A DNA stretch of 64,000 bases from Bacteroides sp. 214 (GTDB lineage: Bacteria; Bacteroidota; Bacteroidia; Bacteroidales; Bacteroidaceae). The notes beneath the pieces are model-generated. The model did no database searches. It saw only the letters and a list, made by a program, of their open reading frames with translations, and had not been told where the DNA came from. The stretch covers positions 372,001 through 436,000 of the forward strand of contig NZ_QVML01000002.1 of the NCBI RefSeq assembly GCF_010501015.1, given 5' to 3'. Below, piece by piece: positions 1-64,000 of the stretch; positions within the stretch are counted from its first letter, which is position 1; each line of letters starts with the position of its first letter. Position numbers and translations under genes: made by a program.

Positions 1-451
1 CTACGTTTATTCCGGGAAGTTTCTTCAACACATCCTTCATACTTTCGTCCTGCGAAGAGATAAAGTCTCCCAAACTATAGTTAATCGTATCTCTCCTTCC
101 CGATACACGTCCCGGCTTTATCAAGACCTCGCGCAGACTGATGGCTTCGGGTTGCATTTGTATCTGCATTGATTTTTGGGACAAGGCAACTCTTTTTGTT
201 GTTTTATAGCCAAGGATAGATACAATGATGTATAACGAATCTATATTTTCTTCGGGTATAATAGCGAAACTCCCTTTGTTATCGGTGTGCGCATAGCTGA
301 TGAGTTGTTCATAGCTTCCCTTTACCAAGCGCACGGTTGCCATTTCCAAAGGTTCGTTTGTTTCGGCATCAGTTACTACACCTTGATAGGTTGTTTGCGC
401 GGCGGCAGAGCAGCAACAGAATAAAAGAAGAAGGACGATTGTTTTGTTCAT
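1..451 (-). CDS. TonB-dependent-receptor-like outer membrane protein, N-terminal part only
   Basis: Read by hand from ATG at 451; the frame stays open to base 1, so about 150 N-terminal residues are present and the rest lies outside the window. Residues 1-19 form a signal peptide (MNKTIVLLLLFCCCSAAAQ). It is followed by a carboxypeptidase-regulatory-like beta-sandwich (about 20-100: TYQGVVTDAETNEPLEMATV, then a SILGYKT strand), the usual N-terminal extension of Bacteroidetes SusC-like and related receptors. The stretch VLKKLPGINV near the end of the visible part resembles the start of a plug domain. It begins 10 bp after the GLPGLI gene stop and is probably co-transcribed with it, an arrangement common for this pair. 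The substrate cannot be told. Confidence 0.8.
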   Translation of the reverse strand, partial: MNKTIVLLLLFCCCSAAAQTTYQGVVTDAETNEPLEMATVRLVKGSYEQLISYAHTDNKGSFAIIPEENIDSLYIIVSILGYKTTKRVALSQKSMQIQMQPEAISLREVLIKPGRVSGRRDTINYSLGDFISSQDESMKDVLKKLPGINV

Positions 452-461
452 AATTCCCTGT

Positions 462-1337
462 TTATTCTCTCTCTATTGGATTGAAAGGTGTATTCACGGG
501 CTTCTTTATCGGGTTGCCGTCTGCGCCTCTAACCACTATCTGAACATTGGGAGCCGATGAAGTAACAAAACCCACAGGATCGGCAGCATAGCGTGTGTAC
601 ATCTTGTTTAGTTCTTTGCGGCTAATGGGTTGATAACCATCTGTACTATACATGATTTTGTTTTCCTTGTCGTGATTTTGTGTGATGCCTGTACATACAA
701 AAGTGTAATGCCCTTGTGTGTCTTGTGCTTTCAGAATGAGTCCGGGCAAACCTTGTAACTTCCACGGGCCATCACCACGTGCTATTTCGGTAGTGTACCA
801 CACTTCATAATTCCTTCCGTAAAGGCTACATGTTGCTTTTTGGCATACGTATGAGGCAATGGTCATGGTGTCGGACAGGAGTGTCCACTTGGGCATTTCC
901 ATCTTTTCTTCGCATAGAAAACGATTCATGCCCAGTTGGTCTAAGTAAGTAACTTTACCTACCGGGTGGTTTTTGTAAATCTTGTAACTAACCTTGGAAT
1001 TGTATTGCTCCATGTGCGCGCTAATAACATCTATGCTTGCTCCGTTCTTTTTATCTATTTCGATAATGGAGTCGGTGAGGAACTTGGCATAGCTGTAGTA
1101 CACCGAACTCTTTTTGCCCACTTTGAGCATCATGGTTTCATTAAGTACTTTCTCGGTATTGAGTGTGTCCGGGAGGAATGTGGTTTCGTACTGTACGGAG
1201 AATAATACCTCGTCAATAGCTTCTGCCTTTAATACTTCGTTCTTGTTAACAATGTTGATGTTCATCTGCGCAAAGGCTGTTTTCGGCAAGCAGAGTATAA
1301 TACCTGCTATTGCCATACATTTCATGATTTGTTTCAT
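462..1337 (-). CDS. GLPGLI family protein, secreted
   Basis: A protein of about 291 residues carrying the family signature WKLQGLPGLILKAQD in its second half. The frame is open to 1406, but I place the start at ATG 1337 because MKQIMKCMAIAGIILCLPKT followed by AFAQ then forms a clean signal peptide; the upstream residues are basic and lie inside a long inverted repeat. GLPGLI proteins are Bacteroidetes envelope proteins of unknown function, usually next to a TonB-dependent receptor-like gene, as here. A TAnnTTTG-type -7 box on this strand (1449-1456) would give a leader of about 105 nt containing the 1362-1441 inverted repeat. The gene is divergent from a two-component system that may control it (inference). 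Confidence 0.85.
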   Translation of the reverse strand: MKQIMKCMAIAGIILCLPKTAFAQMNINIVNKNEVLKAEAIDEVLFSVQYETTFLPDTLNTEKVLNETMMLKVGKKSSVYYSYAKFLTDSIIEIDKKNGASIDVISAHMEQYNSKVSYKIYKNHPVGKVTYLDQLGMNRFLCEEKMEMPKWTLLSDTMTIASYVCQKATCSLYGRNYEVWYTTEIARGDGPWKLQGLPGLILKAQDTQGHYTFVCTGITQNHDKENKIMYSTDGYQPISRKELNKMYTRYAADPVGFVTSSAPNVQIVVRGADGNPIKKPVNTPFNPIERE

Positions 1338-1361
1338 TTTCTTTTGGGTCTTAAGTGTTTT

Positions 1362-1441
1362 TTTTGAAACGCGAGTTGCGCAGAGTCTTTTATTACGATG
1401 CCGCATGGGAGCTTAAACTCCGTGCAGCTCGCGTTTCAAAA
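1362..1441. repeat. 14-bp perfect inverted repeat with 52-bp interior, in the GLPGLI gene leader
   Basis: TTTTGAAACGCGAG at 1362-1375 is the exact reverse complement of CTCGCGTTTCAAAA at 1428-1441, and pairing continues imperfectly inwards (TTGC against GCAG). The interior holds a small GGAG-CTTAAA-CTCC hairpin. Relative to the minus-strand gene this lies between a putative -7 box (1449-1456) and ATG 1337, so the transcript leader could fold into a long stem. No T-run follows, so it does not look like a simple terminator. No promoter box is seen inside, which argues against an invertible promoter. Confidence 0.7.
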
Positions 1442-1529
1442 CATAAAGCAAAAATAGCTTCTACTCTTCAGCCGTAGCACCTGTTTTTATTACTGAATTA
1501 TTACTCTGCGATAAAAACCGGTTTGTGTC

Positions 1530-1561
1530 TTTGCGCACGTGAGCGTTCCTATTTATCTTTG
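1530..1561 (+). promoter_or_regulatory. Bacteroidetes-type promoter of the sensor kinase/regulator operon
   Basis: TTTG at 1530-1533, a 20-bp spacer, then TATCTTTG at 1554-1561, matching the TTTG / TAnnTTTG consensus. Transcription would start near 1567, giving a very short leader before ATG 1580. Confidence 0.7.
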
Positions 1562-1579
1562 TGCAAAACAGATTAAAGA

Positions 1580-3082
1580 ATGGAGAAAAGAATTCGTGTG
1601 GTATGGGTGCTTTCGCTTGTTTCGGCACTGCTTGTTATAGCGGTACAGCTATATTGGCTCTACAATCAGTATCAGTTTGTATTGAATGGATACTCAGAAG
1701 AACTTGCGCAGAAAGTGTATAGTGCAGGCGAAGAAGAGTATGCCATGCGCAAAGGCAAAGGGCAGTATTCTTATATAATGAATACGAAAATAAGTAACAT
1801 AGCCGATTCGGGTGCACTTGAGGATTCTAAACACCTCTCTTTTGCCTACATTCAGACGGATGCACAGCAAAACAACGAAGCTGATTCTGTACTAACCGAC
1901 TCCATACGGAAAACGATATTGCTGCAAGCGCAACACCTGCTCGATTCGGTAAATACGGATGTAAAAAGGGCGGTAGAGCAACCTTTCTCTCTTTCGGGTT
2001 TGTCGCTTTGGATTGACACCGATATGTCGGTGGATAGCATTCAGCACTTTGTAACTGTTGCGCTAACTAATAATATAACTCCGTTTCGGGAAGCTGCTTT
2101 CGACTCTATACTTGTAGCCGAACTATCTGGAAATACCTTTGAAATACATCCTTGGGCGGTTGGCGATACTATATACCGATCTTCATGGAAACGGCAGGGA
2201 AGCATCTTGTCTCCTCGCTTGGAAGTAGCATACGCTTACAGCCCTTTTCAGCGACTGGGTATTGTGGTAAATATACCGATTAAAAGCCAACCGCTGTTTG
2301 CTCGAATGGCGGTACAGTTGTTGTTGGCTTTCGGCTTGATATTGTTGCTCATCGGTTGCCTTGTGTTTCAAATACGAACCATTCTTAAGCAGAAAAAGAT
2401 TGGAGAGATGCGACAAAACTTTGTGAATACCATGATACACGAACTGAAACGTCCGGTACAGACACTGAAAACTTTTGTGGCGTATCTTGGGGATAAAGAA
2501 ATGCGTTCCAATGAAGTCATTACCGCACAGGTAATTCAAGACTCTATGTTCGAACTGGATAACCTTTCCGCCTATCTTGCCAAACTAAAAGATATGTTAC
2601 GTGCCGATAGTGACCAAACGCCATTGAATCTGGTACGCTTTGACTTGGAAGAACTTACCGACAAAGTTATTCGTCTGATTGATGTTCCACAAGGTAAAAC
2701 GGTTACCTTCTCTAAATCCTTTTTTATGGATTCGCCTCTGATTGAAGCAGATCCTATACACCTTGCCAATGTGTTGAACAACCTGATAGAGAATGCCATT
2801 AAATACTCTAACACGAAAGTACATATTGATATAAAAGCAACGCGCACAGGGCGAGAGTTACTACTTGCCATATCCGATGATGGCATTGGCATTCCCTTGT
2901 TTGAACAAGAAAAAGTCTTTGCCAAGTTCTATCGCGGAGCGAATTTACCAGATAGCACAATTCCTGGTTTAGGTCTTGGACTAAGCTATGTTAAACTGAT
3001 TAGCGAAGCACATCATGGCAAGGTTTCCTTGCATAGCAACGTTGGCTGCGGAACCATCATAACGTTATCTATCCCACAATGA
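1580..3082 (+). CDS. Membrane sensor histidine kinase (RprX-like class)
   Basis: 500 residues. An N-terminal membrane segment (about 7-28) and a second one (about 243-265) bracket a periplasmic sensor domain of roughly 210 residues with no recognised fold. The cytoplasmic part has a HisKA domain with phospho-acceptor His287 in MIHELKRPVQTL, then an HATPase_c domain with NLIENAIKYS (N box), DDGIGIP (G1) and GLGLGLSYVKL (G2). The layout matches Bacteroides RprX-type kinases, but HELKRP departs from the usual HELKTP and I would not call it rprX itself. It overlaps the regulator gene by 4 bp (ATGA), implying coupled translation. The signal is unknown; the divergent GLPGLI/receptor genes are a plausible target. 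Confidence 0.9.
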   Translation: MEKRIRVVWVLSLVSALLVIAVQLYWLYNQYQFVLNGYSEELAQKVYSAGEEEYAMRKGKGQYSYIMNTKISNIADSGALEDSKHLSFAYIQTDAQQNNEADSVLTDSIRKTILLQAQHLLDSVNTDVKRAVEQPFSLSGLSLWIDTDMSVDSIQHFVTVALTNNITPFREAAFDSILVAELSGNTFEIHPWAVGDTIYRSSWKRQGSILSPRLEVAYAYSPFQRLGIVVNIPIKSQPLFARMAVQLLLAFGLILLLIGCLVFQIRTILKQKKIGEMRQNFVNTMIHELKRPVQTLKTFVAYLGDKEMRSNEVITAQVIQDSMFELDNLSAYLAKLKDMLRADSDQTPLNLVRFDLEELTDKVIRLIDVPQGKTVTFSKSFFMDSPLIEADPIHLANVLNNLIENAIKYSNTKVHIDIKATRTGRELLLAISDDGIGIPLFEQEKVFAKFYRGANLPDSTIPGLGLGLSYVKLISEAHHGKVSLHSNVGCGTIITLSIPQ

Positions 3083-3762
3083 AACCACCATTCAAAATAC
3101 TCTTTGTCGACGATGACCTGAAATACTCTATGGTTATCAAACGCTTTCTCGAACGTGAAGGCTACGATGTAACATATACCGGAAACGGATTGAAAGCCTT
3201 CGCACAGTTCTCGCTGATAAAACCGGATTTAGTGTTGCTCGATATTAATATGCCCGGTCTCAATGGTTTTGAAGTAGCCGAAAAGATACGCGAAACAGAT
3301 AAGCAAACACTCATTTTCTTTTTGTCCGACCGATCCGATAAATCCGACCGCCTGAAAGGTTTCAGCTTGAAGGGGAATGATTACCTGGCAAAACCATTCT
3401 ATCCCGAAGAACTTCTTGCCCGTATTCGCGAACGCTTCGAAGTACTCTCGGTGGAGTTCGTGCCCGAAGAGATCTATAAATTCGGTAATACCGTATTCAA
3501 TTTCAATACCAACGAATTGCGTATGGGGAGTAACAAAGCATTGATAACCTCCCGCCAAGCGGAGATACTCAGAATATTGGCATCAAATATTAATCTTGCA
3601 GTAGAACGTGAACAACTACTCAAAATGGTTTGGGGTGATAGCTCGTATGCTAATTCGCTTGCACTGAATGTACAGATAACCTATATACGCAGAGCATTGG
3701 CGATAGATAGCGGGGTGACTATTGCTTCCTTGCCGAAGAAAGGATATGTATTGAGAGGGTAG
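3079..3762 (+). CDS. OmpR/PhoB-type response regulator
   Basis: 227 residues. The receiver domain (about 1-120) has the acidic pair in LFVDDD, phospho-acceptor Asp55 in LVLLDINMPG and the conserved Lys in YLAKPF. The C-terminal winged-helix domain (about 130-227) ends with the typical LNVQITYIRRAL recognition region and a KKGYVLRG tail. It is the partner of the kinase immediately upstream, with which it overlaps by 4 bp. The family binds DNA as a dimer at direct repeats; no such repeat was picked out near the divergent operon. The short gap to the convergent mltG gene has no clear terminator. Confidence 0.93.
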   Translation: MKPPFKILFVDDDLKYSMVIKRFLEREGYDVTYTGNGLKAFAQFSLIKPDLVLLDINMPGLNGFEVAEKIRETDKQTLIFFLSDRSDKSDRLKGFSLKGNDYLAKPFYPEELLARIRERFEVLSVEFVPEEIYKFGNTVFNFNTNELRMGSNKALITSRQAEILRILASNINLAVEREQLLKMVWGDSSYANSLALNVQITYIRRALAIDSGVTIASLPKKGYVLRG

Positions 3763-3786
3763 CTACCTTGAAATAATTACTTTTCT

Positions 3787-4821
3787 TTATCTATAAATCC
3801 CCCTCTCATTCAAAGCTTTATGATACTTCCTCGCGTTGGCATTATGCTCTGCAAGCGTTGTAGCAAAGTTATGCGATCCGGAGAAGTCTTCTTTGGCGCA
3901 CATATACAAATAGTTATGCTTTGTGCGATTTAGTACTCCATCTATGGCTTGAATAGACGCGATGCGGATAGGACCGGGAGGCAGACCGCTGTACTTATAG
4001 GTGTTGTAGGGCGAGTCGGCGGCAAGCATGGCGTTTGTTACGCGGCGTGCTTCAAAGTTTTTGTTTGCAAATTTCACAGTAGGGTCGGCTTGCAACGGCA
4101 TACCTCTATGCAGACGGTTGATGTATAGTCCGGCTACAATGGGTTTCTCGGCATTGCTGTTGGTTTCTTCATCTACGATGGAGGCGAGAGTAATTACCTC
4201 TATGGGCGACAGACCGATGGCTTCTGCTTTCTTACGGCGCTCTTCGTTCCAGAAACGGTCGTGTTCCTTTTGCATCCGTTCAATGAAATCGTCGACGCTC
4301 ATATTCCAGTATACTTGGTAGGTGTTAGGGATAAAAAGGGTGTAGATGGTGGCTTCATCGTATCCCAGTTTCTCTATATAACTAGTGTCGAAGATGCGTG
4401 AGGCAATAGCGGCGGAGTCAATCATAAGCTGAGTGGCTACGCTGCGAGCCAGCCTATCGAGAGTGCGCGTGCTGCCAACAGTTAGGTTAACAGGTGCTTG
4501 CTGACCGCCTGCCAAACGACTGTAAAGTCCGTATGCATTATCGCCCGGTTTTATAGCATAGCGTCCGGTCTTTATGCGTTCGCCATATTTTTTGTATTGC
4601 ACCAGCCAATTGAAACCTTCCATACGATTGGGGTTGCCAATGGCCCTGATCTGATTGGTGATAGAATCTAAATTATCGTCTTCATCTATATATAGATAAG
4701 CGGTCCTTTGCGGATGAAACTGCGGATACTTTATAACGTAATATCCACTTCCCGCTATGCCGATACCGATAATAGCGACTATTCCAAGTGCAATAAGCAC
4801 TACTTTCCATCTCTTACTCAT
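3787..4821 (-). CDS. mltG: Endolytic murein transglycosylase MltG (YceG-like)
   Basis: About 344 residues. One membrane anchor (about 7-28) leads to a periplasmic YceG domain with the signature ASIVDEET (catalytic Glu near residue 218), plus NTYQVYW and SPYNTYKYSGLPPGPI. The enzyme cuts nascent glycan strands and is thought to set their length during cell-wall synthesis. The frame is open to 4848, but that start is a TTG lying within a TAnnTTTG-type -7 box on this strand (4846-4853), so ATG 4821 is the better start. It is convergent with the response regulator and divergent from sbcD. Confidence 0.93.
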   Translation of the reverse strand: MSKRWKVVLIALGIVAIIGIGIAGSGYYVIKYPQFHPQRTAYLYIDEDDNLDSITNQIRAIGNPNRMEGFNWLVQYKKYGERIKTGRYAIKPGDNAYGLYSRLAGGQQAPVNLTVGSTRTLDRLARSVATQLMIDSAAIASRIFDTSYIEKLGYDEATIYTLFIPNTYQVYWNMSVDDFIERMQKEHDRFWNEERRKKAEAIGLSPIEVITLASIVDEETNSNAEKPIVAGLYINRLHRGMPLQADPTVKFANKNFEARRVTNAMLAADSPYNTYKYSGLPPGPIRIASIQAIDGVLNRTKHNYLYMCAKEDFSGSHNFATTLAEHNANARKYHKALNERGIYR

Positions 4822-4917
4822 GATTTCGTTTGGCTGATTTGCTGACAAAAATAAGTGATATTTATTAGTTTATCGTACTTTTGCTATTCAAATTAACCCG
4901 TATACACTTCATTATAT

Positions 4918-6177
4918 ATGTTGCGAATCATACATACTGCCGACTGGCACTTAGGGCAGAATTTCTTTAGCTACGACCGCACTGCCGAACATGAACATTT
5001 TCTGGATTGGTTAGCTCGCGAGTTAACAGATCGAAGTATTGACGCGCTACTCATAGCTGGTGATGTGTTTGATGTTTCAAACCCTTCGGCGACTTCACAA
5101 CGTATGTTTTATCGCTTTTTGAGTAGGGTAAGTCGGGAGAATCCGGGCTTGCAGGTTATTGTAACTGCAGGAAACCACGACTCAGCTTCACGCCTTGAAG
5201 CACCCATGCCGCTTGTGGAGGATTTGCGAGTAACTATTAAGGGTGTTGTGCGCAAAATAGCGGGAGAGATACAGCTCGACGATTTAGTAGTACCGATACA
5301 AAATAAAGAAGGAGAAGTTGAAGCTTTTTGCCTTGCCGTTCCTTACCTTCGGCAGGGCGACTACCCCGCTGTGGAAACTGAGGGGAATGCATATGCAGAA
5401 GGTGTACGCGAACTTTATCGACAACTGATAGCCCATACAGAAATCAAGCGAACATCATCGCAAGCACTTATTGCAATGGGACACCTGCAAGCGACCGGTT
5501 CCGAGATAGCCGAGAAAGACCATAGCGAACGCACGATCATTGGTGGTTTGGAGAGTATTTCGCCCGATGTATTTGACGGACAGGTAGCCTATGTAGCATT
5601 GGGACATATACACAAGGCACAACGGGTGTCGGGTAGAGAACAAGTACGTTATGCGGGAAGTCCGCTATCCATGTCGTTTGCCGAAAAGCATTATAAACAT
5701 GGAGTGGTATGTGTGAGCATTGAAGAAGGGAAGTTGAAAGAAATCGAAAAAGTGGAGTATACACCGCTTGTTAGTATGTGTTCTGTTTCTGCCACGCAAT
5801 CCGCGTCGCCAGAAGAAGTATTGGAAGAACTACAAAACCTACCCGAGAGAGAAGATTCGATATCTACTGCTCCTTACTTGGAGGTAAAGGTGCTCTTGGA
5901 TGAACCCAACCCCATGCTTCCACAAGAAATACGAGATATAGTAAGTAAGAAGCAAGTGCGTCTGGCACGAATTACTACAACTTTCCGTCAGGGCGGTCGT
6001 AGTGAGGCTGATGAAGAATTGCTAACTGCTGGTCTGGATGGAATGAATCCTCTGGATATAATCAAAGCTGCATATGAAAAACGTTATAACAGTGATATAC
6101 CAGAGAATTTACTGGAACTCTTTCATAAGACTTGTGTTTCGCTAGAATTAATTGAAAAAGAGGAGGGTAACCAATGA
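4918..6177 (+). CDS. sbcD: Exonuclease subunit SbcD (Mre11-like)
   Basis: 419 residues. The metallophosphoesterase motifs run in order: HTADWHLGQ, GDVFD, GNHDS, GHLQATG and ALGHIHKAQ, which bind the two manganese ions. With SbcC it forms the nuclease that cleaves hairpins and processes protein-blocked double-strand ends. A -7 box TACTTTTG at 4876-4883 precedes the ATG by 34 bp. The stop overlaps the sbcC start by 4 bp, and a GAGGAGGG ribosome-binding site for sbcC lies within the last sbcD codons. Length and motifs are complete. Confidence 0.96.
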   Translation: MLRIIHTADWHLGQNFFSYDRTAEHEHFLDWLARELTDRSIDALLIAGDVFDVSNPSATSQRMFYRFLSRVSRENPGLQVIVTAGNHDSASRLEAPMPLVEDLRVTIKGVVRKIAGEIQLDDLVVPIQNKEGEVEAFCLAVPYLRQGDYPAVETEGNAYAEGVRELYRQLIAHTEIKRTSSQALIAMGHLQATGSEIAEKDHSERTIIGGLESISPDVFDGQVAYVALGHIHKAQRVSGREQVRYAGSPLSMSFAEKHYKHGVVCVSIEEGKLKEIEKVEYTPLVSMCSVSATQSASPEEVLEELQNLPEREDSISTAPYLEVKVLLDEPNPMLPQEIRDIVSKKQVRLARITTTFRQGGRSEADEELLTAGLDGMNPLDIIKAAYEKRYNSDIPENLLELFHKTCVSLELIEKEEGNQ

Positions 6178-9116
6178 AGATTCTTTCTATTAAGCTAAGT
6201 AATTTGGCTTCAATCGAGGGAACCTACAAGATTGACTTTACTGCCGAACCATTGGCTTCTGCCGGTATCTTTGCTATTTCGGGCGCTACAGGTGCAGGGA
6301 AATCGACTATACTTGATGCACTCTGTTTGGCACTTTATGATAAAACACCCCGTTTTATGATAGCTGGCGACGGATTGAAACTCAAAGACGGTGCAGGTAG
6401 TGAAGTAAGCCAAAATGATGTACGCAATATTCTTCGTCGTGGAACAGGAGAGGGGTATGCCGAAGTTATATTCGAAGCAGTAGACGGACTGCGCTATCAG
6501 GCATGTTGGTCAATAAGACGAGCGAGAGGTAAAGCAACCGGATCGCTACAGCAGCAAACCGTACAAGTAAAAAACCTCGATGAAGATAAAGAATTGCAAG
6601 GTACAAAGATGGAGGTGCTTAAGCAATTAACAACACTGGTAGGGCTCAACTATGAACAATTTACCCGTACTGTTTTACTGGCGCAAAATGATTTTGCCAC
6701 TTTCCTTAAATCCAAAGAGTCTGCCAAAGCCGAACTCTTGGAAAAACTAACAGGTACGGAAATATATTCACGTATTTCGCAAGCTATTTACAATCAAAGT
6801 AAAGAAGCAGAACAAGCATATCTTCAATTGAAAAGCCAAATAGCTTTAATTGATTTACTGGATGAAGAAGAATACACACTTCTCAAAGAGAAACAAACCC
6901 AGCAAGTTGCCCAACGCGATGCTCTTAATAAACAGCTCGTACTATTGAACGAAAAGCAAAAGGTTGTTCTTACGCTTCATACACAACAACAGCTTTTAAC
7001 CGAAAAGCGTGCTGTCGAAGAGCAAGAAAAGCAAAACTTTACTGCTATAGAAGAGGAACAAAAGAATCTACTTCTCGAATACGAACAATTCAAATCTAAA
7101 TGTGAAGCTTTACAACCCGATTTGCGTAAGGCACGCGAACTCGATACTCGTATTGTAGCCAAACAAACCGAATGGACTCAAGCAGAGAAATCCTTTAAGG
7201 AAGTCGTTGCTCAGAAAGTAACTGCCGAGAAAGTTCTGAACAACAAAGAACTGCAACTTGTGCATGAACTAAAAACACTGTCGGTCCCTAATACTATTTC
7301 TTTTGAGGAACAAATAAAACACGCCATAAGCTTACTTGGCGATAAAGAAAAAGAAATAGTAAATCTGCAACAAACTCATGAACAAGCGCTTGTTACACTA
7401 AATGCTTTCAATATAGCAAGTGTAACTGAGGAGCAGAGCTTGCTCGTGAAGCAGCAACAACAGCTTCAACAAAATAAACAACGTACAGTTAATTGGCTAC
7501 GTATTGCTCAAGAACTCCAAGGGATAAATAAAGAACTGCAAGAGCAAACTCTCCATATAGAGAAGTTAAATGTTTCTCATATAGAGAGTGGCATTGTTCT
7601 AAAAAGTAAGACAGAACAACTTGAGCGCACCAAACTACTCTACGAGCAAGCCCGCCTTGCTATTGGCAGGGATGTGAAAGCGCTTCGCGCAACACTGAAG
7701 CCCGAAGAGATTTGTCCTGTATGTGGAAGCAAAGAGCATCCTTATGCTGCGGGTCACGAAGTGGCAGATACCATTTACCGAACAATCGAAAAGGAGTTCA
7801 CTCAAATAACCGAGGAGTATCAGCAAGTAAATAACACATACGTGGCACTGGAACGCGATATGCGTAATGCTACACAACAAAAGGAGAACTTGATTGCCAA
7901 AGTTAAAAGTTTACAAGCAGAATTGGATGCTGTTCGCCCTGCTAGCGAAGAGGAGTCTGTCTTGCTGTACTTTGATCAAAAGTTGAGTAAATTGGAAACG
8001 CAACTTGATGCGCTTACTGCAATCCAACAAACGTACCATCGGCAATTGGAGGTCTGGAGGCAACAAGACTCTACGCTCAATTCCTTGCGTACCACATATA
8101 ATACTTACAAGGAAAGCATCAATACTTGTCGGCTGTGTATGCAAGAACTACTGGCTGCGAAAGAAAAGCTGCAACTTATTGTTTCCAACGAAATTATGGA
8201 AAAGAGCCGCTTTTCGCAACTTACAGACGAATTGACTTCCCTACAAAAGGAACGTCTTGCTTTACTTAATGGGATGAGTGCCGATATAGCCGAAGCAAAT
8301 GTTGCCCGCCGAGATGCCGAACTATTGAAACTCGTCGACGATATGCGTGTTAAAGTTGATATGCAAAAGAATAAACTTGCCACACTAAACGGTGAAATCA
8401 ATCAATTGCTACTGCGTGTTGAGGAACTAAAAAGAGAGAAAGAACAGGTGGCTTCTCCCGAAGAACTTCCTGAATTAATTGCTCAACAGCAACTGCTCCT
8501 TAAAGAAGCGGAGAATGCTCTCTCCGTTTTGAATGCAAGTGTTATGCAACAAGAAACTAATCGTTTGAAACTAAAAGAGGTTGAAAAAGAACTTACAACG
8601 AAGCAATCTATAGCCAATGAATGGGGAAAACTCAATGAATTGATAGGGAGCGCGGATGGAAAGAAATTTAAGATAATAGCTCAAAGCTATACTCTCAATC
8701 TGTTGCTTATCCATGCCAATAAACATCTGTCATATCTTTCTAAACGTTACAAATTGCAACAAATACCCGATACTTTGGGGTTGCAGGTGGTAGATTGTGA
8801 TATGGGTAATGAGGTGCGAACAGTCTATTCGCTTTCGGGTGGCGAATCTTTTCTTATATCGCTGGCGTTGGCACTGGGGCTCTCTTCGCTTTCAAGCAAA
8901 AACCTGAAAGTAGAGTCGCTATTTATCGATGAAGGCTTTGGCTCATTGGACGCAGACACCTTGCGCACAGCTATGGAAGCATTGGAACAGTTACAGATGC
9001 AGGGACGCAAGATTGGGGTTATCTCTCACGTGCAGGAAATGAGCGAACGCATCCCTGTTCAAATACGAGTGGATAAGTTACCAAATGGAAGGAGCCATAT
9101 TGAGGTGATAAGCTAG
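6174..9116 (+). CDS. sbcC: Exonuclease subunit SbcC (Rad50-like SMC ATPase)
   Basis: 980 residues. The Walker A motif GATGAGKSTILDAL lies near residue 40. Two long glutamine- and glutamate-rich coiled-coil arms flank a zinc hook with Cys514-Pro-Val-Cys517. The C-terminal half-ATPase has the signature LSGGESFLISLALAL and Walker B LFIDEGFGSLD. It is the ATP-driven partner of SbcD and dimerises through the hook. The gene ends 4 bp into the convergent 9113-9703 gene, with no terminator between them. Confidence 0.96.
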   Translation: MKILSIKLSNLASIEGTYKIDFTAEPLASAGIFAISGATGAGKSTILDALCLALYDKTPRFMIAGDGLKLKDGAGSEVSQNDVRNILRRGTGEGYAEVIFEAVDGLRYQACWSIRRARGKATGSLQQQTVQVKNLDEDKELQGTKMEVLKQLTTLVGLNYEQFTRTVLLAQNDFATFLKSKESAKAELLEKLTGTEIYSRISQAIYNQSKEAEQAYLQLKSQIALIDLLDEEEYTLLKEKQTQQVAQRDALNKQLVLLNEKQKVVLTLHTQQQLLTEKRAVEEQEKQNFTAIEEEQKNLLLEYEQFKSKCEALQPDLRKARELDTRIVAKQTEWTQAEKSFKEVVAQKVTAEKVLNNKELQLVHELKTLSVPNTISFEEQIKHAISLLGDKEKEIVNLQQTHEQALVTLNAFNIASVTEEQSLLVKQQQQLQQNKQRTVNWLRIAQELQGINKELQEQTLHIEKLNVSHIESGIVLKSKTEQLERTKLLYEQARLAIGRDVKALRATLKPEEICPVCGSKEHPYAAGHEVADTIYRTIEKEFTQITEEYQQVNNTYVALERDMRNATQQKENLIAKVKSLQAELDAVRPASEEESVLLYFDQKLSKLETQLDALTAIQQTYHRQLEVWRQQDSTLNSLRTTYNTYKESINTCRLCMQELLAAKEKLQLIVSNEIMEKSRFSQLTDELTSLQKERLALLNGMSADIAEANVARRDAELLKLVDDMRVKVDMQKNKLATLNGEINQLLLRVEELKREKEQVASPEELPELIAQQQLLLKEAENALSVLNASVMQQETNRLKLKEVEKELTTKQSIANEWGKLNELIGSADGKKFKIIAQSYTLNLLLIHANKHLSYLSKRYKLQQIPDTLGLQVVDCDMGNEVRTVYSLSGGESFLISLALALGLSSLSSKNLKVESLFIDEGFGSLDADTLRTAMEALEQLQMQGRKIGVISHVQEMSERIPVQIRVDKLPNGRSHIEVIS

Positions 9117-9703
9117 AGCTCCTTCAATTCATTCAAGTTCTTACGAATATCCTTCAATCTTTTGAATGTGTATTTGTTGATGAACCAGAAGTAAAAAATG
9201 AACGCAACTATCCATATTGTGGCAAATACGGTGGGATTTATGACAGTACCTTCGCCTACATTGAGTGAGAATGCAGAGATAAGCACAAAGGCAAATAGTA
9301 TAACCGTGCCCGAAATGCGGTCTATCGACATCCAGTAATTATACTTGTTGATGCGTTCGATGACGGTTGTTAGCGGCATCTCCTCAATGTTGGTTTGGCG
9401 CAGGTAGTGCATGGTAAATATGCTCCAGCCTATGGCAATGGGAAATATTGCCACCAATGCCCAGAAGTAAGCTTCGCTTAAGAATACACCGTCATACCAC
9501 CGTACAAAAACAATGAAGGCAATCATTACAAGCGAAAGTGCCAAAATGTTTTTGCTACTCCGCAAGATGGCGTTAATACCTCCTTTAGCGTTCTCTCTCT
9601 TTTGTTTCATAACTAATTCCAGATCTTGATCTGTAACCAATTCCTTATCTTGTAGCTGTTTATCCAGCGCACTCCATGTCTTCTTTAAATCATCTAATTC
9701 CAT
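9113..9703 (-). CDS. Four-TM membrane protein, partner of the ECF sigma factor (possible anti-sigma)
   Basis: 196 residues. The charged cytoplasmic N-terminus (about 1-48) opens with DDLKKTWSALDKQL, followed by two hydrophobic pairs (about 51-105 and 130-185). It starts 4 bp after the stop of the sigma factor gene and must be co-transcribed with it. In Bacteroidetes such small membrane proteins after an ECF sigma gene are commonly presumed to restrain the sigma factor. There is no ZAS-type zinc motif, so the anti-sigma role rests on position only. The last codons overlap the end of sbcC on the other strand. Confidence 0.75.
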   Translation of the reverse strand: MELDDLKKTWSALDKQLQDKELVTDQDLELVMKQKRENAKGGINAILRSSKNILALSLVMIAFIVFVRWYDGVFLSEAYFWALVAIFPIAIGWSIFTMHYLRQTNIEEMPLTTVIERINKYNYWMSIDRISGTVILFAFVLISAFSLNVGEGTVINPTVFATIWIVAFIFYFWFINKYTFKRLKDIRKNLNELKEL

Positions 9704-9707
9704 AATA

Positions 9708-10202
9708 TCATCCGTTTTTGTTTTTCATTTTCCGTAGTTTCTCTTTAGCGCGACTTAATTTGGTCGCCACGTTGGTCACGGTAAGTCCGGTGATTTCGGC
9801 AATCTCCTCGTAACTTTTTTCTTCGAGGTAGAGCAGTACAATAGACTTATCGAGTTGTCCTAATTGATTAATGAGGTGATATAGCTCTTTGAGCATTTGC
9901 TGTAGTTCATCTTGCTCTTCGCCCATCGCATTAAACTCTTGTGTAAGTGCAATAATCTCGGGGATATTTTTTTCCTTACGGATAAAGCTGATGCATGTAT
10001 TCAGTGCTATGCGATAAATCCATGTCGATATTTTGCACTCTCCTCGAAATTTGGTGTATGCTTTCCACAAGTTAATCACTACCTCCTGGTAAAGGTCATG
10101 CAATGGTGCATTCGGTGTAGTATAGAGATAGCACACCTTGTAGATGACGCGCTCATATTCTCTAATAACCGATACAAATTCTTGCTCTATGTTTTGACTC
10201 AT
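9708..10202 (-). CDS. ECF-type RNA polymerase sigma factor
   Basis: 164 residues. Region 2 is seen in DLYQEVVINLWKAYTKF and CKISTWIYRIALN (core binding and -10 recognition). Region 4 is seen in LEEKSYEEIAEITGLTVTNV followed by KLSRAKEKLRK (helix-turn-helix for the -35). There is no N- or C-terminal extension, so this is a minimal ECF factor. A TACATTTG -7 box on this strand (10279-10286) lies about 75 bp upstream of the start. The gene is followed at 4 bp by its membrane partner and is divergent from the YeiH-like transporter. The regulon is unknown. Confidence 0.9.
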   Translation of the reverse strand: MSQNIEQEFVSVIREYERVIYKVCYLYTTPNAPLHDLYQEVVINLWKAYTKFRGECKISTWIYRIALNTCISFIRKEKNIPEIIALTQEFNAMGEEQDELQQMLKELYHLINQLGQLDKSIVLLYLEEKSYEEIAEITGLTVTNVATKLSRAKEKLRKMKNKNG

Positions 10203-10333
10203 ATTCGTTGTAGGTAGCTTTTATTATATTGGACGCAGAGATAGGGAAAAAATCACATATCTTTTAATAACTTGAACACAAATGTATTCTTTTTGTTGTA
10301 TAGTTGTACCTTTGCAGTAAAAATACTAATCAA

Positions 10334-11233
10334 ATGATTCGATTACTTTTTGTTCTTTTATTTATAGGCTCTGCTTTTGTAGCTCCAGCCATATCTTTGT
10401 TTTCCGGAATACTCTTTGCTCTTTTATTTGCCAATCCCTATCCTGTGGTCAGTAAGAAAGTATCCAAATATCTTTTACAGGTAGCCGTTGTGGGGCTTGG
10501 CTTTGGTATGAATCTTCATCAGTCGCTTGCTACTGGGCGCGACGGGATGCTTTTTACCATTGTTTCTGTAGTAAGCGTACTTGTCGTTGGGTATTTTCTG
10601 GGTCGTTGGCTTAAAATACCAACGCGGCTGGGTTATCTTATCTCTTCCGGAACAGCCATTTGTGGCGGGAGTGCTATTGCAGCTGTTTCGCCTGTGATAG
10701 AGGCCGACGATAATGAAACATCTATGTCATTAGCTGTTATCTTTACCCTTAATGCACTGGCCCTTTTTATATTTCCACCTTTGGGGCATTTCTTAGGACT
10801 CTCGCAAGAGCAATTTGGACTTTGGGCCGCTATTGCTATACACGATACGAGTTCGGTAGTTGGAGCCGGAGCTACATATGGAGCGGAAGCGCTTGCACTT
10901 GCCACCACGGTAAAACTGACTCGTGCTCTATGGATAATACCGTTGTTGTTTGTTACAATGCTATTGTTCCGCAAAAAAGGAAGTAAGAAAATATCTATCC
11001 CTTGGTTTATCTTTCTGTTTATTGGAGCTATGATGGTCAATACTTACCTGAATATTCCACAGGTATTGTCGAATATACTATCAGTTGCTTCACATAAATT
11101 CCTTTCTATGACACTGTTCCTTATTGGAAGTTCACTCTCTTTGAAGGCTATAAAGGCAGTAGGTGCAAAGCCGGTGGTTATGGGAGTAGTGTTATGGGTT
11201 ATAATATCGGTAATGACATTGTTGGTTATATGA
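10334..11233 (+). CDS. YeiH/UPF0324 family membrane transporter
   Basis: About 299 residues with roughly ten hydrophobic segments. The family core is clear: GTAICGGSAIAAVSPVIEAD, ETSMSLAVIFTLNALALFIF and AIHDTSSVVGAGATYG. Members are annotated as putative sulfate or small-anion exporters, but the substrate is not firmly known. The frame opens at TTG 10304, but a -7 box TACCTTTG (10307-10314) overlaps those codons, so ATG 10334 is taken as the start. It is convergent with the MetH activation domain gene, with 5 bp between stops. Confidence 0.87.
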   Translation: MIRLLFVLLFIGSAFVAPAISLFSGILFALLFANPYPVVSKKVSKYLLQVAVVGLGFGMNLHQSLATGRDGMLFTIVSVVSVLVVGYFLGRWLKIPTRLGYLISSGTAICGGSAIAAVSPVIEADDNETSMSLAVIFTLNALALFIFPPLGHFLGLSQEQFGLWAAIAIHDTSSVVGAGATYGAEALALATTVKLTRALWIIPLLFVTMLLFRKKGSKKISIPWFIFLFIGAMMVNTYLNIPQVLSNILSVASHKFLSMTLFLIGSSLSLKAIKAVGAKPVVMGVVLWVIISVMTLLVI

Positions 11234-11238
11234 TGAAG

Positions 11239-12078
11239 TTAATCCTGAATGTTTGATATCAGGAATTTCCGTATCTCTTCAACCTTCATTCCTCGTCTGT
11301 GTGCGTAATCTTGTAATTGATCTTCGCCAATCTTTCCTATAGCAAAATAGTGTGCTTGCGGGTGGGCAAGCATTAGCCCGCTAACCGAAGCGTGAGGTGT
11401 CATGGCAGCACTTTCAGTAAGGGAAATACCTATCTCGTTGAAATGAAGCAGGTCGTTGAGGATGAAATTCACCGAATGATCGGGTAGGGAAGGGTAACCA
11501 ACGGCAGGGCGGATACCTTGAAATTTCTCAGTGTCGCGTAAATGTTCTTGCATTTTCTCGGCAGTGGCTTCGGCAAGGCGGTCGGCTAAAGTCTGAACAA
11601 GCAGGCGCTTGTAGGGATCATCGGCATAAAGATGCTCCATATCGACATCCACCGTACAGGCAAAAATGCCAACGGTATCTGCAATGCCCGAAGAAAGAGG
11701 ACGGACAAAGTCGCTCAAACAGAGGAAAGGTTTGTTGGGTAAAGCATGTGTTTGCTGCCTAAGAAGAGGAAAGAGTGTTCCGTCTAATAGCAAATTATCA
11801 CCATCGGCATTGGAAACGCACAATTTGTAAATAGCATGTGTATGGAAGTCCTCATCTAAGAGGTTTAGCATACGATTGGCTTCTTTAAATAACTGCATGG
11901 CTTCGGCAGCTTTAGCACGGTCTTCTTCCTGAAATGTAGTAAGCCACGAAGCACGACACACATCGCATCCATGAATATCGGCAATGGCAGCGAAGCGGCG
12001 TTGAAAACCCCATGCATGGAAAAAATACACCCAGTTAATGTAGGCAGAAACATCGTGTATGGCGTAGGTGAGCTTCAT
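11239..12078 (-). CDS. Stand-alone vitamin-B12-dependent methionine synthase activation domain protein
   Basis: 279 residues. It corresponds to the C-terminal AdoMet-binding reactivation module of MetH: a linker helix (DVSAYINWVYFFHAWGF, near residue 10) and the hallmark RPAVGYPSLPDH near residue 195, followed by ESAAMTPHASVSGLMLAHPQ and FAIGKIGEDQLQDYA. In full MetH this module re-methylates oxidised cobalamin with AdoMet. Here the catalytic and B12 domains are absent, so it must act in trans or do another job. The start overlaps the pyrC stop by 4 bp, placing it last in a glycosyltransferase-pyrC-this gene operon. Confidence 0.9.
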   Translation of the reverse strand: MKLTYAIHDVSAYINWVYFFHAWGFQRRFAAIADIHGCDVCRASWLTTFQEEDRAKAAEAMQLFKEANRMLNLLDEDFHTHAIYKLCVSNADGDNLLLDGTLFPLLRQQTHALPNKPFLCLSDFVRPLSSGIADTVGIFACTVDVDMEHLYADDPYKRLLVQTLADRLAEATAEKMQEHLRDTEKFQGIRPAVGYPSLPDHSVNFILNDLLHFNEIGISLTESAAMTPHASVSGLMLAHPQAHYFAIGKIGEDQLQDYAHRRGMKVEEIRKFLISNIQD

Positions 12079-13436
12079 GAAAAAAATAGTTCTTTTCCGT
12101 GATAGCTTGTATCTATGCCTTTTTCTGAAGAATATACGGTATGTCCGTTTACAAACGTACGCTCTACTTTCCAGTTAAAGGTTTTACCTTCCAGTGGGCT
12201 CCATCCGCACTTGCTTAGAATACAGTCAGGCGTAACTGTCCATGGACTATTAGGGCGTACCAGTACAAGGTCGGCATAGTAGTTCTTTCGTATAAAGCCG
12301 CGTTGCTCTACATCAAAAAGTTCGGCAGGTGTGTGGCACATCTTATCTATTACTTTTTCAATGGTGAATATGCCTTCATCTACAAGTTGCAACATGCTGA
12401 CCAATGAGAACTGTATCATCGGCATGCCCGACATAGCTTTCAATGCACCTCCTTCTTTCTCTGAGAGCAGGTGTGGAGCATGGTCGGTACTGATGACATC
12501 AATCAGATCTTTGTTTACCGCATCACGTAGTGCATCACGATCGGCAACAGTTTTGATGGCGGGATTGCACTTAATGCGGGTACCATATTGCTCATAATCG
12601 TTGTCGGTAAATAACAAATGCGACACACAAGCTTCAGCGGTTATGTTTTTATCTCTTGCCTCTTTCTTATTATTAAGCAATGAGAGTTCTTTGGCAGTGC
12701 TTACATGTAAGAGATGCAGGCGTGCATTTGCTTTATTCGCCAGCTCTGCTGCCAGTGCCGATGATTCAAAACAAGCCTCCTCCGATCGAATTAAAGGATG
12801 GTACTGTAATGGTAAATCCAAAACTTCCTTATCTTCTTTACGGCTAAATTCTTTCAGGTATTTTTCGGTGTTGGCTTGGATAATGCTTTGGCTCTCGCAA
12901 TGTGCTGCTATAGGCAGTGTTGTTCCTTGGAATATACGACGCAGGCTCTCTGCTTTGTCTACCAGCATATTACCTGTACTCGAACCCATAAAGAGTTTGA
13001 TACCACAAGTGTGGTTAACATCCAAATCGTCAAACTGAGTATAATTATCGTTTGTTGCCCCAAAGTAACAGGCGTAGTTTATAAGTGATTCTTCGGCAAA
13101 CAGCTTCATCTTATCATTGAATGCTTGGAGTGTGGTTGTTTGCGGATTGGTGTTGGGCATATCCATAACCGATGTCACACCGCCTGCTGCTGCTGCTTGG
13201 CTTTCGCTGAAGATGTCGGCTTTATGCGTTAAACCCGGTTCGCGAAAGTGTACATGCGTGTCGATAACACCTGGTAATAGGTAGCACCCTTCGGCGTTAA
13301 TAATTATATCGCAAAGGGTAGTAGGCTCTTTGCCTTCATCTAAAATTTCTATTATTCTCTCATCTTCTATGACTACCGAACCTTTTCTTGGTTTTCCATT
13401 AACTATAACGGCGTTTTGGATGAGTGTACGTTTCAT
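12075..13436 (-). CDS. pyrC: Dihydroorotase
   Basis: 453 residues, the usual size of the amidohydrolase-type dihydroorotase. The metal-binding DTHVHFREPGLTHKAD motif lies near residue 60, the GGVTSVMDMPNTNP segment follows, and the late catalytic aspartate is in ISTDHAPH. The enzyme interconverts carbamoyl-aspartate and dihydroorotate in pyrimidine synthesis. Both gene borders overlap neighbours by 4 bp, so translation is probably coupled across all three genes. An allantoinase-like role is possible in this superfamily, but the signatures and length favour dihydroorotase. Confidence 0.93.
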   Translation of the reverse strand: MKRTLIQNAVIVNGKPRKGSVVIEDERIIEILDEGKEPTTLCDIIINAEGCYLLPGVIDTHVHFREPGLTHKADIFSESQAAAAGGVTSVMDMPNTNPQTTTLQAFNDKMKLFAEESLINYACYFGATNDNYTQFDDLDVNHTCGIKLFMGSSTGNMLVDKAESLRRIFQGTTLPIAAHCESQSIIQANTEKYLKEFSRKEDKEVLDLPLQYHPLIRSEEACFESSALAAELANKANARLHLLHVSTAKELSLLNNKKEARDKNITAEACVSHLLFTDNDYEQYGTRIKCNPAIKTVADRDALRDAVNKDLIDVISTDHAPHLLSEKEGGALKAMSGMPMIQFSLVSMLQLVDEGIFTIEKVIDKMCHTPAELFDVEQRGFIRKNYYADLVLVRPNSPWTVTPDCILSKCGWSPLEGKTFNWKVERTFVNGHTVYSSEKGIDTSYHGKELFFS

Positions 13437-14176
13437 TTTTTCTGTGGATATTTGTGGAATAAACTTTTCAATTTCATCATGATAACACCAAACATTGCCT
13501 CTCCGAAGATACTACTGTCCATCTTGGAGGTTCCATGTTTACGGTTGATAAAGATAACGGGTACTTCGGTAATCTTGAATCCGCATTTGTAGGCAGTAAA
13601 CTTCATCTCAATTTGAAACGCGTAACCTTTGAAGCGGATATTGTCAAGGTTGATGGCTTCCAATACTTCTCTACGATAACACACAAACCCGGCTGTCGTA
13701 TCGTGCACAGGAACTCCTGTGATAAGACGTACGTACTTAGAGGCACACCAAGACATTAGTACACGTCCCATAGGCCAGTTTACTACATTTACGCCACATA
13801 CATAACGCGAACCAATTGATAGGTCGGCACCATCTTCGGCACATGCTTTGTAAAGTTCAGGAAGATCTTTGGGGTAGTGTGAGAAGTCGGCATCCATCTC
13901 GAAAATAAACTGATAATCGTGTTGCAACGCCCACTTAAAACCGGCAATATATGCTGTACCCAACCCTGCTTTCCCAGGTCGTTCTAAAAGATAAAGACGT
14001 TCGGGGAATTCCTGCTGCATATTTTTAACGATAGTAGCAGTTCCGTCGGGCGAGTTGTCGTCAATGACGAGAATATGAAAAAACTTTTCCAGACTAAAGA
14101 CCGCCCGGATAATCTTCTCTATGTTCTCCTTTTCGTTGTACGTAGGTATAATAACTAAACTGTCTGTAGCAAGCAT
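13433..14176 (-). CDS. Polyprenol-phosphate mannose synthase-like glycosyltransferase (GT2)
   Basis: About 247 residues. The GT2 nucleotide-sugar domain starts with LVIIPTYNEKENI and carries DDNSPDGT, LGTAYIAGFKWAL and the metal-binding FEMDADFSH. There is no C-terminal membrane domain, as in soluble Dpm1-like enzymes that transfer mannose or glucose to a lipid carrier. The frame extends to a GTG at 14197, only a few bases after the expected transcription start, so ATG 14176 is preferred. It is the first gene of the operon with pyrC. Confidence 0.87.
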   Translation of the reverse strand: MLATDSLVIIPTYNEKENIEKIIRAVFSLEKFFHILVIDDNSPDGTATIVKNMQQEFPERLYLLERPGKAGLGTAYIAGFKWALQHDYQFIFEMDADFSHYPKDLPELYKACAEDGADLSIGSRYVCGVNVVNWPMGRVLMSWCASKYVRLITGVPVHDTTAGFVCYRREVLEAINLDNIRFKGYAFQIEMKFTAYKCGFKITEVPVIFINRKHGTSKMDSSIFGEAMFGVIMMKLKSLFHKYPQKK

Positions 14177-14209
14177 TGATAATGGGTTTGAGCACACGTT
14201 TTAACAAGA

Positions 14210-14239
14210 CAAATGTAGTGCTTTTATTGAATTAACAAA
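14210..14239 (-). promoter_or_regulatory. Promoter of the glycosyltransferase-pyrC operon
   Basis: Read on the minus strand: TTTG (14239-14236), an 18-bp spacer, then TACATTTG (14217-14210). Transcription would start near 14203, giving about 27 nt before ATG 14176. Confidence 0.6.
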
Positions 14240-14347
14240 AAGATAATAAAATAAAACAACCATTATTTGCTAATTTTGCAGGGTTTTTCAACAGAATGAA
14301 GTTTCTCAAACCAATAACTTGCGAGAAAAGAAAGGAACAAAGAGCCA

Positions 14348-17300
14348 ATGACTATAAATGAACTCCAAAAAATATTTGCTACGAGGCAACAGACCACTGC
14401 TATTGACGGTTTGCTGAAAGATGCTAACGTCAAACGCATTTATTGCGAAGGCTTTCAAGCCTCTTCGGCTTCACTTTTCTTTTCGTCGGTTGCCGAACGG
14501 AATAACAATATCTTTCTCTTTATTCTTGCCGATCTCGAAGAAGCAGGTTATTTCTACCATGACCTTACACAAGTATTGGATACGGAGAAAGTACTCTTTT
14601 TCCCTTCTTCGTACCGCCGTGCTATTAAATACGCGCAAAAAGATGCCGCCAATGAAATACTGCGTACTGAGGTGTTAAGTCGGCTACAAAAACAAGATGA
14701 AGGGTTTTCTATCGTAACCTATCCTGATGCACTTGCCGAAAAAGTGGTGTCACGCGGTGAACTCAAGGAGAAAACGCTCAAGTTGCATGTAGGCGAGCAG
14801 GTAGACACCGGTTTTATTACTGAGGTACTACGTAGTTACGGCTTTGAATATGTGGACTATGTGTATGAACCCGGACAATATGCAGTTCGTGGAAGTATTA
14901 TCGATGTTTTCTCTTTCTCTTCAGAATACCCGTATCGTATCGACTTCTTTGGCGATGAAGTGGAAAGTATCCGTACTTTTGAGGTCGAATCGCAGTTATC
15001 TAAAGAGAAAAAAGAACGCATTTCTATTATACCCGAACTAAGTGCAAGCACAAAGAACGTATCTTTTCTCGATTTTATCCCCGAAGATGCGGTGTTGGTA
15101 ATGCGTGATTTCTTCTGGCAAAAGGAGCGGATACAAGCTATTTACAACGAAATAGAAGAAGTGGGTACGGGTAGTTATGCGAAAGAAGAAATAGAACTTC
15201 TTGCCGAGTTGCGCACTAAACTCAAAGCACAGTTAATAGACGGACAAATGTTCTCTTCGCAAGCACAACGTTTTCGTTGCATAGAGTTTGGTCGTAAGCC
15301 TACCGCCACTCCCGATGCTACCCTTAGCTTTAATGCTTCCATGCAGCCCGTCTTTCATAAGAATTTCGATTGGGTGGCTACTTCTTTTAAAGAGTATATA
15401 GAGAAAGGATACACCTTATATATATGTAGTAACAGTGGAAAGCAAATAGAACGCATTCGTCTGATTTTTGAAGACAGGGGAGACAAGATAGACTTTGTTC
15501 CTGTAGACAAAACATTGCACGAAGGCTTTGTAGACCACGAATTGAAACTTTGTCTTTTTACCGATCATCAGTTGTTTGATCGTTTTCATAAGTACAACTT
15601 AAAGAGCGATAAGGCTCGTTCGGGTAAGGTAGCTCTCTCGCTCAAAGAACTGAATCAGTTTATGCCGGGCGATTATGTAGTACATACTGACCATGGTGTA
15701 GGTAAGTTTGCCGGACTGGTACGCCTGCCTAATGGCGAGGCTACACAAGAAGTTATTAAGCTCATTTTTCAGAATGAGGATATTGTTTTTGTCTCCATTC
15801 ACTCGTTACACAAAGTCTCTAAGTACAAGGGTAAAGATGGTGAGCCACCTCGTCTTAATAAGTTAGGTACGGGTGCTTGGGAGAAACTAAAAGACCGCAC
15901 CAAGAGCAAACTCAAAGACATCGCGCGCGACCTCATCAAGCTTTATTCGCAACGTAAAGAAGAAAAAGGGTTTGCCTTCAGTCCGGATAGCTTTATGCAG
16001 AATGAACTCGAAGCTAGTTTTATTTACGAAGATACTCCCGATCAAAGTAAATCTACAGCCGACGTAAAGCAGGATATGGAACGTGATATGCCTATGGATA
16101 GACTTGTGTGTGGAGATGTGGGCTTTGGAAAAACAGAAGTGGCTATTCGCGCGGCATTCAAAGCTGCAACAGATAATAAGCAGGTAGCAGTACTTGTACC
16201 CACTACTGTGTTGGCATATCAGCATTATCAAACTTTCAAGGATCGCCTGAAGAACTTTCCCGTAAAAGTAGATTATCTGAGTCGCGCCCGTACAAGTGCA
16301 CAAACCAAAGCGGTACTTAACGGACTGAAGGAGGGAACGGTCAATATCCTTATCGGCACCCATCGCATATTAAGTAAAGATGTGCAATTTAAAGATCTGG
16401 GATTACTCGTAGTAGATGAAGAACAGAAATTTGGTGTGAGTGTAAAAGAGAAACTACGCCAGCTTAAAGTAAACGTAGATACGTTGACTATGACCGCAAC
16501 TCCCATTCCGCGTACCTTGCAATTCTCGTTAATGGGAGCACGCGATTTGAGCGTTATCTCTACTCCGCCACCCAATCGTTATCCGATACAAACAGAATTG
16601 CATACATTCAATGAGGAGGTAATTACCGATGCCATTAACTTCGAGATGAGTCGTAACGGACAAGTTTTCTTTATAAACAACCGTATCGCCAACCTGCCCG
16701 AATTAAAAGCAATGATACTCCGTCATATCCCCGATGCTCGTATTGCTATTGGACATGGACAGATGGATCCGGTAGAACTCGAAAAAATAATCTTTGATTT
16801 TGTAAACTACGACTATGATGTGCTTATCTCTACTACTATTGTAGAGAGTGGCATAGACATACCCAATGCCAATACGATCATTATTAATCAAGCACAGAAT
16901 TTTGGTTTAAGTGATTTGCACCAGTTGCGTGGGCGTGTGGGAAGAAGTAACAAGAAAGCTTTCTGCTACTTGTTGGCACCGCCTCTGTCGGGTCTTACTG
17001 TCGAAGGTCGTCGTCGTTTGCAGGCTATTGAAAATTTCAGCGATCTAGGCAGCGGCATTCATATTGCTATGCAAGACTTGGATATCCGTGGAGCCGGAAA
17101 CCTACTTGGTGCCGAACAGAGTGGCTTTATAGCGGACTTAGGTTATGAAACCTATCAGAAAATACTTGCCGAAGCAGTGAAAGAGCTACGCAATGATGAA
17201 TTTGCCGACCTTTATGCCGAGCAAGCACAGAGTGATGGTACTATTACCGGTGAGCAGTTCGTTGAAGAAACCACAGTAGAGAGCGATCTCGAACTCTTAC

Positions 17301-17722
17301 TTCCTGCCGATTACGTTACAGGAAGTAGTGAGCGTATGTTGCTTTACCGCGAGCTCGACAATCTTTCCCTCGATACGGATGTTGCTGCCTTCCGTTCCCG
17401 ATTGGAAGACCGCTTTGGTGCTATTCCCCGAGAAACAGAAGAGTTACTTCGTATTGTTCCGCTGAAACGTCTTGCTGCTCGTCTTGGTGCCGAAAAGGTA
17501 TTCCTGAAAGGTGGACGTATGTCTCTTTTCCTTGTAGCAAATCAAGAAAGCCTGTACTATCAAAGTGCTGCTTTTGGTAAATTGATAGATTACATGATGA
17601 AATACCCTCGCAATTGTGATTTGCGAGAACAGAATAACAAACGCTCCATGATTGTAAAGGAGGTACCCAATGTAGAGACAGCAGTAAGCATTTTGCAAGA
17701 AATGTTTGCAATGGGAAGCTGA
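14348..17722 (+). CDS. mfd: Transcription-repair coupling factor Mfd
   Basis: 1124 residues, full length for the family. The order is a UvrB-like N-terminal part, the RNA-polymerase-interacting domain (about 440-510, with GDYVVHTDHGVGKFAGLVRL), then the RecG-like translocase with Walker A GDVGFGKTE near 589, DEEQKFGV (Walker B), TMTATPIPRTL and QLRGRVGRS. A C-terminal TRCF domain ends the protein. Mfd pushes stalled RNA polymerase off DNA and recruits UvrA. A -7 box TAATTTTG at 14271-14278 precedes the gene. No terminator is seen before the next gene. Confidence 0.97.
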   Translation: MTINELQKIFATRQQTTAIDGLLKDANVKRIYCEGFQASSASLFFSSVAERNNNIFLFILADLEEAGYFYHDLTQVLDTEKVLFFPSSYRRAIKYAQKDAANEILRTEVLSRLQKQDEGFSIVTYPDALAEKVVSRGELKEKTLKLHVGEQVDTGFITEVLRSYGFEYVDYVYEPGQYAVRGSIIDVFSFSSEYPYRIDFFGDEVESIRTFEVESQLSKEKKERISIIPELSASTKNVSFLDFIPEDAVLVMRDFFWQKERIQAIYNEIEEVGTGSYAKEEIELLAELRTKLKAQLIDGQMFSSQAQRFRCIEFGRKPTATPDATLSFNASMQPVFHKNFDWVATSFKEYIEKGYTLYICSNSGKQIERIRLIFEDRGDKIDFVPVDKTLHEGFVDHELKLCLFTDHQLFDRFHKYNLKSDKARSGKVALSLKELNQFMPGDYVVHTDHGVGKFAGLVRLPNGEATQEVIKLIFQNEDIVFVSIHSLHKVSKYKGKDGEPPRLNKLGTGAWEKLKDRTKSKLKDIARDLIKLYSQRKEEKGFAFSPDSFMQNELEASFIYEDTPDQSKSTADVKQDMERDMPMDRLVCGDVGFGKTEVAIRAAFKAATDNKQVAVLVPTTVLAYQHYQTFKDRLKNFPVKVDYLSRARTSAQTKAVLNGLKEGTVNILIGTHRILSKDVQFKDLGLLVVDEEQKFGVSVKEKLRQLKVNVDTLTMTATPIPRTLQFSLMGARDLSVISTPPPNRYPIQTELHTFNEEVITDAINFEMSRNGQVFFINNRIANLPELKAMILRHIPDARIAIGHGQMDPVELEKIIFDFVNYDYDVLISTTIVESGIDIPNANTIIINQAQNFGLSDLHQLRGRVGRSNKKAFCYLLAPPLSGLTVEGRRRLQAIENFSDLGSGIHIAMQDLDIRGAGNLLGAEQSGFIADLGYETYQKILAEAVKELRNDEFADLYAEQAQSDGTITGEQFVEETTVESDLELLLPADYVTGSSERMLLYRELDNLSLDTDVAAFRSRLEDRFGAIPRETEELLRIVPLKRLAARLGAEKVFLKGGRMSLFLVANQESLYYQSAAFGKLIDYMMKYPRNCDLREQNNKRSMIVKEVPNVETAVSILQEMFAMGS

Positions 17723-17774
17723 TGTCAATAATTTACTTAACTTTGTTCCTTAATAATTTAATAAAACTTACACA

Positions 17775-18656
17775 ATGAAGAAAGCATTATTTACCGCAAT
17801 CTGCCTTTTTATAGGCTTTTCGATGGCTACGGCACAGGTTACTCTCACCTTTAATCCCGATAAAGGAACAAAGTATGACTATAGAATGGAAATGATCCAA
17901 AACATTAAGCAAAATGTTATGGGACAAGACATGGAAGTGAAACAAAATATGGTAACGCTTTACTCCATGGATATCATTGAAAAAAGCAAAGAGAGTGTTA
18001 AAGTAAAGTATGAATATAAAGAAGTTGTGTTTGAGTTATCGAGCATGATGATGAACATGAAGTATGATTCAAAGAATCCTGCTGCCAGTACAAGTCCTGT
18101 AGATGCTGCAATGGCTACTTTAATGGGCTCGCTCATTGGTAAATCGTTTGAAGCTGTTATTACTCCTGCCGGAAAAGTTCTTTCCGTAACCGGAATGGAC
18201 GAAATAGCTGCTGGCATGGTAGCTGCAGCAGGTGATGATGCGCAATTGCGTGCTATGGCCGAGCAAACAAAAGGACAATACTCAAACGAAGCTATCAAAG
18301 GTACATTGGAGCAGTCTTTCGGTATTTATCCGGCAGGAAAAGTAAAGGTAGGCGATTCGTGGAACGTGGAACAAAATATAGAATCAGCTGGAATGGCTAT
18401 TGATATAGCTTCGGTTTATAAACTGATTTCGACAGATAAAAACAATACGGTTATGGACGTAGAAGCTACTGTAGATGCTATGGATGGTCAGTTGAAAGGT
18501 GTACAAAATGGCACAATATCAGTAGAGTCGAAAACTGGTATCATAACCAAATCGGAGCTACAACAAAACATAAAAGGAACAGTTACGGCACAAGGCATGG
18601 ACATTGCGATGGACATGAACTCAAAGATTTTGGTGACAACCACTAAGGCAAAGTAA
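17775..18656 (+). CDS. Secreted protein of unknown function (DUF6263-like)
   Basis: 293 residues. A cleavable signal peptide (MKKALFTAICLFIGFSMATAQ) is followed by a methionine-rich, lysine-rich beta-type domain starting VTLTFNPDKGTKYDY. The body alternates short strands with polar turns and has no catalytic motif or lipobox. The opening pattern recalls DUF6263-like Bacteroidetes proteins, a recollection rather than a search result. A -7 box TAACTTTG lies at 17738-17745, and a strong terminator follows at 18681-18725, so it is probably a single-gene unit. Its location is the periplasm or outer membrane face. Confidence 0.75.
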   Translation: MKKALFTAICLFIGFSMATAQVTLTFNPDKGTKYDYRMEMIQNIKQNVMGQDMEVKQNMVTLYSMDIIEKSKESVKVKYEYKEVVFELSSMMMNMKYDSKNPAASTSPVDAAMATLMGSLIGKSFEAVITPAGKVLSVTGMDEIAAGMVAAAGDDAQLRAMAEQTKGQYSNEAIKGTLEQSFGIYPAGKVKVGDSWNVEQNIESAGMAIDIASVYKLISTDKNNTVMDVEATVDAMDGQLKGVQNGTISVESKTGIITKSELQQNIKGTVTAQGMDIAMDMNSKILVTTTKAK

Positions 18657-18680
18657 GCTAAGAAACTGTTTTGAATGATA

Positions 18681-18725
18681 GCGTGGAGAACTCTTCTTAT
18701 TAGAAGGAGGGTTCTCCGCGTTTTT
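18681..18725 (+). terminator. Rho-independent terminator after the DUF6263-like gene
   Basis: A 12-bp stem with G-U wobbles (CGTGGAGAACTC against GGGTTCTCCGCG) around a 16-nt loop, followed by TTTTT. Confidence 0.85.
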
Positions 18726-18756
18726 GTATCTACTCCAGGGGTAGTTTTACGAAATA

Positions 18757-18850
18757 GGTCTTCACCTTCACAAATCGCTGTAAGTGAATGGCAGTGAGTG
18801 CGTTGCGTGTGAAGACCCCCTTGTTTATCCTTCACAGGGCCTTCACGAGT
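18757..18850. repeat. Cluster of CTTCAC/GTGAAG words with a 9-bp inverted repeat
   Basis: GGTCTTCAC (18757-18765) is inverted as GTGAAGACC (18809-18817). CTTCAC recurs at 18766, 18830 and 18841. The spacing is not strictly 22 bp, unlike the two arrays that follow directly. No gene is supported here. Confidence 0.55.
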
Positions 18851-18853
18851 AAT

Positions 18854-18946
18854 TTTCTGACTGTTTTTCAAACAAAAAAACAGTCAGAAACAGTTCAAAA
18901 AACAGTCAGATGTGGAGCGAAAAACAGTCAGAAAAAGACATTGCTC
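18854..18946. repeat. 22-bp-period array with CAGTCAG core (copy 1)
   Basis: CAGTCAG starts at 18881, 18903 and 18925, exactly 22 bp apart. An inverted copy, TTTCTGACTGTTTTT (18854-18868), faces AAAAACAGTCAGAAA (18876-18890) and makes a 15-bp hairpin. The first full unit (18881-18902) is identical over 22 bp to the unit at 53220-53241 downstream of the MFS gene. Confidence 0.85.
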
Positions 18947-18968
18947 AAAGCATGTAAAAATGCACTTT

Positions 18969-19100
18969 CGTCAGCCATAGTCTTACCACCCGTCAACCAT
19001 AGTCTCAAGCTCCGTCTGCCATAGTCTCACCACCCGTCAGCCATAGGCAAATGCATCGTCAGCCTATGGCTCGTGGCCGGTCAGCCATAGTTGCTTTGAA
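18969..19100. repeat. 22-bp-period array, six units, core GTCAGCCATAG
   Basis: Variants of GTCAGCCATAG start at 18970, 18992, 19014, 19036, 19058 and 19080: six units exactly 22 bp apart. Units differ by substitutions (GTCAACCATAG, GTCTGCCATAG, GTCAGCCTATGG), and the second half (TCTCACCACC) is kept in some units only. The array ends about 165 bp before the exonuclease gene of the DUF262 operon, whose likely -7 box (TATATTTG, 19204-19211) lies between. Confidence 0.9.
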
Positions 19101-19264
19101 AAAAGAAGAACTTACGCTGTTATTTGGCATAAATGTAGTTTATTTTTGTTGAACTAAATAGCAAATAGTCTGAGTGTAATTCGGTTCAGAAAGGAATTGT
19201 GTATATATTTGTTATTGGTGACAACAGATTGTTCATATTATAGTACAAATGAATTAGAAAATAC

Positions 19265-19765
19265 ATGTTGAACTTTGCATCTATTGATTTTGAAACAGCA
19301 AATTACAATCGCTCAAGCATCTGTAGCCTGGGGATTGTTATTGTAGAAGACGGGAAAATAACAAATAAAATATACCGTCTTGTACGTCCACGACCTAATT
19401 TCTACTCCTCGTGGGCAACCGACATTCATGGCTTGTCTTATTATGACACATTAAGAGAGCCGGAGTTTCCTCAAATTTGGGAAGAGATAAGCCCCATGTT
19501 GAAAGGTCTTCCATTAGTAGCCCACAACAGCTCTTTTGATGCCGGTTGCCTAAAAGCCGTCCATGATTTGTATGGAATGGAATATCCAAATTATGAATTT
19601 CACTGTACTTATCGAATAGCAAAAAGAGTATTTCCCGACTTGGAGAATCATCAGTTGCATACGGTGGCGGCGCATGTTGGGTATGACTTGGAGGACCATC
19701 ATCACGCGTTGGCGGATGCGGAGGCGTGTGCGGAGATAGCGAAGAAAATAATTAAAATGAAATAG
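19265..19765 (+). CDS. DEDDh 3'-5' exonuclease (DnaQ-like), first gene of the DUF262 operon
   Basis: 166 residues, essentially only the exonuclease domain. The acidic motifs are visible: FASIDFETAN (motif I, DxE), HNSSFDAGCL (motif II) and HHALADAEACAEIAKKI (motif III, H-x4-D). Such small proteins resemble DNA polymerase III epsilon or RNase T. ATG 19265 is the first start and leaves 1 bp to the next gene, so it belongs to the DUF262 operon. It could supply nucleic acid degradation to that system, or be a general exonuclease caught in the island. Confidence 0.88.
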   Translation: MLNFASIDFETANYNRSSICSLGIVIVEDGKITNKIYRLVRPRPNFYSSWATDIHGLSYYDTLREPEFPQIWEEISPMLKGLPLVAHNSSFDAGCLKAVHDLYGMEYPNYEFHCTYRIAKRVFPDLENHQLHTVAAHVGYDLEDHHHALADAEACAEIAKKIIKMK

Positions 19766-19766
19766 T

Positions 19767-21593
19767 ATGAATGAATTTATTTACTCTATTAAAGATATTT
19801 TCAGTAATAGTCCCAAAACTGGTTGTTTGGGAGCAAATAAGCAAGAAGTTTACTACATTGCATCTTATCAACGAGGATACAAATGGGCTTCAGAAAGAAG
19901 TCTCGACCAAGTACCTCAATTGCTCATAGACCTTTACGAAGCGTTCTGCAAAGGAACAAATGAGTACTACCTGCAATACATCACAGTGAAGCCGGATAAT
20001 ATAGATTCCGATAAAAAATCGTTTGAAGTAATAGACGGACAGCAAAGACTAACTACCCTATCACTATTATTCTATGTCTTAGAGAAGCAAGGTTGTATTA
20101 ATATCACAAAGGATAAAATATTATATGCTCGATACGATGAAAATATTTTTGAAAAAGTAATCGAATTTACAGTTAATACGTCTGACAAAGATGATGAAAT
20201 TCCAACGCAAGACTTATATTATATGGTACGTGCATGTCGTTGTATAACTATGTTTTTTGAGTTGTTCAATGATGAAAATTACAAAAATAAATTCATAGAG
20301 TATATAATGAACAATGTAAAGATTATTGTAAATAAAGAAAGTGTTTATGTTTCGTCTGAAGATGTTTTTAGTAATCTAAACGACAATAAGGTTCCTTTGA
20401 CTAATGCATATTTAATTAAAGGCTTATTGCTCACAAAGGCTTCTCGAAAACTGAATATGTTCGGTAAACCTCTTCATTTTAAAGAGATTGTAGACCAACG
20501 AAATATTATGGGGCGTACTTGGGATGAAATAAACGCATGGTTCAATGAAGAAAAAGTAAAGTATTTCTTTTTCAAAGCAAATTCAAAAGCTGATGGGATG
20601 GAACATATGCTTAAATTAGTTGAATTAGGCAAAGGAAATGAATACATAAATGACAAAGGAATTATTCAACAATTTAAAGAGAAACTTTCTACAGACAAAG
20701 GAGCATATACAAGCCAATTTGAACTATTTAATCGCTATAAGGAATCGGTCGCAAGTGTAGCTGATGCCAATCACTTATTGTCTGAAATAAAACACATATA
20801 CAGATGTTTCAAAAACATATATAATAATCCCAACGACAATTCTCTGTTTAATTTGTTAGGATATAGCTTGTTTCATTCAAAAGAGGCTAAATATGAATTA
20901 AAAAATATTGCTTCTAAATCTGGCAAAGATTTGAAAGCTGAATTAATCGATAATGTGATAAGTATTCTTCCAAATAAAGAAGAGGACTTAAGAGCATTAA
21001 AGTACCCCAACAAAAAGATAAATCAATGGTTATTAGCCTTAAGTGTTTTTCCCGAGGACAAAAAAAAACAATATCGATTTGATTTTTATTCTTACGGAAA
21101 CGAAAAGTGGAGTTTGGAACATATTTCTCCACAAAATCCTGAGGTCGAAATTAAGGTCGATGACTCAGTTGTGGAGTGGTTATGTGGCGAAATACAAAAA
21201 AAAGAGAGTTTATCCGACAAAAAAAAAGTGTTAATAAATTCAATTAGAACAGAAAAGAAAATAGATGCAAAGGATATCGCGTTTTTGTATGAAAATGTAA
21301 GCGATGTAGATGTTCTTGGCAATATGGCATTGCTCTCGAGTGGTGTTAATAGTTCTTTAAGTAATAATCCATTCCCCATGAAAAGACGCATCCTGTTTGG
21401 AAAATCAAATCAGGGTTATTTTGTTCCCAAACACACGCTTGATGTATTTGCAAAAACACTTCCTGCCAAGAATGATAAATACTTTAATCCCGATTTTGTA
21501 AAGTGGGATGATACAGACATTTTCGCTCATACCGAATGGATGGCAAATAGATATTTAACTTTAATAGATGACTTAAAACAACAAAAAATATGA
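19767..21593 (+). CDS. DUF262 + DUF1524 (HNH) protein, GmrSD/SspE-like
   Basis: 608 residues. The N-terminal DUF262 domain has YIASYQRGYKWA near residue 30 and the hallmark FEVIDGQQRLTTLSLLFYVL near 90, a ParB/sulfiredoxin-like fold reported to bind or hydrolyse nucleotide in GmrS and SspE. NLNDNKVPLTNAYLIKGLLL is the conserved second DUF262 segment. The C-terminal part has WSLEHISPQNPE and GNMALLSSGVNSSLSNNPF, the H...N...N pattern of DUF1524 HNH nucleases. Proteins of this layout restrict modified phage DNA or sense phosphorothioation. It is AT-rich compared with the flanking core genes and overlaps the next gene by 4 bp. Confidence 0.9.
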   Translation: MNEFIYSIKDIFSNSPKTGCLGANKQEVYYIASYQRGYKWASERSLDQVPQLLIDLYEAFCKGTNEYYLQYITVKPDNIDSDKKSFEVIDGQQRLTTLSLLFYVLEKQGCINITKDKILYARYDENIFEKVIEFTVNTSDKDDEIPTQDLYYMVRACRCITMFFELFNDENYKNKFIEYIMNNVKIIVNKESVYVSSEDVFSNLNDNKVPLTNAYLIKGLLLTKASRKLNMFGKPLHFKEIVDQRNIMGRTWDEINAWFNEEKVKYFFFKANSKADGMEHMLKLVELGKGNEYINDKGIIQQFKEKLSTDKGAYTSQFELFNRYKESVASVADANHLLSEIKHIYRCFKNIYNNPNDNSLFNLLGYSLFHSKEAKYELKNIASKSGKDLKAELIDNVISILPNKEEDLRALKYPNKKINQWLLALSVFPEDKKKQYRFDFYSYGNEKWSLEHISPQNPEVEIKVDDSVVEWLCGEIQKKESLSDKKKVLINSIRTEKKIDAKDIAFLYENVSDVDVLGNMALLSSGVNSSLSNNPFPMKRRILFGKSNQGYFVPKHTLDVFAKTLPAKNDKYFNPDFVKWDDTDIFAHTEWMANRYLTLIDDLKQQKI

Positions 21594-24016
21594 ATACAGG
21601 AAGATATAGTTTAATTCAACTTTTGAACAATAATGAAATAGAGCAGATTATTATTCCGGAAATTCAACGCGACTATGTGTGGGGTGAAGAAAACGTGATT
21701 GCCTTGTTAGAATCTATTTGGTCAAATTTTAAGAATAAAAATAAAATGCAGCTAAGTATTAAAGATGGAGAAAAACAAGTTGATGAGAATATGCTATTAT
21801 TCTTATCAAAAGAGTATTCCAAAATACGTCATGCTACTCAAATTGGTTTTATTTATGCTTATCACGATGTTGAATATGCAGGGAAATTCTTTCTAATAGA
21901 CGGTCAGCAACGAATAACCTCCCTCTATCTATTATTATTAGCCCTTTATAAGAAGACTGAAAAAGAAACCGATTTTGCGTCATTATATTTTCAAAATAGA
22001 CAACTTAAACTCGATTATAAAGTTCGTGAAGTATCACACGATTTTATGCAAAGTTTTGTGGAACATATTCTGACAAATGAAAGTGTTGATTTTGAAAACA
22101 CTTCAAATTATTATCAAAACATTTATAAAACTGATATAACAACGGTTACACTAAGCAAGAATTTCGATACCATTTTTTCATTCTCTGCTTTCAAAGGAGT
22201 TGAGAAAAACGAACTCGTTGATTTTATTGATTATATCGAAAACTATATCGAATTCAATTATTTTGACACAAATCTAAGCGAACAAGGCGAACAATTATAT
22301 CTTTATATGAACAGCCGTGGTGAAAGTCTTTCTACTCAAGAGATTATTAAAACAACAATCATAAAACGAGCTGCAAACAAGAAAGAAGCTGGACGAAAAT
22401 GGGAAGAATGGCAAAATTTCTTTTGGAAATACCGAAAAGGAGGTGATGAAAAAGGTAATAAAGTTGAAAATCCGAATGCAGATAAAGGATTTGAAGAGTT
22501 CCTAAAGTGGGCGACGATTATACATATTTGTTCAAATGATGAGAAAAATATAAAATTAAAACCAGTGGAAACAAAGAATAATAAAACCCAAACCACTTTA
22601 GAGGTTAAGGAAGATTATATTCGATTTGAACCTGAAAATAAATGGTTGAAACAATACCAAAAAGAAAATGAAAGTTTCGATATTAATTTCTTAGATAACT
22701 TGTTCTGTGCTTTACAGTATCTTCAGAACAACAAAAGTGAACGACTAACTGGCAATAATTTACTTGAAAGTCCTTATTTTAGAGATAACTGGCTTTCTAA
22801 AACAATGCCTTGGATAGATTATAGTACTGTTTTAAGTGTCATTTTTTTTCTGAGCAAAAGCTATAAGATTGCTCTTGTTAATGATGTTGACAGCTTAGGG
22901 ATGTATTTTAAAAATATTCGTTATCGCCAAACAAATGTTGATAATCCAACAACAACTGTTATCAGGTGTCTTGAAAGCACAAAATACTTGCTAGCACAAA
23001 ATTGCTTCGATATTACTTTTTTGAAAAACGTAGAGAAAGGATCAAGACGCATTGTAAATGATTCAGATGAAATTATTCTTTCTTGTTATAAACAATCAAA
23101 TAGGAAAGAGTGGGAAGATGCCATTTGGAGTATTACCAATCAAGATGATTTTGCCAGTTTCCTAGATGGTAATTATTCTTTTTTCTTTGAATGTTCAAAA
23201 AATGGGCAAGGAGAATATTCGGTTGATGAATTTGTAAAATACAAAGAACTTTTCTTTGCCAAAATATATAATCGAAAAAATGAGGATGAACTGAGACGAG
23301 AATTATTAACGATTGGAGATTACATGCAAAACGATGGTGGTGGCAGTTGGAATCTAAACGGTTATATGGAAAGAAGAAATGCAAATACAAATGAGAAGAA
23401 AAATTGGGAAAACATTTTGTTAAATAAAGCTGAATTAGTTAAGGAGTATTTGACCCCACAAGTTATAAACAAAGTAGAACCATATTCAGATACATGGAGA
23501 GAACCTTTTATTGTAGAAAAGAGTGTATTTGACTACATGGGACAGAAAAAATTTTTAAGGACGGACGAAGGGCGAATTGTTCTGCTTCATGGTCACCAAG
23601 CGGGTGTTTATAATTCTCGAGCAATCCAAATTCAATTATTTCACGTTAAGCTACCCAAAAGTTGGGTACATACTTATGATATCTGTGTACAAGAATTTGA
23701 CTTTGTGAATAGTAAAATAGAATTCAAAGAAAGCAACAATGATATTTTTTTGTTTATTGATGTTCAATACGAATGGAAAAATAACGGTGGAGAGTGGTAT
23801 TTATACATTGGATATAGAAAAGGTGAAGAAAAAGTGAAGTTTGACTATGTGTTAAATCTTTTGGATAGCGCTACTGAAAATTGGATTTTAATTGATGATC
23901 AGAACAAGAAGAAAATGAAGCAACCATTCTTTATTGATAAGTCTGAATTATCTATTATGCAAAATGTAAATGAAGCGTTTAATAAGTTTCGCAGCATAAT
24001 CTTTTTTGATATTTGA
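21590..24016 (+). CDS. Second DUF262 protein with an unrecognised C-terminal domain
   Basis: 808 residues. DUF262 motifs are IIPEIQRDYVWGEENVIALL near 20-40, FFLIDGQQRITSLYLLLLAL near 100 and LYMNSRGESLSTQEIIKTTI near 240. No EHIxPQ/HNH motif is visible, so it differs from its upstream partner. The last 250 residues are rich in aromatic and acidic positions (RIVLLHGHQAGVYNSRAIQI, YDICVQEFDF, WYLYIGYRKGEEKV) and match nothing I recognise. It overlaps the upstream gene by 4 bp, is strongly AT-rich, and is followed by a phosphoesterase gene. The two DUF262 proteins probably act together. Confidence 0.85.
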   Translation: MNTGRYSLIQLLNNNEIEQIIIPEIQRDYVWGEENVIALLESIWSNFKNKNKMQLSIKDGEKQVDENMLLFLSKEYSKIRHATQIGFIYAYHDVEYAGKFFLIDGQQRITSLYLLLLALYKKTEKETDFASLYFQNRQLKLDYKVREVSHDFMQSFVEHILTNESVDFENTSNYYQNIYKTDITTVTLSKNFDTIFSFSAFKGVEKNELVDFIDYIENYIEFNYFDTNLSEQGEQLYLYMNSRGESLSTQEIIKTTIIKRAANKKEAGRKWEEWQNFFWKYRKGGDEKGNKVENPNADKGFEEFLKWATIIHICSNDEKNIKLKPVETKNNKTQTTLEVKEDYIRFEPENKWLKQYQKENESFDINFLDNLFCALQYLQNNKSERLTGNNLLESPYFRDNWLSKTMPWIDYSTVLSVIFFLSKSYKIALVNDVDSLGMYFKNIRYRQTNVDNPTTTVIRCLESTKYLLAQNCFDITFLKNVEKGSRRIVNDSDEIILSCYKQSNRKEWEDAIWSITNQDDFASFLDGNYSFFFECSKNGQGEYSVDEFVKYKELFFAKIYNRKNEDELRRELLTIGDYMQNDGGGSWNLNGYMERRNANTNEKKNWENILLNKAELVKEYLTPQVINKVEPYSDTWREPFIVEKSVFDYMGQKKFLRTDEGRIVLLHGHQAGVYNSRAIQIQLFHVKLPKSWVHTYDICVQEFDFVNSKIEFKESNNDIFLFIDVQYEWKNNGGEWYLYIGYRKGEEKVKFDYVLNLLDSATENWILIDDQNKKKMKQPFFIDKSELSIMQNVNEAFNKFRSIIFFDI

Positions 24017-24021
24017 TTTCT

Positions 24022-24627
24022 ATGCGCCTCCTCCACCTCTCCGACACCCACAACCTTCATCGGCAGTTAACCAATTTACCGACTGCTGATATTATTGTCC
24101 ATTCCGGCGACATTTCGTACGCCGGAACCGGCAAGGAGGTTATGGATTTTATCGAGTGGTTTGGAATGTTGAATTACAAATATAAAATCTTCATAGCCGG
24201 GAATCATGATTTTTGTTTAGAAAGAAAGGACAGAGAAATAATCCAGCAGTTTTTACCTGAAAATTGCTTTTACCTTTGCAATAGCGGCATCACAGTAGAA
24301 AATGTGAAATTTTGGGGAATCCCATTTTTCTTTTCGGATGATGTAGGTGGTGAGTATTTTAATCAGACTGCACAAATTCCGGCAGATACTGATGTTTTAA
24401 TCTCGCATCGCCCACCATTAGGTGTCTTAGATAGTGCTAATAACATTAGTTATGGTTGCCCCGATTTACTCCAAAAAGTATTGGAAATTCGTCCACGCTA
24501 TCACCTCTTTGGGCATATTCACGATGCTTATGGGGTTGAAAAGTCAAAACACACTACTTTTATTAACACGGCAATCGTTGACGAAGGTTATCAACTAAAG
24601 AATACTCCTTTTGTATTTGATATATGA
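24022..24627 (+). CDS. Calcineurin-like metallophosphoesterase, last gene of the DUF262 operon
   Basis: About 201 residues. All metal motifs of the fold are present: LSDTHNLH, IIVHSGDIS, IAGNHDF, LISHRPPLG and LFGHIHDAYG. The frame opens at a TTG overlapping the previous stop, but ATG 24022, 5 bp after that stop, gives the standard MRLLHLSDTH start. Relatives include nucleases and cyclic-nucleotide or dinucleotide phosphatases; sequence alone does not tell which. A strong terminator follows at once, so it closes the four-gene operon. Composition at its start is less AT-rich than the DUF262 genes, so it may have a different origin. Confidence 0.87.
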   Translation: MRLLHLSDTHNLHRQLTNLPTADIIVHSGDISYAGTGKEVMDFIEWFGMLNYKYKIFIAGNHDFCLERKDREIIQQFLPENCFYLCNSGITVENVKFWGIPFFFSDDVGGEYFNQTAQIPADTDVLISHRPPLGVLDSANNISYGCPDLLQKVLEIRPRYHLFGHIHDAYGVEKSKHTTFINTAIVDEGYQLKNTPFVFDI

Positions 24628-24631
24628 ATCT

Positions 24632-24664
24632 AAAAAAAACTGCTCACATGGGCAGTTTTTTTTT
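24632..24664. terminator. Terminator closing the DUF262 operon
   Basis: ACTGC / GCAGT stem extended by A8 on the left and a run of T on the right (AAAACTGC...GCAGTTTT); 8-nt loop. It could work on both strands. Confidence 0.85.
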
Positions 24665-24757
24665 AGTCTTCATCATTAACTATGCCACTGTTTGGCGTAT
24701 CACTCTGTTATCTTTGTAGTATAATTAATATATGTACAACAATAAAGAATTAAAATT

Positions 24758-25279
24758 ATGACAACAAGAAATTTAAATGAAGATTTTGTAGAAAAAGTAA
24801 TTGAAGATTTAGCGTGGAAGGAAATATCAGGTAATTTGCCTTGGAGTGAGCCACTTTTGGAGAAATATAAAGATATGCTAAATTGGAAGGAAGTTTCTGC
24901 TAATAGAGAAATTTTATGGACTAATTCTATGGTTGAAAAGTATAAGAACCTGATCGATTGGGACGAACTATCTGAATCTACATCATGGAGTCTGTTTTCT
25001 GCTGAAATGCTTGAAGAATATAAGGCATATTGGAATTGGTCAAAACTATCCTCTAACTCACACATCAAGTTTACTCGGGAATTATTGACGGAATTTGTCG
25101 ATAAATGGGATTGGGAAGAAATCATTTCCAATTGGGAGTTAGATGAATTGTTTAATTCGGATTTTCTAAAAGAGTTTAATCACTATATTCCGGCATCTGC
25201 TCTTCAATCGTCGCGTTTATGGACTTGCTTGATTGAACAAAGAAAAGAAGAACTTGTTCGAAAAATCAGAACATATTGA
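24758..25279 (+). CDS. Small Trp-rich repeat protein of unknown function
   Basis: 173 residues, soluble, acidic. Five tandem units of about 25-27 residues share the pattern W-x-W/D-x-x-(L/I/V)-S-x-N...(L/M)-x-E-(Y/F)-K: LAWKEISGN, LNWKEVSAN, IDWDELSES, WNWSKLSSN and WDWEEIISN each open a unit. This suggests a short helical-repeat solenoid. No catalytic motif or signal peptide is present. A -7 box TATCTTTG (24709-24716) precedes it and a hairpin terminator follows, so it is a single-gene unit. An immunity or adaptor role is possible, but nothing here proves it. Confidence 0.75.
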   Translation: MTTRNLNEDFVEKVIEDLAWKEISGNLPWSEPLLEKYKDMLNWKEVSANREILWTNSMVEKYKNLIDWDELSESTSWSLFSAEMLEEYKAYWNWSKLSSNSHIKFTRELLTEFVDKWDWEEIISNWELDELFNSDFLKEFNHYIPASALQSSRLWTCLIEQRKEELVRKIRTY

Positions 25280-25284
25280 CACTC

Positions 25285-25307
25285 AACCTTTTTGACTCAA
25301 AAAGGTT
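25285..25307 (+). terminator. Hairpin terminator after the Trp-repeat gene
   Basis: Perfect 10-bp stem AACCTTTTTG / CAAAAAGGTT with a 3-nt loop. Only a short T-rich tail (TCTT) follows, so the evidence is moderate. Confidence 0.6.
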
Positions 25308-25398
25308 TCTTATTAATACTCAGAAATAAGGACCATTTCACCAATCCTGAGACAGATTTACAAGTTGAAACAAGCTTATGATAACACAAATAATTGAT

Positions 25399-26109
25399 AT
25401 GAGATTATATCTCTTAATGGCTGCCAAAATATTTTTCTTTTCTTGCGCAGAGAAGAAAGACAGACAGCCTCAATCATATAGACCGGCAGTACAACCGTCT
25501 TTTTCGACAGATAAAAAAGAAATGGTTCAAAAGGATGTAAAGTTTTCGTTCATATTAGAAGTATTCAATAATCTAAAAAACCAAAAGAGGTATGAAGAAG
25601 CATTATCCATTTATGAAGATAACGAATTTCATTTTTTACTTTATTTTAAGACATCAACAGCTATATACGAATTTCATCTTGAAATTATTGATCTATATCA
25701 CAAGTATTACAATGAATCATTTGCTCTTAAGAGGGAAATTGAATTATTAGAATTTGATGAACTTATAGCGAATATGGTTATCGAATCTGCTGAAGATAAT
25801 CATATTCCAGAACACTATGGCTACCTTATCTCTTCATTATTTCATTCCTATATGGAAACTAAAGATTGGAAAAAAGCTCAAAAGCAGTGTGAAAACATGA
25901 GGGATTTTGCTGATAGTATGGGAGGAAAAGAAAGCAGTGCTTATGCAACTGCCTTGTTTAACCAAGCAATGCTTTACTCTGAAGTGGGGAATAGAAAGAA
26001 GGCCATAGAAATAATGCTTGAAACTAAACAGATTTATGAGTTGGCGGGGATGAAACATACTAATGAGTGGGAAAATTGCCTAAGTATGCTTACTGAATGG
26101 TTTGATTAG
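25399..26109 (+). CDS. Unknown protein with TPR-like helical repeats, possible lipoprotein
   Basis: About 236 residues. Starting at ATG 25399 gives a hydrophobic leader (MRLYLLMAAKIFFFSC) with a Cys at a lipobox-like place, but FFSC is a poor match to the lipobox, so lipidation is uncertain. ATG 25378 is an alternative. The body is all-helical with paired segments such as LKNQKRYEEALSIYED, METKDWKKAQKQCENM and AMLYSEVGNRKKAIEIMLET, typical of TPR units. No catalytic motif is visible. It is AT-rich and island-type in composition. Its function is not recognised. Confidence 0.65.
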   Translation: MRLYLLMAAKIFFFSCAEKKDRQPQSYRPAVQPSFSTDKKEMVQKDVKFSFILEVFNNLKNQKRYEEALSIYEDNEFHFLLYFKTSTAIYEFHLEIIDLYHKYYNESFALKREIELLEFDELIANMVIESAEDNHIPEHYGYLISSLFHSYMETKDWKKAQKQCENMRDFADSMGGKESSAYATALFNQAMLYSEVGNRKKAIEIMLETKQIYELAGMKHTNEWENCLSMLTEWFD

Positions 26110-26157
26110 AGAGGCTAACCCAATATTGTACTGGGCTCATTTATTGAGGTTCTTATC

Positions 26158-26346
26158 TTATCCCTTCTGAAAACACTCTGCAGCAGTAAGCAGAAAGCAG
26201 TAATTCGGCAAGCTATTATCTATAGTTACCCACAGCTCACTTTCCAATTCTTGAATGACAAAGAAAAGAGATTCGGTATTTTCCAACTCGTTCTTTTTAA
26301 TTCTGCTTTTTTCAATTATAGAAAATGGAGAAATAAACATATCCAT
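26158..26346 (-). CDS. Small hypothetical protein, possibly a gene remnant
   Basis: 62 residues from ATG 26346 (MDMFISPFSIIEKSRIKKNE onward), ending with TAAECFQKG. It is hydrophilic with a mixed helix pattern and has natural-looking amino acid use. It lies alone on the minus strand between two plus-strand genes. I recognise no family. It could be the tail of a decayed gene or a chance frame. Confidence 0.35.
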   Translation of the reverse strand: MDMFISPFSIIEKSRIKKNELENTESLFFVIQELESELWVTIDNSLPNYCFLLTAAECFQKG

Positions 26347-26480
26347 AGGCAATGGCAAAGACAGTAGCACTATATGCCAATTTATACCATAGCCTGAAAA
26401 TGACAGTTAATTATATTGTATGCTGTTTTTTGGCACATAGCCGCATTACATTTGCATTAAATCATATAAAAACAATAGAT

Positions 26481-28181
26481 ATGCGACAGTTAAAGATTAC
26501 ACAGGAAGACGAAAATATCAACAAAGATGTTGATAAAAAGGCTCCCAAAACAATGTTAGAGCACATAGAGTGTATCGTAGAATTAGTTGAAAACTCCAGT
26601 CTAAATAAAGACTTCTTTCAGAAGGCGAAAAAAAGCATTAATTATGTGGCAAAGAAGATGAAATTAACAACAAATCAGGTGGTACTATTAGCTGTTTTTA
26701 TTGAGAAAAGCGATAATAATAGTATTGAAATTAGTGACCTTTCAGAATTCATTAAATGTCGTAATATAAAGATAATAACTTTAATGAAAGACATTGATGA
26801 ACTTGAAAATAGACGATTGGTTCGTTGTCGTAGAAACTATGATAAGCCTTCGTATAGAGTTCCTTTTGATGTCATAAAAGCAGTCAAAGAAAATGAAATA
26901 TACGAACCCAAGTGTACGAAAAATCTCTCCACAATAGAATTATTTAGTCATATTGAAACTTTGATTGAAGAAAAAAGAGAAAAAGAAATAACATACGAAG
27001 CACTGATTGACGAGTTAGAATTGCTACTTGAGAACAATTCATCTTTAGCTTTTTGTCAGCAAGTGAAAATTTATATGGCATCCTTTTTTTCTTCTCGTCG
27101 CAGCTTCTTGCTTCTTCTCTTATTTTGCCATTATTTCATTAATGAGTCGGACGATTGTCTGGGCTTTCATAACTTAGAAGATTTCTTTGAGAAAGTGGAA
27201 TTTCGTCATATACAGGAATTCTTAAAGTTGGGCGAACATAAACTATTGAGAACTAAATTGATAGAGAATGTAAATGATAATGGGATGGGTAATAGGGAAT
27301 ACTTTAAGCTGACTGACGAAGCGAAAGAAAAACTTTTTGTTGAGTTGGATATTAAAACAACTCAAAGCAACAACAAAAAGGACCTTATGCAGCATGCTGA
27401 AATAACGTCAAAAGAATTGTTTTACAACAAACGGGAACAATCACAAATTATGCAACTCACATCACTTATTCATAAGGATAACTTCCAAGCAGTTCAGGAG
27501 AAGTTGGAAAAAGGAGGAATGAGAAAGGGATTTGCGTGTTTGTTTTATGGAGCGCCCGGCACCGGAAAAACAGAGACCGCTTATCAGATTGCTCGCTCTA
27601 CCGGAAGAGATCTTATGATGGTGGACATATCCGAAACAAAAAGTATGTGGTATGGGGAGAGTGAAAAGAGAATAAAGGGTATCTTTGAAAAGTACAAGAG
27701 TTTTTTGAAAACATGCGAAGTTGCACCGATCCTGTTATTCAACGAAGCTGACGCGGTTATTGGTAAACGAAAAGAAGCAGGGCGGGGAACTATCGATCAA
27801 ACAGAAAATGCAATACAGAATATCTTATTACAAGAGATGGAGAATCTGGAAGGAATAATGATTGCCACAACCAATCTTACACAGAATCTGGATAAAGCTT
27901 TTGAACGAAGGTTCCTATACAAGATTGAATTTGACAAGCCTTGTGTTGAGGCCAAAGAAAAAATATGGCATACCATGCTACCAGCATTGTCCGAACAGGA
28001 AAGGTTGGAATTGGCACATAATTATAACTTCAGTGGTGGGCAAATAGAGAATATCGTTAGAAAATATACAGTAGACTCCATCTTAAACGGAATAGCGCCA
28101 ACGTTGGATACAATACATGGCTACTGCCAAAGTGAGTCTTTATATAAAAATGAAGAACGAAAAAAGATAGGATTTTTATGA
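26481..28181 (+). CDS. AAA+ ATPase with N-terminal helical/winged-helix region
   Basis: About 566 residues. The C-terminal AAA+ module has Walker A LFYGAPGTGKTETAYQIAR (near 357-364), Walker B LLFNEAD (418-424), sensor 1 ATTN, arginine-finger region FERRFLYKIEF and sensor 2 FSGGQIENIVRK. The Walker B aspartate is replaced by Asn. The N-terminal 300 residues contain helix-turn-helix-like segments (SDLSEFIKCRNIKIITLMKD, then DELENRRLVRCRR). The frame extends to 26352, but a -7 box TACATTTG (26447-26454) lies between, so ATG 26481 (MRQLKITQED) is the likely start. A WYL regulator gene follows. A remodelling or defence role is inferred from context only. Confidence 0.85.
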   Translation: MRQLKITQEDENINKDVDKKAPKTMLEHIECIVELVENSSLNKDFFQKAKKSINYVAKKMKLTTNQVVLLAVFIEKSDNNSIEISDLSEFIKCRNIKIITLMKDIDELENRRLVRCRRNYDKPSYRVPFDVIKAVKENEIYEPKCTKNLSTIELFSHIETLIEEKREKEITYEALIDELELLLENNSSLAFCQQVKIYMASFFSSRRSFLLLLLFCHYFINESDDCLGFHNLEDFFEKVEFRHIQEFLKLGEHKLLRTKLIENVNDNGMGNREYFKLTDEAKEKLFVELDIKTTQSNNKKDLMQHAEITSKELFYNKREQSQIMQLTSLIHKDNFQAVQEKLEKGGMRKGFACLFYGAPGTGKTETAYQIARSTGRDLMMVDISETKSMWYGESEKRIKGIFEKYKSFLKTCEVAPILLFNEADAVIGKRKEAGRGTIDQTENAIQNILLQEMENLEGIMIATTNLTQNLDKAFERRFLYKIEFDKPCVEAKEKIWHTMLPALSEQERLELAHNYNFSGGQIENIVRKYTVDSILNGIAPTLDTIHGYCQSESLYKNEERKKIGFL

Positions 28182-28248
28182 AACAAGTCATTAATACCGA
28201 GCAAATATCAAATGTCTGATGCGTATCAAGGTATAACTAGTGCTATAT

Positions 28249-28279
28249 CTTGGCAAAAAGAGAACTCTTGTTACCTTTG
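28249..28279 (+). promoter_or_regulatory. Promoter of the WYL regulator gene
   Basis: CTTG (28249-28252; 3 of 4 matches to TTTG), a 19-bp spacer, then TACCTTTG (28272-28279). The ATG at 28296 follows by 16 bp. Confidence 0.6.
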
Positions 28280-28295
28280 TAAAAAACGATACAAT

Positions 28296-29228
28296 ATGAA
28301 AACAAAAAAATCAAGCAAAGACACTACATCAAACTTGTTTAATCGCTACGTTTGGTTAGTAGACATCATCTACAGGCGGGGAAAGATTACTTTTGAAGAA
28401 ATCAATGAGTACTGGCAAAGGTCGCAGTTAAACCTCGATGGTGAAGACCTTCCTTTACGTACTTTCCACAATCATCGGCAAGCAATTGAGCAAATGTTTG
28501 ATATAAATATAGAGTGTGATAAGAAGAATGGTTACAAATACTATATAGAAAACACCGATGATATGGAGCGTGGAGGTGTTAGAAGTTGGCTGTTAAATAC
28601 GTTTGCTGTTAATAATCTGATAAATGAAAGTCATAAACTTAAACAACGGATTTTATTTGAAAAGATACCATCCGGGCAAATGCATCTAACACCTATTATT
28701 GAAGCAATGAGAGATAGTCTTTCTATAGAACTGACTCATCAAAGCTTTTGGCGTGATACACCTAGCACTTTTGAAATCTCTCCTTACTGTATAAAGGTAT
28801 TTAAGCAGCGTTGGTATGTTATAGGGAGCAATCCAGATAGAGATGACGTCTTTATTTATGCTTTAGATAGGATCAAGCATATTCGCATTACTGAGAATAA
28901 ATTTCAGTTACCTAAGGATTTTGATGGAGAAGCATTTTTTGCAGACTGCTTTGGGATTGTGGCCGGAGATGGACACGAGGTAGAGAACGTTCTGATTAAG
29001 GTATATAAAATTCAAGATAGCTACATCAGGACTTTGCCATTGCATCACTCTCAAAAGGAGGTTGAGAATACGCCCGAATATACCATATTCAGCTATCGTA
29101 TAAAACCAAGCTTTGACTTTCGGCAAGAGTTACTGTCGCATGGTGCAGATGTTGAGGTCTTATCCCCCAAATGGTTTAGGGATGAATTCGCAGAGATTAT
29201 ATCACAACAACATAGTTTCTATCAATAA
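28296..29228 (+). CDS. WYL-domain transcriptional regulator
   Basis: About 310 residues. The N-terminal winged-helix part is NLFNRYVWLVDIIYRRGKIT, EEINEYWQRS and LPLRTFHNHRQAIEQMF. The WYL domain follows (about 140-230) with ISPYCIKVFKQRWYVIGSNP and DRIKHIRITENKF, then a WCX-type C-terminus. WYL proteins bind nucleic acid or nucleotide ligands and often control phage-defence loci. The frame starts further upstream, but the promoter at 28249-28279 fixes ATG 28296. It has its own promoter although it follows the AAA+ gene in the same direction. It converges on ygiQ with 8 bp between. Confidence 0.87.
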   Translation: MKTKKSSKDTTSNLFNRYVWLVDIIYRRGKITFEEINEYWQRSQLNLDGEDLPLRTFHNHRQAIEQMFDINIECDKKNGYKYYIENTDDMERGGVRSWLLNTFAVNNLINESHKLKQRILFEKIPSGQMHLTPIIEAMRDSLSIELTHQSFWRDTPSTFEISPYCIKVFKQRWYVIGSNPDRDDVFIYALDRIKHIRITENKFQLPKDFDGEAFFADCFGIVAGDGHEVENVLIKVYKIQDSYIRTLPLHHSQKEVENTPEYTIFSYRIKPSFDFRQELLSHGADVEVLSPKWFRDEFAEIISQQHSFYQ

Positions 29229-29236
29229 CATAAACT

Positions 29237-31039
29237 TTATTTTCGTTTATACAGCCTCTCAACAAGATCCGACCTGCCTATTCTCCGAAGCTCAGCAATG
29301 ATATTCTTTCTTTCTTCGGGTTTGTACCAGAAGAAGAATTGCCGTTGTGCCAGCTTCTGACGCTGGGTCTTGGCGCTGTAGATAGGCTTTAGCGTATACG
29401 GGTGAAGCCCGGTATAGAAGGCTTCGGTAGCAATTGTCATGGGGGTAGGTGTGAAGTCTTGTACTTGTTCCAATTGGAAGTTCAGTTGTTTGGTGATAAC
29501 GGCAAGTTCTGCCATATCCTCTTCCTGACAACCGGGGTGGCTGCTTATGAAATAAGGTATGAGCTGTTGTCGCAAGTTTTCTTGTTCGTTGATGCGGTCG
29601 AATATTCGTTTGAATGCTTCGAACTGGTCGAAGGAAGGCTTGCGCATGATGTGAAGCACCTGATCACTGGTGTGTTCGGGAGCAACTTTCAGCCTACCGC
29701 TAACGTGCTTGATTATTAACTCACGCGTATATTCTTTGGTGCTGCGATTTGTCGCTTCATCTGTGCTTTGGTGTAGCAATAAATCGTAGCGTACGCCACT
29801 GCCAATAAAGCTTTTCTTGATTCCGTCTAATGCATCTACCGCACGGTAAACATCCAACAGTGGTTGGTGGTTCGTATTTAAATTGGCGCAGATGCGCGGA
29901 TGTATACACGATGGACGCTTGCAACTGCGACACTTTTTCTCGTCCTTTCCTTGCATTTGATACATATTTGCCGAAGGACCTCCAAGGTCACTCAAATACC
30001 CTTTGAAATCGGGTAGGAGCATTACTCTTTTTACTTCATTCAAGATGCTTTGTTTGCTCCGGCTTACAATAAACTTTCCTTGATGTGCCGAAATAGTACA
30101 GAACGCACATCCTCCGAAACATCCCCGATGAATGTTTATAGAAAATTTTATCATATCGTACGCAGGAATACGCTTGCCTTTGTACTTGGGGTGGGGCAGA
30201 CGTGTATATGGTAATTCGTACACGCGGTCGAGTTCCATCTCGCTCATAGGTGGGTAGGGCGGATTAACAACCACGTGTTGTTTACCTACTTGCTGAATAA
30301 TGCGATTGGCAGCGTATTTATTGCTTTCCTCTTCTATATACTTGAAATTGGCAGCTTGTCTACGTTTATCGTTCAAACACTCTTCATGCGAAGCCAAGCG
30401 TATATCACCCTCTTGTGGTATTACCTCTTTGGTAAGATATACAGTTTGCGGAATATCGTGTGGAATGTCAGCGTATTGTTGCATGTGCGATGCCAATGCC
30501 GTTATAGGCTTTTCGCCCATACCGTAAATAAGCAGGTCGGCGCCACTATCACACAAGATACTTTTGCGCAGTGCGTCTTGCCAATAATCGTAGTGTGTAA
30601 TACGTCGCAGTGATGCCTCGATACCGCCAAGAATGACGGGCACATCCGGGTAAAGTTGTTTGAGAATTTGTGTGTAAACGATACTTGGGTATTCAGGGCG
30701 CATATCCGATCGACCGTCGGGGGTATAAGCATCCTCGCTGCGCAGACGTTTGTTGGCAGTATATTTATTGACCATGCTGTCCATACAACCGGGACTTATG
30801 CCGAAGAAGAGGCGGGGTTTGCCTAGTTTTTTGAAATCGCGCAGGTCATCGCGCCAATTGGGCTGTGGGATGATAGCTACACGCAAACCCTCTGCTTCGA
30901 GGATTCGTCCGATAACGGCAGCACCAAACGAAGGATGATCCACGTATGCGTCTCCACTGAAGAGAATTACATCTAGTTCGTTCCAACCGCGTAACTCTAC
31001 TTCTTTCTTAGTGGTTGGTAGCCAGTTGGTTACGTTCAT
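29237..31039 (-). CDS. ygiQ: YgiQ-family radical SAM protein
   Basis: About 600 residues. The radical-SAM cluster motif is HRGCFGGCAFC (CxxxCxxC) near residue 310, after an N-terminal B12-binding-like domain with LFSGDAYVDHPSFGAAVIGR. CRSCKRPSCIHPRIC holds further cysteines that may bind a second cluster. The family reaction is unknown. The frame begins at a TTG (31045); ATG 31039 (MNVTNWLPTT) is the likely start. It is the last of five closely packed minus-strand genes beginning at 32382. Confidence 0.92.
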   Translation of the reverse strand: MNVTNWLPTTKKEVELRGWNELDVILFSGDAYVDHPSFGAAVIGRILEAEGLRVAIIPQPNWRDDLRDFKKLGKPRLFFGISPGCMDSMVNKYTANKRLRSEDAYTPDGRSDMRPEYPSIVYTQILKQLYPDVPVILGGIEASLRRITHYDYWQDALRKSILCDSGADLLIYGMGEKPITALASHMQQYADIPHDIPQTVYLTKEVIPQEGDIRLASHEECLNDKRRQAANFKYIEEESNKYAANRIIQQVGKQHVVVNPPYPPMSEMELDRVYELPYTRLPHPKYKGKRIPAYDMIKFSINIHRGCFGGCAFCTISAHQGKFIVSRSKQSILNEVKRVMLLPDFKGYLSDLGGPSANMYQMQGKDEKKCRSCKRPSCIHPRICANLNTNHQPLLDVYRAVDALDGIKKSFIGSGVRYDLLLHQSTDEATNRSTKEYTRELIIKHVSGRLKVAPEHTSDQVLHIMRKPSFDQFEAFKRIFDRINEQENLRQQLIPYFISSHPGCQEEDMAELAVITKQLNFQLEQVQDFTPTPMTIATEAFYTGLHPYTLKPIYSAKTQRQKLAQRQFFFWYKPEERKNIIAELRRIGRSDLVERLYKRK

Positions 31040-31045
31040 TAGCAA

Positions 31046-31525
31046 TTAAATAATCAGGTGTTTGATAAAGATATAGATAAACCATCCGCATACGGTAAAC
31101 TTCATAATAGTGCCAAGCATAAAGCCCAGAAATGCGCCTAAACCTGCGCGAATAGCTAGACTTGCTTCTTTCCCGGTAAGTAACTCACCACCTACAGCAC
31201 CTATGAAAGGGCCAAGTAGTATTCCCCAAGGCGGAAAAATAAAAATCCCCGCTATTGTTCCGATGAGGCAACCCCATATTCCCCATCTGCTGCCACCGAA
31301 CTTTTGGGTTCCAAACATCGGCACAAAGTAATCAATTATTTGTACTAATATCACAATGAGTAGCCACACCACCAACTGCGAAAAGGTGAACTGAACTTTA
31401 TCCGTGAAGTGTAATAAGAGAATGGCGGCGTATGCTATAGGAGGACCGGGCAGCATAGGTAATATACAACCTACAATGCTTGTGAGTAAACAAATACTCC
31501 CCAATATGATTAAAACAACATCCAT
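31046..31525 (-). CDS. DUF456 membrane protein
   Basis: 159 residues with about four hydrophobic segments and glycine-rich hairpins (GCILPMLPGPPIAYAAILLL, FPPWGILLGPFIGAVGGELL, GLGAFLGFMLGTIMKF), which is the DUF456 pattern. It is an inner membrane protein of unknown function. Its start shares one base with the stop of the upstream gene, and its stop is 6 bp before ygiQ. Confidence 0.85.
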   Translation of the reverse strand: MDVVLIILGSICLLTSIVGCILPMLPGPPIAYAAILLLHFTDKVQFTFSQLVVWLLIVILVQIIDYFVPMFGTQKFGGSRWGIWGCLIGTIAGIFIFPPWGILLGPFIGAVGGELLTGKEASLAIRAGLGAFLGFMLGTIMKFTVCGWFIYIFIKHLII

Positions 31526-31869
31526 TAGCCAATGCGTTTGATGATAGTGAGAAATTCCTCGTCGGTCATGCCGAAGTCTTGTTCTTTGTATTGCACAAAG
31601 TCTTCCAGATAGTCGGATGCTATATCGTCCATGATGCGCTTACCTTCCAACCCTTCTTCATCCAGCATGAAGCGTATCATTCCTTGATAAGCATGTATTG
31701 TGCGCAGTCGTTGTTCTGCGGCAGCAACAGGCATGGTTTGGCATTGATGTTCGTTGCGCGCTATTAGGTAGACGGTGGCATAGAACTTATCGATAGAGCC
31801 GTATATAGACTTTATTTTTGCAAGAGTTGTTTTAGGAAACTTCTTTAACTCTTCTTTAATTGGTGACAT
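31525..31869 (-). CDS. Small conserved-looking hypothetical protein
   Basis: 114 residues, all-helical in appearance, soluble and rich in charged residues (ELKKFPKTTLAKIKSIYGSI, then EEEFLTI-like acidic C-terminus). No motif is recognised. It lies between the TusA-like gene (2 bp gap) and the DUF456 gene (1 bp overlap), so translation is likely coupled. Confidence 0.75.
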   Translation of the reverse strand: MSPIKEELKKFPKTTLAKIKSIYGSIDKFYATVYLIARNEHQCQTMPVAAAEQRLRTIHAYQGMIRFMLDEEGLEGKRIMDDIASDYLEDFVQYKEQDFGMTDEEFLTIIKRIG

Positions 31870-31871
31870 AG

Positions 31872-32087
31872 TTAAACTTTAAATTGGAGCGTACGTTTGT
31901 TCTCGTCATATATTTCGCGGAAACCTATGCTTTTCTCGGACAGGTACTCCTTTATGTCTTTGAATGCGGCTTCTTCGTTCATAATTATTTGTAGCTTTTC
32001 GCCTGGCTTGGCAGTGCAAATAGCTTCTATAGCCGGTATTAACTGGCTGTATTTGTTTTGTAGAGTAGTATCAATCGTTTTCATCAT
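31872..32087 (-). CDS. Small TusA/SirA-like protein
   Basis: 71 residues. The segment AKPGEKLQIIMNEEAAFKDI followed by KEYLSEKSIGFREIYDENKR and a final beta strand (TLQFKV) resembles the TusA beta-alpha fold. The N-terminal CPxP sulfur-transfer motif is absent; the only Cys (AICTAKP) sits in a different place. It therefore cannot be called a sulfurtransferase. It overlaps the upstream gene by 17 bp. Confidence 0.7.
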   Translation of the reverse strand: MMKTIDTTLQNKYSQLIPAIEAICTAKPGEKLQIIMNEEAAFKDIKEYLSEKSIGFREIYDENKRTLQFKV

Positions 32088-32382
32088 TGTGTAACCATTC
32101 CAAGTACAACTTAATTAATTGCTGTAACCCGAATGCTTTCATGTCATTGTGATAAATGACATCGATACACAAGTCGAGCAAATCTTTACTATCTTCTTCT
32201 TGCGAAGCAATTAATGAGCGAACATTGAGACGCAGTTTCTCAAGTACAGAATCATCTACAATGCCGTTGCTATCTATCAGATGTTGGAACAAAGAATACT
32301 TTTCGATTGTTCCCAGATTCTTGTCGGATACCTGTATGTTGCGTGAACCTTTGGCATTAGCCTGTATTGTATAATCTTCCAT
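32071..32382 (-). CDS. Small hypothetical protein, first gene of the ygiQ operon
   Basis: About 103 residues from ATG 32382 (MEDYTIQANAKGSRNIQVSD). The frame opens at TTG 32412, but that codon overlaps the -7 box of a good promoter, so it is rejected. The acidic C-terminal half is helical (LDLCIDVIYHNDMKAFGLQQ). No family is recognised. It heads the operon of unknown small genes ending in ygiQ. Confidence 0.7.
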   Translation of the reverse strand: MEDYTIQANAKGSRNIQVSDKNLGTIEKYSLFQHLIDSNGIVDDSVLEKLRLNVRSLIASQEEDSKDLLDLCIDVIYHNDMKAFGLQQLIKLYLEWLHNDEND

Positions 32383-32409
32383 GTCGTTGAGTTTTTTAAT
32401 TATGTTCAA

Positions 32410-32439
32410 CAAATGTACAGTTTTATTTCTTTGTTCAAA
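32410..32439 (-). promoter_or_regulatory. Promoter of the five-gene ygiQ operon
   Basis: On the minus strand: TTTG (32439-32436), an 18-bp spacer, TACATTTG (32417-32410). Transcription should start near 32404, upstream of ATG 32382. Confidence 0.65.
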
Positions 32440-32474
32440 GAAATAAGGAGGTTTGTTTTCTTAGAAACAGCTTC

Positions 32475-35174
32475 TTAATACCCTAAATCAAAATCTCTAT
32501 CCACAGCCTTTACGCCTTCGCTCATCCAACGTGGCATCGCTTCACCTTTGAGGTAATGATTAAAGAACTGGAACATACGTTTCTGAAAGTCCACGCGATT
32601 AGCCATCTTGTCCGGCCAGTGAACCTCTCCCGGATAGTTGAGCAGCCAAACCGGTTTTTGCAAACGCTTTAAGGCTATGAAATACTCAATACCTTGATAC
32701 CAAGGCACGTGTCCGTCGTTGTCGTTGTGCATAATCAGTATGGGGGTTTCTACCTTATTCATGGTAAAGAGTGGCGAGTTTTCTACATACAAGTCGAAAG
32801 CGTCCCACGGTGTTCCGCCAATGCGACTTTGGGTATGTTCGTATTGGAAAGAGCGGTTCAACCCTGTTCCCCAACGAATACCACCATAGGCACTGAACAT
32901 ATTTACCACCGGTGCACCCGATTCAATTGCTGCAAATAAGTTGGTGCGTGTAGCCAGATAAGCCACTTGGTAGCCGCCCCAACTGTGACCTTGCGCGCCA
33001 ATCGCTTTTTCGTTAATATATCCTTTGTCAACAATAGATGCAATTCCCGGCATCACACAGTTGTAGCAGTCTTCACCCGGATGTCCGGTACCATACACAA
33101 CATCTGGGTTGAAAATAATGTAGTCGTGGCTGTTGTATTGGTGATAATCTATAGTAGATCGACCAGGTTGTGGCATCCGGTAGTTATGCAATGTCTCGGA
33201 ATTGCGTTCGTAGAAGTTTACGATAAGCGGATATTTCTTTGACGGATCAAAGTCAGCAGGCTTGTGCACTATACCTCGTAGCTCTTTCCCATCGAGAGAA
33301 GTCCACGAAACAAGCTCTGCCGTACCCCATTTTACATCGTCTTGCTGCTTGCCGAGGTTGGTTAGCTGTATGGTTTTCTTGAAACTAAGGTTGGAAAGCA
33401 GTAAGTCGGGATAACGCTCAAAAGTTTCAACCGTATAGAGCAGGTTGTCTGTATCTTTGGCTTTGGTAATCGTCCGTAGCATGAAATCTCCTTCTATCAG
33501 TGCCTTTGGAGCTTTAGGTCTGGCAAGATGTGCTTCATAATAACCACTTCCGCAACTAACTTCTTTGTAACCTCTTAATAATTGTTTCTTGTTAAGATCA
33601 ATGGATGTTTCTTCTTTATCGAGCATCATCAAGCGATAACGTGTTTGTGTAGCGCGACCGTTTACAGTTAAATTAATAGGTGCGGTAGCGCCTGTAGGGT
33701 CAAACTTCCATATATCGTACCGGTCATAAATAAGTAATTCTTTGTCATTGGGTGTCCAGCCAACCTCTCCGTGTGCATAGGGATAATCGGGCACATCATT
33801 ATCTTCATCCCAAGCAGGAAATGTAGCGGGAGTAGTCAGTTGATATTGCTTGTTGGTCAGTAAATCAATTGTATACCAACAGCTATCCGTAAGCTCGTAC
33901 CATGCAGCATATTTACCTTCGGGAGAGATGTGCAGATCGGCGTTTACACCAGTCAATAAAGTTTTTTTGCTGCCATCTTTCAAGGATACGCTATATATGT
34001 CTTTGTATTCGTGACCTTTCCACATGGATTCGGTTGCATAGGGACGTTTGGTAGAAAGTAATGCGAAATCTCCTTTATCGGGAAGCAGAATCCCTGGTAA
34101 CTGTTCATCTGCCAACTGGAGTAATTTGCCTGTGTCGAAATTATAAACAGCGCGATAGCTTTTCTTCAAATCCCGGTTCTTGTTGAAATCCTGTACGGTA
34201 TATTGTACCTCTTCATTCCAGCTCCACACATGCACATCCGGGCGATATTCTGCCAGCTGTTTATTGTCTATTTGTTTCGGTTCGGGCGATGTGCCAAAAA
34301 ATAAACGTTTACTGTCTTTTGAGAAAAGTAGTGTTCCTTCTTCGTTTATTACCCATTCTGCAGGTATAGCCGTGTTTCTACGGTCAACAAGAAGCTTTGC
34401 TGTATCTGTGTTTTGCGATAGCCAGAGATCCATTGCGTGATAAGATGAATCTTTTTCGGCACAATAGAGAAACGCCAATGCATCACCTTGCTCATTGAAT
34501 GTTGGTTGTTTGAAGATGCCTTTGCCTGCTTTTGTCAGTTTAGAAGTTTGAATAGCAGGGTTAAATAGATATATACCGGCTTCTGTTCCCAGCGTGTCTC
34601 CTTTTGTTATATAGTATAATATACCGCTCTTTTTTGCAAAAGCATAGTTTGTAACAGTAGGGTAGCGTTGTACGGTGCTACCATCCAGACTTCGCACCAC
34701 CAATGCAGAGTCTTTTCCGGCAGGTTGATAAGCAATCCAATCGGCTTCGCTTGCCAGTTTATATGCCCTGATAGAGTCAATAATTTCTTCTCCACCACTT
34801 AGCGAGCGGATAATCAAACTATTCAGGGGCATTTTATCTTTCTTTGTTTTGGCTATCTTCAAAGAGTCGAGCGTCTCTTTCGGGGGTGTCTGCGTAACGA
34901 TTAAGTACTTGGAAGAAGCAGAGAAAGTAGGGGACTTTGCTGGGAAGTATTTTGCCTTTTCTTCTCCTTTTTGATTGTATAGCTGTACAAAGCCATCTCC
35001 TTCCCACGGAGCAATATTGGCTACAACCCATTTGCCATCGTTAGAGATTGCATAGTTGGTTATATGTTGCCATTGGGTTAAATCATCTACGGTTAAGGCT
35101 CGCTGGGAGAAGAGTGTAAGAGGAAACATCCATCCAACCAGCATGAGTAAGGTGCTCTGTTTGAAAGATCGCAT
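32475..35174 (-). CDS. S9-family (prolyl oligopeptidase-type) secreted peptidase
   Basis: 899 residues. A signal peptide (about 1-25, ending LFSQRA) precedes a long beta-propeller region and a C-terminal alpha/beta hydrolase domain. The nucleophile Ser731 sits in GAQGHSWGGYQVAYL, the acid in MHNDNDGHVPWYQ and the histidine in GEVHWPDK. Such periplasmic peptidases release dipeptides or trim oligopeptides in Bacteroidetes. The gene stands alone. Upstream lies a 285-bp gap containing a probable small RNA, which could instead be an attenuated leader for this gene. No terminator is visible at its 3' end. Confidence 0.9.
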   Translation of the reverse strand: MRSFKQSTLLMLVGWMFPLTLFSQRALTVDDLTQWQHITNYAISNDGKWVVANIAPWEGDGFVQLYNQKGEEKAKYFPAKSPTFSASSKYLIVTQTPPKETLDSLKIAKTKKDKMPLNSLIIRSLSGGEEIIDSIRAYKLASEADWIAYQPAGKDSALVVRSLDGSTVQRYPTVTNYAFAKKSGILYYITKGDTLGTEAGIYLFNPAIQTSKLTKAGKGIFKQPTFNEQGDALAFLYCAEKDSSYHAMDLWLSQNTDTAKLLVDRRNTAIPAEWVINEEGTLLFSKDSKRLFFGTSPEPKQIDNKQLAEYRPDVHVWSWNEEVQYTVQDFNKNRDLKKSYRAVYNFDTGKLLQLADEQLPGILLPDKGDFALLSTKRPYATESMWKGHEYKDIYSVSLKDGSKKTLLTGVNADLHISPEGKYAAWYELTDSCWYTIDLLTNKQYQLTTPATFPAWDEDNDVPDYPYAHGEVGWTPNDKELLIYDRYDIWKFDPTGATAPINLTVNGRATQTRYRLMMLDKEETSIDLNKKQLLRGYKEVSCGSGYYEAHLARPKAPKALIEGDFMLRTITKAKDTDNLLYTVETFERYPDLLLSNLSFKKTIQLTNLGKQQDDVKWGTAELVSWTSLDGKELRGIVHKPADFDPSKKYPLIVNFYERNSETLHNYRMPQPGRSTIDYHQYNSHDYIIFNPDVVYGTGHPGEDCYNCVMPGIASIVDKGYINEKAIGAQGHSWGGYQVAYLATRTNLFAAIESGAPVVNMFSAYGGIRWGTGLNRSFQYEHTQSRIGGTPWDAFDLYVENSPLFTMNKVETPILIMHNDNDGHVPWYQGIEYFIALKRLQKPVWLLNYPGEVHWPDKMANRVDFQKRMFQFFNHYLKGEAMPRWMSEGVKAVDRDFDLGY

Positions 35175-35286
35175 AATGTCTTTACTTTAATTAATAGGTA
35201 TTACGGAATACAATATTAGCAATTCTTGTTTGTTTATCCTAATCTTTGTTTGTTTTTGTGGATTTTATTACTTCACGTATAGCCAT

Positions 35287-35349
35287 AAAAAAAGGGATCA
35301 CGCCTGATCCCAATCTTTGTTAACCTTAAATCTAATACTATGAAAAACA
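35287..35349 (-). ncRNA. Probable small RNA or attenuator leader
   Basis: A complete promoter on this strand (35355-35385) is followed about 40 bp on by a perfect terminator hairpin: GGGATCA, 4-nt loop, TGATCCC (35294-35311), then seven T on the minus strand (35293-35287). The transcript would be roughly 63 nt, with no sensible coding frame. The hairpin alone could serve the upstream acyl-CoA synthetase gene, which ends at 35461. The S9 peptidase start lies 113 bp downstream, so read-through could make this a 5' leader with an attenuator. The ends are estimates. Confidence 0.6.
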
Positions 35350-35354
35350 CAATA

Positions 35355-35385
35355 CAAATATACGTACTATAATTGTATTTGCAAA
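35355..35385 (-). promoter_or_regulatory. Promoter of the small RNA
   Basis: TTTG (35385-35382), a spacer of exactly 19 bp, and TATATTTG (35362-35355) on the minus strand: a full match to the Bacteroidetes consensus. Confidence 0.7.
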
Positions 35386-35460
35386 TTCTCCAAGTAAAAG
35401 AGTGTGTTTTATAACATAGCTTAAGAATTTGTTTTATTCAATATATACATTTTAAGAAAA

Positions 35461-37125
35461 TTACTCCTTTACCTCTTGGTACATAAAGCGTTTTATACTC
35501 TTTTTAGCTGTCTTTTCAAATTCCTCAAAGTGTATCTTTACCTTCGCTATTTGGGCATATTTGGGCAATGTCTGGTTGATTTCAAGACGGTTCTCTTCCA
35601 TTGCTTTCTCAATATCCGGTTGTTGCAATCCTTTGGCAAATGCCTCGTCGAAGTCGGGGAAGATAAGCGCTACAATCTTATCGTTTTGCATAACTACCAA
35701 CGATTCGGAAACAAACGGCATATTGTTCAGCTTGCTTTCAATTTCTTCGGGGAAAATATTTTGTCCGCTGGCACTCATGAGTACACTCTTAGCACGACCG
35801 CGAATAATAATATGTCCATTAGCGTCTTTTGTGGCAAGGTCGCCGGTGTGTAGCCAACCATCTTTATCAACTGCCTGCGCAGTCGCTTCCGGATTTTTAT
35901 AATAACCTACCATCAGATTGTCTCCTTTACAGATAATCTCTCCGGGAATATTTTCGGGGTCGGGCGAATCAATCTCCACTTGCATCCGGCTGGCAGGCGT
36001 ACCACACGAAAAGAGTTTGTGGTTCTCCCACTTAGAAGACGAAATGAGTGGTCCACACTCAGTCATGCCATAACCTACGGTGTATGGAAATCCTATTTTT
36101 CTCAGGAACTCTTCTACTTCTTTGTTAAGTGGAGCGCCACCCACAATGATTTCGTAGAAATTGCCGCCAAATATTTCGATTGCACTTTGACATGCCGCGT
36201 TTTTTATTTTGTCGCTGATGATTGGAACACGCAGCAATAATTTTCCTATTTTACTATCCAGTTTAGGCAAAATATCTTTCTTGATAATTTTCTCTACTAC
36301 TAAAGGTACGCAGCAAATGAGTCGTGGTTTAATCTCGGCACAGGCTTGCGCAATAACTTTGGGCGAAGGAATACGTGTAAGGAAATGGATGTGTGCACCA
36401 GAGTATATGCCGAAGAGGAAGTCGTACGTCATGCCAAAAACATGTCCCATCGGTAGGATGGCAATTGTTTTATCGCCGGGTTGTAAGGGAGACATCTCTT
36501 CGCAATACAATACATTGGAACGAATGCTGCGATAATTCAGCATAACACCTTTAGAATAACCGGTGGTGCCCGATGTATAGTTGATAAGGATCAAATCGTC
36601 TTGTTTGTTTTTGGTATACGAAATATCCTCAGGTCGAAAACTCATGGGGTATTTTTTGCCATAGATCTCATTGCGATGCCCATGTCCGTAAGTCAGTTGT
36701 TCCGAGCGCGAAATCAAAATGGAAAAATCGGGAATAGAGATAATGCCCAATAGTAGCGGCATAGCATCCTCGTTGAGGTTTTCCCAAATCTGATCGCCTA
36801 CAAAAAGAAGTTTGGCTTCCGAATGATTAACGATGTTGTGTATATTGTCGGCTTTGAACTCGTGAAGAATAGGCACGGCAACTGCTCCATAGGTTATGGT
36901 AGCTAAGAATGTTACTGCCCAATGGGCACTATTGCGTCCGCAAATAGCTATTTTATCACCGGGTTTAATATCTGCCATTTCCATTGCTATGTGGAACTTG
37001 GCTATTTTACGCGCTACGTCCTTATACTGAAGGGTTACTCCATTATAGTCAGTCAACGCATTGAGATTCCAGTTTTGCGTAATACTTCGCTGGATATACT
37101 CAATGAATTCCATCTCTTTATCCAT
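35461..37125 (-). CDS. Long-chain acyl-CoA synthetase / AMP-binding ligase
   Basis: 554 residues. The ATP-binding P-loop LINYTSGTTGYSKGVMLNYR is near residue 180, YGMTECGP near 340, and DGWLHTGDLATKDANGHIII near 420. The C-terminal lysine region (EKTAKKSIKRFMY) is complete. The family activates fatty acids by adenylation and thioester formation at the membrane. A -7 box TATTTTTG on this strand (37164-37157) precedes it. No neighbour indicates a special substrate. Confidence 0.9.
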   Translation of the reverse strand: MDKEMEFIEYIQRSITQNWNLNALTDYNGVTLQYKDVARKIAKFHIAMEMADIKPGDKIAICGRNSAHWAVTFLATITYGAVAVPILHEFKADNIHNIVNHSEAKLLFVGDQIWENLNEDAMPLLLGIISIPDFSILISRSEQLTYGHGHRNEIYGKKYPMSFRPEDISYTKNKQDDLILINYTSGTTGYSKGVMLNYRSIRSNVLYCEEMSPLQPGDKTIAILPMGHVFGMTYDFLFGIYSGAHIHFLTRIPSPKVIAQACAEIKPRLICCVPLVVEKIIKKDILPKLDSKIGKLLLRVPIISDKIKNAACQSAIEIFGGNFYEIIVGGAPLNKEVEEFLRKIGFPYTVGYGMTECGPLISSSKWENHKLFSCGTPASRMQVEIDSPDPENIPGEIICKGDNLMVGYYKNPEATAQAVDKDGWLHTGDLATKDANGHIIIRGRAKSVLMSASGQNIFPEEIESKLNNMPFVSESLVVMQNDKIVALIFPDFDEAFAKGLQQPDIEKAMEENRLEINQTLPKYAQIAKVKIHFEEFEKTAKKSIKRFMYQEVKE

Positions 37126-37235
37126 TATTTACTTGCACATTTTCTTTAAAACTGGGCAAAAATAACACTGTATAAGTTTGGATGGGTGTATTTGCTGTTA
37201 TTTAACAATTTCTTAACATAGTTGCCCGGCGTTAA

Positions 37236-38705
37236 TTATTCCGCGTCCGGGTCCATTTCTATCTTTTTGTTTTCGGAGATAAAGAGTAGTTTATCTTTCA
37301 GTTGCAGCTTCATAGTGCCATTTGGGACTAAGAAATTATTACCACGTTTTACCATCATAACAAGAGTGCCTTTAGGTAGGTTCATGTCTTTCAGTGTGTC
37401 AGCATCTTCCAACATCTCCTTAGTAATGGTCATGTCGAGTAATTTACTGTCAATTTCTTCGGGAAGCTCAATGCCAAAGTCGTTGCCTGTCTTAGGAATT
37501 GGCATGGAGAGGTTTAATTTCCGGGCAAAAAATGGAATAGTAGTTCCCTGTATTATTAACGAAAGAATAGTTATGAAGAACACTATGTTGAAAATAATAT
37601 TGGAACCGGGCACATTATCAACTACCGGATAGGTGGCGAAAATAATTGGAACAGCGCCTCTCAACCCTACCCACGAAATGAAAATGCGCGAGTTTGTGGT
37701 TATTTTCTTGAAGGGCAACAAGCATAAAAACACAGTAAGCGGACGACCTACAAGAATCATAAAAATACCAATCAAAGAAGCAACAAGTGCCACGCTCAGT
37801 AATTCGTGTGGATTAACCAACAGTCCCAAGGTAAGGAACATAATGATTTGGAAGAGCCAGCTTAATCCATCCATGAATTTTGCAGTGTCTTTGCGATATG
37901 GAATTTTGCTGTTTCCTACGATAATACCGGCAATGTAAACGGCTAAATAACCATTTCCGTAGAGGCGATCGGTAAAGGAGAAGGTAAAGAAGCAAAACGC
38001 TAATAATAGGATAGGGTAGAGTGAATAGTTATCAATGTTCAACCTATTGAGCATCCACACCGCAAGTTTTCCTAATAGATAACCAGCCAAAGCACCTACT
38101 ATGAACTGGATAAAGAAAGATCCCAAAATACCACCCAATTGCATTCCTCCCGACAGAATTACCTGTGTCAATACAATGGTAAGCATGTATGCCATCGGGT
38201 CATTACTACCACTCTCTAGCTCTAACATGGGACGTAAGTTGTGTTTCAGATTCATCTTTTGTGAACGCAAAATAGCAAAAACGGAAGCAGAGTCCGTAGA
38301 CGACATTGTGGCAGCAAGCAGTAAAGAGGTGAGCAGGGGCAGTTCGATGTTGGTGAAACTCATGCCGGTTATAAACCAAATGAAGAACCCTGTAAAAACT
38401 GCCGTGAGCAAAACGCCTACTGTAGAGAGTACAATACCGGGAGCCAATATGGGTTTTATTTCGGCAAACTTAGTGTCCATACCACCCGAAAATAGAATGA
38501 TACTCAATGCCAACATTCCGATAAATTGTGCTTCTTTAGCACTATTAAACTGTAAGCCTAAGCCATCACTGCCAAAAATCATACCTACAACGAGGAATAA
38601 TAACAGCGTAGGTACCCCAAAGCGATAGCCGGTTTTACTTACAACGATACTTACAAATAATAATACAGAACCTATCAAGAGAATGTTCTCGGCAGTAAAA
38701 AGCAT
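37236..38705 (-). CDS. Potassium/proton antiporter, CPA1 NhaP2-like
   Basis: 489 residues. About 12 membrane helices fill residues 1-390, with ELESGSNDPMAYMLTIVLTQ as the ion-binding helix and FISWVGLRGAVPIIFA as the second signature. A cytoplasmic TrkA-C-like domain (about 400-489; DMNLPKGTLVMMVKRGNNFL) closes the protein. NhaP2-type proteins exchange K+ or Na+ for H+. Two TAnnTTTG-type -7 boxes on this strand lie at 38738-38745 and 38747-38754. A terminator of the upstream pectinase gene separates the two. Confidence 0.92.
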   Translation of the reverse strand: MLFTAENILLIGSVLLFVSIVVSKTGYRFGVPTLLLFLVVGMIFGSDGLGLQFNSAKEAQFIGMLALSIILFSGGMDTKFAEIKPILAPGIVLSTVGVLLTAVFTGFFIWFITGMSFTNIELPLLTSLLLAATMSSTDSASVFAILRSQKMNLKHNLRPMLELESGSNDPMAYMLTIVLTQVILSGGMQLGGILGSFFIQFIVGALAGYLLGKLAVWMLNRLNIDNYSLYPILLLAFCFFTFSFTDRLYGNGYLAVYIAGIIVGNSKIPYRKDTAKFMDGLSWLFQIIMFLTLGLLVNPHELLSVALVASLIGIFMILVGRPLTVFLCLLPFKKITTNSRIFISWVGLRGAVPIIFATYPVVDNVPGSNIIFNIVFFITILSLIIQGTTIPFFARKLNLSMPIPKTGNDFGIELPEEIDSKLLDMTITKEMLEDADTLKDMNLPKGTLVMMVKRGNNFLVPNGTMKLQLKDKLLFISENKKIEMDPDAE

Positions 38706-38797
38706 ATAATATATTTTTTAGGGTAAATGTAATGGTGCAAAATTAACAAAAATATTTTGTAAAAGGTTCAGGGGAGTAGAGTTGTAAAAAGAGAAAG

Positions 38798-38834
38798 GGG
38801 GTGTGTCGAAAGTGTTGGATTTTTGACACACCCC
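38798..38834 (-). terminator. Terminator of the pectinase gene
   Basis: A 10-bp perfect stem GGGGTGTGTC / GACACACCCC with a 17-nt loop; on the minus strand it is followed by a T-rich tract. Confidence 0.8.
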
Positions 38835-38854
38835 TTCGTGTTTTGTTTATTATC

Positions 38855-40987
38855 TTAGTATGCCAAGACATTCCAAAGATCACGGATTCGTCGCTCCGGA
38901 TCCCATTTGCCACCGAACGTCCATTGTGCCGTGATACTGAAATTAGCTAAATCTTTTTGATATTCTTGCAGATTATTATTCATCCATCCACTATTCCCAC
39001 CTTCGCGGTAAGATGCGGCATAATAGGTTCGTTGTCCCCACGGACATGGATCGAGCACTTTATCCGAATAGGCATATCCGATATTACAGTCGAGCACTTG
39101 TTCGGACATTTTGCAATTGACGATGAAGAACTGCGAATCATGATGGTAGCGTCCAAGAAGCGTTGGCGATTTGGCATCAAAGGAAGAGTTGGTAATCACT
39201 AATTTTTTACTCTTATCGCCACGGCCATCGTGCCAAATCATTGCGCGGCTATCACCATAAAACCGGCAGCGTGTGGCATAACACCATCCGCGGGGGCATA
39301 AGAAATCTACTCCCGGGCAACGAAGGAACAAATCGGCATGATAGTACATACCATTGCTTTCGGGTGCCCAGAGCGCAAGTGCGTCGTTGCCATCTGCCCA
39401 CACATTGCAATTGATGACTATGGTACGTGTAGCCCGCCCGAAGATAGCCATTTGATGGGTGGTGGTATTTTCGATGGTTGTTCCGTAGTTGTTATAGACA
39501 GTCAGACCGCTGATAACGCAGTCGGCCGCAGGTTCTTGCAATACAATTACTCCGTTGCCAACAGGGCGTCCGTTGTACTCTTTGATGGTTCGTGTTCTGG
39601 CTGTTTCTGCCAAAACAATTATCGTGCTGTCTCTATTCTCGCCTACCAGTACAATGTTGGGACGATCTACAATCACTTTTTGATTGTAAGTACCGTTTAA
39701 GATTAAAATCTTGAAAGGTTCGGTTGGCGTTTCCGGCGCTTTTTGAATAGCGGCTTGAATGCTTTCGCCCGGTTTAACAATGACATCAAAAGCGGCACGG
39801 TCTACTACAGGACGGCGATACATTTCGATAAGTCCATTCTCGTTACATCCCTTGGTGGTTAGGCTTATTTCTACCTTGTTCTTGGGGTCGTATTTGGCGC
39901 TCCATGTTTCATAGATGCTATATAATTCTGCCGCGCGGTCGCCATACCAACTGTATCCGGTACGACGTTCTACCCCGATTTCTTCTAATCGGCGACGTGG
40001 AATTCCGTCACGGTCGCATACATATGGCTCACAGAACTCCAAATCATAATAGCGTCCCCAGATAGGAGTTGCTTGTGGATCTTCTACTAAGCGAGTGTTG
40101 CGTTCCGTTTGTTCTCCCCATCCGCCTGTGCGCTCAACGCGTAAGCCGGTTAGTTTATAGGTGTCAAACCACTTCATTGCTCCATGAATAGCTTTTTTTA
40201 CCTGTGCATTGGGCTTGGGTAGCGTCATTAATAATCTGATAATGCCGGCGCTCTCTTGCGAGCAATAGGAAGGCAATTCGTATGCGCGTGCCGATGCTGG
40301 TTTCAATGTCTCACGATCGTGTTGCTGACACCACACGGTACGCTCTCCGTTTACTATAATCTGTGTTGCCAAGATGATTTCTATTCCTTTATCAAAAGCT
40401 TTCGACAGTCGTTTGCGCATTGCTTTATCAACAAGGTTGCCATCATAGGGAGATTCTGCTGCTATAATATCATCGAATAATTCCAATGTGTTGACTATAG
40501 CATCATCATTGAAAGTAATATGTGTTTGATAGCCTTGCGGGTTTGGCCAGAATTGCGGCCATCCACCATTGTCATATTGCCCGCTTAATAAATATTCCAA
40601 TGCCGAAGCGAAAGCATCACGATAGCGTGTGTCGTTTGTTTGCTGGTAAAGACGAGCCAAAAAAATCATCTGCATCGTTGTTGCATTGTTATCGATTGTA
40701 GAGTCGTCTTGTCTTGTTTTTTCTTTCAGAACATTCCTTAATTCTTCGTTACTCATTTTGCGAGCCATGTCTATATTCTTTGGCCATCCACCAGTGACAC
40801 GTTGATAAGCTAATACTTGGTCGCCTACCCGACGTGCTTCTTCGGTTTTGAAAAATTCCGGATTAGTCTCGCGCATTAAATTCCGTCTGGGCATGCGTTG
40901 TGCTGTTGCCGACGAAAATACCATAAGGTAACAAATGAAAGCAACAAGAATATGCGCTTTCTTTGATTTCAAAAAGAGGTGTTTCAT
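38855..40987 (-). CDS. Pectate lyase (PL10) fused to a pectin methylesterase-like (CE8) domain
   Basis: 710 residues with a signal peptide (about 1-29, ending SSATAQ). Residues about 45-360 form a PL10 alpha-barrel lyase: TGGWPKNIDMARKMS, DNNATTMQMIFLARLYQQT, GGWPQFWPNPQGYQTHITFN. Residues about 390-700 are a right-handed beta-helix of the CE8 type, with GESIQAAIQKAP at its start. Canonical CE8 QDTL and VDFIFG motifs are replaced by NDALALW and VDFLCPRG, though both aspartates and a late LLGR arginine seem kept. It would de-esterify and cleave pectin outside the inner membrane. No SusCD pair is adjacent. Confidence 0.88.
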   Translation of the reverse strand: MKHLFLKSKKAHILVAFICYLMVFSSATAQRMPRRNLMRETNPEFFKTEEARRVGDQVLAYQRVTGGWPKNIDMARKMSNEELRNVLKEKTRQDDSTIDNNATTMQMIFLARLYQQTNDTRYRDAFASALEYLLSGQYDNGGWPQFWPNPQGYQTHITFNDDAIVNTLELFDDIIAAESPYDGNLVDKAMRKRLSKAFDKGIEIILATQIIVNGERTVWCQQHDRETLKPASARAYELPSYCSQESAGIIRLLMTLPKPNAQVKKAIHGAMKWFDTYKLTGLRVERTGGWGEQTERNTRLVEDPQATPIWGRYYDLEFCEPYVCDRDGIPRRRLEEIGVERRTGYSWYGDRAAELYSIYETWSAKYDPKNKVEISLTTKGCNENGLIEMYRRPVVDRAAFDVIVKPGESIQAAIQKAPETPTEPFKILILNGTYNQKVIVDRPNIVLVGENRDSTIIVLAETARTRTIKEYNGRPVGNGVIVLQEPAADCVISGLTVYNNYGTTIENTTTHQMAIFGRATRTIVINCNVWADGNDALALWAPESNGMYYHADLFLRCPGVDFLCPRGWCYATRCRFYGDSRAMIWHDGRGDKSKKLVITNSSFDAKSPTLLGRYHHDSQFFIVNCKMSEQVLDCNIGYAYSDKVLDPCPWGQRTYYAASYREGGNSGWMNNNLQEYQKDLANFSITAQWTFGGKWDPERRIRDLWNVLAY

Positions 40988-41375
40988 ATTTGTATTGTTT
41001 TACATGTATTAAATAATGAAGTACAAATAAAGCGAATTTGATTGTTTTTAAGTGTAACAAATTGGTCTTTAACTGGTATTATTTAATACAATCGCAGGTT
41101 TTTGGGCTTTATTTTTCAAAAATGGCGGTGATTCCTTCGGTTGTAAGTTTTTTGTCGGATAGTTATGAATGTTTCCTCTCGTAAACTTGCTTCATATTGA
41201 ATAAATGCTGATTGATATGTGTGAAAATATAACTATTTGAATGGGTGTGTTAACTTGATTTATTTATAGACTATTAACTTTAAAGTTTCTGTAAAAAAGA
41301 TAGCATTTACTTTGGTTATATTGCAGAAATGGCAGTGCGAAGAATTTTATTTTCCGATGCAGCGTTTTAGACTTT

Positions 41376-41462
41376 GTGGTAACCACTAAGAGCGCAGTGG
41401 TTACCACTTTGGGTGTCGGTGGTTACCACTTCGACTAAAAGCGGTAACCGTTTTTAGTCGAT
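41376..41462. repeat. 22-bp-period array, core GTGGTTACCAC
   Basis: Four units begin at 41376, 41397, 41419 and 41441 (steps 21, 22, 22): GTGGTAACCACT, GTGGTTACCACT, GTGGTTACCACT and GCGGTAACCGTT. Each core is itself near-palindromic, and neighbouring units are inverted repeats of one another. GACTAAAA (41433-41440) pairs with TTTTAGTC around the last core, forming a long hairpin. Confidence 0.85.
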
Positions 41463-41467
41463 TCCGT

Positions 41468-41508
41468 AAAAAAAGAGAGGCGAAAAACCCCGTGGTTTCC
41501 CGCCTCTC
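41468..41508 (-). terminator. Terminator of the NtrC/NtrY operon
   Basis: Stem GAGAGGCG / CGCCTCTC with an inner stem AAACC / GGTTT; on the minus strand seven T follow (41474-41468). Confidence 0.85.
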
Positions 41509-41749
41509 TATGTATATACTATCTGTATATCTTTGCTATACTAAAGATAGCTTTTTTGTATGACATTTCCAAATCCGAATTAACGTTTTGTAATATGTTG
41601 GTTTGGGGGTTTGTGTGATATTTGTACTTTTGTTGCTCGGAAATTCCGAACAACTGCTACTGATGGTAAAAAGTGCTTTATCGTCAGGTGATCGACCTTT
41701 ATGCTACCAGTGCCGATTACGATTCTCGATCGGATATGCCTATCTTATT

Positions 41750-43072
41750 CTAATTAAACTGCAACCTAAACACCGTCTCTCCTTTGCTATTTGTAGGTAG
41801 CAGCGTTAAACTTCCTTTGGAGAGCCGCATGATATGACGGGATAGGCTTAACCCTATTCCGTTACCTTTTTCTTTTGTTGTGAAGAATGGAATAAATATT
41901 TGTTCGGCTATTTCAAATGGTATGGGTAACCCATTGTTGCTGATGTCAATAACAACTTCTTCTTTTGTAGTGCAATAGGCGTTGATATTTATAACTCCAT
42001 CGGGATTGTTGTTGATTGCTTCCATGGCATTTTTTAATAGGTTTACAACGACTTGTTGTATCAGGTTCTCATCGGCATAGAGAATTAAATCATCGGGAGT
42101 TACATAAAGGTTGAATGAGATGTGCTCGCAGGCAAGCTGGTGCTGGGTCAGCTTTATCATACGCTCCATGAAGGGTTTTATGTAGAATAATGTTGGTTCG
42201 GGCGTAGGTGTACGGGTAAACTTGCGGTAAGATTCAACAAAAGAGATAAGCCCTTTTCCTGTAGCACTGATAGTTTCCAATCCTTTATGGATTTCTTCTA
42301 TATCGGCTATTCCTTGCGAAAGCATTGTATCACTCAAAGAAGTGATAGGTGTAATGGAATTCATTATTTCGTGTGTTAAAACCCGGATTAGCTTAATCCA
42401 TGAATCAATCTCTTTTTCATCCAGTACGCTATTAATATCACTCAGGGCTAAAATGCGTAAGTGCTTCTTTGCAATGTGAATATCCGAAGCTTTTACCGAA
42501 ATATGAATGATTCCTCTCTCGTTTGTAAATTGCAATTGGATATTTTCTCCCGGTTGTATTGCTGCTATTTTCTCGACAAGCAAGGCGTTTATTGGGGCTA
42601 ATTGCTGTATGTGTGTAAATACGTTTAATCCGAAAATACGTAATGTTTCGTTATTCTTTTGATAAACAGCTCCGTTATCATCAAGTACTATGATTCCAGT
42701 GTTTATGCTGTTCAGTATAAGTTCATAGTATTTTTCTTGTTGAATGGTTTCGGTCTTAGCTTCGAATAGAATCTGCGAAACTTTATTTAATAGATAACTA
42801 ATGCTTGCGTCACTACTGTTTGTTTGTTCTCCAACGAAGCGTAGTGTGTTGTCGTTATTCTCGAGAGCTTCGAGCATGTAGGTTATTCTTTTTGTGTTCT
42901 TGCGGTAGAGCAGATAAAGCCATCGTACAGAAAAGAACAAGGCGATTGTTGCAATGGTGCACCATTCGTAGCGCTTATCTAAAAAAAGAAATACCACAGT
43001 GCCGGCACATAATACAAGGATAAGTGCCCACAACCAGAAACTCTCTTTTATATATAGGTATAGCTTCTTCAT
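41750..43072 (-). CDS. Sensor histidine kinase, NtrY-like
   Basis: 440 residues. Two closely spaced N-terminal membrane helices (about 12-30 and 37-55) leave almost no periplasmic loop. A PAS-like domain follows (about 105-200; NSINTGIIVLDDNGAVYQKN), then HisKA with VLTHEIMNSITPITSLSDTM and HATPase_c with LLKNAMEAINNNPDG, DISNNGLPIP and TKEKGNGIGLSLSRHIMRL. The NxxxN-type NtrY/NtrB signature places it with kinases that drive sigma-54 activators. It overlaps the regulator gene by 4 bp. With little periplasmic domain, its signal is probably sensed in the membrane or cytoplasm. Confidence 0.92.
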   Translation of the reverse strand: MKKLYLYIKESFWLWALILVLCAGTVVFLFLDKRYEWCTIATIALFFSVRWLYLLYRKNTKRITYMLEALENNDNTLRFVGEQTNSSDASISYLLNKVSQILFEAKTETIQQEKYYELILNSINTGIIVLDDNGAVYQKNNETLRIFGLNVFTHIQQLAPINALLVEKIAAIQPGENIQLQFTNERGIIHISVKASDIHIAKKHLRILALSDINSVLDEKEIDSWIKLIRVLTHEIMNSITPITSLSDTMLSQGIADIEEIHKGLETISATGKGLISFVESYRKFTRTPTPEPTLFYIKPFMERMIKLTQHQLACEHISFNLYVTPDDLILYADENLIQQVVVNLLKNAMEAINNNPDGVININAYCTTKEEVVIDISNNGLPIPFEIAEQIFIPFFTTKEKGNGIGLSLSRHIMRLSKGSLTLLPTNSKGETVFRLQFN

Positions 43073-44406
43073 AAGCCGAATTTCTTCATCTTATTATAGA
43101 GCGTTTGCCGTGTAATGCCAAGTTGTGCCGCAACGGCGGATAAGTTTCCGTTGCAGCCTTCTATTGCTTTCTGAATCATTTTCATCTCCATTTCTTCGAG
43201 GGTGGAGGCTGCTTCTTCGGGCATTGTTGTTTTGAGTGGCAGTGTGAATAACTCGGCGGGGATGGTGGGTGTGTCGCTTATGATAACAGCTTTCTCGATA
43301 GCGTGTTCCAGTTCGCGTATATTACCATACCATGGGTGTTTGATTATTCTCTCTTTTGCGGCACTGCTAAGCGTGATATTTCCTTTGTCGTATTGTTTAC
43401 AAAAGCGGTCAATAAACAATTCTGTTAGTGGAATAATATCTTCTTTGCGCTCGCGCAATGGTGGAATTTCAATATGAATGGTGTTGAGACGGTAGAGTAA
43501 GTCTTCGCGAAATTCCTCTTTGCGAACCATCTCATTCAGGTTGCGGTTGGTTGCCGACACCAAACGAATATCTATCGGAATTGGCTCATTGCTTCCTACC
43601 TGGATGATGCTTCGACGTTGCAGCGCGGTGAGTAGTTTGGCTTGTAAGTGGAAAGGGAGGTTACCTATTTCATCGAGAAAAAGTGTGCTGTGATTGGCGG
43701 TTTCAAACTTTCCTTGTCGATCGGCATGGGCATCGGTAAACGAGCCTTTTGTGTGACCGAACAATTCACTCTCGAACAACGATTCGGTAATGGCACCCAT
43801 ATCAACAGCTACTAATGCTTCTTTATTGCGTTTGGATAGTCTGTGTATTTCTCGTGCAAGCATCTCCTTGCCGGTTCCGTTCTCGCCGGTAATGAGGATG
43901 TTGGCATCCGTCGCAGCAACTTTTTCGACTAAGAGGCGAAGATTCTCCATTGCATGGCTACTGCCCCAATACATTGATGATGCAGGTTGTTCAATTGATT
44001 GTTTCCTCTTTTTGATGTTTTTTTGAGGAAGAATGGCAGTATCCAGCGTTTCTATCAGTTTTTGATTATCCCACGGTTTGACTACGAAGTCGGCCGCTCC
44101 CTCTTTGATGCCGCGCACCGCCAACTCTATATCGGCGTAGGCAGTAAAGAGTACTACGGGAAGCGTGGGATGTTGTTTTTTTATTTCGTGCAACCAAAAC
44201 AGCCCCTCGTTGCCGGTGTTAATACCTGCGGTGAAGTTCATGTCGAGCAGTACAATACTTGGATTGACCTCGCGCAAAGAGGCAAGCAATGTAGTAGGCG
44301 AGGAGAGGGTAACTACTTGCTCGAAATGACTTTTAAGTAACATTTGCACTGCGGTTAGTACTCCTTTATTATCATCTACTACAATAATGGTTCTTTTTTT
44401 ATTCAT
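43069..44406 (-). CDS. Sigma-54-dependent response regulator, NtrC family
   Basis: 445 residues. The receiver domain has phospho-acceptor Asp55 in IVLLDMNFTAG and the Lys in FVVKPWDN. The AAA+ activator domain (about 145-370) has ITGENGTGKEMLAREIHRLS and the sigma-54 contact loop ELFGHTKGSFTDA. The C-terminal Fis-type helix-turn-helix is GNLSAVAAQLGITRQTLYNK. It starts an operon with its kinase; a -7 box TATTTTTG on this strand lies at 44433-44426. The ABC transporter operon is divergent, with two palindromes between that are probable binding sites. Confidence 0.94.
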   Translation of the reverse strand: MNKKRTIIVVDDNKGVLTAVQMLLKSHFEQVVTLSSPTTLLASLREVNPSIVLLDMNFTAGINTGNEGLFWLHEIKKQHPTLPVVLFTAYADIELAVRGIKEGAADFVVKPWDNQKLIETLDTAILPQKNIKKRKQSIEQPASSMYWGSSHAMENLRLLVEKVAATDANILITGENGTGKEMLAREIHRLSKRNKEALVAVDMGAITESLFESELFGHTKGSFTDAHADRQGKFETANHSTLFLDEIGNLPFHLQAKLLTALQRRSIIQVGSNEPIPIDIRLVSATNRNLNEMVRKEEFREDLLYRLNTIHIEIPPLRERKEDIIPLTELFIDRFCKQYDKGNITLSSAAKERIIKHPWYGNIRELEHAIEKAVIISDTPTIPAELFTLPLKTTMPEEAASTLEEMEMKMIQKAIEGCNGNLSAVAAQLGITRQTLYNKMKKFGL

Positions 44407-44461
44407 GTTTTTCGCATTCTACCGTCAAAAATAAAAGATTCTCGTCGAAACTCCTACAAAG

Positions 44462-44500
44462 TGTCTAATAATTAGACAACAGATGTCTAAAAAACAGACA
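44462..44500. promoter_or_regulatory. Two 17-bp palindromes, probable enhancer sites for the NtrC-type regulator
   Basis: TGTCTAATAATTAGACA (44462-44478) is a perfect palindrome. TGTCTAAAAAACAGACA (44484-44500) keeps the TGTCT-N7-AGACA arms. The two start 22 bp apart, two helical turns, and lie about 90-110 bp upstream of the expected sigma-54 start, the usual distance for NtrC enhancers. Confidence 0.75.
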
Positions 44501-44554
44501 CCGAACACCAAAAGACTTTTTGTTACTGTGTTGATTTTCTGTTTGTTATACTTG

Positions 44555-44570
44555 TGGCACGCATTCTGTA
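44555..44570 (+). promoter_or_regulatory. Sigma-54-like -24/-12 promoter of the ABC transporter operon
   Basis: TGGCACGCATTCTGTA matches TGGCAC-N5-TTGCA in the -24 half and in spacing; the -12 half reads CTGTA, two mismatches. It lies 41 bp before ATG 44611. Confidence 0.6.
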
Positions 44571-44610
44571 TTTGGAAAGAATAGAAATAAACAGTTAATT
44601 TAGCAAATAT

Positions 44611-46908
44611 ATGAGACAATTCTATTACACTATTAGAACACTGATTCGCGGCAAAAGCTCGAATGTTGTTAAAATCATCTCCTTGACACTGGGCTTGTTC
44701 GTGGGGATTCTTCTTTTTGCGCGTATTGCCTACGAGTATTCCTGGAATACGGTTTATGAGGACCCCTCAAGGTTAGCCGTAATAAAAGTAAAATACTATG
44801 GAAGTGGTGTGGAAAGTATGAAAGAAAGCCGTATTGTTTTTGGACCGACGGCAGCCGCTATTATGGAAGCGTTTCCCGATGAAGTTGTAAGTGCCACAAC
44901 TACTTGTTTGTTGTGGGATCAAGCATTCAACTTGGGTGCGAAAGAGTTTCAGGCTTTAACAGAAGTGGTTGATACGCTTTTTTTTCGAACAATGGGTATA
45001 CCTGTAACATCCGGACGTCCCGAAGAACTCGCAGCACCCGATATGATGTTTTTAAGTGATGACATGGCTCGTCAAATATTCGGCACTACCGAGGTTGTCG
45101 GACGAACGTTAATGTTTAGAGGGGTAGAGTTTAGCGTGCGCGGTACATACAAATCGATTGGCAATAATAACTATATGCGCCCCGAAGCTGTGGTTAGCAT
45201 GGCGTCACTTCATAAATATAAATGGCGATATTATGGTTGGGATGGTGGCGACTCATACGAAGGATATATCCGATTGAAAAACAAGGACTCTGTTGAGCGT
45301 ATCAATGCGCGTATTGATGCGGTGATTGAGGAGTATGTGCCTTTTAATCTTGAAGAATATGGCTTTGGGATACGTGCTTATATACAGAATATTCTTGATG
45401 TACACAGAAATAATCCGGACGTAAAACGTATCGTTGTTAATTACACATTCCTGGCTATAGCCATTTTACTGATTGCTGCTCTGAACTACGTGCTGATTGC
45501 CATTTCTTCATTGGCTAGACGGGCAAAAGGTGTGGGTGTACATAAAGCAAACGGTGCTACTGGCTCGCAGGTCTTCAGTCTGTTTTTGTGGGAAACAGGT
45601 ATTCTTATTCTTTTCTCTTTATTATTGGTTGCTCTGCTCATTCTAAATTTAAGGGGACCAATAGAAGATTGGATTGATGTGCAGGTTGTTCACCTCTTTG
45701 CATGGCAAACACTTTGGGTACCTGCCTCTATTGTTCTACTAGTATTCCTGCTGGCCGGTGTTATTCCGGGTCGGATGTTCTCAAATATACCTGTAACGCA
45801 AGTGTTCCGTCGTTATATCAACCGCAATTCGTCATGGAAACGTGTGTTGCTTTTTGTCCAGTTTGCTGGTGTAGCATTTGTGTTTGGTGTGTTGGTAGTA
45901 CTTTTTCTTCAGTATAAGCAACTACTCAATTACGATTTAGGTTATAGTGTGAAGAATGTTGCCACAGCTACTATTCGTGGAAATAAGGATGTGGTGCGTT
46001 CAATGGTAGAGAACCTTCCTATGGTAGAAAATCTCAGTTTCTCTATGCAAGGCGTAGGCATAGGCTACAGTGGTTCTGGAGTAACAATTGGTGGACGTAT
46101 GCTTTTCTCAACACGCTTCAACTCCGTTGATGAGAACTTTGTGGGACTGTATGGTATACGTATTCTCGAAGGTAGAAATATACAAGCACCGGGCGAAGTG
46201 TTGGTTAATAAGATATATGTTGGCATGATGCCTTGGGAGGGCAGTGCGCTGGGAAGAGTATCGAGCGAGCACGATGTGGCTGGTACGGTAGTTGGTGTTA
46301 TCGAAGACATTGTAGACAATGGACTGTTTACTGAAAAAAAACCGTTGATGCTAACCTATCTTCCCGATTGGAACAGCTTACTGAATGTAAAACTACGTGA
46401 ACCTTTTGAGCAATCGTTGTTTGCGTTGAATAAAGCAATGGCAGAAGCCTTTCCGCAAACGAATATCGTTTTCAATCCTGAGGAACCACGCATAGTCGAA
46501 AAGTACAATAGTACCCGTCGTTTTCGCGACTCGGCAGGAGCAGCTTTTATAGCTATCCTACTCATAACACTAATGGGACTTATTGGCTATATAAACGATG
46601 AGGTTCAGCGCCGTTCGAAAGAAATTGCCATTCGCAAAGTAAATGGTGCCGAGGCTTGGAGCATACTCTTACTGCTCAACAAGGAAATTCTGTGGTTGGC
46701 TGTACCTGCTGTAATTCTGGGCACTTCTTGTTCCTATTTTGTGGGGAAAGAGTGGTTGGCACAGTTCAGTGGCGATTTATTGGAACTTAGTGTTCCGCTA
46801 TACATACTCATTTCATTAATCATCCTTATTGTTATAACAATCTGCGTAATTGTTAAAGCTTGGAAGATAGCAAATGAAAATCCGGTAAACTCAATTAAAA
46901 GTGAATAA
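44611..46908 (+). CDS. ABC transporter permease, FtsX/MacB-like
   Basis: 765 residues. Helix 1 (about 20-42) is followed by a large periplasmic MacB-like domain (about 45-275). Three helices follow (about 280-300, 330-350 and 365-385), then a second membrane helix and periplasmic domain (about 410-640), then a final three-helix bundle. EIAIRKVNGAEAWSILLLL near 675 is the FtsX motif, and RRAKGVGVHKANGATGSQVF near 305 is its first copy. Such permeases move substrates or signals across the envelope using a separate ATPase, here the next gene. It is divergent from the NtrC-type pair and probably controlled by it. Confidence 0.9.
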   Translation: MRQFYYTIRTLIRGKSSNVVKIISLTLGLFVGILLFARIAYEYSWNTVYEDPSRLAVIKVKYYGSGVESMKESRIVFGPTAAAIMEAFPDEVVSATTTCLLWDQAFNLGAKEFQALTEVVDTLFFRTMGIPVTSGRPEELAAPDMMFLSDDMARQIFGTTEVVGRTLMFRGVEFSVRGTYKSIGNNNYMRPEAVVSMASLHKYKWRYYGWDGGDSYEGYIRLKNKDSVERINARIDAVIEEYVPFNLEEYGFGIRAYIQNILDVHRNNPDVKRIVVNYTFLAIAILLIAALNYVLIAISSLARRAKGVGVHKANGATGSQVFSLFLWETGILILFSLLLVALLILNLRGPIEDWIDVQVVHLFAWQTLWVPASIVLLVFLLAGVIPGRMFSNIPVTQVFRRYINRNSSWKRVLLFVQFAGVAFVFGVLVVLFLQYKQLLNYDLGYSVKNVATATIRGNKDVVRSMVENLPMVENLSFSMQGVGIGYSGSGVTIGGRMLFSTRFNSVDENFVGLYGIRILEGRNIQAPGEVLVNKIYVGMMPWEGSALGRVSSEHDVAGTVVGVIEDIVDNGLFTEKKPLMLTYLPDWNSLLNVKLREPFEQSLFALNKAMAEAFPQTNIVFNPEEPRIVEKYNSTRRFRDSAGAAFIAILLITLMGLIGYINDEVQRRSKEIAIRKVNGAEAWSILLLLNKEILWLAVPAVILGTSCSYFVGKEWLAQFSGDLLELSVPLYILISLIILIVITICVIVKAWKIANENPVNSIKSE

Positions 46909-46924
46909 TTAAAAACTCAAGAAT

Positions 46925-47602
46925 ATGATAACAATCAATAACCTCAGCAAAGTATTCCGTACATCGGAAGTAGAAACCGTGGCATTAAACCATGTAAATG
47001 TAGAAGTAAAGGAAGGCGAATTTGTAGCCGTAATGGGACCATCGGGTTGTGGCAAATCAACCTTGTTGAATATTCTGGGACTGCTCGACAATCCCACCGA
47101 AGGTTCCTATAAAATGATGGGCGAAGAGGTTGGTTCTCTCAAAGAAAAGGAGCGTACCCGTATGCGTAAGGGAAAGCTGGGCTTCGTGTTTCAAAGCTTT
47201 AACCTGATTGATGAACTGAATGTGTATGAGAATGTGGAACTTCCGCTAACGTATCTTGGCTACAAAGCTTCTGAGCGTAAGCAAATGGTAAATGATATGC
47301 TAAAACGCATGAACCTGAGCCATCGTGCCAAACATTTTCCACAGCAGTTGTCGGGCGGACAACAACAACGTGTAGCCATAGCCCGTGCGGTAGTTGCCAA
47401 CCCTAAACTAATACTTGCCGACGAACCTACCGGAAACCTCGACTCTAAGAATGGCGCTGAGGTAATGGATCTGCTAACGGAACTGAATCGCGAAGGAACA
47501 ACCATTGTTATGGTGACACACTCGCAGCATGATGCTAGTTTTGCACACCGGATTATCCACTTGTTTGATGGTAGTGTGGTGGCGAGTGTACATGCAATAT
47601 AA
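46925..47602 (+). CDS. ABC transporter ATP-binding protein, MacB/LolD-like
   Basis: 225 residues, a single ATPase domain: Walker A GPSGCGKSTLLNI near 38, signature LSGGQQQRVAIARAVVANP and Walker B LILADEPTGNLDS, with the switch histidine in VMVTHSQHD. It matches the LolD/MacB class that works with FtsX-type permeases, and it follows the permease at 16 bp. A 22-bp-like repeat array follows its stop. Confidence 0.94.
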   Translation: MITINNLSKVFRTSEVETVALNHVNVEVKEGEFVAVMGPSGCGKSTLLNILGLLDNPTEGSYKMMGEEVGSLKEKERTRMRKGKLGFVFQSFNLIDELNVYENVELPLTYLGYKASERKQMVNDMLKRMNLSHRAKHFPQQLSGGQQQRVAIARAVVANPKLILADEPTGNLDSKNGAEVMDLLTELNREGTTIVMVTHSQHDASFAHRIIHLFDGSVVASVHAI

Positions 47603-47617
47603 AACAACAATTACCCC

Positions 47618-47701
47618 CTGCACGCTTCGCGGAGTCTGCCGGCGCTCAGAATTCTTCCTGCACGTTGTGCGGGGTTATTCTGCTACTGGCTTGGTTTATG
47701 C
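47618..47701. repeat. Weak 22-bp-period array, CTGCACG core
   Basis: CTGC starts at 47618, 47636, 47658 and 47680 (steps 18, 22, 22). CTGCACGCTTCGCGG and CTGCACGTTGTGCGG are clearly related; the other two units are very diverged. It lies between the ABC ATPase stop and the convergent MATE gene stop. Confidence 0.45.
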
Positions 47702-49045
47702 TACTTTGGTTAGTTTTGGCAGGTAGATGCCCAACGCCACCCATGCCGTAATAAAAGCCAGCGCATCCGATATAGGCATACTTGCCCATACACCGGTTAG
47801 CCCGTAATGCTTTGGTAATATGATAAGGAAAGGAAGCAGGTAAATAAGCTGGCGGCTAAGGGAGAGGAATATACTAACCTTAACCTTACCGATACTTTGG
47901 AAAAAGTTGGAAATAACCACCTGACTGCCAACAACTGGAAACATCAGTACGCCGATGCGCAGACCTTTGGCAGAGATGTCGATTAGTTCTTTACTGTCGG
48001 TAAAGAATCCCGAAATGGTATAAGGGAATAATTCGCATAACAAAAACCCGGTAGTGGTGATGGCTACACCTACCATGATGCCCCGCTTGAGAGTTTTCTT
48101 TACCCTGTCCATATTTCCTGCTCCGAAATTATAACCCGATATAGGTTGCATGCCCATAGTAAGCCCCAACACAATCATAATATACAAGGTAAGTAACCGG
48201 TTAATGATGCCATAAGCACCTATTGCCAAGTCTCCTCCATGAGTTTTCAGCGCATTGTTGATAATAATAACGATAACACAAGTACATACGTTCATCAGGA
48301 ATGGCGACATACCTATGGAGAAAATAGTAAGGATAATGCGTAGTTTCATCTTCAGGGAATTCTTGTCGAAGTGAACGAAACTTTCCTTGTTAATGAAGTG
48401 ATAGAGTACCCATGTCAATGCGATGAACTGCGACAGCACGGTTGCAGTAGCTGCTCCGCGTATGCCCCAATCGAAATGAAAGATAAATAAAGGAGCAAGA
48501 ACAATATTGCAAAGAACAGATAGCATAGAGGTGAGCATGGCTTTCTTCGGATATCCGGTTGCACGCATCACATTATTCAAACTTATCATGGTATAGGAAA
48601 TGGGGGTTCCCAACAAGATAACCTGCATAAAGTCGCGAGCGTAAGGCAGAGTAGCTTCGCTGGCACCAAAGAATACCAGAATCTCGTCGAGGAAGATGAA
48701 GAACAGGCTTCCGCATAGAATTGAGTTGGTAAGACAAAGCATCAATGTATTTCCCAGTACCTCTGTTGCTCCTTTTAGGTCTTTCTGTCCCAGTCGTATA
48801 GAAGAGATGGTAGATGCCCCCGATCCTACCAATGTGCTGAAAGCTATCACAAGATTCATCAAAGGGAACGTTATAGCCAGTCCCGATATGGCCATTGCCC
48901 CCACACCATGCCCGATGAAGATACTGTCGATAATATGATACAGAGATGTAACCGTCATGCCTATGATAGCCGGAATGGAGTATTGTAGCAATAGCTTGCC
49001 GATACTCTCTGTGCCTAGTATGTGGGGGGTGTCTTGCCGAGACAT
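47696..49045 (-). CDS. MATE family multidrug/sodium antiporter
   Basis: About 449 residues with 12 hydrophobic helices. The start LLLQYSIPAIIGMTVTSLYH with IIDSIFIGHGVG is typical, and the two six-helix halves are recognisable (the second opens near LTIFSIGMSPFLMN). The frame runs far upstream to 49507 across the HAD gene, but that part has no transporter character. ATG 49045 gives a normal MATE length, and a -7 box TAACTTTG on this strand (49080-49073) lies just upstream. Substrate unknown; it exports cationic drugs or metabolites in related bacteria. Confidence 0.9.
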   Translation of the reverse strand: MSRQDTPHILGTESIGKLLLQYSIPAIIGMTVTSLYHIIDSIFIGHGVGAMAISGLAITFPLMNLVIAFSTLVGSGASTISSIRLGQKDLKGATEVLGNTLMLCLTNSILCGSLFFIFLDEILVFFGASEATLPYARDFMQVILLGTPISYTMISLNNVMRATGYPKKAMLTSMLSVLCNIVLAPLFIFHFDWGIRGAATATVLSQFIALTWVLYHFINKESFVHFDKNSLKMKLRIILTIFSIGMSPFLMNVCTCVIVIIINNALKTHGGDLAIGAYGIINRLLTLYIMIVLGLTMGMQPISGYNFGAGNMDRVKKTLKRGIMVGVAITTTGFLLCELFPYTISGFFTDSKELIDISAKGLRIGVLMFPVVGSQVVISNFFQSIGKVKVSIFLSLSRQLIYLLPFLIILPKHYGLTGVWASMPISDALAFITAWVALGIYLPKLTKVA

Positions 49046-49150
49046 GTACTGGTATTTACTAATTAAACGGTGCAAAGTTATTAAATATTTGCAGCTTCGG
49101 GCGATAATTCGGAACTTTGCAACCATATATAAATAGTAAAAGGAGGAATC

Positions 49151-49801
49151 ATGAAACTTGAAATACAAACAGCCGTTCTCTTCGATATGGACGGCGTGGT
49201 ACTCGATACAGAATCGCAATATTCTGTCTTCTGGGATAAGACCGGGCGCGAAGCATTGGGCATTGAGCATTTCGATTCGCTGATAAAAGGAACAACCAAT
49301 ACACAAATAGGAGAAAAGTATTTTCAGGGTCGTGAAGAAGAGTTTGCCCGGATAGTAGAAGCCAACAGAGCTTGGGAAGCCGAAATGACCTACAATTACT
49401 TTCCCGGTGTAGTAGACTTTATTAACGATTTGCGAGCTAATGGTGTTAAACTGGCGCTTGTAACCTCTTCGGACGAAGCGAAGATGGCTTGCGTATATCG
49501 TGCTCATCCCGAAATGAAAGAACTATTTGATTTGATTCTTTCCGCCGGTAGCTTCACCCGCTCCAAACCTCATCCGGAATGCTTCTTGTTGGCAATGAAG
49601 CAATTGAATGTAACTTCTGCTAACTCTTTTGTAATAGAAGATTCTTTTCATGGCTTAGCTGCCGGACGTGCATCGGGTGCTACTGTAATAGGAATGGCTA
49701 CTACCAATTCAAGAGAGGGTATAGAAGATAAAGCAGACTATGTATTGGATAGCTTTCTGGGCATGACATACCAAAAGTTGATCTCTCTTCACAATATTTA
49801 A
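49151..49801 (+). CDS. HAD-superfamily phosphatase/phosphomutase (beta-phosphoglucomutase-like)
   Basis: 216 residues. HAD motif I is AVLFDMDGVVLDTES (nucleophile Asp and acid/base Asp), motif II is ALVTSSDEAK and motif III/IV is RSKPHPECF plus FVIEDSFHGLAAGRASGA. The alpha-helical C1 cap fits beta-phosphoglucomutase or sugar-phosphate phosphatase relatives. Unusually for this window, it has a strong Shine-Dalgarno sequence, AGGAGG (49141-49146), 4 bp before the ATG. It is divergent from the MATE gene. Confidence 0.9.
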   Translation: MKLEIQTAVLFDMDGVVLDTESQYSVFWDKTGREALGIEHFDSLIKGTTNTQIGEKYFQGREEEFARIVEANRAWEAEMTYNYFPGVVDFINDLRANGVKLALVTSSDEAKMACVYRAHPEMKELFDLILSAGSFTRSKPHPECFLLAMKQLNVTSANSFVIEDSFHGLAAGRASGATVIGMATTNSREGIEDKADYVLDSFLGMTYQKLISLHNI

Positions 49802-49811
49802 CTCGCTACTA

Positions 49812-49842
49812 CTTGTTTAAGTACGAGCTGTTCGTAGTTTTG
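49812..49842 (+). promoter_or_regulatory. Promoter of the TlpA-like lipoprotein gene
   Basis: CTTG (49812-49815; 3 of 4), a 19-bp spacer, TAGTTTTG (49835-49842). The ATG at 49879 is 36 bp downstream of the box. Confidence 0.55.
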
Positions 49843-49878
49843 TGGTAAAGTTATATTAATCATTAAAAAAACTCTGCC

Positions 49879-51087
49879 ATGAAAACAAGACAACCAGTTC
49901 TCCTTTTTCTTTTACTTTCTATAGCAATAGCAGGCTGTAAAGGCACTAAAGACAAAAACGATTATTTACGAGAAGTTCTTAGTAATCTTGAAAAAATAAA
50001 GACTGCTACATATTGCAAAACATCTGAAACTTGGCAACCTGGTGATACGGTTGCCATGATGAATCGTTGCCTATATGTGAAAGAGTATAGCAATCCGCAA
50101 GACACAACTATTGGCTCCTCTTATGTAAGTTTCGATTGTGCCGACACGACAAAACTATTTTTTGGCTATGATGGCACTATAAGGGTAAGCCTGTTTCATG
50201 ATGATAAAGAAGTGCTAATTGATGACTTTACAACCAAAGCGCATTTTCCTTACAGGCCACTAACCCCACCGTTTTTTAACTATGCCCGAAGCATTATTGA
50301 CTATGCGCTTACTACCGAAGATAGTATTACATTAGAGATGGAAGATATCGGTGATGAATACTACGTTAAATTAACGGTTTATGAAGACGAACAAATAGAG
50401 TTTTTTGGAAAAGCCTATCGCATGACTGATGTTCCATATGTGCTCGACCCTACTTCGATTTATGAATTGTGGATAAGTAAGAAAGATAACTTACCCTACA
50501 AAACAAGGCGGGAAATGTCGCACGATATATCTGTTACTATTTGTTCGAATGTGGAGTTCAATAAATTATCTATTGAAGACTTGCATATTGATCATTATTA
50601 TCCGCAAGATTATGAAATTAGATTACGCGGAAAAAAACGTGTTACTTCAACCAAAGAAGACCTTACTGGCAAGCAAGCACCCGACTGGACGCTGAACAAT
50701 ATGCACGAACAACCTGTGTCACTTTCTGATTTTAAGAGTAAGGTGTTGCTTATTAATTTTACAGGGATAGGTTGTGGTCCGTGTCAAGCCTCTATTCCCT
50801 TCTTGAAGCAATTGAAGGAGCACTTTAGCCCTGAAGAGTTCGACCTGGTAGCCATTGAAACATGGGTTCGTAAGTCTCATTCTTACCAAAACTACACAGC
50901 CAAAAATAACTTGAATTATACTTTTCTGGGTGCAACCGACGAGGTTATTAAGCAGTATCGCACAGGTGGTGGTGCTCCTTTCTTCTTTATTTTAGACGAG
51001 CAACGTGTTGTGCGAAAAGTTGTCTTTGGGTATAGCAAAGAGAGAACCGACAAAGAGATAACTGATGCCATAACTGCCTTATTATGA
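49879..51087 (+). CDS. TlpA-like thioredoxin-fold lipoprotein
   Basis: 402 residues. A lipoprotein signal peptide ends in the lipobox IAGC (Cys20). Residues about 25-255 form an N-terminal beta-rich domain found in Bacteroidetes thioredoxin-like lipoproteins. The C-terminal thioredoxin domain starts at GKQAPDWTLNN and has the redox site FTGIGCGPCQASIPFLKQL; the CGPC pair is intact. It likely acts as a periplasmic thiol reductase tethered to a membrane. The partner is unknown. Confidence 0.88.
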   Translation: MKTRQPVLLFLLLSIAIAGCKGTKDKNDYLREVLSNLEKIKTATYCKTSETWQPGDTVAMMNRCLYVKEYSNPQDTTIGSSYVSFDCADTTKLFFGYDGTIRVSLFHDDKEVLIDDFTTKAHFPYRPLTPPFFNYARSIIDYALTTEDSITLEMEDIGDEYYVKLTVYEDEQIEFFGKAYRMTDVPYVLDPTSIYELWISKKDNLPYKTRREMSHDISVTICSNVEFNKLSIEDLHIDHYYPQDYEIRLRGKKRVTSTKEDLTGKQAPDWTLNNMHEQPVSLSDFKSKVLLINFTGIGCGPCQASIPFLKQLKEHFSPEEFDLVAIETWVRKSHSYQNYTAKNNLNYTFLGATDEVIKQYRTGGGAPFFFILDEQRVVRKVVFGYSKERTDKEITDAITALL

Positions 51088-51164
51088 AAAATAAACAAGG
51101 TTTCTTACCTTGTGTTGAAATATAAGCTATATTTGCAGCCTATTTTCAAATTAATAATAAGAAT

Positions 51165-51986
51165 ATGACAGGATATCTTTCTGACGACAAGCGCAAAGTA
51201 ACTACGCATCGCCTTATTGAAATGAAACAACGTGGTGAGAAAATCTCCATGCTTACTTCTTACGATTATACCATGGCATCCATTGTTGATGGAGCTGGAA
51301 TCGATGTAATTTTGGTGGGCGACTCCGCCTCTAACGTAATGGCAGGAAATGTAACCACACTTCCTATGACTCTGGATCAGATGATATATCATGCCGAATC
51401 GGTTGTTCGCGCGGTGAGCAGAGCAATGGTAGTGGTGGATATGCCTTTCGGGACATGCTCGGGTAATCCTATTAAATCTCTTGAAGCAGCTATCTCCATC
51501 ATGAAAAAAACAGGATGTGATGCTCTCAAAATAGAAGGTGGCAAGGAAATAGAAGCCGACGTAAAGAAAATAATCGATGCCGGAATTCCCGTAATGTCTC
51601 ACTTGGGATTGATGCCGCAATCAATTAATAAATATGGAACTTACACAGTGCGCGCCAAAGAAGATGGTGAGGCAAAGAAGTTAATTGATGATTGCTTGCT
51701 GATGGAAGAACTGGGATGTTTTGCCATTGTTCTAGAGAAAATACCGGCTACTGTAGCTGCGGAGGTAGCATCTAAAGTAAGAATTCCTATCATTGGTATT
51801 GGTGCAGGAGGTCAGGTAGATGGTCAGGTACTTGTTATTCAGGATATGTTAGGTATGACCAAAGGATTTAGTCCTCGATTCTTAAGACGCTATGCAGACC
51901 TACATACAGTAATGACAGATGCAGTCAGTCAGTATGTGGCTGATGTGAAAAGTGCCGATTTCCCTAACGAAAAGGAACAATATTGA
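51165..51986 (+). CDS. panB: 3-methyl-2-oxobutanoate hydroxymethyltransferase
   Basis: 273 residues, full length. Signatures are [20 protein letters not shown] and [20 protein letters not shown] near 45-60 (metal and ketoacid binding), [26 protein letters not shown] and [20 protein letters not shown]. The enzyme makes ketopantoate for pantothenate and CoA synthesis. A -7 box TATATTTG lies at 51128-51135. The other pan genes are not in the window. The MFS gene follows at once. Confidence 0.96.
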
Positions 51987-52014
51987 TATTCGCGAAACAC
52001 ATTTCGCTATTGAC

Positions 52015-53178
52015 ATGACACTTCTTGCTGGTAATTTTAAGCGGATATGCTTTGGCAATATGCTGATGTATATCTCTCAATACATGCTGCTGCCCACTAT
52101 ACCTGTGGTAATAACCGAGAGGTTGAATGGTCCGCTAGCATATACAGGTGTTGTTTTCTTATTGCTTTTGTCAGGAGTGCTACTTATAAGTCCGCTACTG
52201 AATTACCTGCAAGATGTGTTTCGTCGTAAAAAGCTAGCTCTTTTTGCTTTTTTTACATTGTTGGTCACTACTGCCATTTACTATGTTATAGATAGCATAG
52301 AGGGAATTTCTTTCCTGGCACTGATTCAGGGAGTAGCTTTCGGTGTTACATCCTCCACATTTATTACCCTTGGCATTGATCTTCTTCCTTCGGAAAACCG
52401 TAGTGGAGGAAACTTAATTCTTGCCTGGTATGCTCGTCTTGGCATGATTATGGGCATTGCGGTAGGTAGTGCCGTTTACTTGAATTATGGCTTTGATTGG
52501 TTGCTATTAGGAGCACTGATTATCGGAGTATTAGGATTCTTTTTTCTGGAAATGACACACGTTCCTTTTCGTGCGCCTATTGGTGTGAAATTACTCTCTA
52601 TGGATCGCTTCTTTCTTCCCAAGACGTGGTTGTTGGTGCTCAATATGATACTAATTACAATAATTCCCGCCATGCTCTTCCCATTAATACACTTCAAGGT
52701 ACGTGATGTGTTTTTACTTGATACGTGGAGTGTACCTTATTTCTTATTGGTAGGTATTGGTTTTGTGTTATCAATGCTCTTTGCTAAAAAAGTTTTTGTT
52801 GGGCAGGAATTGCGTAAGCGAATCCTCATTGGGTTGCTGTTGATTGTAATAGCAGTTTCGCTTTTTATTATCTTCAATACCTTGGCAGGGTTAGTTGTTT
52901 CTGCTGTGTTATTTGGGGCGGGGTTAGGATTTGTTACCACCGATTTTCTGTTGATGTTTATTAATATGTCCAGTCATTGCGAGCGTGCAACGGCTAATTA
53001 TACCTATCTGCTTTCCTGGAAAATAGGCATTTCTGTGGGTGTGGGGCTGGCTTGCTACTTACGAGAACATGCTTCATTGGGTGCTACATTTCACTATTGT
53101 ATGTTGCTTGCCGCACTTTCATTGTTCTTTTTTATTGCTTTAGCTTATCCTTATTACACAAAGCGTAAAATTAGATAG
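52015..53178 (+). CDS. MFS transporter
   Basis: About 387 residues with 12 hydrophobic segments; LLISPLLNYLQDVFRRKKLA carries the cytoplasmic loop 2-3 motif of the superfamily. The frame opens at a GTG inside panB (51952), but ATG 52015 (MTLLAGNFKRICFGNMLMYI) starts directly before the first helix and is preferred. It follows panB by 28 bp and may be co-transcribed; a substrate linked to pantothenate is only a guess. A CAGTCAG repeat array follows the stop. Confidence 0.87.
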   Translation: MTLLAGNFKRICFGNMLMYISQYMLLPTIPVVITERLNGPLAYTGVVFLLLLSGVLLISPLLNYLQDVFRRKKLALFAFFTLLVTTAIYYVIDSIEGISFLALIQGVAFGVTSSTFITLGIDLLPSENRSGGNLILAWYARLGMIMGIAVGSAVYLNYGFDWLLLGALIIGVLGFFFLEMTHVPFRAPIGVKLLSMDRFFLPKTWLLVLNMILITIIPAMLFPLIHFKVRDVFLLDTWSVPYFLLVGIGFVLSMLFAKKVFVGQELRKRILIGLLLIVIAVSLFIIFNTLAGLVVSAVLFGAGLGFVTTDFLLMFINMSSHCERATANYTYLLSWKIGISVGVGLACYLREHASLGATFHYCMLLAALSLFFFIALAYPYYTKRKIR

Positions 53179-53219
53179 AATACCTCTTGTATTTTCCCAG
53201 TGTTTTCTTCATCATAAAA

Positions 53220-53285
53220 CAGTCAGAAACAGTTCAAAAAACAGTCAGAAGTTAATCAAAAAACAGTCGCAAATTAATTGCAATT
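53220..53285. repeat. 22-bp-period array with CAGTCAG core (copy 2)
   Basis: CAGTCAG, CAGTCAG and CAGTCGC start at 53220, 53242 and 53264, exactly 22 bp apart. The first unit is identical over 22 bp to 18881-18902. It sits 42 bp after the MFS gene stop. Confidence 0.85.
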
Positions 53286-53299
53286 TATCTTCTCAAATA

Positions 53300-53504
53300 A
53301 GAAGCTGTTTTGAATTTGCTCGTTCTTTTATTTGGTGCTATTTTTAGGTTGTTTGTTTTCTTTTTAAGGCGATAATAGCGGGCTATTTGAGCCGCAAAAA
53401 GAGAAGAAACAGACAAAAAGAGTGCTAAAGAAAAAACGAACCAACGGTCGGCGAAGCCAAAGCATCTTATAGTAATTATTCTGTGGAAATTCAAAACAGC
53501 TTCT
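53300..53504. mobile_element. 205-bp element with 18-bp perfect terminal inverted repeats (MITE-like)
   Basis: AGAAGCTGTTTTGAATTT (53300-53317) is the exact reverse complement of AAATTCAAAACAGCTTCT (53487-53504), and a further direct copy of AAATTCAAAACAG follows at 53505-53517. The interior has a GCGGGCT/AGCCGC hairpin and a minus-strand frame of up to 75 codons (53285-53512) that spans both ends. No transposase and no clear target duplication are seen. Related words (ACTGTTTTGAAT at 18665, AAACAGCTTCTT at 32463) occur elsewhere in the window. It is either a miniature mobile element or a structured repeat. Confidence 0.5.
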
Positions 53505-53557
53505 AAATTCAAAACAGTTTTTAATTTCGGTTAAGAATCACTTCCATTTCTCATTTT

Positions 53558-53589
53558 ATTGTGTGTTATGAAGTTTTGTGCTAATTTTG
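53558..53589 (+). promoter_or_regulatory. Promoter of the class A PBP gene with a start-site hairpin
   Basis: ATTG (53558-53561; 3 of 4), a 20-bp spacer, TAATTTTG (53582-53589). Directly after, CGCAATG-CGCT-CATTGCG (53592-53609) makes a 7-bp perfect hairpin at the expected 5' end of the mRNA. Confidence 0.5.
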
Positions 53590-53632
53590 TGCGCAATGCG
53601 CTCATTGCGAACACACTAAAAACTCCTGTATA

Positions 53633-55960
53633 ATGATAAAGAAAGTAGTAATCGGGCTTTGGATACTCTTTTTGTTGATAGTCCTTTCTGTTGTATTGAT
53701 GTTTATGGGTATATCCAAAGGATGGATTGGCTACATGCCTTCTATAGAAGAAATAGAGAATCCAACGTATAAATATGCTACACAGCTCTTTTCGGAAGAC
53801 GGAAAAGTACTTGGTTCTTGGTCTATCAGTAAAGAAAACAGACTCAATACGACATATAATGAATTATCACCGGGCTTAATCAATGCGCTGATTGCTACCG
53901 AAGATGTGCGCTTTGCCAACCATTCGGGTATCGACTTAAAAGCATTTGCCCGCGCGGTTATTAAACGTGGTATCTTGATGCAAAAGAATGCCGGTGGTGG
54001 AAGTACCATTAGTCAGCAGCTAGCCAAACAGCTTTATACAGAAGAAGTAGCTACCGATCTGAGCGAACGTCTGCTGCAAAAGCCAAACGAATGGGTAATC
54101 GCCGTAAATCTGGAACGCTATTATACCAAGGAAGAAATACTAACGATGTATCTCAATAAATTTGACTTCCTGAATAATGCAGTGGGAATCAAGACCGCTG
54201 CTTATACTTACTTCAACACTACTCCCAAAGAATTAAAAATAGAAGAAGCTGCTACACTGATTGGTATGTGCAAAAACCCTTCGCTCTATAATCCGCGTCG
54301 ATTTAACGAACGTTCCAAAGGACGTAGAAATGTGGTGCTCGACCAAATGCGCAAAGCTGGTTACATAACCGAGCAAGAATGCGACTCCCTACAAGCACTT
54401 CCACTGGAACTAAAATATAATCCTGTTGACCATAAAGAAGGTGTTGCAACTTATTTTCGCGAATACTTGCGTGGTGTAATGACTGCCAAAGAGCCTGATA
54501 AGAAGAAATACCGTGGCTGGCAAATGCAGAAATATTATGAAGATTCTTTGGCTTGGGAAACCAATCCGCTCTATGGCTGGTGCGCTAAGAATAAAAAGAA
54601 AGACGGAAAGAATTACAGCGTTTATACGGATGGATTGAAAATATACACCACGATTGATTCGCGTATGCAACAATATGCTGAGGAGGCTGTAAAAGAACAT
54701 CTTGCCGGATACCTACAACCACATTTCTTTCGCGAAAAGCGACGTAGCAAGACTGCTCCTTTCTCTAAAGATATTTCTACAGAGGAGGTAAATGCTATTT
54801 TACAACGTTCTGTTCGTCAAAGCGAACGCTATAACGTAATGAAGACATCGGGCGCTACAGAAAAAGAAATAGAAGAGGCCTTCAATACACCCATAGAAAT
54901 GTCGGTGTTTTCGTGGAATGGAGCTAAGGATACTATTATGACACCTATGGATTCCATTCGTTATTACAAACACTTCCTGCGTACAGGCTTTATGTCGATG
55001 AATCCGGTAAACGGACATGTAAAGGCGTATGTGGGAGGACCCGATTATCCCTACTTCCAATATGATATGGCAATGGTGGGGCGTAGGCAGGTAGGCTCAA
55101 CAATAAAACCATTCCTTTATACGCAAGCTATGGAAAATGGTTTTACTCCATGCGATGAAGTACGCCATGTAGAATATACTTTTATTACCGAAACAGGTGA
55201 ACCATACACACCACGTAACTCCATGCGTGATAGATATGGTGAAATGGTAACACTGAAATGGGGCCTATCACGCTCTAGCAACTGGATTTCGGTATACCTG
55301 ATGAATAAGCTAAATCCTTATGCGCTAGTAAAGCTAATTCACAACTTCGGCATATTGAATCGCGATATACAGCCTACTCTTTCGCTTTGTTTAGGACCTT
55401 GCGATATATCTGTGGGCGAAATGGTTAGTGCATACACTGCTTTTGCCAATAGAGGTATACGAGTAGCGCCACTGTTTGTTACACGTATTGAGGACAATGA
55501 AGGGAATATCATAGCTAACTTTACACCCGAAATGGAAGAGGTGATGAGCGCCAACAGTTCTTATAAGATGCTTGATATGCTTCGTTCGGTTATAAACGAA
55601 GGTACAGGAGGGCGTGCCCGTCGCAACTATGGGCTAACAGTACAAATGGGGGGTAAAACCGGGACTACCAACAACCACTCCGATGCTTGGTTTATGGGAT
55701 TTACACCATCGCTTGTGTCGGGCGTATGGGTAGGTGGCGAAGATCGTGATATTCACTTTGATAACATGACATACGGACAAGGGGCAGCTATGGCATTGCC
55801 TATCTGGGGACTATATATGCAAAAAGTATATGGAGATGAAACCTTGGGATATAGTCAGGCAGAGGAGTTCCAGGTGCCTGAGGACTTTAAGCCGTGCGAA
55901 GAAGATGTTTCCGAAGTGCAACAATATCAAGGAACAGAATTAGACGACTTGTTTAATTAA
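53633..55960 (+). CDS. Class A penicillin-binding protein (transglycosylase/transpeptidase)
   Basis: 775 residues. One N-terminal membrane helix (about 5-28). The GT51 domain has catalytic Glu90 in IATEDVRFANHSGID, plus GGSTISQQLAKQL. The transpeptidase domain has active Ser489 in VGSTIKPFLY (SxxK), LSRSSNW (SxN) and GKTGTTNNHSDAW (KTG). It polymerises glycan strands and cross-links stem peptides, as PBP1a does. The C-terminal tail is short and acidic. Confidence 0.95.
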   Translation: MIKKVVIGLWILFLLIVLSVVLMFMGISKGWIGYMPSIEEIENPTYKYATQLFSEDGKVLGSWSISKENRLNTTYNELSPGLINALIATEDVRFANHSGIDLKAFARAVIKRGILMQKNAGGGSTISQQLAKQLYTEEVATDLSERLLQKPNEWVIAVNLERYYTKEEILTMYLNKFDFLNNAVGIKTAAYTYFNTTPKELKIEEAATLIGMCKNPSLYNPRRFNERSKGRRNVVLDQMRKAGYITEQECDSLQALPLELKYNPVDHKEGVATYFREYLRGVMTAKEPDKKKYRGWQMQKYYEDSLAWETNPLYGWCAKNKKKDGKNYSVYTDGLKIYTTIDSRMQQYAEEAVKEHLAGYLQPHFFREKRRSKTAPFSKDISTEEVNAILQRSVRQSERYNVMKTSGATEKEIEEAFNTPIEMSVFSWNGAKDTIMTPMDSIRYYKHFLRTGFMSMNPVNGHVKAYVGGPDYPYFQYDMAMVGRRQVGSTIKPFLYTQAMENGFTPCDEVRHVEYTFITETGEPYTPRNSMRDRYGEMVTLKWGLSRSSNWISVYLMNKLNPYALVKLIHNFGILNRDIQPTLSLCLGPCDISVGEMVSAYTAFANRGIRVAPLFVTRIEDNEGNIIANFTPEMEEVMSANSSYKMLDMLRSVINEGTGGRARRNYGLTVQMGGKTGTTNNHSDAWFMGFTPSLVSGVWVGGEDRDIHFDNMTYGQGAAMALPIWGLYMQKVYGDETLGYSQAEEFQVPEDFKPCEEDVSEVQQYQGTELDDLFN

Positions 55961-55965
55961 TTTCT

Positions 55966-56355
55966 ATGCATACTTGCCTTATCTGCATAGGTAGCAACTA
56001 CAATAGAAAAGAAAACCTGGCTCTTGCTGCCAAGTGGCTCAGAGAAGCGTTTTGTAAGATGACGTTTGGCTCTGTACAAGAGACCGAACCGATAGGAATA
56101 GCGAATAGTGCTTTGTTCTTCAATCAGTTGGTTGAGTTTCGCACTCAGCTTGATAAGGATACGGTCGTTTCTATATTAAAAAGCATGGAAATTAAAGCGG
56201 GAAGGACTCCCGAAGACAAGGCACAAGGCAAGGTTATACTCGATATAGACTTGTTGCTTTTTGACGATAAGGTGCTGAAGTCCGAAGAGATGAATAGAAC
56301 TTATATAATTAAAGGAATAAATGAACTTAGACCGCACAAGACAACCACTCATTAG
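55966..56355 (+). CDS. folK: 2-amino-4-hydroxy-6-hydroxymethyldihydropteridine pyrophosphokinase
   Basis: 129 residues. HPPK signatures are LICIGSNYNRKENL at the start, QETEPIGIANSALFFNQLVE, and KAGRTPEDKAQGKVILDIDL with the metal-binding DxD. The enzyme passes pyrophosphate from ATP to the pterin in folate synthesis. It is shorter than the roughly 160-residue E. coli enzyme, lacking part of the C-terminus, but the catalytic core is complete. It starts 5 bp after the PBP stop and overlaps the M16 gene by 35 bp. Confidence 0.9.
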   Translation: MHTCLICIGSNYNRKENLALAAKWLREAFCKMTFGSVQETEPIGIANSALFFNQLVEFRTQLDKDTVVSILKSMEIKAGRTPEDKAQGKVILDIDLLLFDDKVLKSEEMNRTYIIKGINELRPHKTTTH

Positions 56356-57613
56356 GCAACTCGATAACTTTGAGATAATACGTCCCGAAAGATTATTCCT
56401 ATCCAATGGTATTCCTCTGAATGTATTGCAAGCAGGTAGTCAGGACGTTGTGCGCCTTGACTTGTTGTTTGAAGGTGGTAGCTGGCAGCAAACGCAGAAA
56501 CTGCAGGCACTCTTTACAAATAGAATGTTGCGCGAAGGGACAAAACAACTTACTGCGGCTGAAATAGCCGAGAAATTGGATTATTATGGCGCTTGGCTTG
56601 AACTGGCAACTTCGGCGGAATTCTCTTATGTTACACTTTACTCCCTAAATAAGTGTTTTGAGGAAACATTGGCGGTGGTAGAATCTATAGTGAAAGAACC
56701 ACTCTTTCCGGAAAAGGAATTGAATACAGTAGTTGAAAGCAATGTGCAGCAATATTTGATAAACCAAACAAAGGTTGATTTTCTTTCGCATCGCAGTATC
56801 TTGCATTCATTATTTGGTGATCAGCACCCTTGCGGAACATTTGCAACCGAAGATGATTTCAGAAGAATAACACCTGCTGTTTTACGTAGTTTTTATCAAG
56901 AAACTTATCGGGCGGAATATTGTTCCGTTTACATATCGGGTAAGGTTACGGATGAAATTATAAAGCGTGTAGAAGATGCTTTTGGAAGCATGCCATTTGT
57001 TTCGGGACACTCTCTTTCTGAAGAACCCTCTTCTCCTTTATTTACAATAAAAGAGAAGCGAATATTTACCGAACAGCCAGAAGCATTGCAAAGTTCCGTG
57101 AAGCTGGGGCTACTTTCGATAACACGCTCGCATCCCGACTACTTGAAGCTGCGTGTGCTGGTTACTATTCTGGGCGGTTACTTCGGAAGTAGGCTGATGT
57201 CGAATATTCGCGAAGAAAAGGGCTACACTTATGGTATTTCTGCCGGACAGTATTTTTATCCCGGTACAGGAATTGTTGTTATAGCGACCGAAACAGATAA
57301 TGATTATGTGGAACCACTCATTCGCGAAGTTTATGCGGAGATAGATAGATTGCAAAACGACTTGGTAAGTAAACAAGAACTGTCTGTCGTTAAGAACTAT
57401 ATGCTGGGTGATACGTGCCGCAGTTATGAGTCGCCTTTCTCGTTGTCGGATGCGTGGATGTTTATTCAAACAACCCGTTTGCAAGCCGATTATTTCTCTT
57501 CGTCTGTCAATGCGATAAAGGATGTAACCCCTGAAGAACTGCGCGATTTGGCCTGTCGGTATTTATGTAAAGAGAGCTTAAAAGAGGTTGTCGTAGGAAA
57601 AAAGTCTAACTAA
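56321..57613 (+). CDS. M16-family peptidase homologue lacking the zinc site
   Basis: 430 residues with both M16 halves. At the place of the HxxEH motif it reads QALFTNRMLREGT, so both zinc histidines and the catalytic glutamate are replaced. The C-terminal half keeps the family signature SNIREEKGYTYGISAGQYFY. Such inactive subunits usually pair with an active M16 protein, as in mitochondrial processing peptidase, but no partner is present in this window. ATG 56321 lies inside folK (35-bp overlap), so translation may be coupled. Probably cytoplasmic, as no signal peptide is seen. Confidence 0.87.
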   Translation: MNLDRTRQPLIRQLDNFEIIRPERLFLSNGIPLNVLQAGSQDVVRLDLLFEGGSWQQTQKLQALFTNRMLREGTKQLTAAEIAEKLDYYGAWLELATSAEFSYVTLYSLNKCFEETLAVVESIVKEPLFPEKELNTVVESNVQQYLINQTKVDFLSHRSILHSLFGDQHPCGTFATEDDFRRITPAVLRSFYQETYRAEYCSVYISGKVTDEIIKRVEDAFGSMPFVSGHSLSEEPSSPLFTIKEKRIFTEQPEALQSSVKLGLLSITRSHPDYLKLRVLVTILGGYFGSRLMSNIREEKGYTYGISAGQYFYPGTGIVVIATETDNDYVEPLIREVYAEIDRLQNDLVSKQELSVVKNYMLGDTCRSYESPFSLSDAWMFIQTTRLQADYFSSSVNAIKDVTPEELRDLACRYLCKESLKEVVVGKKSN

Positions 57614-57695
57614 AAACCACAAGAATTGATTACAAATTAGCGATAAATTGTATTTTTGTGTTCTAAACATTTACTTCTCAATTAAAAAGAACAGA

Positions 57696-58820
57696 ATGAA
57701 ATACATATATATCCTAATAGTCTGCCTGCTTACAGTAAACTCAGCTACTTTTGCGCAAAGCAAAATCGGTACATATACCTTCAAAAACGGTGCTGTCTAT
57801 ACCGGTGAACTTAAAAGCCGTAAACCGAATGGCAAAGGGAAAACCATCTTTAAAAATGGAGACATATACGAAGGCGAATACGCGAAAGGTATGCGCGAAG
57901 GTTATGGCGTTTTTTCACGAACCGAAGGTGAACGATACGAAGGAAACTGGGCACGAGGTAAGAAAAATGGAAAAGGCGTGTTCTATATGCTGGACAATAA
58001 CCGCTACGATGGGCTTTGGTTAGACGATGCAAAACAAGGTCATGGTATTATGTACTACCACAATAGCGATAAATACGAAGGAGAATGGGTAGATGATAAA
58101 CGCGAAGGATATGGAATTTATTCATGGCGTAATGGCGCTCGCTATACCGGTTCGTGGAAAGCTGATAAAAAAGAAGGCGAAGGAACTTTTATCTGGGATG
58201 ATGGTTCTAAGTACCAAGGAACTTGGAAAGAAGACTTGCGCAGCGGCAAAGGAACATTCGATTATGTAAATGGTGATACTTATACAGGCGATTGGAAAAA
58301 TGACATACAGCATGGCAAGGGAATTTATGTCTTTCATTCGGGCGAACGCTACGAAGGTTCTTATGTTGATGGAGAACGTACCGGCGAAGGAATCTTCTAT
58401 GAGGTAAACGGCGATAAATATGTAGGACAATTCAAAAAAGGCATGCGCGACGGTAAAGGAACCATGACCAGTGCTACCGGCACAGAGTATGATGGTTATT
58501 GGGAAAACGATCAGCGCGAAGGATACGGCATTTATCGTTGGAGCAATGGCGATGTGTACGAGGGCGAATGGAAAGAAAATCAACCGCATGGACAAGGTAC
58601 GTTAACCCTTGCCAACGGAACAAAATACAAAGGCGGTTTCTTTGCCGGGTTTGAAGAAGGCAAAGGTGTGCTTATTGACAAAGACGGAAATCGCTTTGAA
58701 GGCTCTTTTGTGAAAGGACAAAGAGATGGGGATTTTAAAGAAACAGACAAAGACGGAAAACTACTTCGACAAGGCACTTATAAGCAAGGGCGAATAGATA
58801 AAATAGAAACAATCCAATAG
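57696..58820 (+). CDS. Secreted MORN-repeat protein
   Basis: About 374 residues. A signal peptide (about 1-21, ending ATFAQ) precedes around fourteen MORN repeats of 23 residues, each of the type Y-x-G-x-W-x-x-(D/G)-x-(K/R)-x-G-x-G, e.g. YEGNWARGKKNGKGVFYMLD and YDGYWENDQREGYGIYRWSN. The repeats form an extended beta sheet; their role in Bacteroidetes envelopes is unknown. The frame opens at TTG 57648, but a -7 box TATTTTTG (57651-57658) covers it, so ATG 57696 is used. A 22-bp repeat array follows. Confidence 0.92.
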   Translation: MKYIYILIVCLLTVNSATFAQSKIGTYTFKNGAVYTGELKSRKPNGKGKTIFKNGDIYEGEYAKGMREGYGVFSRTEGERYEGNWARGKKNGKGVFYMLDNNRYDGLWLDDAKQGHGIMYYHNSDKYEGEWVDDKREGYGIYSWRNGARYTGSWKADKKEGEGTFIWDDGSKYQGTWKEDLRSGKGTFDYVNGDTYTGDWKNDIQHGKGIYVFHSGERYEGSYVDGERTGEGIFYEVNGDKYVGQFKKGMRDGKGTMTSATGTEYDGYWENDQREGYGIYRWSNGDVYEGEWKENQPHGQGTLTLANGTKYKGGFFAGFEEGKGVLIDKDGNRFEGSFVKGQRDGDFKETDKDGKLLRQGTYKQGRIDKIETIQ

Positions 58821-58880
58821 TTTTTCTGAAATAACGTAACGTTTAGTGTGACTATGCTGTATTGGTTTTGCCATACAGCC

Positions 58881-58982
58881 AGGTAGGTTGTGCCATTGTA
58901 TTGGCACAGCAGTGCCAACGCATTGGCACAACAGTGCATCAACAGTGGCACAACAGTGCCAACGCTTTGGCACAACCTACCG
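58881..58982. repeat. 22-bp-period array, TGCCA/TGGCAC core, bounded by 14-bp inverted repeats
   Basis: Four units start at 58891, 58913, 58935 and 58957, exactly 22 bp apart. Each is made of TGCCA-like and TTGGCACAACAG halves that pair with each other. The whole is bounded by GGTAGGTTGTGCCA at the left edge and its reverse complement TGGCACAACCTACC at the right edge. It lies between the convergent MORN and corA genes. 58983-59114 shows no further feature. Confidence 0.88.
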
Positions 58983-59114
58983 TGTATCTGTTAATGTTTT
59001 TAGTTGACTACTTTCAGTCTTATTAATAGAGTTGGTTGACTCGGTTTATCTTTAGTTATAAACTAGGTTGACCTTTTTCATTGCTTATTGATGAAGCCGT
59101 GTATGGATTCTGTC

Positions 59115-60164
59115 CTAATACCATTTTTTGCGTTTGAAAAACAAATAACCACCTACTCCTACAAGTAACATTAATCCCCAAGCAAATAAGTATCCATGTT
59201 TCCACGATAGTTCGGGCATAAATTCAAAATTCATCCCCCATACCCCAACAAGGAAGGTCAGCGGAATAAAAATTGTAGATACAACTGTAAGCCGCTTCAT
59301 TATTTCATTCATCTTTAAGTCATTGTTGGAAATATAAAGGTCTACTAACGAAGAGAGTGTTTCTCTACAGATTTCGATGGTTTGTAGCACGAATTGTAAA
59401 TGGTCGTTTACGTCGTCAAAGAAAGGATGATTTACCTTGTGTATTAATGTACTGGTAGAGCGTAGTAGTTTGCTATATTGCTCTTTTAGTGGCAGAACAG
59501 CACGCTTAATCTGCATATATTGGCGACGCAGACTTTGTATTTGTATACCAATGTCTTTGGCGTTGGTGATTTTGAGCAATTCTTCTTCCAGATCTTCCAA
59601 CGAATCGTCGATAGTAGAAACAATATTTATATAGTTTCCTACAACACTATTTATTACAACGCTAAACAGATAGTCGCTTTGCTTTTGGCGGATGCGTAAT
59701 GTGTTGCTTTTGATGGCTGTGGAGATATCATCAAACAGTTGCGTCTCTTTCTCTAAAAACGTAAGCACAAAGTTGCTTCCTAAAATAATTGCTACTTGTT
59801 GTTGCGTAAGTTCTTCTTCTATATTTTCGTTTGGTCGGAATATTTTTGTGATAAATACGATATACTTATCGTGTTCCTCTATTTTTGTGAGATGATTGGC
59901 ATTTAGAATATCTTGTAATACGAGGAAGTCTATTTCGAAATGCTCGCATACTTCTCGCACTACTTCTGTATCCTTCATTCCACAAGTGGTAAGCCAGTTG
60001 ACACAGTCGCACTTGATTGAGTCAATAATGCTTTTGATGTTTTTCCCTTTGGCTTCTTGCAATTCGTGCTCGTTGTAGCTAACCAGTGTCAGATGTGGCT
60101 CTATTTCACTTGTTCCGGTGTAAACCAGCTTCTCTAAAAGTAGATTGTTTTTTGATTTCCCCAT
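59115..60164 (-). CDS. corA: CorA-family magnesium/cobalt transporter
   Basis: 349 residues. A large cytoplasmic N-terminal domain is followed by long helix pairs and two C-terminal membrane helices. The selectivity motif is GMNFEFMPE (canonical YGMNFxxMPE) between the helices, and the positively charged tail FFKRKKWY follows. It forms a pentameric Mg2+ channel. It lies 57 bp after mutS2 on the same strand; a small TATGTGT/ACACATA hairpin (60173-60190) is in the gap. Confidence 0.93.
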   Translation of the reverse strand: MGKSKNNLLLEKLVYTGTSEIEPHLTLVSYNEHELQEAKGKNIKSIIDSIKCDCVNWLTTCGMKDTEVVREVCEHFEIDFLVLQDILNANHLTKIEEHDKYIVFITKIFRPNENIEEELTQQQVAIILGSNFVLTFLEKETQLFDDISTAIKSNTLRIRQKQSDYLFSVVINSVVGNYINIVSTIDDSLEDLEEELLKITNAKDIGIQIQSLRRQYMQIKRAVLPLKEQYSKLLRSTSTLIHKVNHPFFDDVNDHLQFVLQTIEICRETLSSLVDLYISNNDLKMNEIMKRLTVVSTIFIPLTFLVGVWGMNFEFMPELSWKHGYLFAWGLMLLVGVGGYLFFKRKKWY

Positions 60165-60221
60165 AATGCTGTTATGTGTTGATACACATACAACAAAAAC
60201 AGGAGGCCAAATGTTTGCGGT

Positions 60222-62711
60222 CTACGCCAAGTCTACCACTGTTATGCCCGCGCCACCAAACTGCACATGCTCGTCGGCAAAGTGTTTGATGCCCGGAACG
60301 GTTTGCAGATATTGGCGAATAAGCACACGGAGAATACCTGTCCCTGTTCCATGTAGGATGCGCACCCTATCCATACCAACTAGTATGGCATCATCTATAA
60401 AGTATGTTACAGCTTGCAAAGCTACATCACCGCGCATGCCGCGTACGTCGATATCTTGTTTGAATGATAACTTCTTTTCGTACATTTGGTCATGTGTTTC
60501 GCTGCTAACAAAGGTGCTTTTTACTGTTCCCATTTTCTTAGGAACAGCAGCAGAGTGTTCCAGCCTGTCCAGTTTTACGTTTGTTTTGATGTTGCCGAAT
60601 ACTACCGTTGCATTCTTTCCGCTCACTTCAAGGACTTCTCCGGTAGATGATTGCCCCTTGAGTTTTACCAGTGTACCAACACTAATAGGCGGTATCTTAA
60701 CAGTTTGCTCTTTGGCTTGAGTAGGTGCTTGTTTTTTTTCTTTTTTGCGGTTTTGCTTTTCTTCTAATTTCTCCATTTTTCGAGATATCTTCTCTTCCTT
60801 TTCATCAGCAGAGAGTTTCTCGATAGCTTGGCGAAAGTCGACAAGTTCTTGTCTTGCCATGCGGGTTTTTTCTTTATCCGCTTGTGCTTCTTTAATGGAG
60901 CGAATGGTATTTTCTATCTTGGCATTAGACTCTTGCAACAGTTGTTCAGCCTGTTCTTTTGCCTGTCTGATAATTTCTTTTTTTGCTTCCTTCAGTTCTT
61001 TGCTCTCGGCTTCGTACTTGGCAATGGCTTCTTCCATCTGTTTTTCACGCTGACGAATATTCTGGCGTTTGTTTTCCCAGTAGCGCTTGTCGCGTACAAT
61101 GTCTTGCAAGTATTTGTCGGCATTGATGTACTCGCTTCCAACAATTTCCGAAGCATCGGCAATGACTTCTTCGGGTAGCCCAATCTTACGTGCTATCTCT
61201 ACTGCAAATGAACTTCCGGGATTGCCGATTTGCAGCTGAAAGAGTGGCTGCATCAAGTGGCGGTCGTAAAGCATAGCTCCGTTGATTATGCCTTCATGGT
61301 CTTCGGCATAGTGCTTAAGGTTTTGGTAGTGTGTGGTAATCACACCATACGTGCCCTTTGTATTATAACGTTTCAGTACCGATTCGGCAATAGCTGCTCC
61401 AATTTGCGGTTCGGTACCGCCACCAAATTCATCTATGAGGATAAGACTTTGCTCATTGCAGTTCTTCATCATCATCTTCATGTTGGTGAGGTGAGAGGAG
61501 TAAGTACTGAGATCGTCTTCTATGGATTGCTCATCGCCTATGTCCATGAAAATGTGTTGAAATATACCTGCATGGCTACGTTCGTGCAGTGGAATGAGCA
61601 TACCGCATTGTAGCATATATTGCAATAGCCCCACTGTTTTAAGGCAAACGGATTTACCCCCGGCATTGGGTCCTGATATGACAAGAATACGTTGTTCTGT
61701 ATTCAATTCAATGTCCAGCGGAACCACTTTTTTCCCATGACGTGCAAGAGACATTTGCAATAATGGGTGTACAGCCATTGTCCAATCTACCAGCTGTTTA
61801 TTTTCCAGTATCGGCTTAATGCTTGTGGTTTGTATAGCGAAGCGACTTTTTGCACGAATGAAATCAATTTCGGCAAGGAACTCATACGATTGCAATATTT
61901 CTGGTGTTGTCGGACGAACGCTGTCGGTAAAAGCAGTCAAGATGCGAATAATCTCTCGTCGTTCATCAGCTTCCAGTTCGCGAATACGGTTGTTTGCCTC
62001 CACCACTTCTGATGGTTCAATGAAAACTGTTTTCCCACTTGCGGATTCATCGTGTACAATTCCCTTGATTTTTCGCTTCAGTCCGGGGGCAACAGGTATT
62101 ACTAACCGGCCATCTCGCATGGTAGGAGTTACATCTTTGTCAACAATACCTTCGGCTTGTGCATGGCGAAGAATGTTATGTAAAGAACGAGAAATACCAC
62201 TCATGGTGGTCATCAACTCCTTACGGATACGAGCTAACTCGGGCGATGCATTATCTTTTATCTTACCATATTTATCGAGGATGCGGTCAATTTGGATGAT
62301 GAGTTGTGGGAAAACTTCCACCTCTCCTGCCAATTTTTTCAGGCTAGGGTAGGGGGTGTCGCCATCTTCTTCCTCCGTTTTTTGCAGAAACCGAACGATG
62401 TTACGTATAGTCTCTAGCGAGCGCCTTAAATCAAAAAGTTCCTGCTCATCAAGATACATTCCTTCCACACGTATACGCTTTAGTGAAGGTCGTACGTCAA
62501 AAAAATATTGGTCAGGGAAATTGTCCTCTTCCTGTATAACACGTACGAATTCGGCTATTTGGTTGAGTCGTTCATCAATGTCATCGTATTGTACAAGGAA
62601 GTTCATGTTCTCTACGCGTTCCTTTCCTAAAGAACTAAGGCATTTATCTTTTAATAGCTGTCTGACTTGGTCAAACCCTATCTTCTGTTCAAAATTGTGT
62701 GGGTATATCAT
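60222..62711 (-). CDS. mutS2: Endonuclease MutS2
   Basis: About 829 residues. MutS-type clamp and lever regions precede the ATPase with Walker A ISGPNAGGKSVCLKTVGL near 345 and DEFGGGTEP (Walker B). A coiled coil rich in Glu, Lys and Gln follows (about 510-660), then a KOW-like segment and the C-terminal Smr nuclease domain DIDVRGMRGDVALQAVTYFI and RILHGTGTGIL. MutS2 acts in suppression of recombination or ribosome-collision rescue, not mismatch repair. The frame opens at TTG 62741 within a -7 box (62739-62746), so ATG 62711 (MIYPHNFEQKIGF) is used. Confidence 0.95.
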   Translation of the reverse strand: MIYPHNFEQKIGFDQVRQLLKDKCLSSLGKERVENMNFLVQYDDIDERLNQIAEFVRVIQEEDNFPDQYFFDVRPSLKRIRVEGMYLDEQELFDLRRSLETIRNIVRFLQKTEEEDGDTPYPSLKKLAGEVEVFPQLIIQIDRILDKYGKIKDNASPELARIRKELMTTMSGISRSLHNILRHAQAEGIVDKDVTPTMRDGRLVIPVAPGLKRKIKGIVHDESASGKTVFIEPSEVVEANNRIRELEADERREIIRILTAFTDSVRPTTPEILQSYEFLAEIDFIRAKSRFAIQTTSIKPILENKQLVDWTMAVHPLLQMSLARHGKKVVPLDIELNTEQRILVISGPNAGGKSVCLKTVGLLQYMLQCGMLIPLHERSHAGIFQHIFMDIGDEQSIEDDLSTYSSHLTNMKMMMKNCNEQSLILIDEFGGGTEPQIGAAIAESVLKRYNTKGTYGVITTHYQNLKHYAEDHEGIINGAMLYDRHLMQPLFQLQIGNPGSSFAVEIARKIGLPEEVIADASEIVGSEYINADKYLQDIVRDKRYWENKRQNIRQREKQMEEAIAKYEAESKELKEAKKEIIRQAKEQAEQLLQESNAKIENTIRSIKEAQADKEKTRMARQELVDFRQAIEKLSADEKEEKISRKMEKLEEKQNRKKEKKQAPTQAKEQTVKIPPISVGTLVKLKGQSSTGEVLEVSGKNATVVFGNIKTNVKLDRLEHSAAVPKKMGTVKSTFVSSETHDQMYEKKLSFKQDIDVRGMRGDVALQAVTYFIDDAILVGMDRVRILHGTGTGILRVLIRQYLQTVPGIKHFADEHVQFGGAGITVVDLA

Positions 62712-62776
62712 TTGCTTATACCTTATCGGTTTCGCTGGCAAAAATACAATTTATAGTTGAAATTTTATTGAGAAAG

Positions 62777-62807
62777 TTTGCTTAATTAAAAAACCTTTGT
62801 ACCTTTG
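62777..62807 (+). promoter_or_regulatory. Promoter of tRNA-Ser
   Basis: TTTG (62777-62780), a spacer of exactly 19 bp, TACCTTTG (62800-62807): a full consensus match about 40 bp before the tRNA. Confidence 0.75.
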
Positions 62808-62847
62808 CATCGCTTTTGACGAAAAGCACTCTTAATTTGAGAGTTTT

Positions 62848-62932
62848 GGAGAGATGGCAGAGTGGTCGATTGCGGCGGTCTTGAAAACCGTTGTACTGCG
62901 AGGTACCGGGGGTTCGAATCCCTCTCTCTCCG
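62848..62932 (+). tRNA. tRNA-Ser (anticodon UGA)
   Basis: 85 nt. The acceptor stem GGAGAGA pairs with TCTCTCC and is followed by discriminator G. The anticodon loop CTTGAAA gives anticodon TGA at 62882-62884. The long variable arm (TTGTACTGCGAGGTACC region) is typical of class II tRNAs, and the T arm is GGGGGTTCGAATCCCTC. CCA is not encoded. Confidence 0.96.
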
Positions 62933-62947
62933 CAAGCAAATAAAGTA

Positions 62948-62984
62948 AATCCCTTGTAAATCAAACGATTACAAGGGATTTTTT
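62948..62984 (+). terminator. Terminator of tRNA-Ser
   Basis: A 12-bp stem AATCCCTTGTAA / TTACAAGGGATT with a 9-nt loop and TTTT behind it. Confidence 0.9.
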
Positions 62985-63046
62985 CTTTTAACATACAATC
63001 TTACATACAAAATCACCGTTAATCTTCCTTTTATTTAAGAAAGGCA

Positions 63047-63070
63047 AAAGCCCGAACAATGCCGGGCTTT
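63047..63070 (-). terminator. Terminator of the fimbrillin-like gene
   Basis: An 8-bp stem AAAGCCCG / CGGGCTTT with an 8-nt loop, 90 bp after the minus-strand gene stop; the minus strand continues with TTTTGCC. Confidence 0.65.
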
Positions 63071-63161
63071 CGTACTTCTTTTTGTCGCAACAACAATTGA
63101 AGTATTTTCGTATGGAATGGCAGAAATACCATTCTTTGGCAAAGGTAACAAAAAAAAGCGA

Positions 63162-64000
63162 TTATTGGATTGGGACAATCACATCTTCATCCCATTCATC
63201 CGAAACGGTAACAACAAATGGCTTTTGTGTAATCACATCAAATAAATTACCCTCAACGATGGTCTTTTTATTACGATAAAATGAAACTGTTATGGAGCAA
63301 GCCCCTAATTCATTGTTGCTTTCGTCATAAACTGACAATGTAAGAGTGCGCCCACTTTGTGGTAACAAATAAAATCCAAATTCATTCACGTTTCCATTTT
63401 CTATTGTTAGATATGATTCCATAACGGATGCAATCCCGGAAGAACCCTCATGGGTAACGGTTTCGTTTTGAGTATTAAAAACCGGATAGTATGACATCTT
63501 GACTTTTACTTTTTTTATGTCCGATGGAACGGCATCATTTAGCTTCACAACCAACTTACTATTCAAGCGAGAAAGGTTTATTTCGACTCGGTCGTTTTCC
63601 GCTCCAATGGTCTTTTCTGTCTTCAAATAAAACGAATCTTTGTTTTTTAGATTTATCATCGCCCTGTTATAGTCCTTTTCAACATACATGGTTGCTGTAC
63701 CTGCCGAATTGTCCGTTCCATAGCCAAAGAATACCAATTGATAAGTTCCGGTGGGTATCCACAAAGAAATGTTCCCAAATTCAGAACTTCCGACATCTGA
63801 AATCCTTTGTTCGCCTGAATAGATTTTTCCCGTAACGGTGTTTTTCAAGTAGTAATTGATAATTGTCAATACTGAACTTGCATCCGCCCGTGTGCTGGAA
63901 CTCCTTAACATTGGTGAGTTCATCGGTTGCACATCCACATCCAATGCTTTCACGTTGAAATTTACTTGTACCATTTCGGTATCTGGCATGTCTTCAATGC
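63162..64000 (-). CDS. FimB/Mfa2-like fimbrillin-type envelope protein, N-terminus outside the window
   Basis: At least 279 residues. An ATG at 63989 exists, but the frame is open to the window edge (IEDMPDTEMVQ), and the residues just beyond would hold the signal peptide and lipobox Cys usual in this family. Visible are two beta-sandwich domains: SSVLTIINYYLKNTVTGKIY with ISLWIPTGTYQLVFFGYG, and VEINLSRLNSKLVVKLNDAV with FGFYLLPQSGRTLTLSVYDE. This is the transthyretin-like pattern of Bacteroidales fimbrial anchor or minor subunits. A fimbrial cluster probably continues beyond the window. Confidence 0.75.
   Translation of the reverse strand, partial: IEDMPDTEMVQVNFNVKALDVDVQPMNSPMLRSSSTRADASSVLTIINYYLKNTVTGKIYSGEQRISDVGSSEFGNISLWIPTGTYQLVFFGYGTDNSAGTATMYVEKDYNRAMINLKNKDSFYLKTEKTIGAENDRVEINLSRLNSKLVVKLNDAVPSDIKKVKVKMSYYPVFNTQNETVTHEGSSGIASVMESYLTIENGNVNEFGFYLLPQSGRTLTLSVYDESNNELGACSITVSFYRNKKTIVEGNLFDVITQKPFVVTVSDEWDEDVIVPIQ

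What the first reader, a model, noticed from the sequence alone, without database searches (positions are those of the whole stretch)
19265..24627. Four-gene operon: DEDDh exonuclease, two DUF262 proteins, metallophosphoesterase
Gaps are 1 bp, a 4-bp overlap and 5 bp, with a terminator behind. DUF262+DUF1524 proteins of the GmrSD/SspE type are known nucleases against modified or phosphorothioated DNA. Here one such protein is paired with a second DUF262 protein that has no HNH motif and an unrecognised C-terminus, and two further nuclease-type enzymes flank them. The genes are AT-rich against the core. I do not recognise this four-gene combination as a named defence system.
Basis: partly seen in the sequence, partly recalled or inferred. 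Interest (0 to 1): 0.7.

Follow-up and report, generated by a model that had tools for sequence, protein, structure and literature searches.

The report
Two-part DNA-cutting defence with helpers
A bacterium carries, in an acquired stretch of DNA, what looks like a known kind of two-protein anti-virus DNA cutter sandwiched between two helper enzymes that recur beside such cutters elsewhere but are not always present.

Summary
In detail: four co-directional genes (gaps 1, -4 and 5 bp) end at a strong hairpin. The central pair has the published GrwAB architecture: DUF262+DUF1524 first, then DUF262 with a long C-terminus in which no nuclease was recognised (PMC12137116). By inference it is a modification-dependent restriction pair; GrwA and GrwB themselves were not compared. 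Two adjacent DUF262 genes occur in 81 of 82 related loci: the pair is the conserved unit. A DEDDh exonuclease lies within two genes of the pair in 17 of 82 loci, and all 22 copies in the flanks held share its strand. The MPPED2-like phosphoesterase directly follows the second gene in 3 of 82. Closely similar pairs occur with and without the exonuclease, so it is an optional accessory. Exonuclease and phosphoesterase also sit together without the pair. The genes lie in an AT-rich insertion between mfd and ygiQ, which are neighbours in both congeners examined. One Prevotella plasmid carries all six recurring island families. Known core, unnamed accessory arrangement; function untested.

The parts
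19265..19765 (+). DEDDh 3'-5' exonuclease, 166 aa, optional accessory
   Evidence: Pfam RNase_T 2.9e-20; PDB DNA polymerase III epsilon 2.2e-9; DEDDh residues intact
19767..21593 (+). GrwA/TgvB-like DUF262 + DUF1524 (HNH) protein, 608 aa; inferred sensor and nuclease
   Evidence: Pfam GmrSD_N and GmrSD_C over cut-off; SspE and a DUF262 protein in PDB; H452, N519, N528 invariant in the three sequences
21590..24016 (+). GrwB-like DUF262 protein without HNH, 808 aa; inferred obligate partner
   Evidence: GmrSD_N 6.9e-24; model pLDDT 84.3; residues 1-561 match SspE Z 18.1, 3-523 DndI Z 16.9, 3-514 BrxU Z 6.7; C-terminal stretch 545-808 alone has no confident fold match
24022..24627 (+). MPPED2-like metallophosphoesterase, 201 aa, optional accessory
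   Evidence: PDB 3rl4 MPPED2 E 2.1e-32; PADLOC candidate PDC-S10 E 1.3e-78
24629..24667 (+). intrinsic terminator-like hairpin closing the four-gene unit
   Evidence: -18.2 kcal/mol, z -5.6; not listed by the scan
24758..25279 (+). 173-aa repeat protein, recurring island gene ('c9')
   Evidence: cluster with L091, L095, L228; phrog_3532 5.3e-15
25378..26109 (+). TPR protein in the same island
   Evidence: TPR_12 2.6e-7
26352..28181 (+). AAA ATPase, family found in the flanks of DUF262 pairs
   Evidence: Pfam AAA 3.3e-25; in 10 of 82 pair loci, within two genes in 3; 81% identical in G359
28212..29228 (+). WYL-domain regulator, family that often sits directly upstream of the DEDDh gene
   Evidence: WYL 1.3e-14; in 22 of 82 pair loci, directly upstream of DEDDh in 11
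17723..29236 (.). inserted stretch between mfd and ygiQ
   Evidence: mfd and ygiQ adjacent in both congeners examined, gaps 345 and 606 bp

Best explanation
The core is a two-protein, GrwAB-type, modification-dependent (type IV) restriction system. Inferred from published GrwAB, TgvAB and SspE work: the DUF262 domains of both proteins bind and hydrolyse NTP on meeting modified phage DNA, and the DUF1524 (HNH) domain of the first protein then nicks or cuts it. The second protein shares the SspE-like sensor and helical part but has a different C-terminus, with no nuclease recognised, in place of the HNH domain, and is probably an obligate partner. The DEDDh exonuclease most likely degrades 3' ends at the nicks and so turns them into gaps (inferred). 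The MPPED2-like phosphoesterase is a rarer helper, perhaps cleaning ends or nucleotide products (weakly inferred). All sit in an acquired, WYL- and AAA-containing defence island whose accessories are exchangeable. Shown here: gene content, intact motifs, conserved pairing, non-random placement and strand of the exonuclease, and the insertion. Not shown: any activity.
For: Two adjacent same-strand DUF262 genes in 81 of 82 loci (80 of the 123 genomic relatives found, plus 2 viral contigs); 62 of the 85 boundaries between adjacent DUF262 ORFs overlap, with mechanically chosen starts; 79 of the 85 pairs have a DGQQR-type motif in both proteins, and in 72 an EH-x-P-type HNH motif is in the first and not in the second. 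Architecture and catalytic residues as described for GrwAB. N-terminal fold like SspE, DndI and BrxU. DEDDh: 22 copies in 1.14 Mb of flanks, 22 of 22 on the pair's strand, 17 within two genes, 5.9 expected. Similar pairs with and without it: L052 with, L053 without (8.1 kb upstream and 9.8 kb downstream held; second proteins 92% identical); L100 and L101 with (592 bp upstream), L099 and L102 without (only 2.0 and 1.6 kb upstream held; 99%). MPE is the next gene after the second DUF262 gene in L084, L088, L095. Named plasmid NZ_CP091789: WYL, 3'-5' exonuclease, 1 bp, DUF262, DUF262, later an AAA ATPase, with a metallophosphatase 2.3 kb upstream of the WYL gene on the other strand; all six match the families here, the two DUF262 proteins at only 26-30% identity. 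C. balustinum plasmid: exonuclease, 5 bp, DUF262, DUF262. mfd and ygiQ adjacent in both congeners. In G359, DEDDh 85%, MPE 77%, AAA 81%, WYL 88% identical against about 70% for core YgiQ, with a different DUF262 pair.
Against: No activity data. GrwA and GrwB were not fetched, so kinship with them rests on architecture and residue pattern. The DEDDh family is common in the order (a match at E<=1e-3 in 236 of 295 genomes) and often stands beside metabolic genes: of 10 neighbour proteins chosen for, 6 had clear non-defence Pfam domains, one an Exo_endo_phos domain, two no Pfam match and one GmrSD. The phosphoesterase is next to the pair in only 3 of 82 loci (positional p 0.06). WYL and AAA genes are not closer to the pair than chance within the flanks (p 0.20 and 0.60). 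The third DUF262 motif of the second protein reads YxxxN, not FxxxN. The closest published PT-sensing enzymes match the second protein's fold better than BrxU does.
Confidence: 0.7

Rival explanations
1. The exonuclease and phosphoesterase form their own two-gene module (nucleic-acid processing or a separate defence) into which the DUF262 pair was inserted; they are co-transcribed but not functionally coupled with the pair.
For: In a congener (L131) the two genes are adjacent (54 bp) with no DUF262 match in the 16.5 kb held; in L235 they are adjacent in reverse order (7 bp). On two Marinobacter plasmids a phosphoesterase of the family overlaps a gene annotated 3'-5' exonuclease by 4 bp, with no DUF262 match in the stretch held; that exonuclease matches the DEDDh model only weakly (20 and 28 bits). 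In the window, L088 and L239 the pair lies between exonuclease and phosphoesterase.
Against: In 16 of the 17 near cases the exonuclease is beside a DUF262 pair with no phosphoesterase next to that pair, which suggests coupling to the pair as well.
Confidence: 0.35
2. Chance clustering in a defence island: the four genes are independent cargo that collect at the same hot spot.
For: The DEDDh and phosphoesterase families occur in many unrelated contexts; island content is a mosaic.
Against: 22 of 22 same strand and 17 of 22 within two genes against 5.9 expected; gaps of 1-22 bp between exonuclease and first DUF262 gene in the window, L052, L108, L126, NZ_CP091789 and NZ_CP033935.
Confidence: 0.2
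3. An SspE/DndI-like phosphorothioate-dependent system that uses a host PT mark.
For: Best structural matches of the second protein are SspE and DndI; PADLOC SspE models match both DUF262 proteins partially.
Against: No DndC match in the own genome (SspB/C/D not searched); no Dnd or Ssp modification protein among the 8 proteins of 19265-29228 that were scanned.
Confidence: 0.07

Closest known systems
GrwAB (V. cholerae WASA VSP-II, PMC12137116)
   Same: Two genes; first DUF262+DUF1524, second DUF262 with long C-terminus of unknown domains and no DUF1524; DGQQR and His-Me residues present
   Different: Here flanked by a DEDDh exonuclease and an MPPED2-like phosphoesterase inside a WYL/AAA island; direct sequence comparison with GrwA/GrwB not made; third motif of second protein YxxxN
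TgvAB (PMC11411939)
   Same: Two-protein GmrSD-like system, one member with DUF1524; in 10 of 82 loci the pair lies between an HsdS-family and an HsdR-family gene, recalling the type I embedding of tgvAB
   Different: Gene order reversed (TgvA, the DUF262-only protein, comes first, as I infer from locus tags and a passage); the GrwAB paper calls GrwB and TgvA distinct apart from DUF262
SspE / DndI / BrxU / GmrSD
   Same: DUF262 fold and helical domain of the second protein (Z 18.1, 16.9, 6.7)
   Different: Described as typically single proteins (PMC12409362 passage); here two DUF262 proteins, one without the nuclease domain
MPPED1/MPPED2 class III phosphodiesterases
   Same: Two matched stretches together cover the bacterial protein, E 2.1e-32 to 3rl4; metal-site motifs present
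   Different: Bacterial, in several loci beside nuclease or DNA-modification genes; substrate unknown

Membership tests
GrwAB | adjacent genes: DUF262+DUF1524 first, DUF262 without DUF1524 second | tested here: met
   two adjacent DUF262 genes in 81 of 82 related loci
[quoted passage not shown]
   QR and DGQQR in both; FSNLN in the first; the second has YLYMN at the invariant N241 instead of FxxxN
GrwAB | His-Me residues H...N...N in the first protein | tested here: met
   H452, N519, N528 invariant in the 3-sequence alignment; the two Asn are 9 apart as in GrwA N521/N530
GrwAB | sequence homology to GrwA and GrwB themselves | not tested
   those sequences were not fetched; one search found 12 of 274 gammaproteobacterial genomes with a match (one of them the starting genome), none identified as GrwB
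GrwAB | both genes needed; restricts phages with modified DNA | not testable with these tools
   needs phage assays
TgvAB | DUF262-only gene first, DUF1524 gene second | tested here: not met
   order is reversed in the window; order of tgvA and tgvB inferred from PMC11411939 passages
SspE (phosphorothioate-dependent) | host phosphorothioation genes present | tested here: inconclusive
   DndC family TIGR03183: no match in the own genome (the genome is 99% complete); SspB/C/D not searched
DEDDh exonuclease | D, E, D, H, D catalytic residues | tested here: met
   D8, E10, D92, H146, D151
MPPED2-type phosphodiesterase | sequence match along the domain and metal-binding motifs | tested here: met
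   (query residues 2-69 and 69-201); activity untested

The most novel reading that the evidence does not exclude
In Bacteroidota a modular type IV restriction platform exists: WYL regulator, DEDDh exonuclease, an exchangeable DUF262-DUF262/HNH pair, and interchangeable end-processing enzymes (MPPED2-like phosphoesterase, PLD-family or other), in which the accessory nucleases convert modification-triggered nicks into lethal damage of phage DNA, and the sensor pair can be swapped while the accessory frame stays.
Probability: 0.3. Interest if true: 0.68.

Novelty: new variant of a known kind. Interest (0 to 1): 0.45.

Why it matters
Two-protein GmrSD-like systems were described in 2024-2025, and why a second DUF262 protein is needed is open (PMC11411939, PMC12137116). 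This locus and its relatives give a set, mostly from Bacteroidota, in which the pair is nearly invariant and the accessories vary, so the roles of sensor, partner and end-processing enzymes can be tested one by one. It also suggests that a DEDDh exonuclease is a recurrent helper of modification-dependent restriction.

Tried and rejected
Considered and rejected: a wholly new four-gene system (the pair matches GrwAB in architecture; accessories vary). Considered: the second protein as a degenerate HNH nuclease; its model matches SspE only to residue 561, and the C-terminal model alone gave no Foldseek match at E<=0.001 and at most Z 5.6 (CapZ-like, YbjN and gelsolin/ADF-like rows, too weak to name). 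Phage records hold no match to the second protein at E<=1e-6. Sigma-70-like and terminator-like consensus scans were at shuffle level, and a Bacteroides-type promoter pattern (recalled) gave no site in 15-32 kb, so no promoter is claimed. Search for the 293-aa upstream gene in four relatives was empty, which proves little. In G139 and G359 ygiQ has other neighbours than mfd, so they say nothing on the insertion. The two G359 contigs (L226, L227) could not be shown to be contiguous. Gammaproteobacterial survey: 12 of 274 genomes with a match, the starting genome included, no clear GrwB. The Marinobacter exonucleases turned out to be distant DEDDh relatives, so that parallel is weaker than the plasmid annotation suggests. 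Statistics: the binomial treats loci as independent; L099-L102, L109/L110, L052/L053, L057/L058 and L106/L115 are close relatives and were not removed. The DEDDh label covers ORFs of 101-455 aa. Only 80 of 123 genomic relatives were kept by the tool, and several loci end close to the pair. DUF262 genes were labelled by home-made HMMs; recurring neighbour clusters were named from one representative each.
Full report
Observation. The phosphoesterase starts at ATG 24022; the listed TTG at 24013 is a mechanical choice. A hairpin at about 24629-24667 folds far better than shuffles (z -5.6), although the simple scan did not list it.

What the proteins are. Protein 1 is a bare DEDDh exonuclease domain with its catalytic residues. 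Protein 2 is DUF262 plus DUF1524 with H452, N519 and N528. Protein 3 is DUF262 only; its AlphaFold2 model (pLDDT 84.3, 41-sequence alignment) matches SspE over residues 1-561 (Z 18.1), DndI (16.9) and BrxU (6.7). Its C-terminal part gave no confident fold, in the whole model or as a separate model of residues 545-808. Protein 4 is a homologue of MPPED2: 3rl4, E 2.1e-32, with two matched stretches that together cover the query. That a Drosophila MPPED enzyme is a class III metallophosphodiesterase acting on cAMP and cGMP is seen in the abstract start of PMC10547211 (search listing).

Known relatives of the pair. TgvAB (PMC11411939, passages and one section read) is a two-protein GmrSD-like system in which both proteins are required. 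GrwAB (PMC12137116, passages and one section; review PMC12409362, passages) has DUF262+DUF1524 first and a DUF262 protein with multiple unknown C-terminal domains second; both are needed, and it restricts phages with sugar-modified cytosine or 7-deazaguanine. The window's pair has the GrwAB order and architecture. I did not compare it with GrwA or GrwB sequences. The own genome has no DndC match, which speaks against a phosphorothioate-dependent reading but does not exclude SspBCD.

Conservation of the pair. A scan of the species-genome collection gave 123 relatives of protein 3, of which 80 were kept; IMG/VR gave 2. In 81 of these 82 loci two DUF262 genes lie next to each other on one strand; 62 of 85 such boundaries overlap, with mechanically chosen starts. 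In 79 of the 85 pairs both proteins have a DGQQR-type motif, and in 72 an EH-x-P-type HNH motif is in the first protein and not in the second. In 10 of 82 loci, several from Flavobacteriia and one from Glaciecola, the pair sits between an HsdS-family and an HsdR-family gene. This recalls the embedding of tgvAB in a type I locus.

The exonuclease. Twenty-two DEDDh-family ORFs (101-455 aa) lie in the 1.14 Mb of flanks; all 22 are on the pair's strand, 17 within two genes, 10 directly adjacent. Placed at random among the flank genes, 5.9 of 22 would be that near (binomial p about 1e-6, loci treated as independent, which they are not fully). In 11 of 82 loci a WYL gene is directly upstream of the DEDDh gene. 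The same exonuclease family is common and often alone: 236 of 295 genomes of the order have a match. Of 30 DEDDh loci examined (three of them fetched for the phosphoesterase), a DUF262 gene is directly downstream in 4 (L210, L225, L227; L223 by Pfam), and a WYL gene directly upstream in 3. Of 10 neighbour proteins scanned, 6 had clear non-defence domains, one an Exo_endo_phos domain, two none, one GmrSD. Its presence is optional: L052 has it and L053 lacks it although their second proteins are 92% identical; L100 and L101 have it 592 bp upstream, and L099 and L102 do not in the 2.0 and 1.6 kb held, at 99% identity.

The phosphoesterase. It is rarer (29 of 295 genomes of the order at E<=1e-3; 27 of 295 in the class sample). 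It is the next gene after the second DUF262 gene in L084, L088 and L095 (positional p 0.06). It sits beside the exonuclease without DUF262 in the congener G073 (L131) and in G432 (L235). On two Marinobacter plasmids it overlaps by 4 bp a gene annotated as 3'-5' exonuclease, a weak match to the DEDDh model here, with no DUF262 match in the stretch held. Of 10 other neighbours scanned, two were MBL-fold hydrolases and one each a DNA methylase, a PD-(D/E)XK nuclease, a T5orf172 protein and a DUF; four had no Pfam match.

The island. Both congeners examined have ygiQ and mfd side by side (345 and 606 bp), so 17723-29236 is most simply an insertion in this genome; in two further relatives ygiQ has other neighbours. 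The stretch also holds a 293-aa protein gene, a repeat protein, a TPR protein, an AAA ATPase and a WYL regulator, the last two of families found round DUF262 pairs (10 and 22 of 82 loci), though not closer to the pair than chance within the flanks. In G359, of another family, DEDDh is 85%, phosphoesterase 77%, AAA 81% and WYL 88% identical to the window's, above the core YgiQ (about 70%), yet its DUF262 pair is different (local identity 27-38%). The exonuclease-pair and phosphoesterase-AAA-WYL parts lie on two contigs that I could not join. A named Prevotella plasmid carries WYL, exonuclease, 1 bp, DUF262, DUF262 and, further on, the AAA ATPase, with the phosphoesterase 2.3 kb upstream of WYL on the other strand; its DUF262 proteins are only 26-30% identical to the window's. 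A Chryseobacterium balustinum plasmid carries exonuclease, DUF262, DUF262; a Segatella plasmid carries a pair with no exonuclease listed beside it.

How it most likely works. By analogy with GrwAB, TgvAB and SspE, the pair senses modified phage DNA through DUF262 NTPase domains and nicks or cuts it with the HNH domain of protein 2. Inference, not shown here: the exonuclease widens nicks from 3' ends; the phosphoesterase removes end or nucleotide products. WYL regulators are reported to co-localise with defence systems and islands (title and abstract start of PMC9122601, search listing), so regulation of the island by its WYL protein is plausible.

Novelty. No paper in the library joins the words DUF262, exonuclease and phosphoesterase (none), and the listings for WYL with DEDDh and for GmrSD with WYL did not show this arrangement (listings only). 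The library misses most subscription papers. I therefore call it a new variant of a known kind, with moderate interest.

Noticed in passing
window 18788-19100: A small ORF and short degenerate repeats just upstream of the exonuclease; the ORF is 61% identical over 49 aa to one 4.4 kb upstream of the genome's second DEDDh gene (L240:4698-4937). Possibly an interspersed repeat at the island edge.
   Followed up: partly
G000:C6 (L240:9354-9956) and G000:C22:494634-495221 (L130:7629-8222): The same genome has second copies of the exonuclease (74% identical, two genes before a TonB receptor gene) and of the phosphoesterase (59-61%), both outside the island.
   Followed up: partly
G000:C66:58178-58858: A third DUF262 gene of the genome, on another contig.
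   Followed up: no
window 26352-29228: AAA ATPase (partial IetA match) followed 30 bp later by a WYL regulator; the two are 1 bp apart in G359 (L226).
   Followed up: partly
window 24758-25279; L228:6680-8215: Protein with repeated W-containing units; the L228 relative is a 511-aa protein matching it in several stretches.
   Followed up: no
L101:12273-12788 and L049, L099, L102, L104, L118, L210, L239: A ~170-aa PLD-family protein, in several loci directly after the DUF262 pair, the place the phosphoesterase takes in the window.
   Followed up: partly
L119: Two DUF262 pairs in tandem.
   Followed up: no
L275:7390-8729, L276:371-1626: Marinobacter plasmids with a two-gene overlap of a distant DEDDh-like exonuclease and a phosphoesterase of this family, no DUF262 match in the stretch held.
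   Followed up: partly
L233:8214-9500, L236:9951-11213, L273:4260-5765: MBL-fold hydrolase genes overlapping the phosphoesterase gene, another recurrent partner.
   Followed up: no
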